Assembly (NCBI RefSeq): GCF_019426345.1
Contig: NZ_JAHLLW010000003.1
Span: 62,001 to 126,000 of the forward strand
Source of the DNA: Marinomonas lutimaris
Lineage (GTDB): Bacteria > Pseudomonadota > Gammaproteobacteria > Pseudomonadales > Marinomonadaceae
Direction: 5' to 3'
Length of the DNA stretch: 64,000 bases
Part shown: one piece after another, positions 1 through 64,000 of the stretch
Layout of the letters: every line of letters starts with the position of its first letter
Position numbering within the stretch: position 1 is the stretch's first letter
The notes under the pieces: model-generated
What the model saw: the letters and a program-made list of their open reading frames with translations, nothing else
Database searches by the model: none
What the model was told of the DNA's origin: nothing
Position numbers and translations under genes: made by a program

Positions 1-58
1 TAACTTACACTCACTAAATTAAGAAAAGTAGTAAGTATAATTTTACTGTAAAAAATAG

Positions 59-135
<77 letters not shown>

Positions 136-149
136 AAAAAGTGTTGGCT

Positions 150-177
150 ATTATACGCAGAGGTTTGCTTTTGACAA
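150..177 (-). promoter_or_regulatory. sigma-70 promoter of tRNA-Val
   Basis: On the minus strand a -35 element TTGTCA (172-177) and a perfect -10 TATAAT (150-155) are separated by 16 bases. The -10 lies 14 bases from the tRNA 5' end, as expected for a short tRNA leader. Confidence 0.8.
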
Positions 178-217
178 GCCCTCGTTGATATTTTTTGAAG
201 CCTTTGTTTTAAAACTA

Positions 218-406
218 TTATTCACTGACAGGAACGAGCAGTTCATGACCGATCACTTCGTCAATTAAGCCGTAAGGTACCTTGTATTTTTTATCTTTAA
301 ATCGTACAAGAGCGTAGTCGTAACACATTTCGATCACAGTGCAGTTGACGATAACACCGTTGTCGATAACGCGGACTATGTTGTAGTTCCTTAGCGTGAT
401 GGCCAT
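218..406 (-). CDS. small hypothetical protein downstream of uvrB
   Basis: This is a 62-residue protein I do not recognise. It has no signal peptide, membrane segment or metal motif. It is rich in Val and Tyr and reads like a single small beta-rich domain. A GAAAGGAG ribosome-binding site sits 7 bases before the ATG, which supports translation. It follows uvrB on the same strand after about 35 bases, so it may be co-transcribed. No function is assigned. Confidence 0.65.
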   Translation of the reverse strand: MAITLRNYNIVRVIDNGVIVNCTVIEMCYDYALVRFKDKKYKVPYGLIDEVIGHELLVPVSE

Positions 407-441
407 TCAAGGCTCCTTTCTTACTTTGAATCCAAGAGTTA

Positions 442-2469
442 TTATGATTCGCCAACGTCTTTTAACTTTTTCTGTAGCTGGCGAATTTGGTCTCGATAAC
501 CCGCCGCTAGTTCGAATTTAAGCTCTTCTGAGGCTAGCATCATTTCTTTTTGCAGTTGGATCATGGCTTTACGCACTTGAGCCACGTCTTCCATGCTTTC
601 AACCTGGTAGTCTTTTGCGGTCTCAGCGACTTTCTTAGTTTTGTTACCACGTTTGCCCGCACCTGGGTTATAAGCCCCTTCCATGATGTCTTCAACGGAT
701 TTGGTAATGCCGACTGGCGTGATGCCATGCTCTTCATTGTACGCTTTTTGTTTTTCACGGCGACGATCCGTTTCGCTGATCGCCCTCTCCATGGATCCTG
801 TAATACGATCAGCGTACAAAATCGCTTTACCATTAACGTTACGAGCAGCACGACCGATGGTTTGAATGAGCGATTTTTCCGAGCGTAAGAAGCCTTCTTT
901 ATCGGCATCAAGTATCGCCACAAGGCTCACTTCTGGAATATCCAAGCCTTCTCGCAACAAGTTAATACCAACTAACACATCAAACTCGCCAAGACGTAAA
1001 TCTCGAATGATCTCAACTCGCTCTACCGTGTCGATGTCAGAATGCAAATAACGTACTCGAACACCATGATCGCTCAGGTAGTCGCTTAAATCTTCTGCCA
1101 TGCGTTTGGTTAAAGTGGTCACCAAAACACGCTCGCCAATCGGTGTTCGAAGATTAATTTCAGACAACAAATCATCTACCTGAGTTGCAACAGGTCGAAC
1201 TTCCAGAATAGGGTCTATCAAGCCTGTAGGGCGGACAATTTGCTCAACCACCCAATCTTGATGTTCTTCTTCGTATTTACCTGGTGTAGCTGAGACAAAA
1301 ATAGTTTGCGGTTTAATCTGTTCCCACTCTTCAAATCGCATAGGGCGGTTATCAAGAGCGGAAGGCAAACGGAAGCCATATTCAACTAGGTTCTCTTTAC
1401 GTGACCTGTCACCTTTGTACATAGCACCAATTTGTGACACGGTAACATGAGATTCGTCGATAACGAGCAAAGCATTGGCGGGCAGGTAATCGAATAAAGT
1501 GGGCGGTGGTGAGCCCTCTTCACGACCAGACAAATAACGCGAGTAGTTTTCTATACCGTTGCAGTAGCCCAGCTCCTGCATCATTTCTAAATCATATCGC
1601 GTACGCTGATCAAGGCGTTGCATTTCCACCAATTTGTTAAGCGATTTAAGTTGCTCAAGACGCTGATCCAATTCCACTTTAATGCGTTCAATCGCCGCTT
1701 GTACGGTTTCTTTTGGTGTTACATAGTGAGTTTTCGGATAAATTGTAACGCGAGGAACTTTGCGAATGGTTTTGTTAGTTAATGGGTCAATCATCGATAA
1801 GGTTTCGACTTCGTCATCAAATAGTTCGATACGAATTGCCGTGTCTTCCGAGTCAGCAGGAAAGACTTCAATAACATCGCCACGCACACGGAAATTACCA
1901 CGCTCTAATACCAAGTCGTTGCGGCTGTATTGCAGCTCGGCTAAACGGCGCAACACATCACGCTGATCAATGCGATCACCACGATCAAGGTGCAACATCA
2001 TTTTTAAATAAGATTGTGGGTCGCCCAAGCCATAAATTGCCGAAACAGTCGCCACGATAATAACGTCTTCCCGCTCTAACAAGGCTTTAGTCGCCGACAG
2101 TCGCATTTGCTCTATGTGTTCGTTAACTGACGCGTCTTTCTCAATAAAGGTATCAGATGCAGCCACATACGCTTCCGGCTGGTAATAATCGTAGTAAGAA
2201 ACAAAATATTCGACGGCGTTATTGGGGAAGAATTCTTTGAATTCGCCGTAAAGCTGTGCAGCCAAGGTCTTGTTGTGCGCCATGACAATCGTTGGGCGCT
2301 TCACTTGTGAAATGACATTGGCAATGGTGTATGTTTTACCTGAGCCTGTTACCCCAAGTAATGTTTGGTGAGCCAAGCCCGCTTCGACACCACGAACAAG
2401 TTTTTCAATGGCTTTAGGCTGATCGCCTGCGGGTGAATAGGATGAAACAACCTGGAACTCTTGCGACAC
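442..2469 (-). CDS. uvrB: UvrABC excinuclease subunit B
   Basis: UvrB is the damage-verifying helicase-like subunit of nucleotide excision repair. It is loaded by UvrA and recruits UvrC. The 675-residue protein shows Walker A GVTGSGKT at residues 39-46, the DNA-clamping beta-hairpin with [10 protein letters not shown] near 92-101, the DESH box, helicase motifs such as [13 protein letters not shown], and a C-terminal UVR motif that binds UvrC. The start used is GTG; length and N-terminus match the family. No clear LexA box (CTG-N10-CAG) is visible upstream, although uvrB is SOS-controlled in E. coli. uvrC lies elsewhere in the window (52.8-54.6 kb). Confidence 0.98.
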
Positions 2470-2735
2470 GGATATTTTCCCTTAGCTTTACAATCGACTC
2501 AATAGATTAGCAAATTTTGCTAGGGCCGTCTGGTATTTCAATCACTCGTAACAATTTGATCACAGCAATATTTGCCTCAAAGAAGAAAACTATCCAGATT
2601 CAGCTTTACCAATTCCACCACCACATATAACATAAAGAAATAAGGTTATAATAAAATATCCATAGAAAGCATGTATACGTTTTAATGCGTCATAATCACC
2701 AAACCTCTATTAAAAATATTACTTAAGTGAGTTAA

Positions 2736-4460
2736 ATGACTAAATTGGAAAAATACTTTCCTGCAATGGCTTGGCTCAAAGGCTATTCGCGTGAAGACAT
2801 GCAAACCGATGCGCTGGCAAGTTTTATAGCTACCATTTTATTGATCCCACAAAGCATGGGCTACGCTTTACTTGCGGGATTACCCGCCGTGGTTGGTCTT
2901 TACGCAGGTATCGTTCCTGCTATTTTATACTCCCTTTTTGGTACTAGCCGCACACTTGCTGTTGGCCCTGTCGCTATCACCTCAATGATGACTGCAACCA
3001 TTGCTATGCCATTCGCACTGCCAGGAAGTGAAAACTATGCCGCTATAGCCATGATGTTGGCGTTTCTATCCGGTGTGTTTTTGCTTTTGATGAGCCTGTT
3101 AAAAATGGGCTTTTTGTCTAACTTACTAAGTCATCCGGTTATTTCTGGTTTCATAAGTGCTTCTGCAATCTTAATTGCTGTTGGGCAATTCAAACATTTA
3201 ATTGGTGTCCAAGCCCATGGCAATAACCTTATCGAGCTAACACGAAGTATGCTACAGCATATCGGTGACATCAATTTACCAACGGTTATTCTGAGTACAA
3301 TTTCAATCGTTCTTTTAATCCTACTGAAACGCTATTTAACACCTGCTCTAAGTAAACTTGGATTAACGGAAAATATCGCTAGCATGTTGGGCAAAGCAGG
3401 CCCTGTCATCGTTGTCGTTGCAACTACGAGCTGCGTAGCTGTGTTTTCTCTAGACTCACTCGGTATCAAAATCGTTGGCGATATAAGCAATAACTTACCC
3501 ACTATACCCTTCGGGAAATTCACTTTAGATGCCATGATAGATCTATTATCAGGAGCTTTTCTAATCAGCATTGTGGGTTTTGTTGGATCAGTTTCTGTTG
3601 CTCAATCTTTTGCCGCAAAACGCAAACAAGATATTAATCCAAACCAAGAACTTGTCGGTTTAGGATTGGCAAACTTAGGCGCAGCACTCAGTGCTTCTTT
3701 CCCAGTGACAGGTGGTTTTTCAAGGTCGGTGGTCAATGTCAGTGCTGGCGCCAAAACGCCAATGACGGGGATTTTAACCGGACTACTGATGCTGGTAACC
3801 TTGCTGTTTTTCACTCCGCTTTTTTATTACCTTCCAACATCGGTACTAGCAAGCAGCATTACCATCTCTATTTTGCAGCTTATCGATTTTAAAGACTTCT
3901 TAAGGCTGTATCGTTTCTCTAAACAAGAAGCTATCGGCTCGTTAGCCACCTTCTTTGCCGTGCTATTTATTGGCATGGAGACTGGCATAATCGTTGGGGT
4001 TTCCTTGTCACTATTGTTCTTTCTTTGGCATACAAGCCATCCCCATATTGCTGTAGTGGGTCGTCTTCCAGGAACTGAACACTTTCGCAATGTGAAGCGT
4101 TTTGAAGTCGAAACCGACCCAGAAATAGTCACCATTCGAATTGATGAAAACCTCTTCTTTGCCAACGCTAGAGTGCTGGAGGATTATGTATTAACTCTGG
4201 TCTCTAATCATAAAAACATCAAACATCTTATTCTCATGTGCAATGCAGTCAACATGATAGATGCCAGTGCATTAGACAGTTTAGAAACCATTGATGATAG
4301 ATTGAAATCCGCTGGGGTCATGCTGCATTTTTCTGAAATCAAAGGCCCAGTAATGGATAAACTAACGGGGTCGAGCCTAATAGAAAACCTGAGCGGGCAA
4401 GTCTTTTTAACCCAACATCAAGCCATGAAAGCCTTAACATCAAAACAAGCGGACGTGTAA
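2736..4460 (+). CDS. SulP family anion transporter with STAS domain
   Basis: This is an inner-membrane SLC26/SulP permease of 574 residues. The N-terminal part (about 20-420) is a polytopic membrane domain with the SulP signatures IPQSMGYALLAGLP and FGTSRTLAVGPVA. The C-terminal part (about 440-560) is a STAS domain containing the typical NMIDASALDSLE segment. Family members carry sulfate, bicarbonate or dicarboxylates; the sequence alone does not tell which. It is divergent from uvrB, with 266 bases between them, and a terminator overlaps its stop codon. No carbonic anhydrase or sulfate-assimilation gene is adjacent to refine the substrate. Confidence 0.92.
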   Translation: MTKLEKYFPAMAWLKGYSREDMQTDALASFIATILLIPQSMGYALLAGLPAVVGLYAGIVPAILYSLFGTSRTLAVGPVAITSMMTATIAMPFALPGSENYAAIAMMLAFLSGVFLLLMSLLKMGFLSNLLSHPVISGFISASAILIAVGQFKHLIGVQAHGNNLIELTRSMLQHIGDINLPTVILSTISIVLLILLKRYLTPALSKLGLTENIASMLGKAGPVIVVVATTSCVAVFSLDSLGIKIVGDISNNLPTIPFGKFTLDAMIDLLSGAFLISIVGFVGSVSVAQSFAAKRKQDINPNQELVGLGLANLGAALSASFPVTGGFSRSVVNVSAGAKTPMTGILTGLLMLVTLLFFTPLFYYLPTSVLASSITISILQLIDFKDFLRLYRFSKQEAIGSLATFFAVLFIGMETGIIVGVSLSLLFFLWHTSHPHIAVVGRLPGTEHFRNVKRFEVETDPEIVTIRIDENLFFANARVLEDYVLTLVSNHKNIKHLILMCNAVNMIDASALDSLETIDDRLKSAGVMLHFSEIKGPVMDKLTGSSLIENLSGQVFLTQHQAMKALTSKQADV

Positions 4461-4472
4461 TCCGCTTGTTTT
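4442..4472 (+). terminator. terminator overlapping the SulP stop codon
   Basis: Perfect 12-base arms AAAACAAGCGGA and TCCGCTTGTTTT surround a 7-base loop that contains the TAA stop of the transporter gene. The tail is short in T, but the stem already ends in TTTT. Confidence 0.7.
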
Positions 4473-4505
4473 AACAGCACAACTTTATCAAGCATTTTAT
4501 TTAAG

Positions 4506-4820
4506 CTAATTTTCTGAACTTTCGTCCGTTGGTGAGACTTGAAGTAAATCCCTGTTGCGGGCTAAAAGCGCATCACCAATACCTTTAACTTGCGATAACT
4601 GATCAATGGAATCAAAACGACCATTCGCTTCTCGATAAGCAATGATCGCTTCGGCTTTTTTTTCACCGACACCAGACATCACAGCGGAAAACTGGGCAGC
4701 CGTTGCGGTATTTATATCCAAAGGCGTTGCAGCGATAAGCGAGAAAGGCATAAAAGCCAGAGAAACAATAAGAAGTAAGCGAGAAACACAAGCACGAAAA
4801 ATACGATTGAAATTCGTCAT
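4506..4820 (-). CDS. ComEA-like helix-hairpin-helix protein
   Basis: This 104-residue exported protein has an N-terminal signal peptide (hydrophobic stretch about 13-30, cleavage after a SLIAA-like site). One ComEA-type helix-hairpin-helix domain follows: the conserved start DINTATAAQF, then GVGEKKAEAIIAYRE and VKGIGDALL. Proteobacterial ComEA homologues bind double-stranded DNA in the periplasm during transformation; some small homologues have only presumed DNA binding. It stands alone, convergent with the SulP gene. Competence partners are not in this window, so the competence role is inferred from the family. Confidence 0.85.
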   Translation of the reverse strand: MTNFNRIFRACVSRLLLIVSLAFMPFSLIAATPLDINTATAAQFSAVMSGVGEKKAEAIIAYREANGRFDSIDQLSQVKGIGDALLARNRDLLQVSPTDESSEN

Positions 4821-4875
4821 AGAAAAATCCTTTTAAAATTCTTTTTAAAAATAAAAGATGGCATCATGCCAATAA

Positions 4876-4922
4876 AAAACCACTTAGTGCATCAACAAAT
4901 GCTGAAGCAAATAAGTGGTTTT
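4876..4922 (-). terminator. pyrF terminator
   Basis: Arms TAAGTGGTTTT and AAAACCACTTA are separated by about 25 bases and followed on the minus strand by a T-rich run. The hairpin lies directly downstream of pyrF and would end the ihfB-lapA-lapB-pyrF transcript. Confidence 0.6.
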
Positions 4923-4968
4923 AGAGTAAAAGCTTTTTAATCAGACTTCAAGACTCAAAATGAGCATT

Positions 4969-5676
4969 TTATATCATCACGCCCAAATCAGCATTTACCT
5001 GCGTAAGTACGGCAATAGGATCACTCGCCTGCGTGATAGGACGCCCCATTACAAGGTAATGACTGCCTGCAGCCATTGCTTCGACTGGCGTCATAATTCG
5101 CTTCTGATCACCTTGATCAGAACCTGTAGGACGAATACCCGGCGTGACTAGAACAAAGTCTTTCCCTAAATCAGCTGACAGCATACTGGATTCTTGAGCA
5201 GAACAAACGACACCATCCATTCCAGAAGATTTAGCCAACGCCGCAAGACGTTTAACATGTTGCTCAGGCGTTGAGTCTATACCAATTTCCAAAAGATCAG
5301 CTTGATCCATACTAGTCAGTACCGTCACAGCGATAAGCAATGTTTTATTATCAGTCAGTTGCTGCAACGCATTGGCAGAGGCTTCCATCATTCGACGGCC
5401 GCCCGTAGCATGCACGTTTACCATCCAAACACCCGCTTTTGCCGCCACACTGACCGCATTAGCGACCGTATTTGGAATATCATGGAATTTAAGATCAAGA
5501 AAAATCTCAAAACCTAAATTATGCAGTTCATCCAAAATCACAGGACCAGCTGTTGTAAATAGCTCTTTGCCGACTTTCACTCGACAATGCTTAGGGTCAA
5601 GTCGTTTCGCCATCTCAATAGATTGCGCCATGGTTGGGTAATCTAGGGCAACCACTATAGGGGATTGGCAGCTCAT
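4969..5676 (-). CDS. pyrF: orotidine 5'-phosphate decarboxylase
   Basis: PyrF converts OMP to UMP, the last step of de novo pyrimidine synthesis. The 235-residue protein is a type 1 OMP decarboxylase. The catalytic signature [10 protein letters not shown] lies at residues 61-70 (K63 and D66 of the charged network), and the phosphate-binding PGIRP motif is near the C-terminus. It is the last gene of ihfB-lapA-lapB-pyrF, the order found in enteric bacteria. The gap after lapB is about 58 bases and a hairpin terminator follows. Confidence 0.97.
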
Positions 5677-5734
5677 TCAGTGTCCTCTTTCTTTCAGTTT
5701 CTATCGTTTATAAATGTCAGAATGCTCAGTGGCT

Positions 5735-6913
5735 TTATTCGCCTTCCAAACCATGAATCGGTTTCACCACACCCCAATTTTTACAACTTGGACATTGCCA
5801 ATGCAATTGATGGCCTGGAAAGCCACACTGGCGGCATTGATATTTGTGCTTTGCTTGAACCAGCTGATCAATAAGCTCAAATAGAACCACCAAATGTTGC
5901 TGGTTATACCCTTGAGAATCCGCTAGCTGCAAACTAATTAGCTCTTTGAAGCCTTTAATCGTTGGGTGCTGCCTAAGCTGCTCGACCAAAAACATTTCGG
6001 CGTAATCTTTATCGGTTTCCATGTAATGCTGAACAAGTGCCATAATCAACGCCGTAGAAGGCTTTTTCTGATTCTGTTCTTGTAAAAACTTAATGTACCC
6101 GCCACTGCCCCATATTTTTTGGTAACATTCTTTTAGCTTAGGGATAATGATCGAAATGAATTCTGGGTCTTGTTCTGCAGCGTGCTTTAGTTCTTTGATC
6201 GCATCACGATAACGCCCCTGGCTATTTAATACGTCCGCAGCACCAATACTGGCTCGAACACAGCTAGAGTCAACATCTAAGGCATTTTTATAATGTTGAA
6301 AGGCTTGCTTCCATTGCTCTTTCTTTTGTAGCTCTTGCGCCATTTCACAATGAAAATGCGCTAAACGCTTAATCTCTTTTTTACTCGGTGCTTCTTTAAT
6401 TAATTCAGAGCCAATTTGAATCGCTTTGTCCCAGCTTTGTTCAAACTCATAAAGATCCACAAGCAAAGCGAGTATTTTTGGCTGAAATTCACTTTTTCGT
6501 GAAGTGGATGCCATGTTTAATAACAAGCGCCCTGCTCTATCTAACAAACCTGCCGACATAAAGTCACTGGCCAATTCTAATTGCACCATACGCATTTCAC
6601 GCTGCGAAATTTCAGGGCGAGCAAGTAAGTTTTGATGGATGTTAATGGCTTTTTGTATTTCGCCTTTTTTGCGAAACAAATTACCCAATGTGAGATGAAT
6701 ATCGAAAGTATCGGAATTGACTTCTAAGGAATCAACAAAGGCATCAATGGCCTCGGAATGTTGATCGTTAAGCAAATGATTCAGACCACGAAAATAATCC
6801 GTCGGAATATTCTTCTTAGCCTGTTTATTTTTCTTGGTCGGATTTTTACGCCCCATTGCCCAGCCAACAAAGAGCGCGACAAAAAGAACCAAAAACAACC
6901 CAATTTCGGTCAA
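5735..6913 (-). CDS. lapB: lipopolysaccharide assembly protein B
   Basis: LapB (YciM) is an inner-membrane-anchored TPR protein that controls LPS synthesis by steering FtsH-dependent turnover of LpxC. The 392-residue protein has one N-terminal membrane helix (about 3-20), then serial TPR-type helix pairs across most of the chain. It ends in a rubredoxin-like zinc/iron domain with cysteines near 360, 363, 374 and 377 (CRQC and CPSC). Translation probably starts at a TTG: an AAGGAG site lies 8 bases before it and only 5 bases separate it from lapA. Confidence 0.95.
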   Translation of the reverse strand: MTEIGLFLVLFVALFVGWAMGRKNPTKKNKQAKKNIPTDYFRGLNHLLNDQHSEAIDAFVDSLEVNSDTFDIHLTLGNLFRKKGEIQKAINIHQNLLARPEISQREMRMVQLELASDFMSAGLLDRAGRLLLNMASTSRKSEFQPKILALLVDLYEFEQSWDKAIQIGSELIKEAPSKKEIKRLAHFHCEMAQELQKKEQWKQAFQHYKNALDVDSSCVRASIGAADVLNSQGRYRDAIKELKHAAEQDPEFISIIIPKLKECYQKIWGSGGYIKFLQEQNQKKPSTALIMALVQHYMETDKDYAEMFLVEQLRQHPTIKGFKELISLQLADSQGYNQQHLVVLFELIDQLVQAKHKYQCRQCGFPGHQLHWQCPSCKNWGVVKPIHGLEGE

Positions 6914-6918
6914 CTCAA

Positions 6919-7242
6919 TTACTCCTTCCCAACAGAAAGCTCTTTAGCAATAGAAGCTTTACGCAAGGCATCCACTTCATCTCGTGCTTTTTCATATTTA
7001 CGAGTCAACACCCTGATCTGGCGTTCACTGCGCAAATACGCAACAGAGCTTACCAAAAGAGCCACACAAGCCCCTACGGTAAAAGATAAAATAATGTAGA
7101 GAGCAACGCTCAGTTCGGGACCTTGCCAAAAAACAAGATCAAGAGGAATAAGTTGTGGATTACGGATGGCAAAAAACACACCCACGGCGAGAAAAAAAAC
7201 AATGAGTACAGTGTAAGTAACTCTTTTCAGCCATTTAAGCAT
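6919..7242 (-). CDS. lapA: lipopolysaccharide assembly protein A
   Basis: LapA is a small inner-membrane protein that acts with LapB in LPS homeostasis. The chosen ATG gives 107 residues; an upstream in-frame TTG would add five residues but has no better ribosome-binding site, whereas AGG lies 7 bases before this ATG. Two membrane helices are visible (about 8-26 and 43-65), followed by a charged cytoplasmic coiled-coil-like tail. It sits between ihfB and lapB on the same strand. Confidence 0.93.
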   Translation of the reverse strand: MLKWLKRVTYTVLIVFFLAVGVFFAIRNPQLIPLDLVFWQGPELSVALYIILSFTVGACVALLVSSVAYLRSERQIRVLTRKYEKARDEVDALRKASIAKELSVGKE

Positions 7243-7316
7243 AAAACAACCTACCAAAAATAGAATGGCGTTATTATGCCGTGATAGCTCAAAGATTTCG
7301 AGGCATAAGACGTAAA

Positions 7317-7625
7317 TTAGTTAAGTTCGTTGATCTCATCGTCTTCAGGTAAGTTGACTAACTCTCTCAACTCTTTACCTGGTTTAAAATGAGGTACATA
7401 TTTCGCACTCAACTCAACAGACTCCCCAGTTTTAGGGTTTCGTCCTATTCTAGGTGCTCGATAATGCAGAGAAAAACTACCAAAGCCTCGTATCTCTATG
7501 CGCTCACCATTTGCCAAAGAATCAGACATATGTTCAAGCATTGCTTTGATTGCTTGCTCTACATCTTTCACCGGTAAATGGGATTGCTGATCGATTAGCA
7601 GCTCTATCAGCTCAGATTTTGTCAT
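7317..7625 (-). CDS. ihfB: integration host factor beta subunit
   Basis: IHF-beta pairs with IHF-alpha to bind and sharply bend DNA, acting in recombination, replication and transcription. The 102-residue protein starts [10 protein letters not shown] and has the family core [14 protein letters not shown] and [12 protein letters not shown], which contains the minor-groove-intercalating proline region. It is the first gene of the ihfB-lapA-lapB-pyrF set. rpsA, its usual upstream neighbour, is absent; the next gene upstream is ppa, transcribed divergently. IHF could assist the tyrosine integrase at 50.7 kb; this is only inference. Confidence 0.96.
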
Positions 7626-7833
7626 TACTGTCCTCGCGACTATAATTTGATCACAGTGTAAGACTAGCTAAATTCAGAAAGAAAGCAATAAGTTAACGCG
7701 TTTTAGAGCTGTTTTTACTCATTTTATTCTACTGCAATAGAGAATATTACGAATGGATGCGTTCCACAACTAGCATAGAAGCACTCTAGCTTTTATAATA
7801 TCGGCCATATTTAACACATTGGAAGAAATAATA

Positions 7834-8364
7834 ATGAGCTATAGCAAGATCCCTGCCGGTAAAGATGCACCAAATGACATCAACGTTATCATCGAAATTC
7901 CAGCACAAGCTAATCCAGTAAAATACGAAGTTGATAAAGACATGGATGCGCTTGTTGTTGACCGCTTCATGACAGCTCCTATGTTTTACCCAGCAAACTA
8001 CGGTTATGTAAACAACACTTTGGCTGACGACGGTGACCCAGTTGACGTATTGGTTATCACACCTTACCCAGTTGTACCTGGCTCTGTCATCCGCTGCCGT
8101 CCAGTTGGCGTATTGAACATGTCTGACGAAGCGGGTATGGACGCTAAATTAGTAGCCGTTCCTCACGAAAAACTAAGCAAAGAATACGGTCATATCCAAG
8201 ACGTGAACGATATTCCACAATTGCTACGCGATCAAATCGAACACTTCTTCGAAAACTACAAAACCCTTGAAAAAGGCAAGTGGGTAAAAGTAGAAGGTTG
8301 GGCAAACGCAGAAGAAGCGAAAAAAGCCATCGTTGAAGGCATCGAAGCTTACAACGCTCAGTAA
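7834..8364 (+). CDS. ppa: inorganic pyrophosphatase
   Basis: This soluble family I pyrophosphatase hydrolyses PPi to phosphate in the cytoplasm. The start [10 protein letters not shown] gives 176 residues, the same length as E. coli Ppa, with a GGAAG site upstream; an in-frame TTG five codons earlier is unlikely. The metal-binding signature DGDPVDVLV lies near residues 66-74, and downstream acidic and lysine residues of the active site ([23 protein letters not shown]) are present. It is a monocistronic gene ending at a strong bidirectional terminator. Confidence 0.98.
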
Positions 8365-8393
8365 TTCGTTTTAAACGAATTACTTTAAGAAAT

Positions 8394-8423
8394 AAAAAAA
8401 CCGATCCTAGGATCGGTTTTTTT
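8394..8423. terminator. bidirectional terminator between ppa and trxB
   Basis: The palindrome CCGATCCTAGGATCGG (8401-8416) is flanked by seven A on the left and seven T on the right. It can terminate both convergent genes. Confidence 0.92.
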
Positions 8424-8437
8424 ATTTATATTAATAA

Positions 8438-9511
<1,074 letters not shown>

Positions 9512-9557
9512 TTACTAAAATAGGGGCTATCTATGAGTTTTCAAGCGTCAATCTGGT

Positions 9558-10319
9558 TTAAACCATCATACCTGTTTCATGTGCACAAGCCGAGCACTCG
9601 GGATCTTGCGTTAAACGCATCTCGCGCCAGCTCCCCTCAAAGCCATCAAACAACCTTAAGACACCATGTTTAACCTTTCCGCAGCCACTTGCTAGCTTCA
9701 AAGCTTCGAGCGCCTGATAGACGCCTAACAAGCCAACCACTGGCGCTATGATGCCACTTTCATTGCAACTAAGTTGTTGGTCCGACAAAGACGGATACAA
9801 ACACTCATAACAAGGCGTCGATTGTTGATCATATAAAAAGCTTACCAACTGCCCTTCCCAACGAATCGCAGCCGCACTAACTAATGGTTTTTTCAATAAT
9901 AGACAAGCACGATTGATGGCTTGTCGAGCGGTAAAGTTATCCGTGCAATCTAACACCACATCTGCTTGTTCAACTGCTTTTAATAGAGAGTCACTCGATA
10001 ATTTTTGCGCGATAACCTCCACTTTGATAGCTGGATTTTTGAGAGCAATTTGCTTCGCCGCTGCATCAACCTTGTTTAAACCAATCTGACTTTCATCATA
10101 AAGCACTTGGCGAGGTAAATTACTGCTTTCTAATTGATCGCCATCCGCCAAAATCAAATGGCCCACTCCGGAAGTTGCCAAATAGGTGGCGGCAATGTTT
10201 CCCAATCCACCCAAGCCAATAACCAATACCTTTGCTTGGGAAAGATTAAGTTGCCCTTGAATATCAAAATTGGGCAATAATAACTGACGACTATAGCGAT
10301 CTAACTCTGATTCGTTCAT
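9558..10319 (-). CDS. moeB: MoeB/ThiF-type adenylyltransferase
   Basis: This E1-like enzyme adenylates the C-terminus of a sulfur-carrier protein such as MoaD or ThiS. The ATG chosen gives 253 residues and has AAGG five bases upstream; a GTG two codons earlier is possible. The ATP-binding segment LVIGLGGLGN is near residues 33-42, the catalytic Asp lies in VLDCTDNF, and there are two zinc CxxC pairs (CYEC and CSAC). Length and the lack of a rhodanese domain fit MoeB or the closely similar ThiF. No moa or thi gene is adjacent, so the partner cannot be decided. Confidence 0.88.
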   Translation of the reverse strand: MNESELDRYSRQLLLPNFDIQGQLNLSQAKVLVIGLGGLGNIAATYLATSGVGHLILADGDQLESSNLPRQVLYDESQIGLNKVDAAAKQIALKNPAIKVEVIAQKLSSDSLLKAVEQADVVLDCTDNFTARQAINRACLLLKKPLVSAAAIRWEGQLVSFLYDQQSTPCYECLYPSLSDQQLSCNESGIIAPVVGLLGVYQALEALKLASGCGKVKHGVLRLFDGFEGSWREMRLTQDPECSACAHETGMMV

Positions 10320-10406
10320 TTTCACCTTACTTTCTTGCTGATCATCCTGCCCGACTGGTCAATTCTTTGCTAAACTCGCTTAACTCTCTTACCCACGAGC
10401 ACCAAT

Positions 10407-11705
10407 ATGAAGTTTCCCGGTCAACGCAAACTTAAACATTATTTTCCTGTTTCCCAACCCAAGCCCGTTTTGCCGACATCGGAAGTTCGTCCCGATAAAG
10501 ACACTTACATTGTTGGTTTGGATGAAACCATTGTCGACGTGATCGCCAATGTCTCTGATCAATTTCTAGAGACATTTAACATCCAAAAAGGCTTATCAAA
10601 TCTTGTCGATGCTGACACAGCCTCAGCTATTTACAGCGAGTTAACGGCACAAAACAGTATCTCAGATCATTTTGCCGGTGGCACTATTGGCAATACCATA
10701 CACAACTATTCTGTGCTAGCCGATGATAAATCCGTGCTACTTGGTGTTATGTCAGCCAACATCACTTTAGGCTCTCCAGCTTACCATTATATCTGCCATA
10801 CCAGCAGCAAAGTCGACATGAATCACTTGCAAGGCGTACCTGGTGATATTGGCCGCGGCATCACCCTAATCACACCAGATGGTGAACGAACATTCGCCAT
10901 CGCTCCCGGTGACATGGACGAGTTAGACGTTGACCACATTCCTGAAGACATCATCGCTGGCAGCGCAGCATTGGTCACATGTGCCTACCCCTTGCGCCAT
11001 CAAGGCAAACCCATTAAACCTGCCATGTTAAAAGCCTTAGAGTATGCGCACAATCACCAAGTCCCCACTGTTTTGACATTAGGCACCAAGCATCTAGTAG
11101 AAGAAAACAGAGACGAATTGCTGGAAATCATTAAAAAACACGTCAATGTACTGGCGATGAATGAACTAGAAGCGGAAGCGTTAACAGGCTTCTCAGACCC
11201 ATTACAAGCCGCGAGCGCCATTCTTGACCATGTAGACATTGTGCTACTTACTGCTGGTCCTGACGGTATGTATTTATGCGGTCACACGGAAGATGATCTA
11301 AAACGCGAAACCACCAACCCTATTAAATCGGGCAGCTTGGCCGACTTCAATCGCTGGGAGTTTAGCCGCCCGATGTTACGCGAAGCCTGCAAACAGCCAG
11401 TTAAAGTCTTTTCTCATATAGACCCATACATGGGTGGGCCAGAAAAGATTCGCAATACCAATGGTGCTGGCGATGGCGCACTATCAGCCTTGCTGCATGA
11501 TATTTCCGCGAATCATTTTCATAAAGAAGCGATTCCAAATTCCAGCAAGCACTTGGCACCATTTCTAGCCTATTCTTCTTTCGCCCAAATCTGTAAATAT
11601 TCTAACCGCGTGAGTTATGAAATCCTTGCTCAAAACGCGCCTCGCTTATCCAGAGGATTACCAGAAAGAGAAGACAGCCTTGAAGAAGCTTATTGGGAAA
11701 AATAA
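10407..11705 (+). CDS. gsk: inosine-guanosine kinase
   Basis: Gsk phosphorylates guanosine and inosine to GMP and IMP in purine salvage. The 432-residue PfkB-family protein resembles E. coli Gsk along its whole length: start MKFPGQRKLKHYFPV, nucleoside-site segment FAGGTIGNTIHNYSVLADD, and C-terminal RGLPEREDSLEEAYW. The PfkB catalytic signature NGAGDG is at residues 352-357, with the base-abstracting Asp. It is divergent from moeB and ends at a terminator shared with cheW. Confidence 0.96.
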   Translation: MKFPGQRKLKHYFPVSQPKPVLPTSEVRPDKDTYIVGLDETIVDVIANVSDQFLETFNIQKGLSNLVDADTASAIYSELTAQNSISDHFAGGTIGNTIHNYSVLADDKSVLLGVMSANITLGSPAYHYICHTSSKVDMNHLQGVPGDIGRGITLITPDGERTFAIAPGDMDELDVDHIPEDIIAGSAALVTCAYPLRHQGKPIKPAMLKALEYAHNHQVPTVLTLGTKHLVEENRDELLEIIKKHVNVLAMNELEAEALTGFSDPLQAASAILDHVDIVLLTAGPDGMYLCGHTEDDLKRETTNPIKSGSLADFNRWEFSRPMLREACKQPVKVFSHIDPYMGGPEKIRNTNGAGDGALSALLHDISANHFHKEAIPNSSKHLAPFLAYSSFAQICKYSNRVSYEILAQNAPRLSRGLPEREDSLEEAYWEK

Positions 11706-11745
11706 GCTTCAAGATCCTCCCCGAGAAACCACAATATTTAGACAC

Positions 11746-11775
11746 AAAAAAACCATGCTCAACGGCATGGTTTTT
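11746..11775. terminator. bidirectional terminator between gsk and cheW
   Basis: CCATGC and GCATGG arms with loop TCAACG, preceded by seven A and followed by five T. It lies between convergent gsk and cheW. Confidence 0.85.
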
Positions 11776-11803
11776 ATATTTGTTCTGAAAAGAATCGACT
11801 GGC

Positions 11804-12313
11804 TTAGTTCATCGCTTCGATACCAAGTGCATCATTGCGTTCAAACATACGGTTAAGCTCAAGCAAAATAACCAACTCTTCTTCTTTCTGATAAACACCT
11901 TGAATGAACTTCAATGCTTCATCGTTACCAACGCTAGGGCTTTGCTCAATTTCACCTTGGTATAAATAGAATACTTCTTGGACTGCATCAACAAGCAAAC
12001 CAACTTGCTCGCCGTCATGCTCGATAATAATAATTCGAGTATCATCGGTAATAGTGCACTCTGGCAAACTAAAACGTACTCGAGTATCCACTACCGTCAC
12101 GACATTACCACGTAAATTAACAATGCCTAATACATAAGAAGGCGCTCCTGGAACCGGGGCGATTTCACTATAACGTAGCACTTCTTTAATCTGCATGACG
12201 TTAATACCATAGGTCTCGTCAATCAGCTTAAAGGTTAGATACTGTAACAACTCGCCTTTTTTCGATTCCGCTAAGGCTTTCCCATTTTCTTTAATAGGCG
12301 CTAATTCAGACAT
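11804..12313 (-). CDS. cheW: chemotaxis coupling protein CheW
   Basis: CheW links methyl-accepting chemoreceptors to the CheA kinase at the inner membrane. This 169-residue protein is one CheW domain: YLTFKLIDETYGINVMQIKE near the start, the conserved GIVNLRGNVVTVVD segment, and a DAVQEV turn. A short charged N-terminal extension precedes the domain. No other che gene is adjacent, so it is an orphan scaffold gene. It could serve the main chemotaxis array or an alternative one. Confidence 0.93.
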   Translation of the reverse strand: MSELAPIKENGKALAESKKGELLQYLTFKLIDETYGINVMQIKEVLRYSEIAPVPGAPSYVLGIVNLRGNVVTVVDTRVRFSLPECTITDDTRIIIIEHDGEQVGLLVDAVQEVFYLYQGEIEQSPSVGNDEALKFIQGVYQKEEELVILLELNRMFERNDALGIEAMN

Positions 12314-12418
12314 GGCTCACATCCATATTCAGTTTAATAAGAGTAATGTAGAACTCATCACAAGCTTTGTCTAGTGTAAACAAACTGTGATGAGCCTACG
12401 AGCAAAGTTAAGTAACAA

Positions 12419-13288
12419 TTAGTTGCCTTGTTGTATCCCAACTATTGTCCAATTTCCATTTGCATCAGACATATTCTTTTCCAAATGCCAAATTTCATTG
12501 GTATCGGAAGTCTGATCACCTTCTTTGATCCAGCCAGAAAACTGCAAAGAGATAGAAGCGATTGAACCAATATATTCACCACGAACCAGCTCGGCCATCA
12601 AAGAGATAACTTCGGTACGAGGCTTGTCATCACCATAAGTCGCGCGTTCTGCAACCAACATGTTGTAAAGCTCAGGACTAACATAATCTAGAATCTCATC
12701 AAAATTATTGTCATCCCATGCTTTTTGCAGCGTGATGTAATGATTTTTTGCTTCAGCAACAAACGCCTGCTCATTAAATCCTGGTGGAAGCTTGATCTCT
12801 GGTTGTGCACCAAAGCCACTCATACCAGACATTGGAGAAGGCTGAGCATTATCGCGAGTTGAATTCGGCATTTCGCGGAACATACCATTCGCACCGGCAC
12901 CACTGGCTTGAGCCTGAGCAGCACGGCGTTTTGGTGCGATAAAGAACTTGTAAATCAAGAAACCAATCACAGCAAACAGCAAGATATCTCCGAAAGAAAT
13001 GCCATCAAAAGCACCACTTCCTAACAAGGCAGCAAAAAGACCACCAGCCAACAAGCCACCTAACAAACCACCGCCTAAGCCGCCTAAAAATCCAGGCTTT
13101 TTAGCGCCAGCTGCAGCGTTCGTCGTGTTGCTTGTATTAGCTGCAGTGCTTTTCGGTTTAGAAACAGAAAAGCTTTTGCCAAAACTTTTACCGCCACCAA
13201 ACTTTTTAGCCTGAACATCCGCACTATAACCGCCAGCGCCGATTGCCAAAACAAACGCCATTAACATGGCAAATACTGTTGTTTTCAC
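12419..13288 (-). CDS. exported/membrane Tim44-like domain protein
   Basis: This 289-residue protein has a signal peptide (about 1-27), a Ser/Lys/Thr-rich stretch, a long Gly/Leu-rich hydrophobic region (about 68-115) that likely forms one or two membrane segments, and a C-terminal Tim44-like domain (about 170-287, ending WTIVGIQQGN). Bacterial Tim44-like proteins are membrane-associated and of unclear function. It lies 11 bases downstream of trpS on the same strand and may be co-transcribed with it. Confidence 0.85.
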   Translation of the reverse strand: MKTTVFAMLMAFVLAIGAGGYSADVQAKKFGGGKSFGKSFSVSKPKSTAANTSNTTNAAAGAKKPGFLGGLGGGLLGGLLAGGLFAALLGSGAFDGISFGDILLFAVIGFLIYKFFIAPKRRAAQAQASGAGANGMFREMPNSTRDNAQPSPMSGMSGFGAQPEIKLPPGFNEQAFVAEAKNHYITLQKAWDDNNFDEILDYVSPELYNMLVAERATYGDDKPRTEVISLMAELVRGEYIGSIASISLQFSGWIKEGDQTSDTNEIWHLEKNMSDANGNWTIVGIQQGN

Positions 13289-13299
13289 AAAACTCTCCT

Positions 13300-14307
13300 T
13301 TATTTAAAATTGACCAAACCAACGGCATTGCGTAAGTCTGAAATCATTCCACGTGCACGAGCTCGTGCCTTTTCCGCCCCAGCCTGTAAAACTTCTTCTA
13401 CATGAGTTGGATTAGCAATTAACTCAAGGTATTTTTCACGTGGTTCAGATAGTTGACCATTAACCAAAGCAAAAAGTTCCTTCTTCGCTTCGCCCCATGC
13501 AATGCCCTCTGCAAAATTCTGACGCATTTGGGCAGTTTGTTCTGGAGTTGCGAACGCTTTATAAATATCAAACACGGTAGAATCATCTGGGTCTTTCGCT
13601 TCACCTGGTTCTAGCAAGTTTGTTTTGATCTTATTAATACCTTTTTGCAGCTTTTTCTCAGTATCAAATAATGGAATCGTATTGTTGTAACTCTTACTCA
13701 TTTTACGGCCATCTAAGCCTTTAAGAATCGAGCCTTCTTCGCCAACAACCGCTTCAGGTAATACAAAATGCTCACCAAATAAATGATTAAAACGACCAGC
13801 AATGTCTCGCGCCATTTCGATATGCTGTATTTGATCACGACCAACAGGCACTTTATGCGCGTTAAACGCCAAAATATCCGCCGCCATTAACACTGGGTAG
13901 CAAAACAAGCCCATGGTAATACCAAAATCTGGGTCTTGGCCGTTCGCAAGATTTTCATCGACAGCGCCTTTATAAGCATGGGCGCGGTTCATCAAACCTT
14001 TTGCAGTTACACAAGTCAGTAACCAATTCAATTCGGCAATTTCAGGAATATCAGACTGACGGTAGAAAGTTGCTTTATCAGTATCTAAGCCACACGCTAG
14101 CCAGGTCGCCGCGATTTCTAAACGGGACTGTTTCACACGTTCTGGATCCTGACATTTGATCAACGCATGATAGTCCGCAAGAAAGAAGTAAGATTCCGTA
14201 TTTTCTTGACGGCTCGCTTCGATCGCAGGACGAATTGCTCCCACATAGTTGCCTAGGTGTGGAGTGCCTGTGGTGGTAACACCGGTTAAAACAATTTCTT
14301 TTGCCAT
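13300..14307 (-). CDS. trpS: tryptophanyl-tRNA synthetase
   Basis: TrpS charges tRNA-Trp. The 335-residue class I synthetase shows the HIGH-type motif TPHLGN at residues 15-20 and KMSKS at 202-206 (inside [10 protein letters not shown]), with the expected bacterial length. The Tim44-like gene follows after 11 bases. Confidence 0.97.
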
Positions 14308-14484
14308 TGTTGCTACTCTTTCCTACTTTACATAATGTCGAAATTTTAAATTTTTGCAGTGTTGAAATGCCGCTTACCCTAACATAAAAAAATCACATCA
14401 AGAATCGCGCAACAAGATTATTTAGCCTACGCTTTTATTCGCTTTTTAAACATTTCAGGAATAATGGAGCCAAATATTTCAATA

Positions 14485-16419
14485 TCAATGCCAAAGCTCT
14501 CCAATAAGGCCAGAATAACGCTGAATACGCGTGCTGCTCGCTGCCCGAATCAATCCGCTAGATCCCCATAAGCTAAATGACTTTTTCGCCCGAGTAATAC
14601 CTGTATAAAGCAACTCTTTGGTTAATACTGGCGAAGGTGTCATAGGCAATAACAAGGCAACCTGATCGAATTCAGAGCCTTGGGATTTATGTACCGTCAT
14701 CGCAAAGACCACTTCAAACTCACTCAAACGACTCGGTAACAAGCCAGTAAAAGAGCCATCAGGTTGCATAAACCACACACGAAGACGCTGAAACTCATCT
14801 GGCATACAAAGACCAATATCGCCGTTAAACAAGCCCAATGCTGCATCATTTCGGGTTAGCATTACGGCTTTTCCGGGATACCAAACATGGGGGTCTTTTA
14901 CTCGTCCTCGCTGATAAAAATACTGTTCCAGCTGGGCATTCACCTTCTCGACACCAAACTCACCTTGGCGAACCGCTGTCAAAATCTGATAACGTGAAAA
15001 CACTTCGTACAACTTGGCAATATCTAGATTCTGACGCACCGCTTCCCAATAATCATCATAGCCTTTAGCCAACGTCGCAATATCCGCTTTAGTCTGTCCT
15101 TCATCTGGCGCTCGCCACTCCACATCGGCGTAATTGGACTCAAGGCAACGCAACACGGCAGAGCTGTCACCAGCGTTCATTGCTTTTGCTAAGTGTCCGA
15201 TGCCGCTATTCGCATCAAAGCGATAACTGGTGCGCAGCAAAGTAAGCGCTCGACTAATTGGCGGTGCCGATGGATTACCAAACGGGGCTAGATTTTCCCC
15301 AGTAAGATTACTCAGTCGTTCTGCCCATTCTGGTTGAAAGTAAACCTCTTCAATGCCGTAAGATAAATCACCGAGCACACTGCCCGCTTCAACAGAGGCA
15401 AGTTGATCTTTATCTCCTAATAAAATAAGTCGAGCATGAGGCGGCATGGCATCAATCAACTTCGCCATCATTGGCAAATCCACCATGGACACTTCGTCTA
15501 CTAATAAGACATCCAAATGCAAAGGATTATCTTTGTGATGCTTAAATCGACTACGCCCAAAGTCACTGCCTAATAGGCGATGCAAGGTACTGGCTTGCTC
15601 TGGAATGGCTAGCTTAACGTCGTCACTTAATGGCAAAGCCGCTTTGGCTTTTGAGATGGATTCCGTCAGCCGCGCCGCCGCCTTTCCTGTTGGCGCAGCA
15701 AGTTCAATACGCAGTACTTTGCCTTCCGCCATAGACTGAGCCACCAGCAAAGCCAACAACCTAGTTACTGTTGTTGTTTTTCCCGTTCCTGGACCGCCGC
15801 TGATCACTGAAAAAGGCAAGCTCGCTGCATTGGCGACAGCGACTTTTTGCCAATCCACCGTATCGGATTGGTTAGGAAAAAGTTGTGCTAACAAACCGGC
15901 ATCGACATCAAAAGGCGACACAGAAAATTGGCCTTTAAGATAATTCAGCACCTGTTGTTCATATTGATAATAGCGATACAAATACAAACGTGAGCCAGCC
16001 AATACCATAGGACGTTCAACAACACTTTCTGCTAACGAAACTAAACGACTCGCTTGCAAGGCTTCGCACCAAGCTGCAACACTCTTCACGCCGCTATTGC
16101 CTAACGCCGTTCGTAACTCGTCTAGTTCAATGCCTTCTGGCGGAGTTTGCCAGATAGTCGCCAGATCAACACAAATATGCCCCGCGCCAAGATAGGCACT
16201 GCATAAAGCGCCAGCGATATGAACCGCGCTCTTATTTTCATCTAGATTACCTTCTTTGGCATGTTGCGCTAGTTGCTCAATCCACTGACAATCAATCGCT
16301 CGCAATACACCTTTAGCTTGCCAAGCAGACAAACTGAATGACGTTGCTACAGAAGAGTTTTCTTCAAGCATTGTTTCATTAAGAGAGTCGAGCAAACCTA
16401 ACTGATTAGAAAAGTCCAT
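14485..16419 (-). CDS. recD: exodeoxyribonuclease V subunit alpha
   Basis: RecD is the fast 5'-3' helicase of the RecBCD complex that processes double-strand ends and degrades foreign linear DNA. The start used (MDFSNQLGLL) has GAGG 8 bases upstream; an ATG six codons earlier is possible. The protein is about 644 residues, with Walker A GGPGTGKTTTV near 210, Walker B VDEVSM, and motif V/VI region TVHKSQGSEF near the C-terminus. Its start overlaps the recB stop, so the two are translationally coupled. Confidence 0.96.
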   Translation of the reverse strand: MDFSNQLGLLDSLNETMLEENSSVATSFSLSAWQAKGVLRAIDCQWIEQLAQHAKEGNLDENKSAVHIAGALCSAYLGAGHICVDLATIWQTPPEGIELDELRTALGNSGVKSVAAWCEALQASRLVSLAESVVERPMVLAGSRLYLYRYYQYEQQVLNYLKGQFSVSPFDVDAGLLAQLFPNQSDTVDWQKVAVANAASLPFSVISGGPGTGKTTTVTRLLALLVAQSMAEGKVLRIELAAPTGKAAARLTESISKAKAALPLSDDVKLAIPEQASTLHRLLGSDFGRSRFKHHKDNPLHLDVLLVDEVSMVDLPMMAKLIDAMPPHARLILLGDKDQLASVEAGSVLGDLSYGIEEVYFQPEWAERLSNLTGENLAPFGNPSAPPISRALTLLRTSYRFDANSGIGHLAKAMNAGDSSAVLRCLESNYADVEWRAPDEGQTKADIATLAKGYDDYWEAVRQNLDIAKLYEVFSRYQILTAVRQGEFGVEKVNAQLEQYFYQRGRVKDPHVWYPGKAVMLTRNDAALGLFNGDIGLCMPDEFQRLRVWFMQPDGSFTGLLPSRLSEFEVVFAMTVHKSQGSEFDQVALLLPMTPSPVLTKELLYTGITRAKKSFSLWGSSGLIRAASSTRIQRYSGLIGELWH

Positions 16420-19400
16420 ATTGCACCGCCTCGTCATTTTTTGGTTTATCGCTTTCGCCGCTAAACAGCTTATCTAGGGCGGTTAGATGTTCAAGGCTTA
16501 ATCGGCTTTTGAATACGCCTGTTTGCTGTTCTGGCTGCATACCGCGAAGAAACAAATACACCACGCCACCCACATGCTTGTCATAATCATAATTTGGCAA
16601 GCGTTGCTTTAATAAACGATGCAAAGCCAAGGTATAAAGTTGATATTGCAGATCATATCTGTGCTCGGCAATGGCATGAACCAATTTCTCAGGTTCGTAA
16701 TCAGCAAAATCATCGCCCAAATAGTTCGACTTATAATCCAACACGTAATAACGGCCTTGATATTCGAACAGCAAATCGATAAAGCCTTTTAGCATGCCTT
16801 TTAGCGGACGATCCTGAATCATCGGCGCGACCCGAGACACCGCATCGTGCTCACGGGAAATACGGTCTAACTGCAAGGCATTCATGCCAGTCACCGGAAT
16901 AAAAAACTCCATCTCCTTACGACAAGCTGAGGGCGTCAAACTCCCCAAACTCATTCCCGCCATTAGCTCGGTATCAATAATATCTGCTAGCCATTCGCTC
17001 AATACATCCTGCCATTCATCGAAACCTTGTCTTTTATAAAAATCGGCCATTAATTTATGGTGACTGGTTTTTAATAAGTCCTTAAAGCTAGGATTGCTCG
17101 ACACGTCATGCAGCGCTTTGCCTTCCAATGTGTCATGCAAGAATGTTCCCGGCTTGGCGCCTTTGGGGAATGTGAAGCGATTTTGCTCTGGCGCTTCTTG
17201 ACTGTCTTTTAGATCGATTTCTTCCGCCAATGGATCCAGCAAGCGTGTGGTTTCATCCAAGCCAGGCACACTTTCATCGTGTTGCTCTTTGTCTTCTACC
17301 ACCAGCGAGGAATAACTTCCCACCCACCAGTCTCGCTCTATACGACCAGAAAAATGTCGCACACTAGGATCGGTCAACTCGGCCTGTGCCATTTTAAATC
17401 TAGGTAAACGCGGCGGCTCATCAGGCAATTCCAACAGCTGAATTTGACCTGCTTGATAGCGCTCGCAAAGGCGCTCGATACTTGGGTACAAGTCACCAGC
17501 TTCCAACGGCTCTCCTTCGCTAATCAAAGCGCCAACGCCACTAAGATGGACATCGGACACAGCACCACGAGTTTTATTGGCGCTTTTCCCCACATCCATG
17601 GTGCCAATAAAACACGCCTCTTTTGAGCGAGTTAACGCCACATAAGCCAAGCGAATTTCTGCGGCGTACAATTCCTCTTTATGAAGCTCGGTTTGCTCTT
17701 CATCGGGATCAATGGCGATCCACAGTTGCTGCTGCGCATCGTGATATAAAGCCGATTTGTCTTGATCTCTGTATGGAGTAAAGGCAAAGGGTAAATAGAC
17801 GATTGGGTATTCCAAACCCTTACTTTTGTGGATGGTGACGATTCGAACCAGTTCAGCATCGGTTTCAAGACGGATCTTTTGCTCGTCGCTGTTGCCATTG
17901 GGGTTTTGAATCGCCAACCTGAGATAGCGTAAAACACCTTCTTTAGAATCCAACTCAAGAGACTTCTGCTGGAGCTTTTCGGTCAAATGCAAAAAGTCCG
18001 TCAAGCGACGTTCGCCGCCAGTATGGCTAAGCATGTTTGCCGCCAGCGATACGTCCTGCATAAATTCACGCAACATAGGCAACAAGCCTTGCTTATCCCA
18101 GATATCTAGATAATCACGAAAGGCTTGTCCCCATTTTTCGTACACGACATCGTCGTGATTCAGCGTATCCAAATCTTCTAATGACCAATCGACTAAACTG
18201 GTTGCTAAGGCTGAGCGCAGTTTGCTTTCTTGTCCATTAGATAAGATCGCCGTCAGCACGATCAATAATTCTCGTGCCTCGACCGTTTCAAACACCGAGC
18301 CTTTGTCACTCAAATACACACTGGAAATACCACGCTGACGCAAGGCGTCTTTCAAAGCATTGGCTTGACTAAAGTTAGTCACCAACAATGCAACATCTTT
18401 TGGTCGTACACCTTTGCCATCTATAAGCGCAGAGCCTTGCTGCCCTTCTAGCAACAACTCATGAAGGTGCGCCGCACAAGATTCCGCCATGGTTTGACGA
18501 TACTCTTTGGCGGAAACTGGCTCATCACTGCGTTGATACAAAAACTGCAGCGCGGCTTGGGTTTGACCTTGTCGAGAAAAGCCACCTGCAACGCCACGAT
18601 CTTGCACTTCAACAAAAGGAATCCCAGTGACACGAAAGGGTTCTGCTTGCGTGGTAAAAAGTCCGTTCACTGACTGAATCATCGCCGCCGAAGAACGATA
18701 ATTGGTTGCCAAAGAATACACGCTATCGACACGCTTTTTCGCCGCCAAATAGGTATAAATATCCGCACCACGAAAGGCATAAATTGCCTGTTTAGGATCG
18801 CCGATCATGATCAAACCTAAGGCGTTTTGATCCACTTGCGCTGGCGCATAAATGGTGGAGAAAATTCGATACTGAACCGCATCGGTGTCTTGGAATTCAT
18901 CGATCAAGGCAATGGGATAAAGGTGACGAATACGTTCCGCTAATTTACCTGCTTCGTCTTGCGTCAGCGCCACATCAAGGGAAGTAAGCAAATCGGTGAA
19001 AGTCAGCGATTGAGTACTGCGCTTCCAGCGTTTCATGCGCTCTTGAGTTTGCTGCCACAATTGAGTCAGCAAGACCGCTTTTAATCGCCCCGCATCGGGA
19101 AAGCTTTCACGCAAAGACTGCACCAAGCCAAAGAATTCGTGAGCAGGCAGATCACCGCCTTTGCTCAATCGGCTGGCGTGTTCATTGGTATCAAATTTTT
19201 CTAGGCTCTTGTCTAGTTCAAAACGCGTCGAGTTCGCCCATTGCGTGATAGCTTGAATGTCTTTCGACGGATCTTTGCGCCAAAAGGTTCGTTTAATGCC
19301 GCTGCGCTCAAGGGCGTCAATAATGTCTCGCGATTGATCAAGCCACATAGCACGAACTGCTGACATGGTTTGTTGCGCCTGACTTAATGCACTTTCCCAG

Positions 19401-20104
19401 TCGTAATCTGGTACAGCGATTTTGGCGTCAGGCTGATTATTCAGTAAATATAAGTCTTTCAGCAAAGCATCTGGATTCGACCAAATTGGCTGAATCAAGG
19501 CCGCTTTGGTGTCGTCCATCGGATAAAACACACTGCGCCAAACGTCTTTCACCGCCATAGACAATGGCGCGAGTTCGTCGGTCTCAATGGTTTGTTGAAA
19601 CAACATGCGACTTTCAAAGGCGTTCTGACTCAACATGCGCTGACAAAAACCATGAATGGTAAACACCGCCGCTTCGTCCATTTGCTTTTCGGCGTACAGC
19701 AGCTTTTCAATGGCGCCAGCGCGTTGTTCGGCTGACATTTGCGCCATCCAATCCGCCAGAAAAACATCTCTGCTTTCGCCTTGCAATAAGGCTTTTCTCG
19801 CTGCTCGAATACGATTACGAATCCGCGCTTTTAGCTCGGCTGTGGCGGCTTCGGTAAAAGTCACCACCAAGATTTGATCCACCGTTAGTGATTTATCAAG
19901 ATCACCATCTTGTCCCGTTGGCACCAGCAAACGTAAATACAAGTTAGCAATGGTGTAGGTTTTGCCTGTGCCTGCGCTGGCTTCAATTAGGCGTTTGCCA
20001 AATAATGGGAAGGTTAAGGCGTTAAGCGGCTCAGGAATCATGTTTAAGGCTTCTGCATTAGTTGAAGGCTCATTTACAGAAACTAGGTCGGTAGAAAAAC
20101 TCAT
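16406..20104 (-). CDS. recB: exodeoxyribonuclease V subunit beta
   Basis: RecB is the 3'-5' helicase plus nuclease subunit of RecBCD, which also loads RecA at Chi. The ATG is set by an ATGA overlap with the recC stop and a strong GGAGGTGA site, giving 1232 residues. Visible motifs are Walker [16 protein letters not shown] near residue 40, UvrD-type motifs (ALIDEFQDTD, TIHKSKGLEYPIVYLP), and the C-terminal nuclease motif VLDYKSNYLG with the catalytic Asp and Lys. The order is recC-recB-recD without the ptrA gene that separates recC and recB in E. coli. Confidence 0.97.
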   Translation of the reverse strand: MSFSTDLVSVNEPSTNAEALNMIPEPLNALTFPLFGKRLIEASAGTGKTYTIANLYLRLLVPTGQDGDLDKSLTVDQILVVTFTEAATAELKARIRNRIRAARKALLQGESRDVFLADWMAQMSAEQRAGAIEKLLYAEKQMDEAAVFTIHGFCQRMLSQNAFESRMLFQQTIETDELAPLSMAVKDVWRSVFYPMDDTKAALIQPIWSNPDALLKDLYLLNNQPDAKIAVPDYDWESALSQAQQTMSAVRAMWLDQSRDIIDALERSGIKRTFWRKDPSKDIQAITQWANSTRFELDKSLEKFDTNEHASRLSKGGDLPAHEFFGLVQSLRESFPDAGRLKAVLLTQLWQQTQERMKRWKRSTQSLTFTDLLTSLDVALTQDEAGKLAERIRHLYPIALIDEFQDTDAVQYRIFSTIYAPAQVDQNALGLIMIGDPKQAIYAFRGADIYTYLAAKKRVDSVYSLATNYRSSAAMIQSVNGLFTTQAEPFRVTGIPFVEVQDRGVAGGFSRQGQTQAALQFLYQRSDEPVSAKEYRQTMAESCAAHLHELLLEGQQGSALIDGKGVRPKDVALLVTNFSQANALKDALRQRGISSVYLSDKGSVFETVEARELLIVLTAILSNGQESKLRSALATSLVDWSLEDLDTLNHDDVVYEKWGQAFRDYLDIWDKQGLLPMLREFMQDVSLAANMLSHTGGERRLTDFLHLTEKLQQKSLELDSKEGVLRYLRLAIQNPNGNSDEQKIRLETDAELVRIVTIHKSKGLEYPIVYLPFAFTPYRDQDKSALYHDAQQQLWIAIDPDEEQTELHKEELYAAEIRLAYVALTRSKEACFIGTMDVGKSANKTRGAVSDVHLSGVGALISEGEPLEAGDLYPSIERLCERYQAGQIQLLELPDEPPRLPRFKMAQAELTDPSVRHFSGRIERDWWVGSYSSLVVEDKEQHDESVPGLDETTRLLDPLAEEIDLKDSQEAPEQNRFTFPKGAKPGTFLHDTLEGKALHDVSSNPSFKDLLKTSHHKLMADFYKRQGFDEWQDVLSEWLADIIDTELMAGMSLGSLTPSACRKEMEFFIPVTGMNALQLDRISREHDAVSRVAPMIQDRPLKGMLKGFIDLLFEYQGRYYVLDYKSNYLGDDFADYEPEKLVHAIAEHRYDLQYQLYTLALHRLLKQRLPNYDYDKHVGGVVYLFLRGMQPEQQTGVFKSRLSLEHLTALDKLFSGESDKPKNDEAVQYGLF

Positions 20105-23100
20105 TCCATCACCTCCAAATGACGATGCATGGGCAACCAAATTTGCTCACACAAGGCAACAAACTGTTCCTTTTGGCGATTTAAATCAGGGAAATAGCGC
20201 TGCCAATAAGCGTCGTCCACCTCGCTGCGAGTGAAAGCACTGCTGTTGTCTTGATACAGTTTCAACGCTTGCTCCCAAGCGATATCCGCGTCTTCTTGCG
20301 TTTTGCTCGAACAATAACTTTTGCACCATGCATCGGCGCTTTTGGCGGGCAAGGCAATCGGCTGACACAAACCTTGCTGCAACAAAGCCAGCATATTATT
20401 TAAATGTTCTTGGGCATCGTTTGGCGGAATGATAATAAAGCTGTGCTGCAGCAACTTGCCGGTTTTGGTCAGATTAATAAGATGATGCTGTTTTGGCGTT
20501 CCTTGGGCACATAAGGACAAATGCTCGATCCACGCCTGCATTTTTTGATGAGCGGATAAATCACCGATGCGATAAGACAAACGCGTCGTCGCCGTCGGTA
20601 AATCCAACCACGCTTGCAGTACAATACTGCCAAGGGCCAAATTCACTTCAATCGGTTCACACTCTTCCAACGCATAACCTTGCAACACAGACAACAACTG
20701 ACGGCATTGGCCACGGCTCTGCTGCAAAGACAAACGCCCTAACGCGCCATAAGGCAACGCGCCCATTAGAGACAAACGCTCGACGAATTGATCTTCATCG
20801 CCTTTTAGCATGGCTTGCAGCAAACCTTCGCGTAATTGATAACCCGCCAAGCCATCCAGAGCGAACGGCTCGTCTTCTTTTTCTTCCTCTTCTTGCAGGC
20901 TCAAATAGGCTTTTAAGCGACGCTGAGTAAAGTAACGCGTCGGATGCCCGATAAAGCGCGACAACTCGTCAAGAGCAAGATCTAACCTTGGTTGCTCTAA
21001 ACCATCGAGTGGTGAGAACTCATGGTATTCGTCGTCCACAGGAACACTGAGCAAGGCAGGCAGCCATTGCTCATCATAACTGTATAAGCGTTTATCAAGT
21101 TGAGCAGTAGATTCTTGCAACGCGCCCTGTTCTTGAAAAGCGTCCTGTTGAAAAGCGCCTTGCGGTTGAAAGTAATAGGCCGCATTAAAAGGCTGCAAAG
21201 GATGTTCGAGAATCAGTTTCTCTAACAAGGCTTTCTGCGCTTCATCTGGCGCCAATGCTTGGTCGCCTTCAAACACGCAACTCTGGCCGATGTATTCCAA
21301 CAACTCACTTACTAAGATCGACGGATTCTTTTCGCTATTATCTTGAATACTGCGACCAACATAGCTGATATAGAAACAATCTCGGGCTGACATTAAGGCT
21401 TCGAGGAACAAGTATTTATCGTCTTCACGTCGGCTTCGATCGCCGCTGCGATATTGTCCAACCATCAGGTCAAATCCCATCGGCGCAACGCTACGTGGAT
21501 AATCCCCCTCGTTTAAGCCCAACACACAAATAACTTTAAACGGCACCGAGCGCATTGGCATCAAGGTACAAAAGTTCACTCGTCCCGCTAGGAAGCGTTG
21601 GCCGCCTTGGGATTCTTGCAACAAAGGCGACAGCAGCTGGCGTAACACTTGTTGATCCAATGGCGCATCAAAATGCGCTTGCTGCCATTGCAGCGTCAAA
21701 GCATCGAGCTGCTTACTCAACAAGGCGGGAAACGCATCGTCTTCGTCGACCAAAAAGAATCGTTCCGCCAAATAATACAAGGTCGAAATCCATTCTTTCG
21801 GCGCGAGGGATTCCATTAATTTCGCTTGAGCATCATTAATGGCGACCAAAAACTCTGCGAGTTTACCGGCCACAGAGGCTTCTAAACCTTCCACATCGCC
21901 GTAACTTAATGTGCCTTCCCAAATATGATCGTGACCCATGGCGTAACCCAATAACATGCGACGCACACCATTCAGCCAAGTATGGGATTCTTGTATTGGT
22001 AAATCATGTTGCTGCGCGGTTTTGCCATCAAGCCCCCAGCGAATACCCACTTCCGTCGACCATTGACGAATACGCTCTAATTCATCAGCGGTTAATTCAA
22101 AACGCGCCAACACCGCAGGGACTTCAAGTACGCTGATTAATTCAGACAAGGTGAAACGACTTTCGCCTAAGCCGAGCAAATACAAATAGGCATCGACAAT
22201 CGGGTTTTCCATGCCGCCAGATTGGTCAATCAAGGCAAAGGGAATGTGTTTTCTGACTTGAGCTTGTCCGCTCTTTTTTTCAGCACCAAAGACGGCCTTC
22301 ACAAACGGGCTGTAGGTGTTGACGTCGGGCAACATGACGATGACGTCTTTTGGCGTCAAGCTCGGATCGCTCTCGAACATTTGCAACAACTGATCATGCA
22401 AGACTTCCACTTCACGCAATGGGCTGTGACAACGATGCACACGAATACTTTGATCATCAGCAGTAATCGAATGGCGATACTCAGCATTGGTAATGCTAGC
22501 GTCTCGCTCTTGTTGCGAGCCGTGGTTTTCTAAGGTCAGCACATCTTGCTGAATCCATTGCAGCAAACCACTCGCTTGCTCGCTCTGATAGTCTTCAAAG
22601 ACTTCTAGTTCGTTGTCGGCCATTTCTTGTAGCTGAGCAATATAATCTCGCCCCAAACGCCCCCAGCTTGCCAGTAGAGGATTGGCATCAAGATGCAAAG
22701 TATCGGTACTCAATCCAGGCTTGAGGGTTTGGCGTTTTATTTCTCGACCTAAATAATGCTTGTCGACCACATCCCCCCAGTAAAAGCGGCAAGGATTCTG
22801 CAAAAATAAATGCACATCAATCCAACCAGAAGCCGCCAACACGCGAAGAGATTCCAGCGTATTTGGTGGCAAAGAAGACACACCAAAAATAAAGATACGC
22901 TCAGGCACACCAGCTGGCCGAGAAGACGATTGCGTGGCGTCATGCAAGGCTTCAATCAAATTACCACGATGATAAAGCGATGTTCCCTGCTGGCTCACAT
23001 CGGCAACCAGATCGCGCCACAAAATGGCTTGCCAAGGTTGCTGCTCAAAGATGGCTTTCAGCTTAGGATCTTGTGTCTCGCCGCCTTCCCAAGATTTAAT

Positions 23101-23535
23101 CCAATCCGGACGGTAAACCAAATATTGATCGTAAATATCGGCAATGCTGCTGCATAACTGAAAGCGGCGAATTTGTGTGTCATCTTCTTCGAGGTACCAA
23201 CTAAGCGCCTGAAACTCTGGCTCACCAAGACGAGCATTCAACAAGCGCATTAAACGCCATACTAAGAAAGGTTTATTAAATTCACTTTGCGCGGGAATAT
23301 CATTAAGCGTCTGAGAAAAGGTTTGCCAAACAAAGGTAGAAGGCAGAGGAAACACCAAACCTGCGGCAATAGAATGGGACTCGGCCAAAAACATTTTCAA
23401 CCATTGTGCCATGCCAGGGTTTTGCACCAAGATAGCTTCATCATCAAACGGATTTTCTGGTGGTGAAACAGCCAGAATCTTCGCAAGCAACACGGCTAAA
23501 TCCTCTAGGCGGTTACCTGTGTAAAGTTGAAACAT
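20101..23535 (-). CDS. recC: exodeoxyribonuclease V subunit gamma
   Basis: RecC is the non-catalytic, Chi-scanning subunit of RecBCD with inactive helicase-like folds. The 1144-residue protein begins MFQLYTGNRLEDLA, typical of RecC, and carries the conserved GLNEGDYPRS and LQNPCRFYWGD segments. Around residues 785-810 there is a Gln-rich, repetitive insert (units such as FQPQGA, FQQDA, FQEQGA) that looks like local tandem duplication in a surface loop. It is the first gene of the operon and ends inside the recB start (ATGA). Confidence 0.97.
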   Translation of the reverse strand: MFQLYTGNRLEDLAVLLAKILAVSPPENPFDDEAILVQNPGMAQWLKMFLAESHSIAAGLVFPLPSTFVWQTFSQTLNDIPAQSEFNKPFLVWRLMRLLNARLGEPEFQALSWYLEEDDTQIRRFQLCSSIADIYDQYLVYRPDWIKSWEGGETQDPKLKAIFEQQPWQAILWRDLVADVSQQGTSLYHRGNLIEALHDATQSSSRPAGVPERIFIFGVSSLPPNTLESLRVLAASGWIDVHLFLQNPCRFYWGDVVDKHYLGREIKRQTLKPGLSTDTLHLDANPLLASWGRLGRDYIAQLQEMADNELEVFEDYQSEQASGLLQWIQQDVLTLENHGSQQERDASITNAEYRHSITADDQSIRVHRCHSPLREVEVLHDQLLQMFESDPSLTPKDVIVMLPDVNTYSPFVKAVFGAEKKSGQAQVRKHIPFALIDQSGGMENPIVDAYLYLLGLGESRFTLSELISVLEVPAVLARFELTADELERIRQWSTEVGIRWGLDGKTAQQHDLPIQESHTWLNGVRRMLLGYAMGHDHIWEGTLSYGDVEGLEASVAGKLAEFLVAINDAQAKLMESLAPKEWISTLYYLAERFFLVDEDDAFPALLSKQLDALTLQWQQAHFDAPLDQQVLRQLLSPLLQESQGGQRFLAGRVNFCTLMPMRSVPFKVICVLGLNEGDYPRSVAPMGFDLMVGQYRSGDRSRREDDKYLFLEALMSARDCFYISYVGRSIQDNSEKNPSILVSELLEYIGQSCVFEGDQALAPDEAQKALLEKLILEHPLQPFNAAYYFQPQGAFQQDAFQEQGALQESTAQLDKRLYSYDEQWLPALLSVPVDDEYHEFSPLDGLEQPRLDLALDELSRFIGHPTRYFTQRRLKAYLSLQEEEEKEDEPFALDGLAGYQLREGLLQAMLKGDEDQFVERLSLMGALPYGALGRLSLQQSRGQCRQLLSVLQGYALEECEPIEVNLALGSIVLQAWLDLPTATTRLSYRIGDLSAHQKMQAWIEHLSLCAQGTPKQHHLINLTKTGKLLQHSFIIIPPNDAQEHLNNMLALLQQGLCQPIALPAKSADAWCKSYCSSKTQEDADIAWEQALKLYQDNSSAFTRSEVDDAYWQRYFPDLNRQKEQFVALCEQIWLPMHRHLEVME

Positions 23536-23701
23536 GCAAGAATCCTACGCGTTAGAAAGGAACTTAATAAAATACTAATAAGCCTAACCTTGGAAGCGAT
23601 AAAAAAGAAGAACTGAATAGTTTAAAAAGTGAATACGAATTCATCCTAGCTCTAGCGCATTGGAAAGAGATATTTAAGGATGCTTTACTAAAAATCTTTA
23701 T

Positions 23702-23950
23702 TCAAAAATGCCTAGGTAGATCGCGGCTACCATGCAGAACGCGAACAACTCTTAAGCGCTCATTGAGAATTTCGGTGCGTTCACGCCCGGTATTAGGATT
23801 GTTACAGAGCTGGATAAAGCAGCGCTCTAGATCTTTTAAATACTGCACAGCCTGATCGAGACCAAATTCCTTTTCGGTATAATCAAAAATATTGCTCAAG
23901 TCTTGTTCTGCTTCTGGAGACAGCTCATAGCTTGCAATAGAAGAAGCCAT
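23702..23950 (-). CDS. parE: ParE/RelE-family toxin
   Basis: This 82-residue protein is a ParE-type toxin of the RelE/ParE superfamily. Its start (YELSPEAEQDLSNIFDYTEKEFG) and its end (RVVRVLHGSRDLPRHF) are diagnostic. ParE toxins act on DNA gyrase, while RelE members cleave mRNA; the C-terminal signature favours ParE. It is slightly shorter than the usual 90-100 residues. The ATG overlaps the parD stop by one base (TAATG), so toxin follows antitoxin by coupled translation. Confidence 0.9.
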   Translation of the reverse strand: MASSIASYELSPEAEQDLSNIFDYTEKEFGLDQAVQYLKDLERCFIQLCNNPNTGRERTEILNERLRVVRVLHGSRDLPRHF

Positions 23951-24183
23951 TAAGCGCGTCTTTCTTCCAGCTTAGCACTAATAATATCCTGTACTTTATT
24001 CGGACTCGCTTCACCGTCCCAACCTTTAGCTATCTCTGCGCGCAAGTCTTCTATTATGCGATGACGGTAGATTTGATGCAGGCGTAATGCGTCTCGCACT
24101 ACCTCGCTGGTATTCTGAAAATCGCCGCCTTTTACTTGGGCAGCAATGTAAGCAGCTTGTTTGTCAGTGAAACTGATATTCAT
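23950..24183 (-). CDS. parD: ParD-family antitoxin
   Basis: A 77-residue ParD-like antitoxin. The N-terminal ribbon-helix-helix part (MNISFTDKQAAYIAAQVKGG, then NTSEVVRDALRL) binds DNA, and the C-terminal part wraps the toxin. It is upstream of and overlaps parE. A 13-base perfect inverted repeat 42 bases upstream is a good candidate for its autoregulatory operator. Confidence 0.9.
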   Translation of the reverse strand: MNISFTDKQAAYIAAQVKGGDFQNTSEVVRDALRLHQIYRHRIIEDLRAEIAKGWDGEASPNKVQDIISAKLEERRA

Positions 24184-24225
24184 ACTATATAGACCTCATA
24201 ATCCTCTCATTTCAAGCTGTCACCC

Positions 24226-24254
24226 GTTGTCTATATTTGTCAAATATAGACAAC
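24226..24254. promoter_or_regulatory. palindromic operator of parDE (candidate)
   Basis: Perfect inverted repeat with arms GTTGTCTATATTT and AAATATAGACAAC and a 3-base centre. It lies just upstream of parD. ParD-type antitoxins repress their own operon by binding such palindromes, so this is the likely operator; the assignment is by position. Confidence 0.7.
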
Positions 24255-24659
24255 ATATCACAGATTCTTCATAAGCCTGTTTGAATTGCAGTTCAACTCA
24301 CCAATAACCGATACTTTTGGTATAAATTAGAAAGTCAGTTATCTATAAGCTTCGAATTCTTACCCTATCTACCAAGGTCGTCCGAAGATTAACAACCATT
24401 AAGCAACTGATACTAAAAGAACGATACTAGACTGAAGGTTTAAATAAACTAGGATTTTAAGCAAAATCCATTGCAGCAAACATGGGGCAAAGCAATAAAA
24501 CAATTGTTTATGAACGCGGACAGTGCTTCAACACGAATGTCACCTAAATTTTAAAAAGCAATCATTATAATTGCTTTTATTAGAGAACCCCCTATAGAAC
24601 TACTTTGAGTTTATATAAATATGCCTGCTACTTTCTTCGCAGACTAACTAATTGAATGT
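24255..24659. other. gene-free stretch between parDE and the TRAP operon
   Basis: About 400 bases with no supportable gene. The only structure seen is a hairpin near the TRAP side (24554-24578). This is also where base composition shifts from the core-like recBCD region to the catabolic block. Confidence 0.5.
24554..24578 (-). terminator. terminator-like hairpin downstream of dctM
   Basis: Arms AAAAGCAAT and ATTGCTTTT with a 7-base loop. On the minus strand it is followed by further T, so it can end the TRAP operon. Confidence 0.55.
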
Positions 24660-25961
24660 CTATGGTCCTAGAAGCTTGTTAGGCAGCCAGAGAGCGACTT
24701 CAGGAACATATGTTGTGATCATCAGTGCAGGTAGCCATGCCCCGGTAATTAAGATCAGTGTTGGAGTCAATGTTTCGTTTATCTTTGCTTTACTGATTCT
24801 GGAAGACAGGTAGAGTAGCGGAGCTGTTGGCGGAGTAATATTTCCCATTCCCAGATTTACACCTAAGATCGCCGCAAAATGAATTGGATCTACTCCAATC
24901 TCAACAGCTACAGGTAACAGAATCGGTGTTGATAGCAACACCCCACTGACATCATCCATCAACATCCCTATGATGATCATAAATAAGTTCAGCATCAGCA
25001 TAATGATCAATGGATTATCAGATATATTACTTAACGCACTCAGAATAACATCAGGCAGATCTTCGAAAATAAAGAGTCTACTGAGAATCATCACTACGAA
25101 TAGCATGATCATCACTACCCCGGTAGTGACCGCTGTATCAACCAAGACATTGCCAAAATTCTTAAGATTAAGGCCGCGATAAACTAAGAAGCCCACAGGA
25201 ATTGCATACAACGCTGCAACCCCAGCTGCCTCTGTTGGTGTCATTAGACCACCATAAATACCACCTAGAATAATAAAGGGCATTAACAAGGCTGGTATTG
25301 CTCGTCCAGTTTGCTGGGCGGTCTTTCTAACAACCTCTCCGGACGATGCATATTCATTGACACTGATATTTGAATTTTTGCGCAGCATGATCAGGTTTGT
25401 AATGGTTAGCAGAACAACTACTATCAAACCAGGCACCACAGTCGCCAGAAAACACTTCAAGACAGATAATTGTGCAACCCAAGCATACAGAATCATCAGC
25501 GCACTTGGAGGGATCAGTAAACCTAACGGGGCAGAACAAGCCAATAACGCTGCACTATGTCCTTTAGGATAACCACGCTCCGCAAGCTTTGGAAACATTA
25601 CTGAGCCTATGCAGGATAAGGTTGCCGCAGCACTACCTGATATCGCACCAAATACTGCACAAGCCAGAACACCTGCAACTCCTAGCCCGCCTCTAAGCCG
25701 GCCAAAAACGGTTTCGGCTATATTCACTAACGGATCAGCTATCCGGCCCTTTTCCATAAGCCCGCCAGCAAGAATAAATAATGGAATAGCCAGCAAAACG
25801 ACCGTATTCATTTTACTATACCCAACAGGTATTAATGAATCAGGACTATACCCTCCGAAATAAACTAGGAAGATGGTTGCTGCTCCGAATGAAAAAGGTA
25901 CCGGCACACCAATAATAAGGGTAAACAAAAGGATTAGAAGTGCAATTACAACAATTTCCAT
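24660..25961 (-). CDS. dctM: TRAP transporter large permease
   Basis: DctM is the main membrane subunit of a tripartite ATP-independent periplasmic transporter, driven by a sodium or proton gradient. The 433-residue protein is almost entirely hydrophobic, with about 12 membrane helices. It has the family features IPLFILAGGLMEKG, GAISGSAAATLSCIG and LGLLIPPSALMILYAW. An AAGGA site precedes the ATG, and only 4 bases separate it from dctQ. The substrate is not evident from this subunit. Confidence 0.95.
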   Translation of the reverse strand: MEIVVIALLILLFTLIIGVPVPFSFGAATIFLVYFGGYSPDSLIPVGYSKMNTVVLLAIPLFILAGGLMEKGRIADPLVNIAETVFGRLRGGLGVAGVLACAVFGAISGSAAATLSCIGSVMFPKLAERGYPKGHSAALLACSAPLGLLIPPSALMILYAWVAQLSVLKCFLATVVPGLIVVVLLTITNLIMLRKNSNISVNEYASSGEVVRKTAQQTGRAIPALLMPFIILGGIYGGLMTPTEAAGVAALYAIPVGFLVYRGLNLKNFGNVLVDTAVTTGVVMIMLFVVMILSRLFIFEDLPDVILSALSNISDNPLIIMLMLNLFMIIIGMLMDDVSGVLLSTPILLPVAVEIGVDPIHFAAILGVNLGMGNITPPTAPLLYLSSRISKAKINETLTPTLILITGAWLPALMITTYVPEVALWLPNKLLGP

Positions 25962-25965
25962 AGCA

Positions 25966-26457
25966 TTAATCCTTCTGTTGCATATTGTTAACTTTACCGG
26001 TCAGACGGTAATAAAAGTGAAGCAGAGCATGAAATGTCATCAGAATGAAACCAACAGCAATCGCAGACTGTGGAAGTAAAATAGGAATCTTCCAACTCGG
26101 AGTGATTGGCCATCGCTCAATTGCAAATTGGATTAACAGAAAGTTCCAATAGGTCAGCACCAGCAGCACAGCAATTTCAATAATATCCCGTAGATATGAT
26201 GTGATACGCGTTAAAGGTGTATCGCCATAAATCGATTGAATGAAATCAGCTTCAATATGGGATTGCTCAAAGGACCCAAATGCCGCACCGATAAAATAGA
26301 GCCAAAAAGCAAATACAAGCAGTATTTCCTCTACTCCATAGAAATCTATCGAAAACAAATAGCGGGAAAGAAAAGAGGCAACAACTATTAGCATAATAGC
26401 TAGATTACAAGTAATTAAAATAATCCGTTCTACCTGCTCAAGTTTGTATAAAAGCAT
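25966..26457 (-). CDS. dctQ: TRAP transporter small permease
   Basis: DctQ is the four-helix small membrane subunit that bridges the binding protein and DctM. The ATG chosen has GGGAG 8 bases upstream and gives 163 residues, starting MLLYKLEQVERI. A longer reading frame upstream lacks a hydrophobic or conserved start. Four membrane helices are visible. It sits between dctP and dctM on the same strand. Confidence 0.9.
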   Translation of the reverse strand: MLLYKLEQVERIILITCNLAIMLIVVASFLSRYLFSIDFYGVEEILLVFAFWLYFIGAAFGSFEQSHIEADFIQSIYGDTPLTRITSYLRDIIEIAVLLVLTYWNFLLIQFAIERWPITPSWKIPILLPQSAIAVGFILMTFHALLHFYYRLTGKVNNMQQKD

Positions 26458-26520
26458 AATTAATACTCCCGAAAAACCTGCCGCTCTGCCGTCCAGACGT
26501 CCAGAGCCCATCTCGATGAT

Positions 26521-26561
26521 GGCACCGCACCGACTTGAAAAGTTCAAGCAGGTGCAGTGCC
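26521..26561 (-). promoter_or_regulatory. intergenic hairpin between dctP and dctQ
   Basis: A long imperfect hairpin: outer arms GGCAC/GTGCC, middle GCACC/GGTGC, inner CTTGAA/TTCAAG. There is no T-run, so it is not a classic terminator. Its place just after the binding-protein gene suggests an mRNA-stabilising or partial-attenuation element that keeps binding protein in excess over permease. Confidence 0.55.
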
Positions 26562-26574
26562 TTAAGGAGTAAAA

Positions 26575-27603
26575 TTACTCTATGTCAGACTGCATGCATG
26601 CAACCAATTCAGAACCAAAACGCTTTTCCAAAGCAGGCCATGCTGTAGCACGTACGTCGGCTACCATTTTTTGGGCAACCTCACCTGAAAAATCATGAAC
26701 CTTAATTCCTGCTTCCTTTAGCTTCGCCAGATACTCACTATCTTCCGCTTCAGCCCGATTAATAGCATCCTGCGCAGCTTTTGTTAAAGCATTACTAACA
26801 ACGTTCTGCTGATCTTCAGTCAGCTTATCCCAGCTTTTTTGACTCATAACATAGGCTGTTGCTTCAACGTAGGCACGATAAGGTACATACTCGGTGATAA
26901 CGTCACGGAAACCTGTGTAATTCAACGCAGCTGTACCACCGATCCAGCCATCCGCCACGCCCGTTTGTAAAGCTGGATACAGGTCAGCGTAAGCAATTGT
27001 AATTCCACGGAACCCCATTGCTGAGGCACCAGTTTTAAAGGTATCAATTGGAGGAACACGGATCTGAACACCTTTATCCACACCAGCCTTAAACAGATTT
27101 TTAGCTGGCTTAGTCAGGGCTACACCAATAAAGCCTTCAGGAACAATCCCCATCAAACGTACACCCAGATTCTCCTGCATCTTACTGTATGCATTATAAA
27201 AACATGAACCAGGAGAGTAGACCTTGCGCATCTCATCATAGTTAGACACCAAGAATGGGAAGAAATTTACTTCAAGGTTTGGATCTAACTGGCTTGGCAC
27301 GGATAAATGCGCAATATCAACACTGCCACGGATGATATCTTCGTAAACAAGCGTGTAGTCACCCAACTGGTTAGATGGATAAACCTTAGCTTTTAACCCA
27401 ACATCGGCACCATTAATTGTATTAGCTACATCGTTCAGAGCATGCGTAGCCGGATGATCTGGTGCATGCTGCCCAGAAATTTTCAGGCGAGTGTCAGCAT
27501 AAGCCATAGATGCAGAGGTAACTGCTCCAACGCACATAGCAACACTTAAAACATGTGCTATTTTTCGGGTTAACATTGTAAATGTAGCAATTATTTTAGA
27601 CAT
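26575..27603 (-). CDS. dctP: TRAP transporter solute-binding protein
   Basis: This is the periplasmic substrate-binding subunit, about 342 residues from the ATG that has GGAG 8 bases upstream. A signal peptide ends at AYA before DTRLKI. The mature part is a DctP-fold protein with the conserved arginine region GVQIRVPPIDTFKTGA, where Arg usually binds a substrate carboxylate, and the ADLYPALQTGVADG motif. The next genes handle sarcosine, glycine and threonine, so a carboxylate or betaine-like substrate is possible, but the exact ligand is unknown. Confidence 0.93.
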   Translation of the reverse strand: MSKIIATFTMLTRKIAHVLSVAMCVGAVTSASMAYADTRLKISGQHAPDHPATHALNDVANTINGADVGLKAKVYPSNQLGDYTLVYEDIIRGSVDIAHLSVPSQLDPNLEVNFFPFLVSNYDEMRKVYSPGSCFYNAYSKMQENLGVRLMGIVPEGFIGVALTKPAKNLFKAGVDKGVQIRVPPIDTFKTGASAMGFRGITIAYADLYPALQTGVADGWIGGTAALNYTGFRDVITEYVPYRAYVEATAYVMSQKSWDKLTEDQQNVVSNALTKAAQDAINRAEAEDSEYLAKLKEAGIKVHDFSGEVAQKMVADVRATAWPALEKRFGSELVACMQSDIE

Positions 27604-28007
27604 TAATGCACTCCAATGAACACTGATAGATTGTTTTTCGTTAACTGGTTTTCCAGCCTCTTTAACTTTCAACACATTTCCACAATCTTATTTTTACAAC
27701 CATCATGTATTCAAAAATTGTACGAATAATCCTTTTTTCAGTACAAAAAGTACGCCATCCCTAAAAAAACCGCTATTCCAGAGTCCCGACTAAAGCATTT
27801 ATCAATTTCATAAATACTCACACAACAACTAAAATCACTTAATTGGCACGTCTTAATATTCAGATATCAGCCTTCTAGAACTTCTTAATCTGGATTTCAG
27901 GAGGATTACCCTTTCATTCAAATTTAAGTGCGAAGCATTCTATTTCTAATACAAAACTCTGAATTAACGTTAGCTCTCCAATTGACCCAATTGCGAGTAT
28001 CGGCTCT
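27604..28007. other. divergent intergenic region upstream of dctP
   Basis: About 400 AT-rich bases between dctP and a short unclassified open frame. No riboswitch, tRNA or convincing palindrome was recognised. It presumably carries the TRAP operon promoter. Confidence 0.4.
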
Positions 28008-28319
28008 ATGTTTAATAAAAATGATTCTATTCAGAAAAACGATCTAGCACTGTGGCAGGTAATGATAGGTGAAGATTTTCGCCAGGAAGAGCCCATCAAA
28101 CTTATTTTATCTGAAAGCTATACCTACACTCTAGTTATGGAAGTGCTAAAAAATAAGCAAGCAGAATGCTATCCAGCCAAGAGCCATTGCAGCTACTGCG
28201 AATACTTTGATATCGGATCACTGGATATTGAACAGGCTAAAGAACCTTTCGGAGCTGATTACGCGAGTACAAAACTCTTTTCTAGTTCTCAGGTGAAAAA
28301 TTGCTATGCACCCATCTAA
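28008..28319 (+). CDS. hypothetical protein, 103 residues
   Basis: I do not recognise this protein. It is acidic in its first half and has a Cys cluster in the middle (CYPAKSHCSYCEYFDIG) that could bind a metal. No signal peptide or membrane helix is visible, and the ribosome-binding site before the ATG is weak. It lies between the divergent TRAP operon and purU. It may be a small accessory gene, a remnant, or a chance frame. Confidence 0.4.
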   Translation: MFNKNDSIQKNDLALWQVMIGEDFRQEEPIKLILSESYTYTLVMEVLKNKQAECYPAKSHCSYCEYFDIGSLDIEQAKEPFGADYASTKLFSSSQVKNCYAPI

Positions 28320-28507
28320 TTATTGCCGTACTGAGCATGAGCTTGGCCCGTGATGATCTCCTGTACACGCCAACCTCCTTGGGAAATGTATAAAGCCCCC
28401 TCCCTTAGAAGCCTTTCTACCTACATTATCGAGTGCTAGTACTACATGAAACAATAGCCCTCAACGAGTAATAGACTAACAACCAACAACCTAAACGGAA
28501 TCCAGAA

Positions 28508-29377
28508 ATGAATAAAAATACGACCCATATCCTTACAGCAAGCGCTCCCAGAAAAGTGGGCGTGCTCAACCTACTGACCTCCACTCTGTCTCAGTTTGGT
28601 GCCTACATGAATGAAGTTCATTCATTCGACGATGTCGAAAGTAACCTTTTCTTTTTCCGAACAGCCTTCTGCTTTGGTGACGGCAAGCCGTTTGATGAAG
28701 CTGAATTTAATAGTGTTTTAAATGAAAAAAAACGGGAATACGAAATCGACTGGCAACTATCAGAGATTAGTAACAAACCACGGGTAGTCATCTTGGTATC
28801 TAAACACGATCACTGCCTTAACGATCTGTTGTACCGTTATCGTACCCAGCAACTGCAAATTGAAATACCTGCAATCATCTCTAACCACCCTGATCTTGCA
28901 GAGTTGGCCAAATGGCATGATATCCCCTATTACCATCTACCAATCAGCGCTGAAACTAAACACCAGCAAGAAAGCCAGGTTATGGAAATTGTACATAAAA
29001 CCAACGCAGACCTTGTTGTCCTAGCCAGATATATGCAGGTACTTTCACAGGATATGTGCCAAAAACTGGACGGTTGGGCGATTAATATTCACCACTCTCT
29101 GCTGCCGTGCTTCAAAGGAGCCCGCCCTTACGAGCAAGCATTTAATATGGGCGTAAAACTGGTCGGTGCTACCGCACACTACGTCACTTCAGATCTGGAT
29201 GAAGGCCCGATTATTACTCAGTGTGTAGAGACAGTTGACCATACCTACAACACTAAAGATCTGACAGAAAAAGGCCGGCATATTGAGTGTCAAACTCTGG
29301 CTCGCGCGATTAAATACCACATTGAAAAGCGGATTTTTGTTGATCAGAGCAAAACCATTATCTTTGCCACTGCCTGA
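28508..29377 (+). CDS. purU: formyltetrahydrofolate deformylase
   Basis: PurU hydrolyses 10-formyl-THF to formate and THF, which balances one-carbon pools when demethylation floods them. The 289-residue protein has an N-terminal ACT-type regulatory domain (about 5-80) and a formyltransferase-fold domain. Catalytic residues are visible: N193 and H195 in the NIHHSLLP segment and D231 in DLDEGPI. purU is commonly linked with sarcosine oxidase genes, because that enzyme makes methylene-THF. A terminator follows. Confidence 0.95.
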   Translation: MNKNTTHILTASAPRKVGVLNLLTSTLSQFGAYMNEVHSFDDVESNLFFFRTAFCFGDGKPFDEAEFNSVLNEKKREYEIDWQLSEISNKPRVVILVSKHDHCLNDLLYRYRTQQLQIEIPAIISNHPDLAELAKWHDIPYYHLPISAETKHQQESQVMEIVHKTNADLVVLARYMQVLSQDMCQKLDGWAINIHHSLLPCFKGARPYEQAFNMGVKLVGATAHYVTSDLDEGPIITQCVETVDHTYNTKDLTEKGRHIECQTLARAIKYHIEKRIFVDQSKTIIFATA

Positions 29378-29473
29378 GCCTTGCAAAAGAACTTCCCCAT
29401 ACGAAACAGAATTGTCTCCTGCTACCCTTGCTCACCCATCTGAAACTGACAAAAGGGAAGTTAGGGATTGTAT

Positions 29474-29507
29474 ACAGCCGCTTACATCCTGAGCGGCTGT
29501 TTTTTTG
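29474..29507 (+). terminator. purU terminator
   Basis: Arms ACAGCCGCT and AGCGGCTGT with a 9-base loop and a run of seven T: a textbook intrinsic terminator separating purU from the aspartokinase gene. Confidence 0.92.
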
Positions 29508-29622
29508 TTCAAAAAAAGGCTGCTTTCATTCAATCCAAAGAGCTCTCAGGCGCTTATTTTATAGTCATGTTCAGCGACTTCACACAGGCCATAGCGGCAA
29601 AAAAACAAAACAGGCAAATATA

Positions 29623-30948
29623 ATGATAGTAATAAAATTTGGCGGTAGTTCGGTCGCAAACCGGGAACAAATAGATAAAGTAGCCAAAATAATTCAAGAA
29701 CGATCAGAACAGTCTCAATTAATAATCTGTTCTGCCCACCAAGGGGTAACGACACAACTGATTGACTCAGCAAAAGCTGCGGCTGAGGGCAATCTTGATA
29801 TAACAAAAGCGCTGGCCCGTCAGAAGCAGATCTGCCTAGAGCTTAACTGTCCGGAAACTTGTTTAAAGTCGCTGTATGAAGAACTGACAACCCTGCTCCG
29901 AGGTATCTCACTGGTACGCGAACTGAGCAAGCGTACACTCGACTACGTAGCTAGTTTCGGTGAAAGAATGTCTGTCAGAGTTATCGCCTGGTATCTACGT
30001 CAGCAAGGGCTTGAGGCTCTGCCATTTGATGCCTGGGAATTGGGACTGCTGACCGATTCTAACTTTGGTGCTGCCCGTCCTTTGCCAAACTATCTACAAG
30101 AAATACCCACTCGTTTACAACAGATGGGCAAGATCATACCAATCGTAACTGGTTTTATCGGTAAAGATATAAACGGTAATATCACCACATTAGGCCGTAA
30201 CGGTAGCGATCTGAGTGCTACTCTGTTTGCCGAAGCACTGCAGGCAGATAGTTGCGAAATCTGGAGTGACACTAATGGTGTTATGAGTGCTGATCCGGGA
30301 TTGATCTCCGATGCCCGCAACATTCCACAAATGAGTTTTCGTGAAGCTTCTGAGCTGGCACGCTTCGGTAGCCGTATCTTGCACCCCGCTTCACTGGAAC
30401 CAGTAACCCGGGCTGAGATCCCTTTGCGGGTAATGAATACCAACGCTCCAGAACATCCGGGGACACTGATTACTCACGAAGACAGCTCTTCGAGATACAG
30501 TATTACCAGCATCGCCTACAAAGAACGACAGACCATTATAACCATCACGTCATCGGCAATGTTTCAACATGCAGGTTTCCTGGCTGATGTATTTAGTGTG
30601 CTGGGGCGGCATCAGATCATTGTCGATATGATCTCGACCTCTGAAATATCTCTATCTTTCTCTACTGAAAGTTCGCCTCAACTTGAGCGAGCGCTGGAAG
30701 AACTCGCCCGACTTGGTAATTGCAATGTGGTCACTGATAAAACCATCATCGCTATTGTCGCACCTAATCATAATCACTTTCTTCGGCACGAAGTTAATGT
30801 CCTTGCGGTACTGCAAGACAAACAGATTGACGCCGAAATGCTCAGCCTTGGATATCAGAGTATCAATCTGATGTTGATTGTTGATGACTTTCAGATCGCT
30901 AAAGCAATTTCATCCCTCCACAGTGCTTTTTTTAGCCAACCCGAATAA
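29623..30948 (+). CDS. lysC: aspartokinase (LysC-type)
   Basis: Aspartokinase phosphorylates aspartate, the entry to lysine, threonine and methionine synthesis. The start MIVIKFGGSSVAN is the canonical beginning, so an upstream frame extension is ignored. The 441-residue protein has the amino-acid-kinase domain with TTLGRNGSDLSAT and IWSDTNGVMSADP, followed by two ACT domains from about residue 300 (HAGFLADVFSVLGRHQIIVDMISTSE), as in lysine-sensitive LysC. Placing it directly before kbl and tdh is unusual and suggests a dedicated isozyme for this threonine/glycine cluster. That role is inference. Confidence 0.88.
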   Translation: MIVIKFGGSSVANREQIDKVAKIIQERSEQSQLIICSAHQGVTTQLIDSAKAAAEGNLDITKALARQKQICLELNCPETCLKSLYEELTTLLRGISLVRELSKRTLDYVASFGERMSVRVIAWYLRQQGLEALPFDAWELGLLTDSNFGAARPLPNYLQEIPTRLQQMGKIIPIVTGFIGKDINGNITTLGRNGSDLSATLFAEALQADSCEIWSDTNGVMSADPGLISDARNIPQMSFREASELARFGSRILHPASLEPVTRAEIPLRVMNTNAPEHPGTLITHEDSSSRYSITSIAYKERQTIITITSSAMFQHAGFLADVFSVLGRHQIIVDMISTSEISLSFSTESSPQLERALEELARLGNCNVVTDKTIIAIVAPNHNHFLRHEVNVLAVLQDKQIDAEMLSLGYQSINLMLIVDDFQIAKAISSLHSAFFSQPE

Positions 30949-30967
30949 CTAATGAGGAGAATACTCT

Positions 30968-32164
30968 GTGAAACAGTCATTTTTTGATCATCTTGAACAC
31001 GAACTTGAGAATATTGAACAGCAAGGGCTGTTTAAAAAAGAGAGGGTTCTGGATTCTCATCAGAAAGCAGAGGTTAGCATTACCTCTGGCGAACAGGTGC
31101 TTAACCTATGTGCTAATAACTATCTGGGTCTTGCTGATAATCCGCAATTAATCGAAACCGCTCAAGATGCACTCAGCCAGTATGGCTATGGTATGGCGTC
31201 CGTTCGCTTCATCTGTGGCACACAGACTATTCATAAAGAGCTGGAAGGTCGCATCAGCCAGTTCCTAAAAATGGAAGATACGATTCTGTACTCTTCATGC
31301 TTCGACGCTAACACGGGGCTGTTTGAAACTCTATTAGGGCCTGAAGACGCGATCATATCCGATGCTCTTAACCACGCTTCAATTATCGATGGCGTACGCC
31401 TGTGTAAAGCAAAACGTTTCCGCTATGCCAACAATGACATGAGTGATCTTGAAACTCAGTTGAAGGTTGCCGATAAAGCCGGAGCTCGACATAAACTGAT
31501 CGCTACTGACGGCGTATTTTCCATGGATGGAACCATTGCAAACCTACAGGGAGTCTGTGATCTAGCAGAACAATATGGTGCACTGGTCATGGTCGATGAT
31601 TCTCACTCCGTTGGTTTTATGGGTGAGAACGGTCGAGGCACACACGAGTACTGCAATGTTATAGACCGCGTAGATATTATTACCGGCACCCTAGGTAAAG
31701 CACTGGGCGGTGCATCTGGCGGCTACGTTTCGGCAAAAGCCTCCATTGTTGAAATTCTACGTCAGCGCTCTCGGCCTTATCTATTCTCCAACACCTTGGC
31801 TCCAGTGATTGCGGCCACTTCGGTGAAAGTTCTGGATATGTTAGAACAATCTCCCGAATCCCGAGAAAAATTGCACAGTAACGCTGCATATTTCCGCAGC
31901 GCTATGACCCAGCTGGGCTTTGATCTTGTTCCAGGTAAGCATCCGATTATTCCTGTCATGCTTGGCGATGCCAAACTGGCTCAGGCAATGTCTGCCCGAT
32001 TACTTGAAGAAGGTGTATACGCTATCGGCTTCTTTTACCCGGTTGTACCACAAGGTAAATCCCGTATCAGAACTCAGATGTCTGCAGCACTGGATAAAGA
32101 ACATATTGATAAAGCAATCTCTGCCTTTTCCAAAGTAGGCCGCGAACTAGGAGTAATCCAATGA
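30968..32164 (+). CDS. kbl: glycine C-acetyltransferase (2-amino-3-ketobutyrate CoA ligase)
   Basis: Kbl is a PLP enzyme that cleaves 2-amino-3-ketobutyrate with CoA to glycine and acetyl-CoA; the reaction is reversible. The 398-residue protein has the alpha-oxoamine synthase features: [16 protein letters not shown], and the PLP-binding Lys244 in [10 protein letters not shown]. It starts at GTG with GAGGAG upstream, 19 bases after lysC, and overlaps tdh by four bases (ATGA). It works as a pair with Tdh. Confidence 0.97.
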
Positions 32165-33186
32165 AGTCACTTGCCAAATTAAAGCCAGAAACCGGGCTTT
32201 GGTTGCGTAACGAAGCAGCACCGAAGCCCGGTTACAAGGACCTGTTAATTAAGATCCGCAAAACAGCGATCTGCGGTACCGACATTCACATTTATAACTG
32301 GGATAACTGGTCACAAGCAACGATTCCAGTGCCGATGACCATTGGCCATGAATATGTCGGTGAAGTAGTTGAGATTGGCAAAGGAGTCTCCGGATTTACA
32401 CTGGGTGACAGGGTATCTGGCGAAGGACATATCGTCTGTGGGCATTGCCGAAACTGTCGTGCAGGTAAGCAGCATCTTTGCAGAGAAACCTACGGGGTCG
32501 GCGTTAATCGCCCGGGCGCTTTCGCAGAGTATCTGGTTATCCCAGCTGCCAATGCATTTAAACTTCCAGCAGCTATCAGTGATGAGATAGCGGCTATTCT
32601 AGACCCTCTGGGTAATGCCGCCCATACAGCCCTCTCCTTTGACCTGGTCGGAGAAGATGTTCTGATTACTGGCGCCGGCCCCATAGGCATTATGGCTGCA
32701 GCTATCTGTCGTCATGTCGGAGCTCGTCATGTGGTTATTACAGATGTAAATGAATACCGGCTGAATCTGGCGAGAGAGATCGGAGTTACCCGAGCCGTTA
32801 ATGTTGCCAAAGAAGATCTGAATGCAGTAATGCAGGAACTGGGTATGAACGAGGGTTTCGATGTCGGACTGGAAATGTCCGGTGTGGAATCAGCGTTCCA
32901 CAGCATGCTCGACTGTATCAATCACGGTGGAAAAATCGCCATGCTGGGAATCCCGAGTAATGACATGGCGATCAACTGGAGTAAAGTTATTTTCAAAGGC
33001 CTCGTTATCAAAGGGATCTACGGCCGCGAAATGTACGAGACCTGGTACAAAATAAGCGCGATGTTGCAGAGTGGACTGGACCTGACGCCGATCATAACCC
33101 ACCGATTCAGTATCGACGATTACCAACAAGGCTTCGACGCCATGCTATCCGGTGCATCAGGTAAAGTCATTCTGGAGTGGGATTAA
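32161..33186 (+). CDS. tdh: L-threonine 3-dehydrogenase
   Basis: Tdh is a zinc-dependent medium-chain dehydrogenase that oxidises threonine to 2-amino-3-ketobutyrate with NAD+, feeding Kbl. The 341-residue protein has catalytic zinc ligands C38 and H43 ([15 protein letters not shown]), the structural zinc Cys quartet near 97-111 and the Rossmann motif GAGPIG. It overlaps kbl by four bases. Two tandem hairpin terminators follow, so lysC-kbl-tdh is one transcription unit. Confidence 0.97.
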
Positions 33187-33247
33187 CCAGTAAAAATCAC
33201 GGCTCGCCTCATCAGCTTGCGTAATGATTAGCAGAAGCGGATTTCTG

Positions 33248-33268
33248 GATCACTAAGGTGATCTTTTT
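33248..33268 (+). terminator. first terminator after tdh
   Basis: Arms GATCAC and GTGATC with a 4-base loop and five T. Confidence 0.7.
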
Positions 33269-33296
33269 ATGCAGAAGCTCAGGCTTCTGCATTTTT
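33269..33296 (+). terminator. second terminator after tdh
   Basis: Arms ATGCAGAAG and CTTCTGCAT with loop CTCAGG and four T, directly after the first hairpin. Together they isolate the sox genes from lysC-kbl-tdh. Confidence 0.85.
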
Positions 33297-33427
33297 CAAC
33301 TTCGATAGAGAATCCATTCAAAAAAACGTATTTATCGTTCAATTTAAACTGGGCATAAGTTTTTAAATTGTAATGGCCATCCATTCGAAGGCATCAATAA
33401 ACATAAACGCTCTCATAGGAGTTAATT

Positions 33428-34675
33428 ATGCAGAAGTACTCTTTTTTCAAACTCCTGCAACACAGCTTGAGCCATCATAAGAACTGGCAGGCCGCCTGGC
33501 GTAATCCTACCCCGGCTAAAGAATACGATGTTGTTATCGTCGGTGGCGGCGGACATGGACTGGCCTCTGCGTACTATCTTGCTAAAGAGCATGGTGTTAA
33601 ACGCATAGCCGTAATTGAAAAAGGCTGGCTTGGCGGTGGCAATACTGGCCGAAACACTACAGTTATCCGCTCTAACTATCTTCGTGATGACAGTGCTCGC
33701 TTATACGAACACTCCATGAAATTATGGGAAAGTTTATCACAAGAACTGAACTATAACGTCATGTTCAGTCAGCGAGGGTTAATTAACCTAGCTCACTCAC
33801 ATCATGAGATGTCGACACTGTTACAACGACACTACGCGATGATTGAAAACGGAATTGAGTCAGAAATTCTGGATATGAAGCAGCTGAAGAAATGGCTGCC
33901 AAATGCCAACCTGTCAGCTTCCGCACGCTACCCAGTCACCGGGGCAATTGTACAACGCCGAGGTGGTACAGCGCGACACGACGCAGTCGCCTGGGGTTAC
34001 GCCCGTGGGGCTGATGCTTTGGGTGTCGATATCATCCAGCAATGCGAAGTTCAGGATCTGATCGTAACGAATAATGAGATTAAGGGGGTAGAAACAACCA
34101 AAGGTACAATAAAGGCAGATAAAGTACTGCTCTGTGCTGCGGGCCACTCCGGCCACCTAACAAAGATGGCGGGCTTAGAACTGCCTATGGTCAGTGTTCC
34201 GCTACAAGCACTGGTATCAGAGCCGATGAAGCCCTGTATGGATACCATTATCAATGACTCCACTGTGCACGCCTATATCAGTCAGTCAGATAAAGGGGAA
34301 TTGGTGATAGGTGCCTCGAATGATCAGTACTTGTCTTATTCACAACGCGGAAGTTGGGAAGTTAACGAAGAGACATTGCAAGCAATTCTTGAACTGTATC
34401 CAGTATTCAGCCGCGTCAAGATGATGCGCCACTGGGCCGGAATCGTTGATATCACCCCGGACCGCAGCCCACTCATGGGCCTGACCGAAGTGAAGGGCTT
34501 ATACCTTGATGGTGGCTGGGGCACCGGTGGCTTTAAAGCAACACCAGGTGCCGGACATCTCATGGCTGATACGGTCGCCAAAGACAAAGCCAATCCACTG
34601 GTTAAGCCTTTTGGGCTCGACCGATTCACCTCAGGCCGACTTATTGATGAAGGTGCTGCCTCCGGCGTGCATTAA
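33428..34675 (+). CDS. soxB: sarcosine oxidase subunit beta
   Basis: SoxB is the flavin subunit of heterotetrameric sarcosine oxidase, which turns sarcosine, THF and O2 into glycine, 5,10-methylene-THF and H2O2. The 415-residue protein has the FAD motif VIVGGGGHGLASAYYLA near residues 36-52 and the RRGGTARHDAV segment, whose His is the expected covalent FMN attachment site in this family. AGGAG lies before the ATG. It is the first gene of soxBDAG. Confidence 0.97.
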   Translation: MQKYSFFKLLQHSLSHHKNWQAAWRNPTPAKEYDVVIVGGGGHGLASAYYLAKEHGVKRIAVIEKGWLGGGNTGRNTTVIRSNYLRDDSARLYEHSMKLWESLSQELNYNVMFSQRGLINLAHSHHEMSTLLQRHYAMIENGIESEILDMKQLKKWLPNANLSASARYPVTGAIVQRRGGTARHDAVAWGYARGADALGVDIIQQCEVQDLIVTNNEIKGVETTKGTIKADKVLLCAAGHSGHLTKMAGLELPMVSVPLQALVSEPMKPCMDTIINDSTVHAYISQSDKGELVIGASNDQYLSYSQRGSWEVNEETLQAILELYPVFSRVKMMRHWAGIVDITPDRSPLMGLTEVKGLYLDGGWGTGGFKATPGAGHLMADTVAKDKANPLVKPFGLDRFTSGRLIDEGAASGVH

Positions 34676-34689
34676 CAGAGGGACATCCC

Positions 34690-34971
34690 ATGCTATTGAT
34701 TGATTGCCCCTTCTGCGGGGCTCGCGAAGAACACGAATTTCACTACGGTGGTCAGGCCCATATCATCCGTCCTGAAGACCCGGATCAGGTCGATGACAAA
34801 GAGTGGGCTGACTATATGTACTACCGAAAAAACACGATGGGCATGCAGGCCGAACGCTGGCAACACAGCTTTGGATGCGGCCAATGGTTTAATGCATTGC
34901 GCTGCAGTCAGACTCATGAATTTAAAGCTGTATACAGAATGGGCGAAGCCGCTCCGGAGGGGCTGAAATGA
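34690..34971 (+). CDS. soxD: sarcosine oxidase subunit delta
   Basis: SoxD is the small zinc-binding subunit of heterotetrameric sarcosine oxidase. The 93-residue protein carries the expected zinc ligands C6, C9, H59 and C63 (CPFCG at the start, ERWQHSFGC in the middle) and the conserved GGQAHIIRP. It lies 14 bases after soxB and overlaps soxA by four bases. Confidence 0.96.
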   Translation: MLLIDCPFCGAREEHEFHYGGQAHIIRPEDPDQVDDKEWADYMYYRKNTMGMQAERWQHSFGCGQWFNALRCSQTHEFKAVYRMGEAAPEGLK

Positions 34972-37970
34972 GCAAGTTCAATAATCGTCTCAATGAAGGT
35001 GGCCTGATCGACCGTAATAGACAGATCAACTTCACCTTCAATAAAAAGAGCTATACCGGTGTTGCCGGTGACACTCTAGCTTCCGCTCTGATTGCAAACG
35101 GAGTAGATCTGGTAGGCCGTAGTTTTAAACTACATCGTCCCCGGGGCATCATGTCTGCCGGCGTTGAGGAATGCAGTGCCTATGTACAAGTTGGTAGCGG
35201 TGACCGCCACACAACCAATGTTAACGCCACCCAGATTGAAATCTATGAAGGTATGGCTGCAAGCAGTATTCATTGCTGGCCAAGTGTTGAAAATGATGTG
35301 GGCGCTGTGATTGGTAAATTCTCCCGTCTTCTGCCAAGTGGCTTTTACTATAAAACCTTTATGTGGCCAGCCAAATTCTGGAAAATATACGAACATGCTA
35401 TACGTAGCTCTGCAGGTCTGGGTAAAGCGCCTGAAACAGAAGATGCAGACACCTACGAGTACCGTTATGACCACTATGATCTGGTTATCGTAGGCTCTGG
35501 GCCTGCGGGTCTGATGGCAGCACGTCAGGCAGCCCCCAGTGGAGCAAGGATTCTGGTAGTTGAGCAGGACTTTAAACTGGGCGGCAGCTTGCTGAGTGAT
35601 AGCGCAAAGATCGAAAACCAAACAACGTCTGACTGGGCTGAATCTGTTACTGCTGAGCTTCAGCCTTTTGATAATGTAACTCTGTTAACTCGCACCACCC
35701 TGACAGGTTATTACGATGGTAACTTTCTGACCGCTCTGGAACGGGTTACAGATCACCTACCAATCAATATACGCCGCAGTGGAATTGCCAGAGAGCGTCT
35801 GTGGAAAGTACGTACAGGACAGGTCATTCTGGCTACCGGCTCAATTGAACGACCACTAGTGTTCGGAAATAATGATCGTCCTGGCGTTATGCTAGCATCC
35901 GGTGCCCGCACCTATATCAACCGCTTTGGCGTAAAACCTGGTCAGAAAGCGGTTCTGTTTACCAATAATGATACCGCTTATGCAACAGCGATAGAGCTAC
36001 AACAGAGCGGTGTTAACGTTGAAGCGATTGTCGATAATCGCCAATCGCCGCCGCAAGAAGTGCGCAATATGCTACGCAACAACACTATAAAACTACTGTC
36101 CGGCTCTGTTGTGCATAACGTATTAGGAAACAAGCGGGTTACTGGTGTTGAAGTCGCCAGCCTGAATAATCAAAACACGTTGGGATCTGATAATCTGCGG
36201 ATTCAGTGTGACCTGGTCATCCAGTCTGGGGGTTGGACACCGACCGTACATCTGTTTTCTCAGGCTGGCGGCAAGCTACTGTTTGATGAAAATCAGCTCT
36301 GTCTGCGTCCTGATTCAGCAACAGTATCTCAGCAGGTGCAGTCAGTCGGGTCTTGTAATGGTAGCTTCACTCTGGCAGATGCATTGAGTGAAGGTGCTCA
36401 AGCAGCTTCTCAGGCTTTGGCCAATGCAGGTTTTAAAAGCACGGATGCGAACTATCCACAAGTAAGTGAATCACTCTCCTGCCTTCCTAAAGCATTGTGG
36501 CGAGTACCTGTACGTAAACAGAGCATCAAGCAATTTGTCGATCTGCATAACGATGTCACCACCAGCGATGTGGAGTTGGCTAATCGAGAAGGCTACCGTT
36601 CAGTAGAGCATCTTAAGCGATACACCGCGATCGGTATGGGGCCAGACCAAGGCCGTACTTCAAACATCAACGCTCTGGCAATACTGGCAGAAGAGCAGAA
36701 AAGTACCATTCCTGCAGTAGGTACGACGCGCTTCCGTCCACCTTATACTCCTATCTCATTTGGTGCAGTGGCCGGACGCCGGGTTGGTGAGTTTTTCCAG
36801 GTTCGCCGAAAAACCTCACTGTACGAAACCCACGAAAAGGCAGGAGCTATCTTTGAGCCAGCCGGTCTCTGGATGCGTCCTGACTTTTATCCTGAAGCAG
36901 GTGAAAGCCGTGAACAGGCTGTATTGCGTGAGTGTCGTGCGGTACGTAGAAGTGTTGGTATTTTTGATGCGTCGTCACTGGGTAAATTGGATATTCAGGG
37001 CCCCGATTCGCTGAAACTGATCAATATGCTTTACGCTAATGGTTGGAATACCCTCAAACTAGGTGCTTGTCGCTACGGTGTAATGCTCAAGGAAGATGGA
37101 TTTATCTTTGATGACGGAGTTACCGCCTGTCTGGGCGAGAATCATTACCATATGACCACCACCACAGGTAACGCTGAAACCGTCTATAACTGGATCGAAG
37201 AGTGGTTGCAGTGTGAATGGCTTGACTGGGATGTTTATGTGACCCCTGTTACGACCCAATGGGCCGCGGTTTCCATTGCCGGCCCGAATGCACGTGAACT
37301 ACTGAACCAGGTTGGCACCGACATCGATTTGTCTACCGAAGCATTCCCACACATGCAGTTCCGAAAAGGCACCGTTGCTGATATACCCGCCCGAGTTTTC
37401 CGCATCAGTTTCACCGGTGAACACAGCTATGAAATCAACGTACCTTCAAGTTATGCACCGGCATTGTGGGATGCTCTGATGAAAGCTGGTGAAAAGCTAG
37501 GTATTGAGCCATTTGGTTTGGAAGCGATTCATCGCCTGCGGGCAGAAAAAGGCTATATCGCTGTAGGCCTAGAAACTGACGGCACGGTTACGCCTTTTGA
37601 TCTTGGTATGAGTTGGGCCGTTGGCAAGAAAAAAACTGATTTCCTGGGTAAACGCGCACTTAAACTGCCAGATCTTACCCGTCCAGGACGTCGTCAGCTG
37701 GTTGGCTTGCTAACCGATGAGCCTAGCTATGTCATACCTGAAGGAGCCCAGATTCGTCTAAAAACTGGAGGTCTGTCTCGCTCTCAGGGCCATGTATCTT
37801 CCAGCTATATGAGTGCCACTCTGGACCGCTCTATAGCACTGGCTATGCTGGAAAACGGCCTAGATCGTCATGGCGAAAACGTAACCCTGCATATTGATGG
37901 CAAAACTGTCACAGCGCAGGTAACTAAACCACTGTTTTATGATGAAGATGGGGGGCTGCTCAATGCTTGA
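34968..37970 (+). CDS. soxA: sarcosine oxidase subunit alpha
   Basis: SoxA is the largest subunit of the tetramer and has 1000 residues. The N-terminal region is a ferredoxin-like Fer2_4 fold (about 20-110, with SFKLHRPRGIMSAG). Next is a nucleotide-binding oxidoreductase domain (LVIVGSGPAGLMAARQA near 170), and then a C-terminal aminomethyltransferase-like (GcvT) domain from about 600 that binds folate. The channelled product is methylene-THF. It overlaps soxD upstream and soxG downstream. Confidence 0.96.
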   Translation: MSKFNNRLNEGGLIDRNRQINFTFNKKSYTGVAGDTLASALIANGVDLVGRSFKLHRPRGIMSAGVEECSAYVQVGSGDRHTTNVNATQIEIYEGMAASSIHCWPSVENDVGAVIGKFSRLLPSGFYYKTFMWPAKFWKIYEHAIRSSAGLGKAPETEDADTYEYRYDHYDLVIVGSGPAGLMAARQAAPSGARILVVEQDFKLGGSLLSDSAKIENQTTSDWAESVTAELQPFDNVTLLTRTTLTGYYDGNFLTALERVTDHLPINIRRSGIARERLWKVRTGQVILATGSIERPLVFGNNDRPGVMLASGARTYINRFGVKPGQKAVLFTNNDTAYATAIELQQSGVNVEAIVDNRQSPPQEVRNMLRNNTIKLLSGSVVHNVLGNKRVTGVEVASLNNQNTLGSDNLRIQCDLVIQSGGWTPTVHLFSQAGGKLLFDENQLCLRPDSATVSQQVQSVGSCNGSFTLADALSEGAQAASQALANAGFKSTDANYPQVSESLSCLPKALWRVPVRKQSIKQFVDLHNDVTTSDVELANREGYRSVEHLKRYTAIGMGPDQGRTSNINALAILAEEQKSTIPAVGTTRFRPPYTPISFGAVAGRRVGEFFQVRRKTSLYETHEKAGAIFEPAGLWMRPDFYPEAGESREQAVLRECRAVRRSVGIFDASSLGKLDIQGPDSLKLINMLYANGWNTLKLGACRYGVMLKEDGFIFDDGVTACLGENHYHMTTTTGNAETVYNWIEEWLQCEWLDWDVYVTPVTTQWAAVSIAGPNARELLNQVGTDIDLSTEAFPHMQFRKGTVADIPARVFRISFTGEHSYEINVPSSYAPALWDALMKAGEKLGIEPFGLEAIHRLRAEKGYIAVGLETDGTVTPFDLGMSWAVGKKKTDFLGKRALKLPDLTRPGRRQLVGLLTDEPSYVIPEGAQIRLKTGGLSRSQGHVSSSYMSATLDRSIALAMLENGLDRHGENVTLHIDGKTVTAQVTKPLFYDEDGGLLNA

Positions 37971-38550
37971 TGCTATTACTAAACCCAACAAGGTGCCGCG
38001 AACCGGCGCTATCACTACGCGGTTACTGCAACAAAGCACCAACCTCAAGCAGGTAAAACTGACTGATGTAAGCTTCCAGGGCAAATTTATCCTCTGGGGA
38101 AATCCTGAAGACAGTAACTTTATACAGTCAGTCCAAACTGCGACAGGGTTGTCTCTGCCGCGCCAGTGTGGAGAAGTTTCAGAAAAGGGTCCGTACAGAG
38201 CAATCTGGGCAAATCCCAAACGCTGGTATTTGATCTGTGAAGAGCAGAATGAGACTGAGCTTGCTGAACGACTTGCTGATAGTGGACAGATCCATATGTC
38301 AGTGACAGATGGACAGTGCTGTTTTCACCTGAAGGGGCCATCAGCTGTGGATCTGCTGAAAAAAGGCTGTAGCCTGAACTTCAATGATACACACTTTGCA
38401 ACGGGTCAGTGTCTGCAGACTCGTCTTGCTATTACAAAAGTATTTCTTCACCGCAAAGGCGCAGACAGTTTCGATATCTATGTTGAGCGTAGTTACAGCG
38501 AGTACATCTGGGGCTGGTTACTCGATGCTGCTAAAGAATATAGCAGCTGA
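37963..38550 (+). CDS. soxG: sarcosine oxidase subunit gamma
   Basis: SoxG completes the tetramer. The ATG chosen (MLDAITKPNK) lies inside the last codons of soxA, has a GGGGGG-rich binding site upstream and gives about 196 residues. The protein has the short GcvT-like fold of the family, with the conserved LPRQCGEVS and WANPKRWYL segments. A hairpin follows after about 28 bases. Confidence 0.93.
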   Translation: MLDAITKPNKVPRTGAITTRLLQQSTNLKQVKLTDVSFQGKFILWGNPEDSNFIQSVQTATGLSLPRQCGEVSEKGPYRAIWANPKRWYLICEEQNETELAERLADSGQIHMSVTDGQCCFHLKGPSAVDLLKKGCSLNFNDTHFATGQCLQTRLAITKVFLHRKGADSFDIYVERSYSEYIWGWLLDAAKEYSS

Positions 38551-38577
38551 AATGTGGCACTTAGGTAGCCGTACCTT

Positions 38578-38598
38578 GCCGGCCAGTATCTGGCCGGC
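38578..38598 (+). terminator. hairpin after soxG
   Basis: Perfect 9-base arms GCCGGCCAG and CTGGCCGGC with loop TAT. It lacks a T-run, so it is either a weak terminator or an mRNA 3'-end stabiliser. Confidence 0.5.
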
Positions 38599-38635
38599 AT
38601 TCTATACAGGGGAGATGATGAGGTGAAGTAAAAGG

Positions 38636-38800
38636 ATGTCAGAGCTCGGGGTACACGCCGAAGGAGAAATCGGCCGTGTTATCATCGATGGTGCATTGGA
38701 TATTCTAGGCAAAACTATGATGGAGAAGATGGTTCAAGCTCAGGCAGATCTCGAATTGAAAGTGAGCATAAATCTACTTCAGCAAAGAGCATGGCGTTGA
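38636..38800 (+). pseudogene. 5' fragment of a proline-racemase-family gene
   Basis: A 54-codon open frame starts MSELGVHAEGEIGRVI and continues GALDILGKTMMEKM. This matches the N-terminal part of the proline racemase/hydroxyproline epimerase/trans-3-hydroxyproline dehydratase family (pattern HAEGE-x-G-x-V-I, then GKTM). The full enzyme is about 340 residues. After about 40 matching codons the similarity stops and the frame ends at TGA, so it is a truncated remnant. It suggests the cluster once included hydroxyproline or proline-betaine catabolism. Confidence 0.6.
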
Positions 38801-38979
38801 CCCTACTGACCCTTTTCCTTCAAATTATATCTTAGTAAATACTTGAAAAAACGAGACCAGTACTCACTGAAATCCATATAAACAACACCCGAAATGCTGA
38901 ATTATTTCATTAGTGCTTTAAGAGCTAACTCCCCTATAATTTATAGCAAATCCACATTTACTCACAGGCTATAGCGCTT
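38801..38979. other. intergenic region before the GlxA-type regulator
   Basis: About 180 AT-rich bases following the racemase remnant. No gene is supported; it probably holds the regulator promoter. Confidence 0.4.
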
Positions 38980-40035
38980 ATGACTGATTCAGGTGACATG
39001 CTTACGTTAAATGATGTGTTGGTAAAGGACCTGGAGCCAAAATTACGCGTTGCCTTTGTACTAAGCCCTTTTTTCAGCATGTTATCTTTCTCTGCGTTCG
39101 TAGATATTCTACGATTGGCTGGAGATACAGCAGATCGCAGCCAGATGAACCTGTGTCACTGGACAGTTGTTGCCGACACTCAAGATAATATCTGTGCCAG
39201 TTCCGGTATTGAGATTGCACCTAAAAAACTCATAACCGAAGTCAGCTACGATGAGTTTGATTACATCGTCGTCGTTGGCGGAATACTGCGCGGTAGCTAT
39301 CAACTTGCCCCCACTCTGGGAAAGTTTATTCAGGGTGCGGCTGAGCATGGCCTGCCCATTGTCGGAATATGCACCGGTAGTTTTATTATGGCTGGTCTGG
39401 GATTATTAGATGGCTATCGTTGCAGCATCCATTTCCAACATTTCAATGAGTTCACAAAAAAGTATTCGGCTCCCCTGCCTATATCAGATCAGACCTACAT
39501 TATCGACGGTGGTCGCTATACCTCGATCGGAGGTGCTGCCCCAGCCTATTTGGCAGCAGAGCTGGTCAAAACACACTGCGGCCCTCTACTCGCAAGAAAA
39601 GCCCTCAAGTTGGTAATTCTTGATTATGGTAATGATGAAAAGAGTAAAACCCATATAGGTAACCAGTTTGCCGACATTGTGTTGCAGGTTAACGATGTTC
39701 GGGTACGCCGTGCCGTGGTTATTATGGAAAAAACGATCGCAGAACCTCTGGAAATCAAAGAGATCGCTGAACAGCTCAACGTCACCATGCGGCAATTAAA
39801 TAAAGCATTTATGGATTCCCTAAATGTTACGCCCTCCGATTTCTATCGGGACATGCGCATCCGACATGCAGAGTGGCTTCTGACCAATAGTTCACTCTCA
39901 ATTACCCTAATATCACAGGAGTGCGGCTTTGCTGATAGCGCCCACCTAACCCGATGGTTTAAACGAAAGTATAACGAATCACCAAAACACTACCGCCATC
40001 GTAGAGAGGAAGCGAATCATATACAAAAAGACTAG
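38980..40035 (+). CDS. GlxA-family AraC transcriptional regulator
   Basis: The 351-residue protein joins an N-terminal DJ-1/PfpI-like ligand domain (about 25-200, with GICTGSF at the would-be nucleophile elbow) to a C-terminal AraC double helix-turn-helix (about 230-340, with IKEIAEQLNVTMRQLNKAF and ISQECGFADSAHLTRWFKRK). This is the architecture of GbdR, CdhR and SouR, regulators of betaine, carnitine and sarcosine metabolism. Its place next to soxBDAG makes it the likely sarcosine-responsive activator of the cluster. The ligand is inferred. Confidence 0.9.
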   Translation: MTDSGDMLTLNDVLVKDLEPKLRVAFVLSPFFSMLSFSAFVDILRLAGDTADRSQMNLCHWTVVADTQDNICASSGIEIAPKKLITEVSYDEFDYIVVVGGILRGSYQLAPTLGKFIQGAAEHGLPIVGICTGSFIMAGLGLLDGYRCSIHFQHFNEFTKKYSAPLPISDQTYIIDGGRYTSIGGAAPAYLAAELVKTHCGPLLARKALKLVILDYGNDEKSKTHIGNQFADIVLQVNDVRVRRAVVIMEKTIAEPLEIKEIAEQLNVTMRQLNKAFMDSLNVTPSDFYRDMRIRHAEWLLTNSSLSITLISQECGFADSAHLTRWFKRKYNESPKHYRHRREEANHIQKD

Positions 40036-40098
40036 GGAAGGTACGTACAATTCAGCACACTATGAAAACCACATGAAATGCGAATTTACATTAGTATA

Positions 40099-40174
40099 TG
40101 GTGGAGCTAAGCGGGATCGAACCGCTGACCTGTTCGCTGCCAGCGAACCGCTCTCCCAGCTGAGCTATAGCCCC
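40099..40174 (-). tRNA. tRNA-Ala(GGC), copy 1 (last transcribed)
   Basis: A 76-nt cloverleaf with encoded CCA. Anticodon loop CTGGCAG on stem GTTCG/CGAAC gives GGC. The acceptor stem GGGGCTA pairs fully with TAGCTCC, including the G3-U70 alanine identity pair. Confidence 0.95.
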
Positions 40175-40248
40175 ACAAAGCGCTTAGCGCATGTGGACAG
40201 AATGTCCTGAGAATAGTGTTTTCCAATTATGCTTTATTTCAGAATAAT

Positions 40249-40324
40249 TGGTGGAGCCTAGCGGGATCGAACCGCTGACCTGTTCGCTGCCAGCGAACCG
40301 CTCTCCCAGCTGAGCTATAGCCCC
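40249..40324 (-). tRNA. tRNA-Ala(GGC), copy 2, mismatched acceptor
   Basis: Same body and anticodon GGC as copy 1. The 5' acceptor strand is GGGGCTA while the 3' strand is AGGCTCC. This leaves A7 opposite A66 and makes U6-G67 a wobble pair. It looks like a chimera of copies 4 and 1. G3-U70 is kept. Confidence 0.88.
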
Positions 40325-40398
40325 ACAAAGCGCTTAGCGCATGTGGACAGAATGTCCTGAGAATAGTGTTTTCCAATTATGCTTTATTTCAGAATAAT

Positions 40399-40474
40399 TG
40401 GTGGAGCCTAGCGGGATCGAACCGCTGACCTGTTCGCTGCCAGCGAACCGCTCTCCCAGCTGAGCTATAGCCCC
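40399..40474 (-). tRNA. tRNA-Ala(GGC), copy 3, mismatched acceptor
   Basis: Identical to copy 2, including the A7-A66 mismatch at the base of the acceptor stem. Confidence 0.88.
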
Positions 40475-40548
40475 ACAAAGCGCTTAGCGCATGTGGACAG
40501 AATGTCCTGAGAATAGTGTTTTCCAATTATGCTTTATTTCAGAATAAT

Positions 40549-40624
40549 TGGTGGAGCCTAGCGGGATCGAACCGCTGACCTGTTCGCTGCCAGCGAACCG
40601 CTCTCCCAGCTGAGCTAAGGCCCC
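40549..40624 (-). tRNA. tRNA-Ala(GGC), copy 4 (first transcribed)
   Basis: Same tRNA body. The acceptor GGGGCCT pairs fully with AGGCTCC, with G3-U70. It is closest to the promoter. Confidence 0.95.
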
Positions 40625-40638
40625 AAAAACAGGCAAGA

Positions 40639-40667
40639 ATTCTATGGGCGCTTCCCCACCGTGTCAA
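40639..40667 (-). promoter_or_regulatory. sigma-70 promoter of the tRNA-Ala array
   Basis: On the minus strand a consensus TTGACA (40662-40667) and TAGAAT (40639-40644) are separated by 17 bases. The -10 is 14 bases from the first tRNA. Confidence 0.9.
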
Positions 40668-40824
40668 CCTTTTTGCAAATCATAGAAAGTATTTTTAAAC
40701 AGTCCAAACAACAAAATCTAACACTTAAAGAGTTGTTATGTTAAACCTACCTATGTTTTGATAAATCTTTGTTTTAACAATACAAAGCAGTACCGCAATA
40801 AGCCTTAATAATAAGAGAAGCATA

Positions 40825-42051
40825 ATGATCGAATTTCCAACGGTGTTAGATGATCTAATGATGGCTCAGCAACCAATACTCAAAAGGACAAAAGAAATTT
40901 TTGGGTATGAGCTTTTATTCCGTGGAAAGGATGCCCTAAATGCGAATATTTCTGATGGCGAAGCCGCTACCAGCCAAGTACTAGTCAACTTATGCATTGG
41001 GATTACCAAATTAGAATCTCAGCTAAGAAAACCTTTTTTTATTAACATGACAACAGATCTCATGTTGTCCGATGCTTTCTTTCCCATCGATCCAGACACC
41101 GTCTACATAGAAATTCTCGAAAACCAAAGGCTGACACCAGAATTTTTTACCGCATTACAAAAATGGCGTTCTGCTGGCTATCGATTTGCCTTAGACGACT
41201 ATCAATTTGATGCGGACTACCAAGCGCTATTGCCGTGGGTATCCATTGTCAAAATAGATGTATTGATCACACCACCAGAACAGCACGCGATACAAATCGC
41301 CGAACTTAAATCGCGCGGTTTAATCTTGCTTGCCGAAAAGGTTGAAGATTTAGCCATGTTCGAACTTTGCAAAAGTCTCGGCTTTGATTTATTCCAAGGG
41401 TACTTTTTGCAACGCCCAGAGCTCATCAAAGGCAAAAAAATTGACTCTGCAACACATGGTGCCATTGAACTGGTCAACGCTTTGCAAAATAGAGACATCA
41501 GCATTGAAGCCATAGCAGACCTAGTGACCAAAAATCCAAAGCTATCTTACCAACTACTGCGAATTCTTAATAGCCCAGTCTGTGGAGTTGCTAAAACCGT
41601 TGTATCGATAAAAGAAGCTGTCATTTTTCTTGGATTGGTGCAATTAAAGAAATGGGCTCTACTGATTACACTGACCTCATCAACGAACCAACCCAGCTCC
41701 TTGCTAAAAATGTTATTAACGCGTGGCCGCTGCTGCCAGCTGCTTGCTGAGAGTAAAAAGTCAGCTATGGCAGACTCTGCATTTATGGTTGGACTGATGT
41801 CCGGCATAGACGCGGTTTTTAACGTTGAAAAATCGGTCGTACTAGAGCAAATAGCCCTAGACAAAAATGCCTTAGACGCCATCATCAATCAGACTGGGGA
41901 GCTTGGAGCCTACTTAAAGCAAACACTATATTGCGAAGAACAAGACTGGAATAGAATTCAAAAGATGAGCCCAGGTGAAAGAACCATCTTAAATAGAGCG
42001 TTTTTAGATGCAATGTTGTGGTCAGAAGAAGTTATGCAGTCGATTAATTAA
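40825..42051 (+). CDS. EAL-HDOD signalling protein
   Basis: This 408-residue cytoplasmic protein has an N-terminal EAL-like domain (about 10-205) and a C-terminal HDOD domain (about 206-400, with LVTKNPKLSYQLLRILNSP). The EAL motif is degenerate: YELLFRG replaces the catalytic EAL sequence, while VYIEILEN, ALDDYQFD and LLAEKVED keep the fold. Such YuxH/CdgJ-type proteins usually lack c-di-GMP hydrolysis and act through binding or protein contacts in motility or surface switching. A GAGAAG site precedes the ATG. Confidence 0.9.
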   Translation: MIEFPTVLDDLMMAQQPILKRTKEIFGYELLFRGKDALNANISDGEAATSQVLVNLCIGITKLESQLRKPFFINMTTDLMLSDAFFPIDPDTVYIEILENQRLTPEFFTALQKWRSAGYRFALDDYQFDADYQALLPWVSIVKIDVLITPPEQHAIQIAELKSRGLILLAEKVEDLAMFELCKSLGFDLFQGYFLQRPELIKGKKIDSATHGAIELVNALQNRDISIEAIADLVTKNPKLSYQLLRILNSPVCGVAKTVVSIKEAVIFLGLVQLKKWALLITLTSSTNQPSSLLKMLLTRGRCCQLLAESKKSAMADSAFMVGLMSGIDAVFNVEKSVVLEQIALDKNALDAIINQTGELGAYLKQTLYCEEQDWNRIQKMSPGERTILNRAFLDAMLWSEEVMQSIN

Positions 42052-42079
42052 ATTAAATGCATTTTTTTTTGTTAAACGA

Positions 42080-42107
42080 TTGACACCTATAGAAAAAAAT
42101 ATAGAAT
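42080..42107 (+). promoter_or_regulatory. sigma-70 promoter of tRNA-Leu(CAA)
   Basis: TTGACA (42080-42085) and TAGAAT (42102-42107) with a 16-base spacer; the tRNA begins 19 bases after the -10. Confidence 0.85.
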
Positions 42108-42126
42108 GCGTTTCACCTTTTTCAAG

Positions 42127-42211
42127 GCCAGTATGGTGGAATTGGTAGACACGACGGATTCAAAATCCGTTGCCTTCGGGTGTGGCGGTTCGAGTCCGCC
42201 TACTGGTACCA
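42127..42211 (+). tRNA. tRNA-Leu(CAA)
   Basis: An 85-nt class II tRNA with long variable arm and encoded CCA. Acceptor GCCAGTA/TACTGGT. Anticodon loop TTCAAAA on stem ACGGA/TCCGT gives CAA, reading UUG. Confidence 0.95.
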
Positions 42212-42216
42212 ACGTT

Positions 42217-42251
42217 AAAAAAGCGCTTACTTCGGTAAGCGCTTTTTTTTT
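42217..42251 (+). terminator. tRNA-Leu(CAA) terminator
   Basis: Arms AAGCGCTTAC and GTAAGCGCTT with a TTCG tetraloop and a T-run of more than eight: a strong intrinsic terminator. Confidence 0.95.
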
Positions 42252-42389
42252 GCTCTCGACTTCCATTCCCTTCAATAAACGCAATTAAAGCCCTCTGCAT
42301 CATTCAAAACCAAACCAATACTCACTAAAAAAATCTATTTTTTAGCAAGCATCAGCAAGTCGAGCAATGCAACAACAATTAATCAATGA

Positions 42390-42818
42390 TCAGTCGTCAA
42401 ATCCATGCATTACATAATCAGGTAGATCTTCTTCTTTCGGTATCGGTGTCGACGCCCCAGACTCATCAATCGCAACAAACTTGAACATGCCTTCTGTTAC
42501 TTTTTCGCGCTGACCAATACGGCCACGACGCACCCAAGCTTCCACTAGAATATTCATAGACGTACGACCAACAGATTCAACTCTAGTATAAACACCTAAA
42601 ATATCACCAACTTTTACGGGGCGAATAAAACTCATGCCATCCAAGGCAACCGTCACTACACGAGATTGAGCACGCTGACCCGCACATATACCTGCCGCGA
42701 TGTCCATTTGCGATACCACCCAACCACCAAAAATATCACCTGCTGGATTAGTATCTCCCGGCATAGCAACCGTCCTAGTCGTAAGACGACCTTTTGCCTT
42801 TTCTTCAAACTCTGACAT
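42390..42818 (-). CDS. yciA: YciA-like acyl-CoA thioesterase
   Basis: This is a hotdog-fold acyl-CoA hydrolase of 142 residues. The family motif region MPGDTNPAGDIFGGWVVSQMD carries the conserved Asn and Asp, followed by VTVALDGMSFIRPVKVGD. YciA-type enzymes hydrolyse a broad range of acyl-CoAs, possibly to recover CoA. It is a single gene; neighbours do not refine its role. Confidence 0.92.
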   Translation of the reverse strand: MSEFEEKAKGRLTTRTVAMPGDTNPAGDIFGGWVVSQMDIAAGICAGQRAQSRVVTVALDGMSFIRPVKVGDILGVYTRVESVGRTSMNILVEAWVRRGRIGQREKVTEGMFKFVAIDESGASTPIPKEEDLPDYVMHGFDD

Positions 42819-42945
42819 AACGCTCTCTCAATCAATTTTCTATGCTTACTAAAAGCAAGTGTATCTGTTTATGTAGTCAGAGGGTAACAACAAAATATTA
42901 TCGCAAGCATTTAAAAAACTCATGACAGCATTTATAAACGCCGAG

Positions 42946-43383
42946 TTATTTTGTTAACTCAGTCTCGTAATAAATTGCCGTTCCTTTCGCCTCGGTAGTC
43001 GGGAACGAAAAGCTCGAGCCAATAGACGTTCCTATTCCACCACCACTGCCAGCACTAACACCAACGCCCGTTCCTAAACGCCTAAAAGACAACTGCGTGA
43101 CTTCATCTAAAATCACCCCATTCGCGCCTATTTTAGCAGCTTGCTCTTTCAACTCTTGAGTGGCTTTTTCTTTTCTAGAATCTTCCGTAAAGCCGTTATC
43201 ACTAGAAGCCTTTACCGTGCCAATAACTTTATAATCAAACGTTGGTGCTTGTTCGAATATGGTTACTTGCTCTACTTCAAGCTCTGGCATCTGCTGCCCA
43301 GTGACCACATGAGACCCAGAAGAACAACCAAACAACAACACAGGTAACGCTAAAACGGATAAGTATTTAATAGAATTGATCAT
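42946..43383 (-). CDS. putative outer-membrane lipoprotein
   Basis: A 145-residue lipoprotein with a signal peptide and lipobox LFGC; C20 is the lipidated residue. The mature part has a heavy-metal-binding-like or YbjQ-type alpha/beta segment (YKVIGTVKASSDN, then AAKIGANGVILDEV) and a Gly/Ser-rich stretch (GVSAGSGGGIGTSIGSSF). I do not recognise a specific function. Residue +2 is Ser, which favours outer-membrane sorting. Confidence 0.8.
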   Translation of the reverse strand: MINSIKYLSVLALPVLLFGCSSGSHVVTGQQMPELEVEQVTIFEQAPTFDYKVIGTVKASSDNGFTEDSRKEKATQELKEQAAKIGANGVILDEVTQLSFRRLGTGVGVSAGSGGGIGTSIGSSFSFPTTEAKGTAIYYETELTK

Positions 43384-43578
43384 GACAGCACCTCACCTTA
43401 GAAGCTTAAATCATAACAGTGTTGCACAAAGAGCGTGAAAGCAGATCGATAAAAGTGTGGATTTTCATACAAAAGACATACAAATAAAGGGATCAACCCG
43501 CAAGCTAGCAGACTAATTATCACCTATGATTAAATTATAGGTAATTTTGAAACGCTTAAAGTGAGATGAGAGGTGCAA

Positions 43579-43776
43579 ATGAGCGAACTACTAGAGACAG
43601 ACATTTCATGCCCCTACTGCGGTGAAAGCATCGACGTCGTGATAGAAGTGCTAGATGAAAGCCAAGAATATATAGAAGACTGCCAAGTCTGCTGCCGCCC
43701 GATCACCTTCAACATCGACACCGCCTTCGACGGCTCAACCTCGGTTTCAGTTCACTCGGAAAATGAGACGTATTGA
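43579..43776 (+). CDS. CPXCG-motif cysteine-rich small protein
   Basis: A 65-residue protein of the CPXCG zinc-ribbon-like family. It has CPYCG at residues 11-15 and a second cluster CQVCC at 35-39, so four cysteines could bind zinc. The ATG with AGAGG upstream is preferred over an in-frame GTG two codons earlier. The role of the family is not known. Confidence 0.88.
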   Translation: MSELLETDISCPYCGESIDVVIEVLDESQEYIEDCQVCCRPITFNIDTAFDGSTSVSVHSENETY

Positions 43777-43941
43777 TTAAAAAGAAAATAATGGGCGACG
43801 TAGCGTGCAAACGCATCTTCCCACAAGCAAGAAACGTCGGTGGATCAGAAAACCGCACCAACTTGCGTTGGGTCGCCAGCGACGTAATGTCATGGGCGCT
43901 GGCTCAGAAAATGACACACTGAGTTGATTTACAGCAGACAT
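43777..43941. other. short non-coding stretch at the island's left side
   Basis: Here GC-rich sequence contains a repeated GCGACGTA word and repeated TCAGAAAA words. It could be part of a dispersed intergenic repeat, but no second copy exists in the window. No gene is supported. Confidence 0.3.
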
Positions 43942-43969
43942 AAAAAAACCGCCAAAGGGCGGTTTTTTT
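43942..43969. terminator. bidirectional terminator
   Basis: CCGCC and GGCGG arms around loop AAA/AAAG, with seven A before and seven T after. It ends the CPXCG gene and separates it from the next gene. Confidence 0.85.
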
Positions 43970-43997
43970 AAAACTTTATTAACAGGGAGCAAAAAAG

Positions 43998-44462
43998 ATG
44001 AACATTCAGCAATCAAAAACACTCATGAGCCAGATAAAAGCAATGCAAAGCGAAGGCCATAAATTACTCTTCGCATATTTCGCACCAACAAGAGATTTTC
44101 ATTTTTCCGATATCAGTGATGTCGAAGAAATGCACAAATCATGGAATAAATTTCGCGCTCACTGCAAAATAAATAACATACAACTTCAAGGCGTAAGGCG
44201 CTTTAAAACAAGCATAAAGCGAAGAAGACAGATACTTGAAGTAGCTTTTTTTGTTCCAAGAGCTTCAATTGAGGCTATTAAAAATCAGCTATCTGATGCT
44301 TTTCCAAAACCTAATTTCAAAATCACAATAATGGAAACGCTAACCGAAGAAGGAGCAATTCAGTACATTGAAAATAAAATGCTACACCCTGATCAAGCTA
44401 GCGAAAACCCAACTTTGATTAACGCCACTCCGAATCCTTTGGCAACTCAAACTCAACAATGA
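43998..44462 (+). CDS. hypothetical protein, 154 residues
   Basis: I do not recognise this protein. It is soluble, has no signal peptide and looks like an alpha/beta domain (FAYFAPTRDFHFSDISDVE near the start, VAFFVPRASIEAIKNQLSD in the middle) with a low-complexity Asn/Thr/Gln tail. A good GGGAG site lies 8 bases before the ATG. Its last 44 bases overlap the 3' end of the convergent gene. Confidence 0.75.
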   Translation: MNIQQSKTLMSQIKAMQSEGHKLLFAYFAPTRDFHFSDISDVEEMHKSWNKFRAHCKINNIQLQGVRRFKTSIKRRRQILEVAFFVPRASIEAIKNQLSDAFPKPNFKITIMETLTEEGAIQYIENKMLHPDQASENPTLINATPNPLATQTQQ

Positions 44463-44751
44463 ATATAGGAAAGTCTTCATATACATATTTCAAAGGAAGA
44501 ATCTCTTCCTCATGAACACTATGTACAATGGCTTTTGGGGTTAGCTTAACAAAATCAGCTAACGCCTCAATTGCCTTCGAAATCACCAATCCATCATCTT
44601 CACCAAGTATTGCCTCTATGCCATTTTCTGTACTCTCAAATCCTTGTATACTGTTGGCTGGCAATCCTTCCTCATCGTCTCGTAACTCTTTATCAAATAT
44701 AGCCGCACTTTGCAGTTTTATTAACTTATCGTAAAATTTCTGAAGTTCCAT
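44419..44751 (-). CDS. hypothetical protein, 110 residues
   Basis: I do not recognise this small acidic protein. The start MELQKFYDKL is used, with AGGA about 10 bases upstream; an ATG 13 codons earlier is possible. It has no membrane segment. It lies on the same strand as the TIR/SLATT cluster and about 120 bases after its last gene. It may be an accessory or immunity-like gene of the island, but nothing in the sequence shows this. It converges on and overlaps its neighbour by 44 bases. Confidence 0.65.
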   Translation of the reverse strand: MELQKFYDKLIKLQSAAIFDKELRDDEEGLPANSIQGFESTENGIEAILGEDDGLVISKAIEALADFVKLTPKAIVHSVHEEEILPLKYVYEDFPIFIVEFELPKDSEWR

Positions 44752-44870
44752 CTCATTCAATCCTGTTTTAATTTTGTAAGTAGGAAGCATTAATTAGTAG
44801 AATATTTTATAAAGCGCTTAGCCATCTAGCCAAACGGCTTCAATGGAGATTATCATAGAATAAAAAATAT

Positions 44871-45947
44871 TCATGATATAACCTTAGTTTTATTTAGAAT
44901 TTTTAGTAAACTAACAAAATTATCAACATTAAATTCATTCATATTATAAACAATCCTAAGGTTTTCCAGTGGCGCAGCCCCACTATAAATATATGAATCA
45001 TCTCTAGACGTCAATGTAAAAACCATTCCACTAAAATCAAAATAACGACCTGAAATTTCTGATATTTTTATTTCAACTTTAGACAATTTAGAAGAAGCCT
45101 TAAAGTCAGTTGTTTCTAATGATATAGAGTTTTTAAAGACTACTGAAAACCAACATTTCTTAGGATTTTCTTCATACATATCTTTAAAAACATTACTAAT
45201 AGTATCTTCATATTTTTTAATCATATAAGGATCAACTTTAATTACAAAAACACTTCTAGAACTTTTTCTTATATCTTTATATGCCATTAGTCCATGCGCA
45301 TATAATTCATTTTTGCCATTAAAGGAAGAGTCAATACCGTCTGTTTTCAATTTCATTCCAAAGAAATCAATAAAGTCTTCCCTAATAAGGTTTTTTTGAT
45401 CATCTCCACCAAAAAAAGGAGGAAAATCAAATTCTAAATAATCTATTTGCTCAAAATATTTATTTGATTCAAATAGAATATCAAAATCCAATTCTAATAA
45501 AGAATCAAAATCTTCTTTTGAAAAAGACATTGGGAAATCATACTTAAACTCTTTATTCAATATACTGATAAAATTATTAAGACTTTCTTCTGAAACAAGG
45601 TTAAATCCCTGCAAAAGATTTAGCGGTGGCCTGAGTGAACCAATATCAACCCCCTTTATTCCAATTGGAATAACTTTTACATTTTTCGCATAGGCAAACC
45701 CTGTTTCAAAATATATCCAACTTGATGAGAGTGATTCTGGAGAAACAAAAACAAACATTAATTTTGCTTTATGTAAATTTTCTTCTGTTTTATGAATCCA
45801 ATTATTTCCAAAAGGAATACTTTCACCATCACTTGATTGAAATATATTTATAGTTCCTGATGTACGTTTACTAACGCCATTTTGTAGCGCAGAAATATAA
45901 TCTTTATCAACGGAAGAATGACTAAAAAACACTGTTGGCTTATCCAT
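44871..45947 (-). CDS. TIR-domain protein with unrecognised C-terminal domain
   Basis: A 358-residue protein with an N-terminal TIR domain (about 4-130): start VFFSHSSVDKDY, and the catalytic-type Glu81 within SSWIYFETGFA. TIR domains with this Glu often cleave NAD+ or make ADP-ribose-based signals. The C-terminal half (about 140-355) has no family I can name and may be a sensor or effector. The ATG at 45947 is preferred over a GTG two codons upstream. It is the last gene of the ThsB-like/SLATT/TIR/TIR cluster, 38 bases after the previous TIR gene. The gene is strongly AT-rich. Confidence 0.85.
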   Translation of the reverse strand: MDKPTVFFSHSSVDKDYISALQNGVSKRTSGTINIFQSSDGESIPFGNNWIHKTEENLHKAKLMFVFVSPESLSSSWIYFETGFAYAKNVKVIPIGIKGVDIGSLRPPLNLLQGFNLVSEESLNNFISILNKEFKYDFPMSFSKEDFDSLLELDFDILFESNKYFEQIDYLEFDFPPFFGGDDQKNLIREDFIDFFGMKLKTDGIDSSFNGKNELYAHGLMAYKDIRKSSRSVFVIKVDPYMIKKYEDTISNVFKDMYEENPKKCWFSVVFKNSISLETTDFKASSKLSKVEIKISEISGRYFDFSGMVFTLTSRDDSYIYSGAAPLENLRIVYNMNEFNVDNFVSLLKILNKTKVIS

Positions 45948-45985
45948 ACACACTCATTTTTTAAACATAGAAAAAAATAAAAACA

Positions 45986-46816
45986 CTATCTACCTTTGGT
46001 ATTTTTTGTATCTTTTATTTTAAATCCTTTAATATTTAACTTCTCAGATTCCATAACTTCATTAATGATCCTATCTTTTTCTTCATTACCAAAACCTAAT
46101 GAATTTAAATAATTAGAAACACTCCCTAAACCATATTCGCCAGAATAAATCATTTCAGAAACTCTTTTATTTATATCGTCATCATGTATTTTAAAGTAAT
46201 GTGCATTATCGAAACTATCAAATTTAACATTAGATTCAAGCTTTCTAATCCTATTAGATAAACCTCTTGTATGATTTAAAATTTCACTTAATATATCTTG
46301 CTCTGACCGGGGAGGTATGTTTTCTTGGGGTGGATTATCTCTTATTGCTTTTTCAAAACCGTCATTGAAAGCAGGCCAATACGTCTCAAATACCTGTTCA
46401 AGTATACGCTCTTCTAAAGCATTAGAATCCAAGCAACTATTGATTGTTCGAGTTAAAGCCCAAACACTACTTTTATCAACTGTAGTGTGATTAAACTGCC
46501 CCAAAGGATCTTGTAAGTCTTCAGGCTTTAAATCTACTAATAAAGTGCATACGCGGTTTGTTGTTAATCCTTTAGCCAACGCTCCTGTCTCAAAGAGTAT
46601 CCAAGGTTTATCTTTATTCTCTTGAGTTAAACAAACAACACCAACAGAAACATCTTTTAATTTATCATTAATTTCTGTAAACCAAATCGCTCCTCTGTCA
46701 ATATCTCTCGTTGAAATCCATGGCTGAGAGGCTTGAATTACGCATTTTAGCCAATCACTCATCAACTCTGCGACAGCTTTACTTCTATTTCCTGACCAAC
46801 TAATAAATATTTTCAT
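45986..46816 (-). CDS. TIR-domain protein, second of the cluster
   Basis: From the ATG with GGA 7 bases upstream the protein is 276 residues. The TIR domain spans about 1-150: MKIFISWSGNRSKAVAELM at the start, STRDIDRGAIWF, and the catalytic-type Glu76 in KPWILFETGALAKG. The remainder is a charged, helical region (LSNRIRKLESNV) without a recognised family. It lies between the SLATT gene and the other TIR gene on the same strand. NAD+ cleavage is inferred from the conserved Glu. Confidence 0.87.
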   Translation of the reverse strand: MKIFISWSGNRSKAVAELMSDWLKCVIQASQPWISTRDIDRGAIWFTEINDKLKDVSVGVVCLTQENKDKPWILFETGALAKGLTTNRVCTLLVDLKPEDLQDPLGQFNHTTVDKSSVWALTRTINSCLDSNALEERILEQVFETYWPAFNDGFEKAIRDNPPQENIPPRSEQDILSEILNHTRGLSNRIRKLESNVKFDSFDNAHYFKIHDDDINKRVSEMIYSGEYGLGSVSNYLNSLGFGNEEKDRIINEVMESEKLNIKGFKIKDTKNTKGR

Positions 46817-46899
46817 TACACATTCCATTTTAAGATGTAATTGCACTTCAAACACTTTACGAAACTAGATTTTACTAGTATGAATGGTATCTAAAAATT

Positions 46900-47772
46900 T
46901 TAGGTGTCACTTTTAGCTGCCCATTGAGTATGCTCTCTAGAAAATGCATTTTCAGAATCCCTCACGAACTCAGAAAACTTCGTATCGGTTTCCGAATCTT
47001 CTAACATCCCTCTAATTATTCCAATTTCGTGAGCAGCAAGAGAGTATGAAGCAGTAATCTCTCGATAACGCTTAAGCTGCATCCAGGTCAAAACCCCACC
47101 TGCGGCAACTACAAAAATATCGGTTGGCCACAAACTCCATTCTGGATAGACAATCCTTAATAACACGGATATAACAGCAAAAACCTGAAGCAATATTAAT
47201 GCGAAAAAAAACTGCCCACCTCTTCGTTTATTTAATGCAGATTTTGTTGCATACCACTTTCTTTGCTCATCAATTCGATACTTCAAATAAAACGCTTTCC
47301 TATCAACTAATGTCCCATTACGAGTAGAAAGCATCAAGGCTGTAATTTGTTCTTCGTTACTATCTTCTCCTCCTAAAACTTCTCCGAGGTTGTTATTACT
47401 TCTAAGTATTTCAGTAAGTAAATTTCCAAATAAAGCCTTCACCTCGATAATTGAAGTTGCATCTAAAAATGGATCAGCTTTCATCATAAAACGCCAACTT
47501 GCTGTCTTTATAGATTCAGCAAGAGCTCGAGAGTTATACCATGTCTTTTCATAATTTTTTGTAGCAAGCAATATTGATATACAAATTGCCGCTATAAAAA
47601 CTAATGCATTTAACAATGAATATTCTTTTGTTGGAAGTGGGTTTACAGACAATAAAGCACCTACTAAAAACAAAAATATCTGACACCTTATTGCCAACAG
47701 ATATTTCGCTTGTGCGTTATTAGATGCGGAATCTGCGGCCCTATATAGAGCCGGATAATCTTGATGATTCAT
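46900..47772 (-). CDS. SLATT-domain membrane protein, four TM (DUF4231-like)
   Basis: A 290-residue protein with two helix pairs: about 27-43 and 53-70, then about 184-206 and 215-232. The segment YNSRALAESIKTASWRF after the first pair and HEIGIIRGML with SREHTQW near the end are SLATT features. SLATT proteins are predicted membrane effectors that form pores in conflict systems, activated by nucleotide signals. It begins 9 bases after the ThsB-like TIR gene, so the two are almost surely co-transcribed. A sensor-signal/membrane-effector pair is inferred. Confidence 0.85.
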   Translation of the reverse strand: MNHQDYPALYRAADSASNNAQAKYLLAIRCQIFLFLVGALLSVNPLPTKEYSLLNALVFIAAICISILLATKNYEKTWYNSRALAESIKTASWRFMMKADPFLDATSIIEVKALFGNLLTEILRSNNNLGEVLGGEDSNEEQITALMLSTRNGTLVDRKAFYLKYRIDEQRKWYATKSALNKRRGGQFFFALILLQVFAVISVLLRIVYPEWSLWPTDIFVVAAGGVLTWMQLKRYREITASYSLAAHEIGIIRGMLEDSETDTKFSEFVRDSENAFSREHTQWAAKSDT

Positions 47773-47781
47773 TAAAAAATC

Positions 47782-48174
47782 CTACATTGTAGCTAGAGCT
47801 TGGAGGTTTTGTTCACTCCACGCATATACTCTAATTTTATTATCAGACAAACATTTTGGTATAGGCCCATTTGTACCACTCAGCCTAATCGCGTAAACCG
47901 GCTTCTCTGCAGCCAGTGTCATGTTTACTTCATGGGGAACCCAGTAACTTGTATAGGTCTCATTACCAACAAAGACTATTGTTCTAGATGTACCAGTAAT
48001 CGTTTTAGAAATAGCTTGCTTGATAACAGCAGCATCTTCAGTTTTCCAACGCGTTAGCAAATCTCTTACTCTGAAATTAAGGCTAGTATAATTTGAATTA
48101 ACCGCTCGCCCCTTAACGGTTAGAACAACACCTCTATCCTCTTCTTTGAAACTAAAAAATACTACGTTAGACAT
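47782..48174 (-). CDS. small ThsB-like TIR protein (DUF1863-like)
   Basis: The strong AAGGAG site 6 bases before this ATG sets the start, giving 130 residues. The fold is the TIR-like family found in Thoeris ThsB: it starts NVVFFSFKEEDR, then KTITGTSRTIVFVGNETY, then WVPHEVNMTLAAEKPVYAIRL, where Glu82 is in the catalytic position. ThsB proteins sense phage and make an ADP-ribose-derived messenger. No ThsA-like SIR2-SLOG or macro-domain effector is present. The partner next door is the SLATT membrane protein. Confidence 0.85.
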   Translation of the reverse strand: MSNVVFFSFKEEDRGVVLTVKGRAVNSNYTSLNFRVRDLLTRWKTEDAAVIKQAISKTITGTSRTIVFVGNETYTSYWVPHEVNMTLAAEKPVYAIRLSGTNGPIPKCLSDNKIRVYAWSEQNLQALATM

Positions 48175-48251
48175 ATCACTCTCCTTGATAAAAACTAAAT
48201 GGATAAAAAATAACTCTATTTTCCTAAGTAACTTCAATATAGAAGCCTCTT

Positions 48252-48551
48252 TTAAACTTGATAGTGCTCTCGGTGGTATTGAATAAACTCTAAATCAATC
48301 TTATGCCTTTTCACTGCCTTCAATTCGCCCTCTATGCCGACCAAACTTAGATCATCAGCAATGGTAAAACCGCCGTTATCAAAAAGTACGTGGTGATTGG
48401 GGCAAAGACAGAGAATGTTGCTTTCTACATCAGGCCCGTTGTGTGGTTGGCCTAATGGTTTGATGTGGGCGGCTTCTGCAAGTTCGGCACGGTCTTTAAA
48501 AATTTGACTAGGAATATGGCCGAAGACACGTCCTGCATTGTTGTTAGCCAT
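48252..48551 (-). pseudogene. internally deleted SRA(YDG)-HNH endonuclease
   Basis: The 99-residue product starts like a YDG/SRA-HNH nuclease (NAGRVFGHIP, DRAEL) and then passes directly to the C-terminal HNH core (AAHIKPLGQPHNGPD, CLCPNHHVLFD, YHREHY). Relatives have roughly 200 more residues between these parts: the SRA base-flipping domain and the first Cys pair of the HNH zinc site. An in-frame deletion is the simplest reading, so the protein is probably inactive. A GGGAAG site precedes the ATG. It lies just upstream of the TIR/SLATT genes. Confidence 0.7.
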
Positions 48552-48701
48552 AACTTCCCTTGTACTACTGGTGTGACGTGCTGCGCTTTTTCTAGCGTGG
48601 TTGCACTGCAATCTGAGTGTATGATTGCTTCATATTGTTGTCATTTCCTTTACAGTAAATCGTTTTGACCTTTTGCGCTAGTCGAACCAAACGCCAGGCA
48701 C

Positions 48702-48731
48702 AAAAAAAACCGCCACTTGGGCGGCTTTTTT
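48702..48731. terminator. bidirectional terminator
   Basis: CCGCC and GGCGG arms around ACTTG, with eight A to the left and six T to the right. On the minus strand it ends the two Cys/His-protein genes and the integrase transcript before the TIR side. Confidence 0.85.
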
Positions 48732-48828
48732 AAAGCTGCTCTCACTCGTTATTTGAGTCAATACCAACTAACGTAAAACTGTGTATTCGAAAAATTTACA
48801 TATCATAGGTCTAGTGCTTTATATATTT

Positions 48829-49863
48829 TTATATTTCGTAAGGTTTTAGTTCAACGACATTTGTCTTAATACTAGTAATATCCCAATCTACTGAAGCTAC
48901 CTTACCTTCAGATAAGCAATTAGACTCATGATCAGAGAAATTCATCACTCTATTTTGAATGATTTTTTTATCAGTCTGCGAAAGTGAATTCCACCACAAT
49001 GGCGACATGAATGTATTTTCCAAAAATTCAAATACAAACCGAGTAATATATTCTGGTATGTTTTTTAACCCTTTTTTTAGAAGATCTAACAAGAAACCTA
49101 TATTTTTTTGGCTTTCATCAACCCACTGAAACAAAATCACACCACCTAAATCAGAAGAAAAAATATTTAAACTTAAATAATCGCTACTATGTTTTGGCTG
49201 ACCCAAATACTGTATGTAATAACCATTAAAAGAAATCTCTGGAATAAGCGCTCCTGAACACATAAATTCAGTTAAACTAGCAGTTCTAATAGATAAAAAC
49301 TTAACACTTTCATATCTCTTATTAACAATCAAATTTTCCAAATAAAATTTCAAAGAAGACAGCTCAGATTCAGCAAGCTCCATGCCATGATATTGCATAT
49401 CCAGATTACGAAGTAATTGAGGATCTGAATGATCATCTTTTAATATTTTGTAACTTTCTTGATGCATCCTCATCTGCTCTGATTTAGCATATATTTCCTT
49501 ACAAAAAGTTCTATAGCCTAAAAGTAGTGAATGCTCCTCACAATCGATAAATACATTGTTCTCAATAGGTGAAAATAACTCTGCATCATGTACAGAACAA
49601 AAACCAAAAAATGTTGATGCTTTTTTTATCCCTTCAAGTTTGGGCGCAAATTTACCATTATTTTTCATGATATTATGGAATATTGGCTTAAAATACATTA
49701 CATGACTTTTAGCAGAAATATTTTTCAATCCACCACTTTTTTGAATCGTATGGGCATTTACTATTCTATTAGAGCATCTATTACCATCTGATGAAGAAAA
49801 ATAACAATATTTATAGGGCGTCCAATTTAAAGCTAGTTGTTTTAATTTTTCTGCAGCATCCAT
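48829..49863 (-). CDS. unknown Cys/His-rich protein, 344 residues
   Basis: I cannot name this family. The N-terminal 45 residues carry C20, C30 and an AHTIQK motif, followed by FGFCSVHD near residue 92; this pattern resembles a treble-clef or HNH-like metal site. The rest is mixed alpha/beta with no signal or membrane helix. It follows the 248-residue gene by 40 bases on the same strand and both share the C..C-[AS]H-x-x-x-K style, so they may act together. It is strongly AT-rich. A nuclease role is speculation. Confidence 0.75.
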   Translation of the reverse strand: MDAAEKLKQLALNWTPYKYCYFSSSDGNRCSNRIVNAHTIQKSGGLKNISAKSHVMYFKPIFHNIMKNNGKFAPKLEGIKKASTFFGFCSVHDAELFSPIENNVFIDCEEHSLLLGYRTFCKEIYAKSEQMRMHQESYKILKDDHSDPQLLRNLDMQYHGMELAESELSSLKFYLENLIVNKRYESVKFLSIRTASLTEFMCSGALIPEISFNGYYIQYLGQPKHSSDYLSLNIFSSDLGGVILFQWVDESQKNIGFLLDLLKKGLKNIPEYITRFVFEFLENTFMSPLWWNSLSQTDKKIIQNRVMNFSDHESNCLSEGKVASVDWDITSIKTNVVELKPYEI

Positions 49864-49903
49864 ACACTTTCTCCTGACCTATAATTTTTTATTAGCCATG
49901 CAT

Positions 49904-50650
49904 TTAATGATTTCTATTGTAGTATTCCAATCTATATTCTTCCCAGAAAGACGTAAAAAATTTATCTTTTTTATCTATATATTTAAATATAGTTAAAACA
50001 TCTTTCCTTGCTTCAAAAGAAAAAAGAGCTTCAAGCCTTGATTTTTTTTCATATAGACCAGGAAAGCAAATAAAACCCCATCCATTAATAAACGAATACA
50101 AAAACTCACTATTGTCGTTCCTAATGTATTTTTTCGGAAAAATATGCATCCCCCTCATATCAATACAACTTTGTTCCGATCTAATCACTCTTATCGGATA
50201 CAAGTTTGTAGGCCAATCTGAGGCACTAGGATCAAGCAAAGATACCCTTATCATATCTAAAATATTTTCTGGTATATCACATTCAATATACTCTACCCTT
50301 TTGGCTACCGAGGCACGCCAAAACATACTCAAACAAAATAACCGCCATAGCTTGTAATCAAATTTAATAGAAAAAAAATCATCACTACGACAAAAATGTG
50401 TTTCAGCTTGCTTCAATATTTTTATCCCGTAACTTTCAAACGCCCCAATTTTATCTTCGCATCCCTTACATAATAATTTCTCATACACCCCCTCCCTACG
50501 TGGAGATCCAGCACTAACAGATCGATTACCTTTAAAGAACTTTGGAACAACAGCTTCCCTATCTAACCCCAAAAGAGATTTAGGGAAAATGTGAGACTTA
50601 ACAATGGCTTTATTTTCTCGACATAATGGACAAAAGCCTACATTTGTCAT
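49904..50650 (-). CDS. putative HNH-like zinc protein, 248 residues
   Basis: The N-terminus has CPLC at 7-10, then SHIFPK near 19-24, then LLCKGCEDKIGAFE near 60-73. Two CxxC pairs and a central His are the layout of a treble-clef HNH-type nuclease, though no full HNH signature can be confirmed by eye. The remaining 170 residues are unrecognised. It starts 10 bases after the integrase stop, so it probably shares its transcript. It is likely an island-borne defence or mobile-element gene. Confidence 0.75.
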   Translation of the reverse strand: MTNVGFCPLCRENKAIVKSHIFPKSLLGLDREAVVPKFFKGNRSVSAGSPRREGVYEKLLCKGCEDKIGAFESYGIKILKQAETHFCRSDDFFSIKFDYKLWRLFCLSMFWRASVAKRVEYIECDIPENILDMIRVSLLDPSASDWPTNLYPIRVIRSEQSCIDMRGMHIFPKKYIRNDNSEFLYSFINGWGFICFPGLYEKKSRLEALFSFEARKDVLTIFKYIDKKDKFFTSFWEEYRLEYYNRNH

Positions 50651-50660
50651 GAAATATCTC

Positions 50661-51680
50661 CTAATCCAACATCAATGCTATGTCACCCATATCTGGTGCG
50701 TAGTAAACCCGCTGCAGGATTCTTAGGTCTGTATGGCCTGATATTTTCGCTAGGTTTAGCACGTCCACTTTGGTGGCTAGTCGTGTCAGTGCTTCCCGTC
50801 TCAGGTCGTGAAAGTGCAGATCGTCTATTAGGCACTTGTTACGTATCTTTCTGAAATTCACATCTAGCGAATCTGATTTCAGGTTAAAGGCTTTTAGCTT
50901 GCAGTCATCTAGTGTTTTGAGCTTTTCCAATACTTTCACCGCTGTGGTGGATAACGGCACGGTACGAGGATTACCGTTCTTTGTTTTGGGTAGATGAACA
51001 GTTCGTCTTTCTAAATTCACGTCTTCCCATGTTATGCCGCAAATTTCACCGGCACGCATGGCGGTTTCTATGGCAAAGACGATGGCCGCGCCGATACGTT
51101 CGCTTTTGGATTCTGGCGGTATGTCTATGTCGTATTGTGTGGCGATCATCAGTTGTTCAAATTCACCAGGTAACAGCCGTCTCGTTCTAGCCTCAGGCTC
51201 TTTAGGACGCTTCACCCTTGTCATTGGGTTTTCTCTCAACCAGCCCCACTCCTTCGCACACTGGCTACAAATAGAAGACAACACGGTCCATTCACGAAGC
51301 ACAGTACCAACGGCCACTTTTTGTAGGCGTCTGTCTCGCCATTCGGCAAAGTGTTTGGATTGTAGGTCTTGGAGGGAAATATAACAAAGTGGGTCTGCTG
51401 GCTCATCGGCGCTTTTGCCTAACCAGCGTTCGATTCTTCGGATTTCGAATTTCTGACCGCGCTTGGTCACACTGACCGTATCGCGGTAGCGTTCTAGTGC
51501 TTCACTAAAAGGACGATCTGGAATATCAGAGGAAGTACTTTCTTTAGCTTCACGCTCTAATTCAGACGCCCATGCTTGCGCCTCACGCTTTGTAGAGAAG
51601 CCACGCTTCGTCTTACGCTTACCTTTCACGCTAACTTGAGCACGCCATGATCCATCATCGGTTTTAAAAATAGACGCCAC
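50661..51680 (-). CDS. tyrosine-recombinase integrase
   Basis: A phage-type integrase of 339 residues. An N-terminal arm-binding domain (SWRAQVSVKGKRKTKRGFST) precedes a SAM-like core-binding domain and a catalytic domain with R209, H291-x-x-R294, H316 and Y326 (a second Tyr follows at 327). It is complete and likely active. It is the island gene nearest the tRNA-Leu(UAA) gene, about 175 bases away, which fits integration at the tRNA 3' end. Direct-repeat attachment sites were not found. Confidence 0.95.
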   Translation of the reverse strand: MASIFKTDDGSWRAQVSVKGKRKTKRGFSTKREAQAWASELEREAKESTSSDIPDRPFSEALERYRDTVSVTKRGQKFEIRRIERWLGKSADEPADPLCYISLQDLQSKHFAEWRDRRLQKVAVGTVLREWTVLSSICSQCAKEWGWLRENPMTRVKRPKEPEARTRRLLPGEFEQLMIATQYDIDIPPESKSERIGAAIVFAIETAMRAGEICGITWEDVNLERRTVHLPKTKNGNPRTVPLSTTAVKVLEKLKTLDDCKLKAFNLKSDSLDVNFRKIRNKCLIDDLHFHDLRREALTRLATKVDVLNLAKISGHTDLRILQRVYYAPDMGDIALMLD

Positions 51681-51836
51681 TGAATATTCTCCGGTGCAAT
51701 GTGCGGTGCAGTTTCGGTGCAGAATTTCAGAAAAGATAGCATATAAAGGGAAAAGCTTACAATTTGAAGTAGTACTAAGAAAATGCTGGAGAGTCGATAT
51801 TTAAAGGGATTGAGCAAGATAAGAAAGTGCAGGCAT

Positions 51837-51861
51837 AAAAAAAGGCACCATAAATGGTGCC
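51837..51861 (-). terminator. terminator formed by the tRNA-Leu(UAA) 3' end
   Basis: On the minus strand GGCACCAT and ATGGTGCC pair around a 2-base centre and are followed by seven T. The first arm contains the last bases of the tRNA, including CCA, so the terminator stem competes with the mature tRNA 3' end. Confidence 0.85.
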
Positions 51862-51940
51862 CGGGACCGGAATCGAACCGGTACGCTTATTCAGCGCAAG
51901 ATTTTAAGTCTTGTGTGTCTACCAATTTCACCACCCGGGC
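51855..51940 (-). tRNA. tRNA-Leu(UAA)
   Basis: An 86-nt class II tRNA with encoded CCA. Acceptor GCCCGGG/CCCGGGC; anticodon loop CTTAAAA on CAAGA/TCTTG gives UAA. It is the last gene of the Gly-Cys-Leu operon; its 3' end faces the integrase. Confidence 0.95.
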
Positions 51941-51951
51941 ATATCTGATTT

Positions 51952-52025
51952 TGGAGGCCGGAGTCGGAATCGAACCGGCGTTCACGGAGTTGCAGTCCGC
52001 TGCATGACCACTCTGCCATCCGGCC
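51952..52025 (-). tRNA. tRNA-Cys(GCA)
   Basis: A 74-nt tRNA, acceptor GGCCGGA/TCCGGCC, discriminator U, anticodon loop CTGCAAC giving GCA, encoded CCA. Confidence 0.96.
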
Positions 52026-52048
52026 TTCTATCAGATACATCTTTTGAT

Positions 52049-52123
52049 TGGAGCGGGAAACGAGGCTCGAACTCGCGACCCCAACCTTGGCAAGGTTGTG
52101 CTCTACCACTGAGCTATTCCCGC
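52049..52123 (-). tRNA. tRNA-Gly(GCC)
   Basis: A 75-nt tRNA with anticodon GCC between CAACC/GGTTG arms, encoded CCA, first gene of the operon. The order Gly-Cys-Leu after pgsA is also found in E. coli (glyW-cysT-leuZ). Confidence 0.96.
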
Positions 52124-52142
52124 GTCTCAAAAGACGGTGCCT

Positions 52143-52170
52143 ATTCTATGTATTTGAGCTTTCACGTCAA
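52143..52170 (-). promoter_or_regulatory. sigma-70 promoter of tRNA-Gly-Cys-Leu
   Basis: On the minus strand TTGACG (52165-52170) and TAGAAT (52143-52148) with a 16-base spacer, 19 bases before tRNA-Gly. Confidence 0.85.
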
Positions 52171-52219
52171 GGAAAAAATCCAAATAAATAGCTAACTTAG
52201 GCACTTTTTTTAAATCTGT

Positions 52220-52780
52220 TTAGTTTTTGTTCGACTCTTTGGACATTAGTTCAGGCCAAGCCGCTTTTAAGTAAATATACATAGACCAAAGGGTTAGCAA
52301 GGCTGCAGCAATGAGTACCATCTCTCCCACATGAGCGACCATGGTGTCTGGTCGACTTCCTAGCAAGATGAAAATAGCCAGCATCTGCATGGTGGTTTTC
52401 AGTTTGCCAATGTATGAAACCGCTACGCTGGCGCGCTTGCCCATTTCTGCCATCCATTCACGTAATGCCGATATAACGATCTCGCGGCCGACGATGACAG
52501 CGCTGGCTAACGTCAGCAGTGGATTAGAATAGCTTGCTACTAATAAGACTAAGGCAATCGATACCATAAGTTTGTCGGCCACTGGATCAAAAAACGCTCC
52601 AAACGCGGTACTTTGGTCAAGCTTTCTTGCCAAGTAGCCATCTAGCCAGTCGGTAATGGCTGCCAAGGCAAAAATAATCGCACAGGTGTAATAGCGCCCT
52701 TCCCACGGCAAGTAGTAAATAACCACCAAGATGGGGATCATGAAGATCCGCACGGAAGTTAATATATTTGGTATGTTCAT
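52220..52780 (-). CDS. pgsA: CDP-diacylglycerol-glycerol-3-phosphate 3-phosphatidyltransferase
   Basis: PgsA makes phosphatidylglycerol phosphate from CDP-diacylglycerol, the committed step to phosphatidylglycerol and cardiolipin. The 186-residue inner-membrane protein has the CDP-alcohol phosphotransferase signature, seen as DWLDGYLARKL then FGAFFDPVADKL near residues 43-68, with all three Asp present. It follows uvrC after about 45 bases, as in enteric bacteria. Confidence 0.97.
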   Translation of the reverse strand: MNIPNILTSVRIFMIPILVVIYYLPWEGRYYTCAIIFALAAITDWLDGYLARKLDQSTAFGAFFDPVADKLMVSIALVLLVASYSNPLLTLASAVIVGREIVISALREWMAEMGKRASVAVSYIGKLKTTMQMLAIFILLGSRPDTMVAHVGEMVLIAAALLTLWSMYIYLKAAWPELMSKESNKN

Positions 52781-52825
52781 CTTATTCCTAATTATTACGC
52801 TAAATGCACCAACATCTAGCCAAGC

Positions 52826-54649
52826 TTAATTTTTATGAAGGTAGAGATAAATTTCTTCCGCTTTTTTGGCACTAATCCCTTTGACCTTTGAAATATCTTC
52901 CTGACTAGCTGAGAGCAACTCTTGGTATCCGCCAAAGGCTGTCAGCAGCTCTTTGCGTCGATTTGGCCCGATACCTGGAATATCTTCCAATACCGAGTGC
53001 CGACGTTTCTTGTCTCGTCTACGGCGATGACTCTTGACCGCAAACCTATGAGCTTCATCGCGAATATGTTGAATCAAGTGCAATGCTGCCGAATCTGGCG
53101 GCAACACTACTTCATCTTCTTTGGAGCCGATATATAAGGTTTCAAGACCCGGTTTACGAGTATCACCTTTTGCCACACCCAATAAAAAGATATTGACCAG
53201 ACCTAGCTCTTTTAAAACCGCTTCCGCTTGTGTTAATTGTCCTTTACCACCGTCAATAAGCAACACGTCTGGCGCTTCTAGTTCGCCACTTTTAACTCGC
53301 TTGTAACGTCGAGTCAGCGCTTGTTTCATGGCGCCGTAATCATCACCCGGTTCAACACCTTCGATGTTAAAGGAGCGATAGCGTTTTTTATCCGGTCCGT
53401 CAGGCCCAAACACCACACAAGACGCTACAGTTGCTTCGCCACTAGAATGACTAATATCAAAACATTCCATGTGCATTGGCGGTTCAGAGAAGCCTAACAA
53501 CTTTTGCAATGCGGTTATACGACTAAAGTGATTACGCTTATCCGATAATCGCGCCTGTAAGCCTTGCTCTGCGTTGAGTTTTGCTAGCTCAAGCCAACGC
53601 GCACGCTGACCTCTTACATTGCTAAGTACTTCAATTTTTTTCTGCGTGGTTTCAAAAATACCTTCCACCAGCGCATCGCCATCTTCTAGCTCGTGACTAA
53701 TGATAAGCGTCTTAGGTAACTCTTGAATACCACCAAGATAAAATTGAGCGATAAAAGACGATAATAATTCGCCTTCTGTGATTTCGATGGGCATTTTTGG
53801 GTAGTAACTTTTGCTACCAACCACTTTGCCTTTGCGTATCATCATCACATGAACACACAAACCGCCAGGCTGTATAATAGAAGCAATAACATCTGCCTCG
53901 CCCGTTTGCCCATAGACATGCTGTTGCTCTTGGATGTGTTTGAGCTGAATAATTTGATCGCGTAACTCTGCGGCCCGCTCAAACTCCATATCTGCGGCAG
54001 CGGCGCTCATTTGCGTAGTAATTTCGGCAGTCAGTTCTTGATCTTTACCTTGTAAAAACATGCGGGCGTGACGAACGTCTAACTCATATTCTTCATTGCT
54101 AATTAAGTTCACACAAGGCCCTGAGCAACGTTTAATTTGATATTGCAGGCAAGGTCGAGATCGATTCGAATAAGTACTATCTTCGCACTGGCGCACCTTG
54201 AAGACCTTTTGCATGGTATTCAAGCTTTCTTTTACGGCGCTGCCGCTTGGAAAGGGGCCAAACAAGGTGCCTTTATCGGTTTTATCACCGCGACGAAACA
54301 GCAAAGCTGGATGATGGTGATTAGATAATAAAATATAAGGGTAAGATTTATCGTCACGTAGCAGAATGTTGTACGGTGGACGATGTTGTTTAATAAGTGT
54401 TTGTTCTAGAAGCAGTGCTTCCGTTTCGCTTTTGGTGACAGCAATTTCGATGGTGTGAATACGACTAACCAAGGCCATGGTTTTGGTCGTTAATCCTGTC
54501 ACGCGAAAATAACTCGCGACACGATTTTTTAGATTTTTTGCTTTTCCGACATACAACAACTCACCTTTTACATCGTACATGCGATAAACGCCTGGACGTG
54601 TGGTTAAGTTGCTAACAAAATGCTTCGGATCAAATTCTGAATGGCTCAA
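52826..54649 (-). CDS. uvrC: UvrABC excinuclease subunit C
   Basis: UvrC makes both incisions in nucleotide excision repair. The 607-residue protein has an N-terminal GIY-YIG domain (RPGVYRMYD, then LLYVGKAKNLKNR) for the 3' cut, a UVR motif near residues 205-240 that contacts UvrB, an RNase H-like domain with catalytic Asp (MECFDISH) and C-terminal tandem HhH (DIPGIGPNRRKELL). It starts at TTG with GAGG five bases upstream. It sits 18 bases after uvrY. Confidence 0.97.
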   Translation of the reverse strand: MSHSEFDPKHFVSNLTTRPGVYRMYDVKGELLYVGKAKNLKNRVASYFRVTGLTTKTMALVSRIHTIEIAVTKSETEALLLEQTLIKQHRPPYNILLRDDKSYPYILLSNHHHPALLFRRGDKTDKGTLFGPFPSGSAVKESLNTMQKVFKVRQCEDSTYSNRSRPCLQYQIKRCSGPCVNLISNEEYELDVRHARMFLQGKDQELTAEITTQMSAAAADMEFERAAELRDQIIQLKHIQEQQHVYGQTGEADVIASIIQPGGLCVHVMMIRKGKVVGSKSYYPKMPIEITEGELLSSFIAQFYLGGIQELPKTLIISHELEDGDALVEGIFETTQKKIEVLSNVRGQRARWLELAKLNAEQGLQARLSDKRNHFSRITALQKLLGFSEPPMHMECFDISHSSGEATVASCVVFGPDGPDKKRYRSFNIEGVEPGDDYGAMKQALTRRYKRVKSGELEAPDVLLIDGGKGQLTQAEAVLKELGLVNIFLLGVAKGDTRKPGLETLYIGSKEDEVVLPPDSAALHLIQHIRDEAHRFAVKSHRRRRDKKRRHSVLEDIPGIGPNRRKELLTAFGGYQELLSASQEDISKVKGISAKKAEEIYLYLHKN

Positions 54650-54667
54650 ACAAACCTCGTTTTTCGC

Positions 54668-55309
54668 CTAGCCCATACCAAGCACATTGTAACGTACTGC
54701 TAAGTGAATCAGCTCGACATCGCTTTCAATGTTCAACTTTGTAAAAATACGAGTACGGTAAGTACTCACGGTTTTGGGGCTTACATTTAAGTGCTCGGCA
54801 ATTTCGTTAGATTTTTTGCAATCCACGATCATTTGAGCCACTTGTAACTCTCTGTCTGACAACTGCCCCAATGGTGAACCTTGCCCATCGATTGAAAACT
54901 TAGACAACGCCATTTTCTGAGCAATACTCTTGGAAATATAATGCTCGCCTTTTGACACCATTTGAATGGCTTCTAATAGCTCTGACGTGTTGGTACCTTT
55001 AGTCAGATAACCAGACGCGCCCGCTTCCAATAGTTTCACTGGGTATAAATTGTCATCCAGCGCAGACAAAGCAATGATCTTGGTTTTCGGCAAAATGCGC
55101 TTTATTTCTTTCGTTGCACCTAAACCGCCGATTCCCGGCATATGCACGTCCATCAAAATGATATCAGGCAATAATATCTTGGACTGAATAATGGCCTCTT
55201 CGCCGCTGTGCACAACACCTACTACCTCAACACCTTTTACATCCTGTAATACACGACTAATACCTTGGCTAACCACGTCATGGTCGTCAACAATCAATAC
55301 TTTTAACAT
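54668..55309 (-). CDS. uvrY: GacA/UvrY response regulator
   Basis: This is the response regulator of the BarA/GacS system. It activates small RNAs that sequester CsrA and so controls stationary phase, motility and carbon storage. The 213-residue protein has a receiver domain with phospho-Asp54 (IILMDVHMPG) and Lys in GYLTKGTN, then a LuxR/NarL HTH (LSDRELQVAQMI, SPKTVSTYRTRI). The uvrY-uvrC-pgsA order is conserved in gammaproteobacteria. The sensor kinase is not in this window. Confidence 0.96.
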   Translation of the reverse strand: MLKVLIVDDHDVVSQGISRVLQDVKGVEVVGVVHSGEEAIIQSKILLPDIILMDVHMPGIGGLGATKEIKRILPKTKIIALSALDDNLYPVKLLEAGASGYLTKGTNTSELLEAIQMVSKGEHYISKSIAQKMALSKFSIDGQGSPLGQLSDRELQVAQMIVDCKKSNEIAEHLNVSPKTVSTYRTRIFTKLNIESDVELIHLAVRYNVLGMG

Positions 55310-55432
55310 AACAACCTCACCAAAACTTTCCTACGCATCGTGTCGATTTCTATCGTACCCAGAATGAAATCGCGCCTACAGCATCCTGCTAATAAAAAAT
55401 TATGTTATATAACAAATAGAAGAAACGCACCG

Positions 55433-56287
55433 TTATTCTGGCAGTTTTTCTTTATATCCCATTTCTAAAAGCTTTTTTTGACTAATTTCGCGATAACGAG
55501 CTCGCACGCCAGACCCATGTGTTTTTTGGGTGTAGTAGAGTAAAGGCGCAATCTGCTCTTCATCTAAAGATAGATCACTAGCAATTTTACTAGACAAATC
55601 TTTCACACTGAGCGTTTGCTTGTCTTCGATCATAATGACTTTGGGGATCACTAAGCGCTCGCCAGCAATCACTCGATCAACGATTTTCAAATAACTTTGC
55701 TCAAACAAAGGCCAAGTTACTCGTTCTTCTTCAGACTTTAATTTGTACCAACCCGCCTGAGAGCCTGCAAAAAATACCGCATTATGACTCCATTTATATT
55801 GCAAAGGATCGGTTCGGCAAGTACAGGCTTCAAGATACGCTGCACGTGGATCAGGTAAACCATAAGCTTTATATGCGGTATTAATCAGCTTCAAAAAGTC
55901 GGCAATGGTTGGCGGCCATGTGTGCTCTTCTTTCGTACGCTCTACAGCGTAAGCCAACAACGGCTCTTGGAAGCCTTTCAGTGCAATCGCCCATTCGCGC
56001 TTAGCTAGCTTAACCTCATCCGTTGTGCTGTAAGCAGAGGCGAATTTATGAGTGTAAATGGCTTTAAAACGGGCGAACAGCATATTAACCAAAATACGTG
56101 TTTGCTGCTCAGCCTCTGTTGGGCCCGATTCGCGACTCGCATTACCAGCGTTAGCATATCCCGAGTTATTGTACCCAGGATTGCCAGAACCATACTCACC
56201 AGTCTGTGTCGTGGATGTTGTTGAGGGCGTCGCTAACCTGCTCTCTAGAGGTTTTATTAAATTTTGTACTGCCTGAGGTTCCTTCAT
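55433..56287 (-). CDS. replication-protein-P-like helicase-loading protein
   Basis: A 284-residue protein. An N-terminal Ser/Thr/Gly/Asn-rich stretch (about 20-55) precedes a domain like phage replication protein P: ERTKEEHTWPPTIADFL, DPRAAYLEACTC, WSHNAVFFAGSQAGWYKL, and GERLVIPK. Such proteins recruit the replicative helicase. Its start overlaps the upstream DnaT-like gene by 92 bases in another frame, with AGG before the ATG. As these are chromosomal genes in core context, they may replace DnaT/DnaC of enteric bacteria. This role is inferred. Confidence 0.8.
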   Translation of the reverse strand: MKEPQAVQNLIKPLESRLATPSTTSTTQTGEYGSGNPGYNNSGYANAGNASRESGPTEAEQQTRILVNMLFARFKAIYTHKFASAYSTTDEVKLAKREWAIALKGFQEPLLAYAVERTKEEHTWPPTIADFLKLINTAYKAYGLPDPRAAYLEACTCRTDPLQYKWSHNAVFFAGSQAGWYKLKSEEERVTWPLFEQSYLKIVDRVIAGERLVIPKVIMIEDKQTLSVKDLSSKIASDLSLDEEQIAPLLYYTQKTHGSGVRARYREISQKKLLEMGYKEKLPE

Positions 56288-57002
56288 ATGAAGACCTATC
56301 CGATTGTTTGTATTGCCACTGACGTTTTACGTATTTAAAAAATTCACTGTTCCAAGTTCTGACATTTTTTCGCTGCTCTTTGATTCTAAGCAAAAACTCA
56401 GTTTGCAAAGACAAGGCGAATTCACGGGCTATGCCAGCTTGGCCAATTTGCTCTAACGTCGCTTCTTCAGGTTGCCACTGATCTGGTTGTCGAGCTCGCT
56501 CTTTTTGCTCCAGATACAAGTCAAAATCCGTGATACCGCGACGATCATTTACTACTGGCGGTGATGGTGCTTCGTATTGTCGAACAGGTTGCTTCGCAGG
56601 ATAACTTTTAGGCTGCGGTGTAAATTCTTCGGTTTTCTCCCGAGACGCTTTGTGCAACCGATCCATTTTGCTCATCAAGGAATCGTCTTTAGAAGACGCT
56701 TCTGCAGCTGGCTTAATGGTTTGCGCCGCTTTTTGAGATGATGCTAAATGAACCTCAAGTATTTCTTCTTGTCGCTGAAAGCTCAATAGTTGGCTAATCT
56801 GTAAATTCGCCAACAATCGCATCAACATAGGCACTGTCCAAAACGGCAACTGAACACTAAGTCGGCTCATTTCAACACGTAAAGCATTGGAGCCAACAAG
56901 ATAAGCCTGCTGCTTCAAAAAGGTCAATAATACGGTTTCTTCTAACCCGATCTGGGCTGCCATTGAAAATGATATCGGTAATGAATAGTCGTTATCCAAC
57001 AT
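56196..57002 (-). CDS. DnaT-like primosomal protein
   Basis: A protein of about 268 residues from the second ATG (MLDNDYSLPISF); an ATG six codons earlier is possible. The N-terminal part resembles DnaT (FSMAAQIGLEETVLLTFL). A C-terminal DnaT ssDNA-binding-type segment (about 170-240) has WQPEEATLEQIGQAGI, then FALSLQTEFLLRI and WNSEFFKYVKRQW. The middle is charged and likely disordered. DnaT acts in replication restart with PriA/PriB. It overlaps the P-like gene by 92 bases. Confidence 0.82.
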   Translation of the reverse strand: MLDNDYSLPISFSMAAQIGLEETVLLTFLKQQAYLVGSNALRVEMSRLSVQLPFWTVPMLMRLLANLQISQLLSFQRQEEILEVHLASSQKAAQTIKPAAEASSKDDSLMSKMDRLHKASREKTEEFTPQPKSYPAKQPVRQYEAPSPPVVNDRRGITDFDLYLEQKERARQPDQWQPEEATLEQIGQAGIAREFALSLQTEFLLRIKEQRKNVRTWNSEFFKYVKRQWQYKQSDRSSYEGTSGSTKFNKTSREQVSDALNNIHDTDW

Positions 57003-57341
57003 AAATCTCGCTTCACACATTTAGCATGACAGTCTATCAAAAGCCGTTCCCATTAGCACGAGAACCTTAAAGTAACCTTACTATCGGTACAGAATGACGT
57101 TCGCTATTCCCACTGACCATTAGACTTTAGCAATATAGGGATTTTATTCGCTAACAAAACAACTGTTAAGCAATTTTGACAGAGCTAAATAACACTCCTA
57201 TGCTCAAGTTACGACAATGCTTTTTTATTCGGTTCTTTAGTAAGTAAAAACGAAAGAGTAATGACAGATCCATAATAGTCAGCTTAATAAAGAGTATTTT
57301 GTATTGTCGGTTCCGCAAACATCCCTCAGGAGGAAAGTAGT
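57003..57341. other. intergenic region upstream of hpf
   Basis: About 340 bases between divergent dnaT-like and hpf genes. It contains a promoter-like pair for hpf and no other recognised feature. Confidence 0.5.
57176..57204 (+). promoter_or_regulatory. candidate promoter of hpf
   Basis: TTGACA (57176-57181) and TATGCT (57199-57204) with a 17-base spacer. This would give a leader of about 130 bases. Confidence 0.55.
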
Positions 57342-57659
57342 ATGCACACTACCAAAATTTCTGGACACCATATCGATGTAACCCCTGCAATAAAAGACCA
57401 TATCAACGAAAAGCTCAGCAAAATATCAAAGCTGACAGACCAAATAACATCAGTCAACGTCACCTTACTAAAGGATAGCAAGAGCCAAAAAGCGGAAGCA
57501 AGAGTACATATTCCAGGCAAAGAAATATTTGCCACAGCCTCCTCTGAAGACAGATTATTTCACGCGATTGATGACATGGTCGATAAATTAGCCAAGCAAA
57601 TAGATAAACACAAAACCAAACAATCCAGTGCCCATCACAAATCCGTGACGACACACTAG
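57342..57659 (+). CDS. hpf: ribosome hibernation promoting factor (short form)
   Basis: HPF binds the 30S subunit and promotes 100S ribosome dimers in slow growth. The 105-residue protein is one S30EA domain: start TTKISGHHIDVTPAIKDHI, then LLKDSKSQKAEARVHIPGKE and LFHAIDDMVDKLAKQIDKHK. It is the short form without the long C-terminal dimerisation domain. AGGAGG precedes the ATG. The usual rpoN neighbour is absent here. Confidence 0.95.
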   Translation: MHTTKISGHHIDVTPAIKDHINEKLSKISKLTDQITSVNVTLLKDSKSQKAEARVHIPGKEIFATASSEDRLFHAIDDMVDKLAKQIDKHKTKQSSAHHKSVTTH

Positions 57660-57696
57660 TTACTTAAAACCGCTTAACAGTCCCTTACTTATTTCG

Positions 57697-57725
57697 AAAA
57701 ACACTGCGATTCTGCGGTGTTTTTC
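57697..57725 (+). terminator. terminator after hpf
   Basis: Arms AAAAACAC and GTGTTTTT with extra GC pairing in the loop (TGCG, TGCG), ending in a T-run. It lies about 38 bases after hpf. Confidence 0.75.
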
Positions 57726-57823
57726 TGTATTTATTGCCTAGATAAACAATCTAGCTTGAAGTTTGGAACTTTCAGCCGCATATTAAGTCTATTGATAGTC
57801 TTAAACCTTAAAGGAGTAATCTC

Positions 57824-58477
57824 ATGCGTTACACAGAAGCCCTTTCGACACATTCGTCACAAGCGGCAAACAAAACGCTCCGCAATACTTACGGACTGTT
57901 GTCGCTTACCCTATTGTTCAGCGCCTTCACTGCGGGCATGAGCATGGCTTTCAACTTACCCCATCCTGGCCTAATTATTACACTAGTAGGCTTTTATGGT
58001 TTACTTTTCCTAACACACAAATTTAAAAATAGCTCTGCAGGTCTTCTTTGTGTGTTTGCGTTAACTGGATTTATGGGCATTACCCTTGGGCCTATATTAA
58101 GCATGTATATGAATATGCCTGGTGGCGGTAGCTTAATCATGAGCGCATTAGGCATCACAGGCCTATCCTTCCTAGGCCTATCTGCTTATGCACTAGTTTC
58201 AAAGAAAGACTTCAGCTTCCTTAACGGATTCATCACTGTTGGTTTCTTTGTACTATTGTTCGCTGTGATTGCTGGTATTTTCATCAAAATGCCTGCATTG
58301 CAAATTTTCATCTCTGCTGGTTTTGCGCTTTTCTCTGCGGCGGTTATTTTGCTGCAAACGAGCCAAATCGTACGTGGTGGTGAAACCAACTACATAGTTG
58401 CAACAGTGACTCTGTATGTTTCCCTATACAACATGTTTCTAAGCGTATTGTCTCTTCTTGGTATGTCTCGCGATTAA
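57824..58477 (+). CDS. yccA: Bax inhibitor-1/YccA family membrane protein
   Basis: A 217-residue inner-membrane protein with seven predicted helices. The N-terminus SQAANKTLRNTYGLLSLTLLFS and the central FMGITLGPILSMYM with GLSAYALVSKKDFSFL segments are typical of the BI-1/YccA family. E. coli YccA binds and restrains the FtsH protease. AAGGAG lies upstream. It is monocistronic with its own terminator. Confidence 0.95.
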   Translation: MRYTEALSTHSSQAANKTLRNTYGLLSLTLLFSAFTAGMSMAFNLPHPGLIITLVGFYGLLFLTHKFKNSSAGLLCVFALTGFMGITLGPILSMYMNMPGGGSLIMSALGITGLSFLGLSAYALVSKKDFSFLNGFITVGFFVLLFAVIAGIFIKMPALQIFISAGFALFSAAVILLQTSQIVRGGETNYIVATVTLYVSLYNMFLSVLSLLGMSRD

Positions 58478-58497
58478 TCATCCGTTACAATCAACAC

Positions 58498-58525
58498 GAA
58501 AAGGCCGCTGACTGCGGCCTTTTTT
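58498..58525 (+). terminator. terminator after yccA
   Basis: Arms AAGGCCGC and GCGGCCTT with loop TGACT and a T-run. Confidence 0.9.
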
Positions 58526-58566
58526 ATGTGTAAAATTTGCCACATCTCTTACCAAGGTTATTTTTG

Positions 58567-58959
58567 ATGCAATACACTCTGCTCATTACAGGCTCTCCAT
58601 ATCAAAGCAAGGCTTGCCACACAGCGCTTCGCTTTATCCGTGCCGCTCTAAATAAACACCCTGACAGCATCAAGGGCGTATTTTTTTATGAGGATGCTGT
58701 GCTTATTGGCAACCAAACAGCACAGCCGCCAAGAGATGAAATCAACTTAACTAAAGCTTGGCAAGAAATAGCAGAGCAACACAGCATCCCTTTGTATTTG
58801 TGTATTGCAGCAGCGGTAAGACGCGGCGTAATTAACGAAAGTGAAAGCCGTCGCTATGAGTTAGAACAACACACGCTTGCAGAGCATTTTCAGCTTGAAG
58901 GCTTAGGAACTCTTGTTGATCTAATGAACACCACAAACAAAGTCATTCAGTTTAGGTAA
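58567..58959 (+). CDS. tusD: sulfurtransferase complex subunit TusD
   Basis: TusD relays persulfide sulfur from TusA to TusE for 2-thiouridine at the tRNA wobble base. The ATG chosen gives 130 residues, starting MQYTLLITGSPYQSKA, with AAGG upstream. The active Cys lies in LCIAAAVRRGV, matching the C78 context of E. coli TusD. It is the first gene of tusDCBE. Confidence 0.94.
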   Translation: MQYTLLITGSPYQSKACHTALRFIRAALNKHPDSIKGVFFYEDAVLIGNQTAQPPRDEINLTKAWQEIAEQHSIPLYLCIAAAVRRGVINESESRRYELEQHTLAEHFQLEGLGTLVDLMNTTNKVIQFR

Positions 58960-58963
58960 TCTT

Positions 58964-59311
58964 ATGAAATACACACTAATTCACCTAAACTCCAGCCCCT
59001 ATTTCAGCTTAGCTTGCAAGGAAGGTTTAGATCTTGCTCTGGTTCTGGCGACTTTTGAGCAACCTGTGGACTTATGTCTATCTGGGGCAGCACTCGCACT
59101 TTTGACCGACAATCAAACCCCAACAGCAGAGCAAGGTAAAAACCTGCACAAGCTGCTTGCTGGATTAGAGTTTTACGATATTGAAAACATCTTCATAGAG
59201 AAGCACCACTCTTGGCTTAGCGATCAGCCAACTTGGCAAGGTGTTCAGCAACTTGATGAAGCCGAATGGCAAACCCTGTTTTCACAATACCAACAAGTTT
59301 TTCGGTTTTAA
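58964..59311 (+). CDS. tusC: sulfurtransferase complex subunit TusC
   Basis: TusC is the DsrF-type scaffold subunit of TusBCD. The 115-residue protein has the DsrE/F fold with SSPYFSLACKEGLDLALVLATF at the start and a Gly-Leu-Glu-Phe-Tyr-Asp segment (AGLEFYDIENIF) conserved in the family. It follows tusD after 4 bases. Confidence 0.92.
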   Translation: MKYTLIHLNSSPYFSLACKEGLDLALVLATFEQPVDLCLSGAALALLTDNQTPTAEQGKNLHKLLAGLEFYDIENIFIEKHHSWLSDQPTWQGVQQLDEAEWQTLFSQYQQVFRF

Positions 59312-59313
59312 TT

Positions 59314-59601
59314 ATGCGACTTCACCAAATAAATCAACTCGATTACCCAACAACACTAGAAACAACGTGGCAAAATAGCGTGCAAACTGGCGACCAAATA
59401 CTGCTGATTGAAGAGGGCTTTTTAAGACTGATTCAGCACGCCAACACAATGCAAAGGCTGGCTGAAGAAAAGCTGGCAGAACTCTATTATTTGCAAAGCG
59501 ATGCAACAGCTTATGGTTTATCACCAAAATTGGGCACCGCGCTTTCAGAAGAAGAATGGGTCGATTTAACCTTTACTGCGGAAGCAAACATTAGTTGGTA
59601 A
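59314..59601 (+). CDS. tusB: sulfurtransferase complex subunit TusB
   Basis: TusB is the small DsrH-type subunit. From the ATG two bases after the tusC stop it is 95 residues (MRLHQINQLD). The segment GDQILLIEEGFLRLIQ is like DsrH. The Cys used by some DsrH proteins is absent, as in many TusB. Confidence 0.9.
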   Translation: MRLHQINQLDYPTTLETTWQNSVQTGDQILLIEEGFLRLIQHANTMQRLAEEKLAELYYLQSDATAYGLSPKLGTALSEEEWVDLTFTAEANISW

Positions 59602-59606
59602 TCAAT

Positions 59607-59927
59607 ATGACAAACGACACAGCAGTTCTAGACGAAGAAGGTTACTTGCTCAACCTACAAGATTGGACACCAGAGCTTGCCAATCAACTGGCGAAAGACG
59701 TTGAAATCGAGCTAACCGATGCTCATTGGGAAATTATTTATTTATTGCGCGACTTCTATGAAGAGTTTGAAGTCTCTCCTGCCATGCGACCACTGGTAAA
59801 AGCCGTATCAAAAAAACTAGGCACAGAAAAAGGACGCAGCATTTATCTAATGACGCTATTTCCCGGCAGCCCTCCAAAATTAGCTGCAAAAATTGCCGGC
59901 CTCCCTAAACCAGCAAATTGCTTGTAA
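59607..59927 (+). CDS. tusE: sulfurtransferase TusE (DsrC family)
   Basis: TusE takes sulfur from TusBCD and hands it to MnmA. About 106 residues, with the family core LNLQDWTPELANQLAKDVEIEL, then HWEIIYLLRDFYEEFEVSPAMRPLVK, and the catalytic penultimate Cys in KPANCL at the C-terminus. Only this Cys is present, not the second Cys of true sulfite-reductase DsrC. Its ATG is just after the tusB stop. Confidence 0.95.
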   Translation: MTNDTAVLDEEGYLLNLQDWTPELANQLAKDVEIELTDAHWEIIYLLRDFYEEFEVSPAMRPLVKAVSKKLGTEKGRSIYLMTLFPGSPPKLAAKIAGLPKPANCL

Positions 59928-59947
59928 CATTCAAGATCTTAAAGAGA

Positions 59948-59983
59948 CAAAAAAAAGCGGAGCCATTTAAGCTCCGCTTTTAT
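59948..59983. terminator. bidirectional terminator between tusE and cobA
   Basis: Arms AAAGCGGAGC and GCTCCGCTTT around CATTTAA, A-run before and T after. Confidence 0.9.
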
Positions 59984-60001
59984 TCAAACGCCTTAAGCAA
60001 T

Positions 60002-60745
60002 TTAGTACTTTCCGTACCACTCTAATTTCTTCTGCAAAGTCACCACCTCACCAATTATCAATAACGCAGGGGATTTCGCTTCGTTCACCACGGACACTTC
60101 ATAGACATCTTGAATAGTAGAAGTAAAAACGCGCTGCTCGTTGGTTGTGCCTTTTTCAACAATCGCCACTGGCATAGAGGGACTCATACCAAAGCGAATC
60201 AACGACTGAGTGATGTCTTTAAGGCCCGTTAAGCCCATATAAATGACCAAGGTTTGCGCTGGATGCACCAACTCTTCCCAAGGTAATTCTGTTGTGCCAT
60301 CTTTCAAATGACCAGTTAAGAATCGAACCGACTGAGCGTAATCACGATGCGTTAACGGAATTCCGGCATACGCAGCACAGCCTGCCGCCGCCGTTACACC
60401 CGGAACCACTTCAAAAGGTACGCCCTCTTCAATTAATTCTTCAAGCTCTTCACCGCCGCGCCCGAAGATAAAAGGATCGCCGCCTTTTAAACGCACCACC
60501 ATATGGCCTTCTTTGGCCTTGGCAGCGAGCAGACTGTTAATCTCTTCTTGTGGAAGGCTATGCAAAGACTTGGCTTTACCCACGTACATTTTTTCTGCCG
60601 ACTCTGGAATGAGATCAATAATCTCTTTGCCAACTAAGCGATCGTACAAAACCACATCGGCCATTTTTAATAAACGATATGCTTTTAACGTCAACAACTC
60701 TGGATCACCTGGACCCGCACCAATCAAATAGACCTTGCCCGTCAT
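60002..60745 (-). CDS. cobA: uroporphyrinogen-III C-methyltransferase
   Basis: CobA/SUMT methylates uroporphyrinogen III twice with SAM to precorrin-2, toward siroheme or cobalamin. The ATG chosen has GGAAG upstream; the protein is 247 residues. Signatures are [18 protein letters not shown] at the start, [18 protein letters not shown], and [23 protein letters not shown]. It is a stand-alone SUMT without the CysG dehydrogenase/chelatase domain. It may supply siroheme for sulfite or nitrite reductase. Confidence 0.96.
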
Positions 60746-60767
60746 AACTTCCAATATCCATTCATAC

Positions 60768-60797
60768 AAAAAAAGCCTCCGTTGAGGCTTTTTTATT
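60768..60797. terminator. terminator after serS
   Basis: AAGCCTC and GAGGCTT arms around a 4-base loop, with A and T runs on the two sides. It ends serS before cobA. Confidence 0.9.
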
Positions 60798-60809
60798 AGA
60801 AAATTTAGC

Positions 60810-62132
<1,323 letters not shown>

Positions 62133-62178
62133 TCAGTGTGTATAAATAAATTAGGGTGTCTTCAAACAATAACAGGGA

Positions 62179-62550
62179 TCAAAAAAAACGAGTAACGGCC
62201 ATACCGACAGCTAAACCAGCAATCCCCAAAACACAGCTCAATAATAAATAGCTTACTGCACTTAGCCAAGCCTGCATGTTAATAAGAGAGACAATTTCCA
62301 ACGAAAAAGTGGAAAAAGTGGTAAATGCCCCTAAAAAACCCACCATAACCAGAGGTCGATAAGGCTCAAGGGATGGCATGCGCTCGCTTATCACTACAAA
62401 CGCCACGCCCATCAACACACAGCCTAGAACATTAATCACCATAGTCGCAAAGGGAAAATGATGATTCCAGTAGGTATTAATCCATTTTGTCATGCCGTAA
62501 CGACTCAGTGCACCAAACGCGCCACCAATGGCAATCATAAAATACATCAT
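62179..62550 (-). CDS. crcB: fluoride efflux protein CrcB
   Basis: CrcB/Fluc is a dual-topology fluoride channel of the inner membrane. The 123-residue protein has four helices and the signatures [23 protein letters not shown] and [13 protein letters not shown]. Only one copy is present, so it would form an antiparallel homodimer. No fluoride riboswitch was recognised. It overlaps rarA by four bases. Confidence 0.95.
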
Positions 62551-63935
62551 TCTTCATCCCCTTGAGATAAGCCTTGAGACTGGTAAAAAGAGTCATAACG
62601 CTGTAACGGGCTTTGATTATCCAAATCAGACAACCAGGCCAGCTTGTCATTGATTTTTTTCTCTAGGCCGCGATCTGTCGGCTGATAGTAACGCATATCG
62701 GCCAATTCTTCTGGCATATAGTTTTCACCGGCGGCGTAAGCATGCTCTTCATTGTGAGCATAGCGATACTCATCGCCATGCCCCATGCTTTTCGCCAAAG
62801 AGGTTGGTGCATTACGCAAATGTACAGGCACTTCATAACTAGGTTGCGCCGCGACATCAGACATTGCTTGATTAAAGGCTTTATAAACGGCATTACTCTT
62901 AGGTGCGCACGCCATGTAGACGGCTGCCTGCGCAATAGCACGATTCCCCTCACTCGGACCAACGCGCTCAAAAACATCCCAAGCGTTTAAGCCAATCTGC
63001 AAGGCTCGCGGATCCGCATTACCAATATCTTCCGATGCGATAGCCAGCAAGCGACGAGCGATGTACAAAGGATCACAGCCGCCATCCAGCATTCGCGCCA
63101 TCCAGTACAAGGCACCATCAGGCGATGAACCACGAACAGATTTATGAAACGCTGAGATTTGGTCGTAAAACACATCGCCTTTACGATCAAAGCGACGAAC
63201 ACTACCGCCTAAGACATCCTCCAACTGCTCTTGCGTCACCTTACTTCCCGGCTCCACAAGATCGGATAATATTTCTAAGAAATTAAGGCCTCGACGAATA
63301 TCACCATCAGCCGCTTGAGCCAATACAGATAAAAAGTAATCGTCTATTTGAAAGCCACTTTCTTGAGAGTAAGCTGCAACGCCTTTTTCGTGATTTCCTA
63401 AAGCTCGCATAAGAACAAGCTTTACCTCATCTACACTCGGCGTTTTCAAACGATAAACGCGTGCCCTCGACAGCAAAGCAGAATTCAATTCAAAGGCTGG
63501 GTTTTCTGTGGTTGCACCGATAAACAAAAAGGTACCGTCTTCAATGAAAGGCAAAAAAGCGTCTTGCTGCGATTTATTGAAACGATGCACTTCATCAACA
63601 AATAGAACGGTCTGAGTGCCGTTCATCGCGCGCAATTGTTTTGCTTGATCTACTGCCGCACGAATCTCTTTAACGCCAGACATGACAGCTGAGATTTCAA
63701 TAAACTGGGCATCTAGCGCATGAGATAGAAGCTGAGCGAAAGTAGTCTTCCCAACTCCCGGAGGCCCCCAAAGAATAAAAGAATGGCAGTGGCCTGTTTC
63801 TACCATTCTACGTAACGGCTTTCCCGGACCAACCAAGTGCGACTGCCCAATATAATCATCGAGACTAGCGGGCCGCATTCTGGCTGCAAGAGGCTGATAC
63901 CCTCCTGTTGGTATGTCCGAAAAAAGATCCTTCAT
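62547..63935 (-). CDS. rarA: replication-associated recombination protein A
   Basis: RarA (MgsA) is a clamp-loader-like AAA+ ATPase acting at stalled forks. The 462-residue protein has Walker [15 protein letters not shown] near 58-66, Walker [20 protein letters not shown], sensor [18 protein letters not shown] and the C-terminal tetramerisation domain ([17 protein letters not shown]). Its ATG overlaps the lolA stop by one base. The lolA-rarA-serS arrangement is common in gammaproteobacteria. Confidence 0.97.
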
Positions 63936-64000
63936 TACTGACCTTCTTCGATCACATCCACGTTAGCTGGCAAGTCTAAAATAAAATTTTCTTTCGCCAC
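63935..64000 (-). CDS. lolA: LolA C-terminal end (partial)
   Basis: The last 21 codons of an open frame leave the window at its right edge. The segment [17 protein letters not shown] fits the C-terminus of LolA, the periplasmic lipoprotein carrier, and rarA follows lolA in many relatives. Its TAA overlaps the rarA ATG (TAATG). Confidence 0.7.

What the first reader, a model, noticed from the sequence alone, without database searches (positions are those of the whole stretch)
44871..48174. TIR / SLATT / TIR / TIR cluster: candidate new NAD-linked defence system
Four same-strand genes encode a small ThsB-like TIR protein, a four-TM SLATT protein and two further TIR proteins, each TIR keeping the catalytic-type Glu (Glu82, Glu76 and Glu81). 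Gaps are 9, 83 and 38 bases. From known families, TIR domains cleave NAD+ or make ADP-ribose messengers and SLATT proteins are predicted membrane effectors. Three distinct TIR proteins around one membrane effector is not a standard Thoeris layout that I know. I infer a phage-sensing system where one or more TIR products open the SLATT pore or deplete NAD+.
Basis: partly seen in the sequence, partly recalled or inferred. Interest (0 to 1): 0.88.

Follow-up and report, generated by a model that had tools for sequence, protein, structure and literature searches.

The report
TIR–SLATT membrane-effector phage-defence module
On an 8-kb mobile DNA island a bacterium carries a gene pair found together in many other bacteria, a small TIR enzyme and a membrane protein, that is predicted to answer phage infection by making a nucleotide signal that would open the cell's own membrane; two further TIR genes beside it are likely partly or wholly separate defences.

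Summary
The four genes are real and as described, but the four-gene unit was found nowhere else. The recurrent core is a pair: ThsB-like TIR (gene 4) and SLATT_3+SLATT_1 membrane protein (gene 3). Of 21 loci found by SLATT alone, 18 have a TIR as next gene; the others are a fragment or interrupted by insertion sequences. Of 14 loci found by the gene-4 TIR, 5 have SLATT next door and 9 an ASK1-like TPR-S-type protein. That TIR keeps 63-78% identity across six phyla while partners differ. This looks like exchangeable effectors around a constant signal maker: Thoeris-like, without a known ThsA. Gene 2 is a lone-TIR type: SLATT in 0 of 14 relatives' loci. Gene 1 is undecided: contig lengths hint that relatives share contigs with SLATT (3 seen, 0.25 expected; cut-off chosen afterwards). 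The genes lie on an integrase island whose empty site is seen in two same-genus genomes. Phage defence, signal and pore are inferred; TIR–SLATT pairing was already predicted in print (PMC9503650). New variant of a known kind.

The parts
47782..48174 (-). gene 4: small ThsB-like TIR protein, 130 aa, WVPHE motif (Glu82); predicted maker of the signal
   Evidence: PF08937 5.1e-13; 417 homologues at E <= 0.001; profile of 27 family rows matches PDB 8fz9 at 2.6e-77, titled 'Crystal Structure of Bacillus cereus TIR protein'
46900..47772 (-). gene 3: SLATT_3 + SLATT_1 membrane protein, 290 aa, predicted four-TM effector
   Evidence: PF18184 1.1e-40 and PF18181 1.6e-37; 1593 homologues at E <= 0.001; model pLDDT 89, no convincing solved relative; TIR next door in 18 of 21 SLATT-anchored loci
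45986..46816 (-). gene 2: TIR protein of the PADLOC 'TIR-TM' family without a hydrophobic segment, 276 aa, WILFE motif (Glu76); likely a separate single-gene defence
   Evidence: PDLC03016 2.9e-57, positions 1-220 of 293; no hydrophobic segment; relatives without SLATT in phage, prophage and viral-contig loci and on a small plasmid
44871..45947 (-). gene 1: TIR protein with about 220-residue C-terminal domain of unresolved fold, 358 aa, WIYFE motif (Glu81); second sensor of the SLATT module or separate
   Evidence: PF13676 5.9e-10; 742 homologues at E <= 0.001; model pLDDT 87; contig-length coincidences with SLATT
48252..48611 (-). HNH_2 protein upstream, possibly a remnant of a longer restriction enzyme; not part of the module
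   Evidence: PF13391 1.1e-12; NF045808 1.3e-10, far under its cut-off, over positions 194-237 of 284 only
50661..51680 (-). tyrosine integrase of the island
   Evidence: PF00589 8.4e-25; the same integrase DNA with other cargo at the same site in two same-genus genomes (L055, L056)
43792..51823 (.). mobile island (edges approximate; its left end is shared with other islands from 43779)
   Evidence: window 43791 (L064) or 43769 (L065) and window 51824 lie only 78 and 86 bases apart in two same-genus genomes; window 43779-43969 recurs at the far end of the L055 island and 43779-43954 at that of L056
51855..51940 (-). tRNA-Leu next to the integration site
   Evidence: ARAGORN; no direct repeat of 12 or more bases between this region and the left part found

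Best explanation
Genes 4 and 3 are a two-gene TIR–SLATT module, a pair that recurs in distant bacteria, in which the TIR is predicted to turn NAD+ into an ADP-ribose-type signal on phage infection and the SLATT protein would be the membrane effector that the signal opens, likely killing the cell before the phage is made. Steps: (1) the TIR senses an infection cue (inferred; cue unknown); (2) it uses Glu82 to cleave NAD+ and releases a signal (predicted from the WxxxE motif and the TIR family); (3) the SLATT protein answers the signal, directly or by oligomerising, and permeabilises the inner membrane (predicted; no separate sensor domain was matched in it); (4) growth stops or the cell dies (inferred). 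Gene 2 is most likely a separate one-gene TIR defence that landed next to the pair. Gene 1 may be a second sensor feeding the same SLATT or a third defence; the evidence does not decide. The whole set is cargo of an integrase island.
For: TIR next to SLATT in 18 of 21 SLATT-anchored loci, in same-strand and convergent arrangements. 14 of 14 gene-4-anchored loci from 6 phyla have SLATT (5) or a TPR-S-type protein (9) as next gene. Gene-4 relatives keep 63-78% identity in those loci, while SLATT partners fall to 29% and 27% in L021 and L022; the tree needs 3 partner changes, 2 forced by its one starred branch or more. WxxxE kept. Gene 2 relatives: 0 of 14 loci with SLATT. Same longest-contig length for SLATT and gene-4 homologues: 11 seen, 1.3 expected; at 3.5 kb or more 6 seen, 0.22 expected. 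GC differs by gene: 38.9, 36.8, 32.4 and 27.9% from gene 4 to gene 1, as expected of stepwise assembly.
Against: No activity of any kind is shown. No convincing solved relative of SLATT was found and a pore is not visible from the monomer model. Many of the 16 plasmid loci are near copies, so 18 of 21 is not 18 independent cases; the TIR of L032 was matched only at 4e-4. In the enteric plasmids the pair is convergent, so co-transcription is not a rule. Partner type is also clustered on the TIR tree (24-28 of 500 shuffles need as few changes), so exchange is not frequent. In L016 and L076 SLATT and TPR-S have a TIR each, which fits two separate signals as well as one shared. Gene-1 and SLATT homologues share exact contig lengths (3 at 3.5 kb or more, 0.25 expected) and other SLATT loci hold two or three TIR genes (at least 11 of 27), which speaks for gene 1 belonging to the module. 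No terminator-like site was found between the four genes.
Confidence: 0.6

Rival explanations
1. All four genes are one system: gene 4, gene 2 and gene 1 are alternative sensors, each answering a different phage cue, that feed one SLATT effector, as several ThsB proteins are thought to feed one ThsA.
For: Same strand, gaps of 9, 83 and 38 bases, no terminator-like site between. At least 11 of 27 SLATT loci hold two or more TIR genes, and a same-genus genome has TIR-SLATT-TIR-TIR with other subfamilies (L009/L066). Gene-1 and SLATT homologues share three contig lengths of 3.5 kb or more against 0.25 expected. In Thoeris one ThsA with several ThsB is described (PMC11204291, passages read).
Against: Gene 2 relatives are without SLATT in 14 of 14 loci, 13 of them in phages, prophages or viral contigs. 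No fetched locus but the window's own has gene-1 or gene-2 type TIRs beside this SLATT family, apart from a distant gene-1-like TIR in L078 (1e-7). GC falls stepwise from gene 4 to gene 1.
Confidence: 0.25
2. The three TIRs are direct NADases that each kill by NAD+ depletion, and SLATT is an unrelated or regulatory membrane protein.
For: Each TIR keeps the WxxxE motif. Lone TIR relatives of genes 1 and 2 occupy the slot behind the replication gene of small plasmids (L030, L086), so they seem to work without a partner.
Against: Gene 4 is never alone in the 14 loci fetched: SLATT or a TPR-S-type protein is next to it, and in the same kind of small-plasmid slot SLATT comes with a TIR (L006, L074).
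Confidence: 0.12
3. TIR-SLATT is an addiction or toxin-antitoxin-like pair that keeps the plasmid or island in the cell rather than a phage defence.
For: Often on plasmids, with RelE/ParE, MazF or RelB genes near, and here on an integrase island.
Against: TIR and SLATT are families known or predicted from anti-phage systems, neither looks like an antitoxin, and the partner of the TIR is exchanged for a TPR-S-type protein.
Confidence: 0.03

Closest known systems
Thoeris (types I, II and IV)
   Same: Small ThsB-family TIR proteins (PF08937), one effector with one or several TIRs, TIR next to effector; a membrane effector in type II.
   Different: No SIR2, SLOG, macro or caspase-like domain matched in the effector; SLATT_3+SLATT_1 instead. 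PADLOC finds only a weak match of residues 191-260 to ThsA2 (0.018).
TIR + 2TM SLATT pairs of firmicute phages (Iyer et al. 2022, PMC9503650, passages read)
   Same: TIR beside SLATT; SLATT predicted there to be an ADPr-derivative-regulated effector that controls membrane permeability.
   Different: Here a SLATT_3+SLATT_1 double protein, found on bacterial chromosomes and plasmids (no match in 50,697 phage records; one viral contig, L032), a much conserved TIR, and exchange with TPR-S-type proteins.
SMODS/CD-NTase + SLATT pairs
   Same: SLATT as predicted nucleotide-responsive pore.
   Different: The signal maker here is a TIR; no CD-NTase among the ten proteins scanned between 43998 and 51680.
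PADLOC 'TIR-TM' (PDLC03016), for gene 2 alone
   Same: 2.9e-57 over positions 1-220 of 293.
   Different: The last quarter of the model is not matched and there is no hydrophobic segment.
SPARTA TIR-APAZ, for gene 1 alone
   Same: TIR first, second domain after it; Foldseek ranks TIR-APAZ chains first (2.4e-6).
   Different: A TM-score of 0.30 is no more than TIR-only chains reach (SpbK 0.33); no Argonaute among the window proteins scanned; no APAZ-named model hit.

Membership tests
Thoeris | ThsB-family TIR protein | tested here: met
   PF08937 49.7 bits, cut-off 21.2; PADLOC ThsB 1.7e-12
Thoeris | ThsA effector with SIR2-SLOG (type I), TM-macro (type II) or caspase-like domain (type IV) | tested here: not met
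   Gene 3 matches SLATT_3, SLATT_1 and DUF4231 above cut-off and nothing of these kinds; none of the ten window proteins scanned does. So it is Thoeris-like, not filed as Thoeris
Thoeris | TIR product activates the effector and stops phage | not testable with these tools
   needs expression, phage challenge and nucleotide measurement
SLATT | SLATT domain above curated cut-off | tested here: met
   PF18184 139.9 bits (cut-off 26.3), PF18181 128.7 bits (cut-off 26.3); NF033610 and NF033634 above cut-off
TIR-SLATT pair | TIR gene next to the SLATT gene across genomes | tested here: met
   18 of 21 SLATT-anchored loci; 16 of 81 plasmid records were opened; related plasmids inflate the count
one four-gene system | co-occurrence of all four genes in other genomes | tested here: not met
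   no locus besides the window's among those fetched; gene 2 relatives 0 of 14 with SLATT; gene 1 only in the own genome among 390 and 369 genomes searched, own included. Metagenome contigs could not be opened
SPARTA (gene 1) | short Argonaute next to TIR-APAZ | tested here: not met
   no PIWI or Argonaute match among the ten window proteins scanned
SPARTA (gene 1) | APAZ domain after the TIR | tested here: inconclusive
   full-length Foldseek alignments but TM-score no better than TIR alone; of 39 members no Pfam hit outside TIR models and no APAZ-named PADLOC hit
CBASS with SLATT | CD-NTase next to SLATT | tested here: not met
   none among the ten window proteins scanned

The most novel reading that the evidence does not exclude
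A highly conserved TIR family makes one constant messenger that is read by two unrelated effectors, a four-TM SLATT membrane protein and a prokaryotic ASK1-like TPR-S protein, at times both in one locus (L016; with other TIR subfamilies L004, L071, L072, L076): a further Thoeris class whose signal stays fixed across six phyla while the killing arm is exchanged, and in which extra TIR proteins, gene 1 among them, plug in as additional sensors.
Probability: 0.38. Interest if true: 0.82.

Novelty: new variant of a known kind. Interest (0 to 1): 0.6.

Why it matters
SLATT proteins were predicted in 2015 (as cited in PMC7159879, passages read) to be nucleotide-responsive pores, and no convincing solved relative was found for this one. 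A tight TIR family with a crystal structure already in the PDB (8fz9) that stands beside SLATT in some phyla and beside an ASK1-like TPR-S protein in others gives a clean two-gene test of that prediction, and would link bacterial TIR signalling to the TPR-S/MAP3K architecture of animal ASK kinases.

Tried and rejected

Contig-length test: indirect; the contigs were not fetched, only the best 120 per gene (of 1593, 417 and 742) were compared, the window's own contig was left out, and the 3.5-kb cut was set after three matches had caught my eye. Without a cut SLATT and gene 1 give 4 against 1.5 expected, from 2 kb 3 against 0.72; gene 4 and gene 1 give 1 against 1.6 without a cut.
Full report
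1. What is there. Four minus-strand genes between 44871 and 48174. Gene 4 (47782-48174) is a 130-residue ThsB-family TIR; gene 3 (46900-47772) is SLATT_3 plus SLATT_1 in one protein; gene 2 (45986-46816) is a TIR of PADLOC's TIR-TM family; gene 1 (44871-45947) is a TIR with a C-terminal part of about 220 residues in which no Pfam, NCBIfam or PADLOC model was matched in the window's protein. All three TIRs keep W-x-x-x-E. The gaps of 9, 83 and 38 bases are right.

2. Where it sits. The genes are cargo of an island of about 8.0 kb, roughly 43792-51823, with a tyrosine integrase at 50661-51680 next to tRNA-Leu. I read the site in 11 of the 12 same-genus neighbours that a DNA search returned. In two (L064, L065) window 43791 or 43769 is followed after 78 or 86 bases by 51824: the site without the island. 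In two others (L055, L056) the same integrase DNA and the same left end (window 43779 to 43969 or 43954) frame different cargo; in L055 no full-length integrase frame was in my list. L057 has part of the left end (43800-43906) and a related HNH stretch. So the site takes exchangeable cargo. GC of the genes runs 38.9, 36.8, 32.4, 27.9% from gene 4 to gene 1, against 47.7% for the integrase.

3. SLATT and TIR go together. I collected loci by the SLATT protein alone: 16 opened of 81 plasmid records with a match, four genome loci and one viral contig. In 18 of these 21 a TIR gene is next to SLATT (and annotation): L003-L007, L024-L026, L032, L072-L078, L080, L081. In L032 it is an 847-residue protein with an N-terminal TIR-like stretch, read by eye and matched only at 4e-4. 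The three exceptions are L027 (a SLATT fragment near a contig end), L071 (TPR-S-type gene on one side, two insertion sequences on the other, then a TIR remnant at 9e-9) and L079 (SLATT cut by an insertion sequence). Orientation varies: same strand in the window, L005, L024-L026, L032, L072 and L073; convergent in the enteric and Vibrio plasmids. Many plasmid loci are near copies, so the number of independent cases is lower. Counting also the five SLATT loci found through gene 4 and L009/L066 (a two-TM SLATT of another subfamily), at least 11 of 27 loci hold two or more TIR genes (L004, L005, L009, L016, L021, L022, L024, L072, L073, L076, L078; by similarity, for L072, L073 and L078 also by annotation). 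L009/L066, in a genome of the same genus, reads TIR-SLATT-TIR-TIR with other subfamilies.

4. The gene-4 TIR has two kinds of partner. Its family is tight: the 119 best homologues other than itself are 73-84% identical to it. A scan of the species-genome collection with the family alignment gave 14 loci, from 66 stretches that matched a pattern. All 14 have one of two genes next door: SLATT (L010, L012, L016, L021, L022) or a 410-455-residue protein (L011, L013, L014, L015, L017, L018, L019, L020, L023; in L018 on the other strand). Three of these nine (L011, L015, L020) and the one of L016 were scanned and match Pfam TPR-S (4e-21 to 6e-25) and, in L015 below cut-off, MAP3K_TRAF_bd (1.2e-3 to 2.5e-45); the other six were assigned by similarity to two of this kind, L014 weakly (3e-14). 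The N-terminal part matches a PADLOC TIR-effector model in the five scanned; the name DrHyd for it is recalled. L016 has both modules in a row: TIR-SLATT-TPR-S-TIR; V. harveyi (L004) and Morganella (L076) plasmids have SLATT, TPR-S and two TIRs of other subfamilies. The loci span Pseudomonadota, Bacillota, Bacteroidota, Balneolota, Thermodesulfobacteriota and Stahliibacteriota, and the TIR stays 63-78% identical to the window's. On the TIR tree the partner label needs three changes, two of them forced; it is also more clustered than in most shuffles (24-28 of 500 as low), and only 1 of 13 inner branches is starred, so the tree is rough. A TIR that hardly changes while its partner differs is what a constant product with exchangeable readers would give; that step is inference. 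Against it: in L016 and L076 each effector has a TIR of its own, as two separate signals would need.

5. Gene 2 is likely separate. Relatives lie in E. coli prophages and phage mEp390 between holin and Q, with no partner, in ten viral contigs and on a 4.7-kb Serratia plasmid. None of these 14 loci has SLATT or a gene-4 TIR: 13 tested by profile, the plasmid by its annotation. L036/L037 and L002/L029 are near copies, and some contigs end close to the gene. On small plasmids the slot behind the replication gene holds SLATT plus TIR (L006, L074), a lone gene-2-type TIR (L086) or a lone gene-1-like TIR (L030).

6. Gene 1 is undecided. Full-length relatives are in databases but not in the genomes I could search: own genome only, of 390 and 369. 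Four distant, shorter TIR relatives have no SLATT near (L030, L083, L084, L085). Against this, gene-1 and SLATT homologues share the exact longest-contig length three times at 3.5 kb or more where 0.25 is expected, as SLATT and gene 4 do six times (0.22 expected); gene 4 and gene 1 never (0.07 expected). The cut was chosen after the matches were seen; from 2 kb it is 3 against 0.72, without a cut 4 against 1.5. This hints that a gene-1-type TIR can stand beside SLATT in place of gene 4.

7. Structures. The gene-4 profile matches PDB 8fz9 at 2.6e-77 and BcThsB (6lhy) at 8e-6; 8fz9 is titled 'Crystal Structure of Bacillus cereus TIR protein'; no paper on it was found in the held library. SLATT models well (pLDDT 89) as long helices without a convincing solved relative. 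Gene 1: TIR at 1-138; remainder unresolved.

8. Against the known. Thoeris: same kind of TIR, same logic, different effector, so Thoeris-like, not Thoeris. PMC11204291 (passages) states that one ThsA may go with several ThsB. PMC12847820 (passages) lists 3'cADPR, His-ADPR and N7-cADPR as TIR signals for types I, II and IV. PMC9503650 (passages) reports TIR next to 2TM SLATT in firmicute phages and predicts an ADPr-derivative-regulated membrane effector; [quoted passage not shown] So the mechanism was predicted before; what I did not see in the ten searches is the exchange of SLATT and TPR-S around one TIR family.

9. Verdict. Observation confirmed; interpretation partly supported; a recurrent TIR-SLATT core with likely passengers on a mobile island; new variant of a known kind.

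Noticed in passing
window 48829-49863 and 49904-50650 (-): Two neighbouring genes between integrase and HNH gene with no Pfam, NCBIfam or PADLOC match; the second begins with CPLCRENKAIVKSHIFPK and a similar stretch (CKLCLEEKKLCKSHIFPK) is in the cargo of the same site in L055 (3924-4712). Perhaps a further defence pair.
   Followed up: no
window 43779-51823; L055, L056, L058: A same-genus integration hotspot at tRNA-Leu: same integrase DNA or part of it, in L055 and L056 the same left end, different cargo.
   Followed up: partly
L006, L074, L030, L086: On small plasmids the slot directly behind the replication gene holds alternative TIR cargo: SLATT plus TIR, a gene-1-like lone TIR or a gene-2-type lone TIR, overlapping the end of the rep gene.
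   Followed up: partly
L005 and L073 (Rhizobiaceae plasmids): TIR-SLATT-TIR operons that also hold a gene annotated 7-cyano-7-deazaguanine synthase, a gene annotated DNA lyase (L073; hypothetical in L005) and a long TIR protein: a larger version of the module.
   Followed up: no
L032:3-2546: Viral contig with an 847-residue N-terminally TIR-like protein whose end overlaps the start of a SLATT gene.
   Followed up: no
window 40099-40624 (-): Four tRNA-Ala(GGC) genes in tandem at 150-base spacing.
   Followed up: no
window 48252-48611 (-): HNH gene that matches only a late part of a phosphorothioate-DNA restriction model, far under its cut-off; a related stretch lies at the same site in another genome (L057:1806-1934).
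   Followed up: partly
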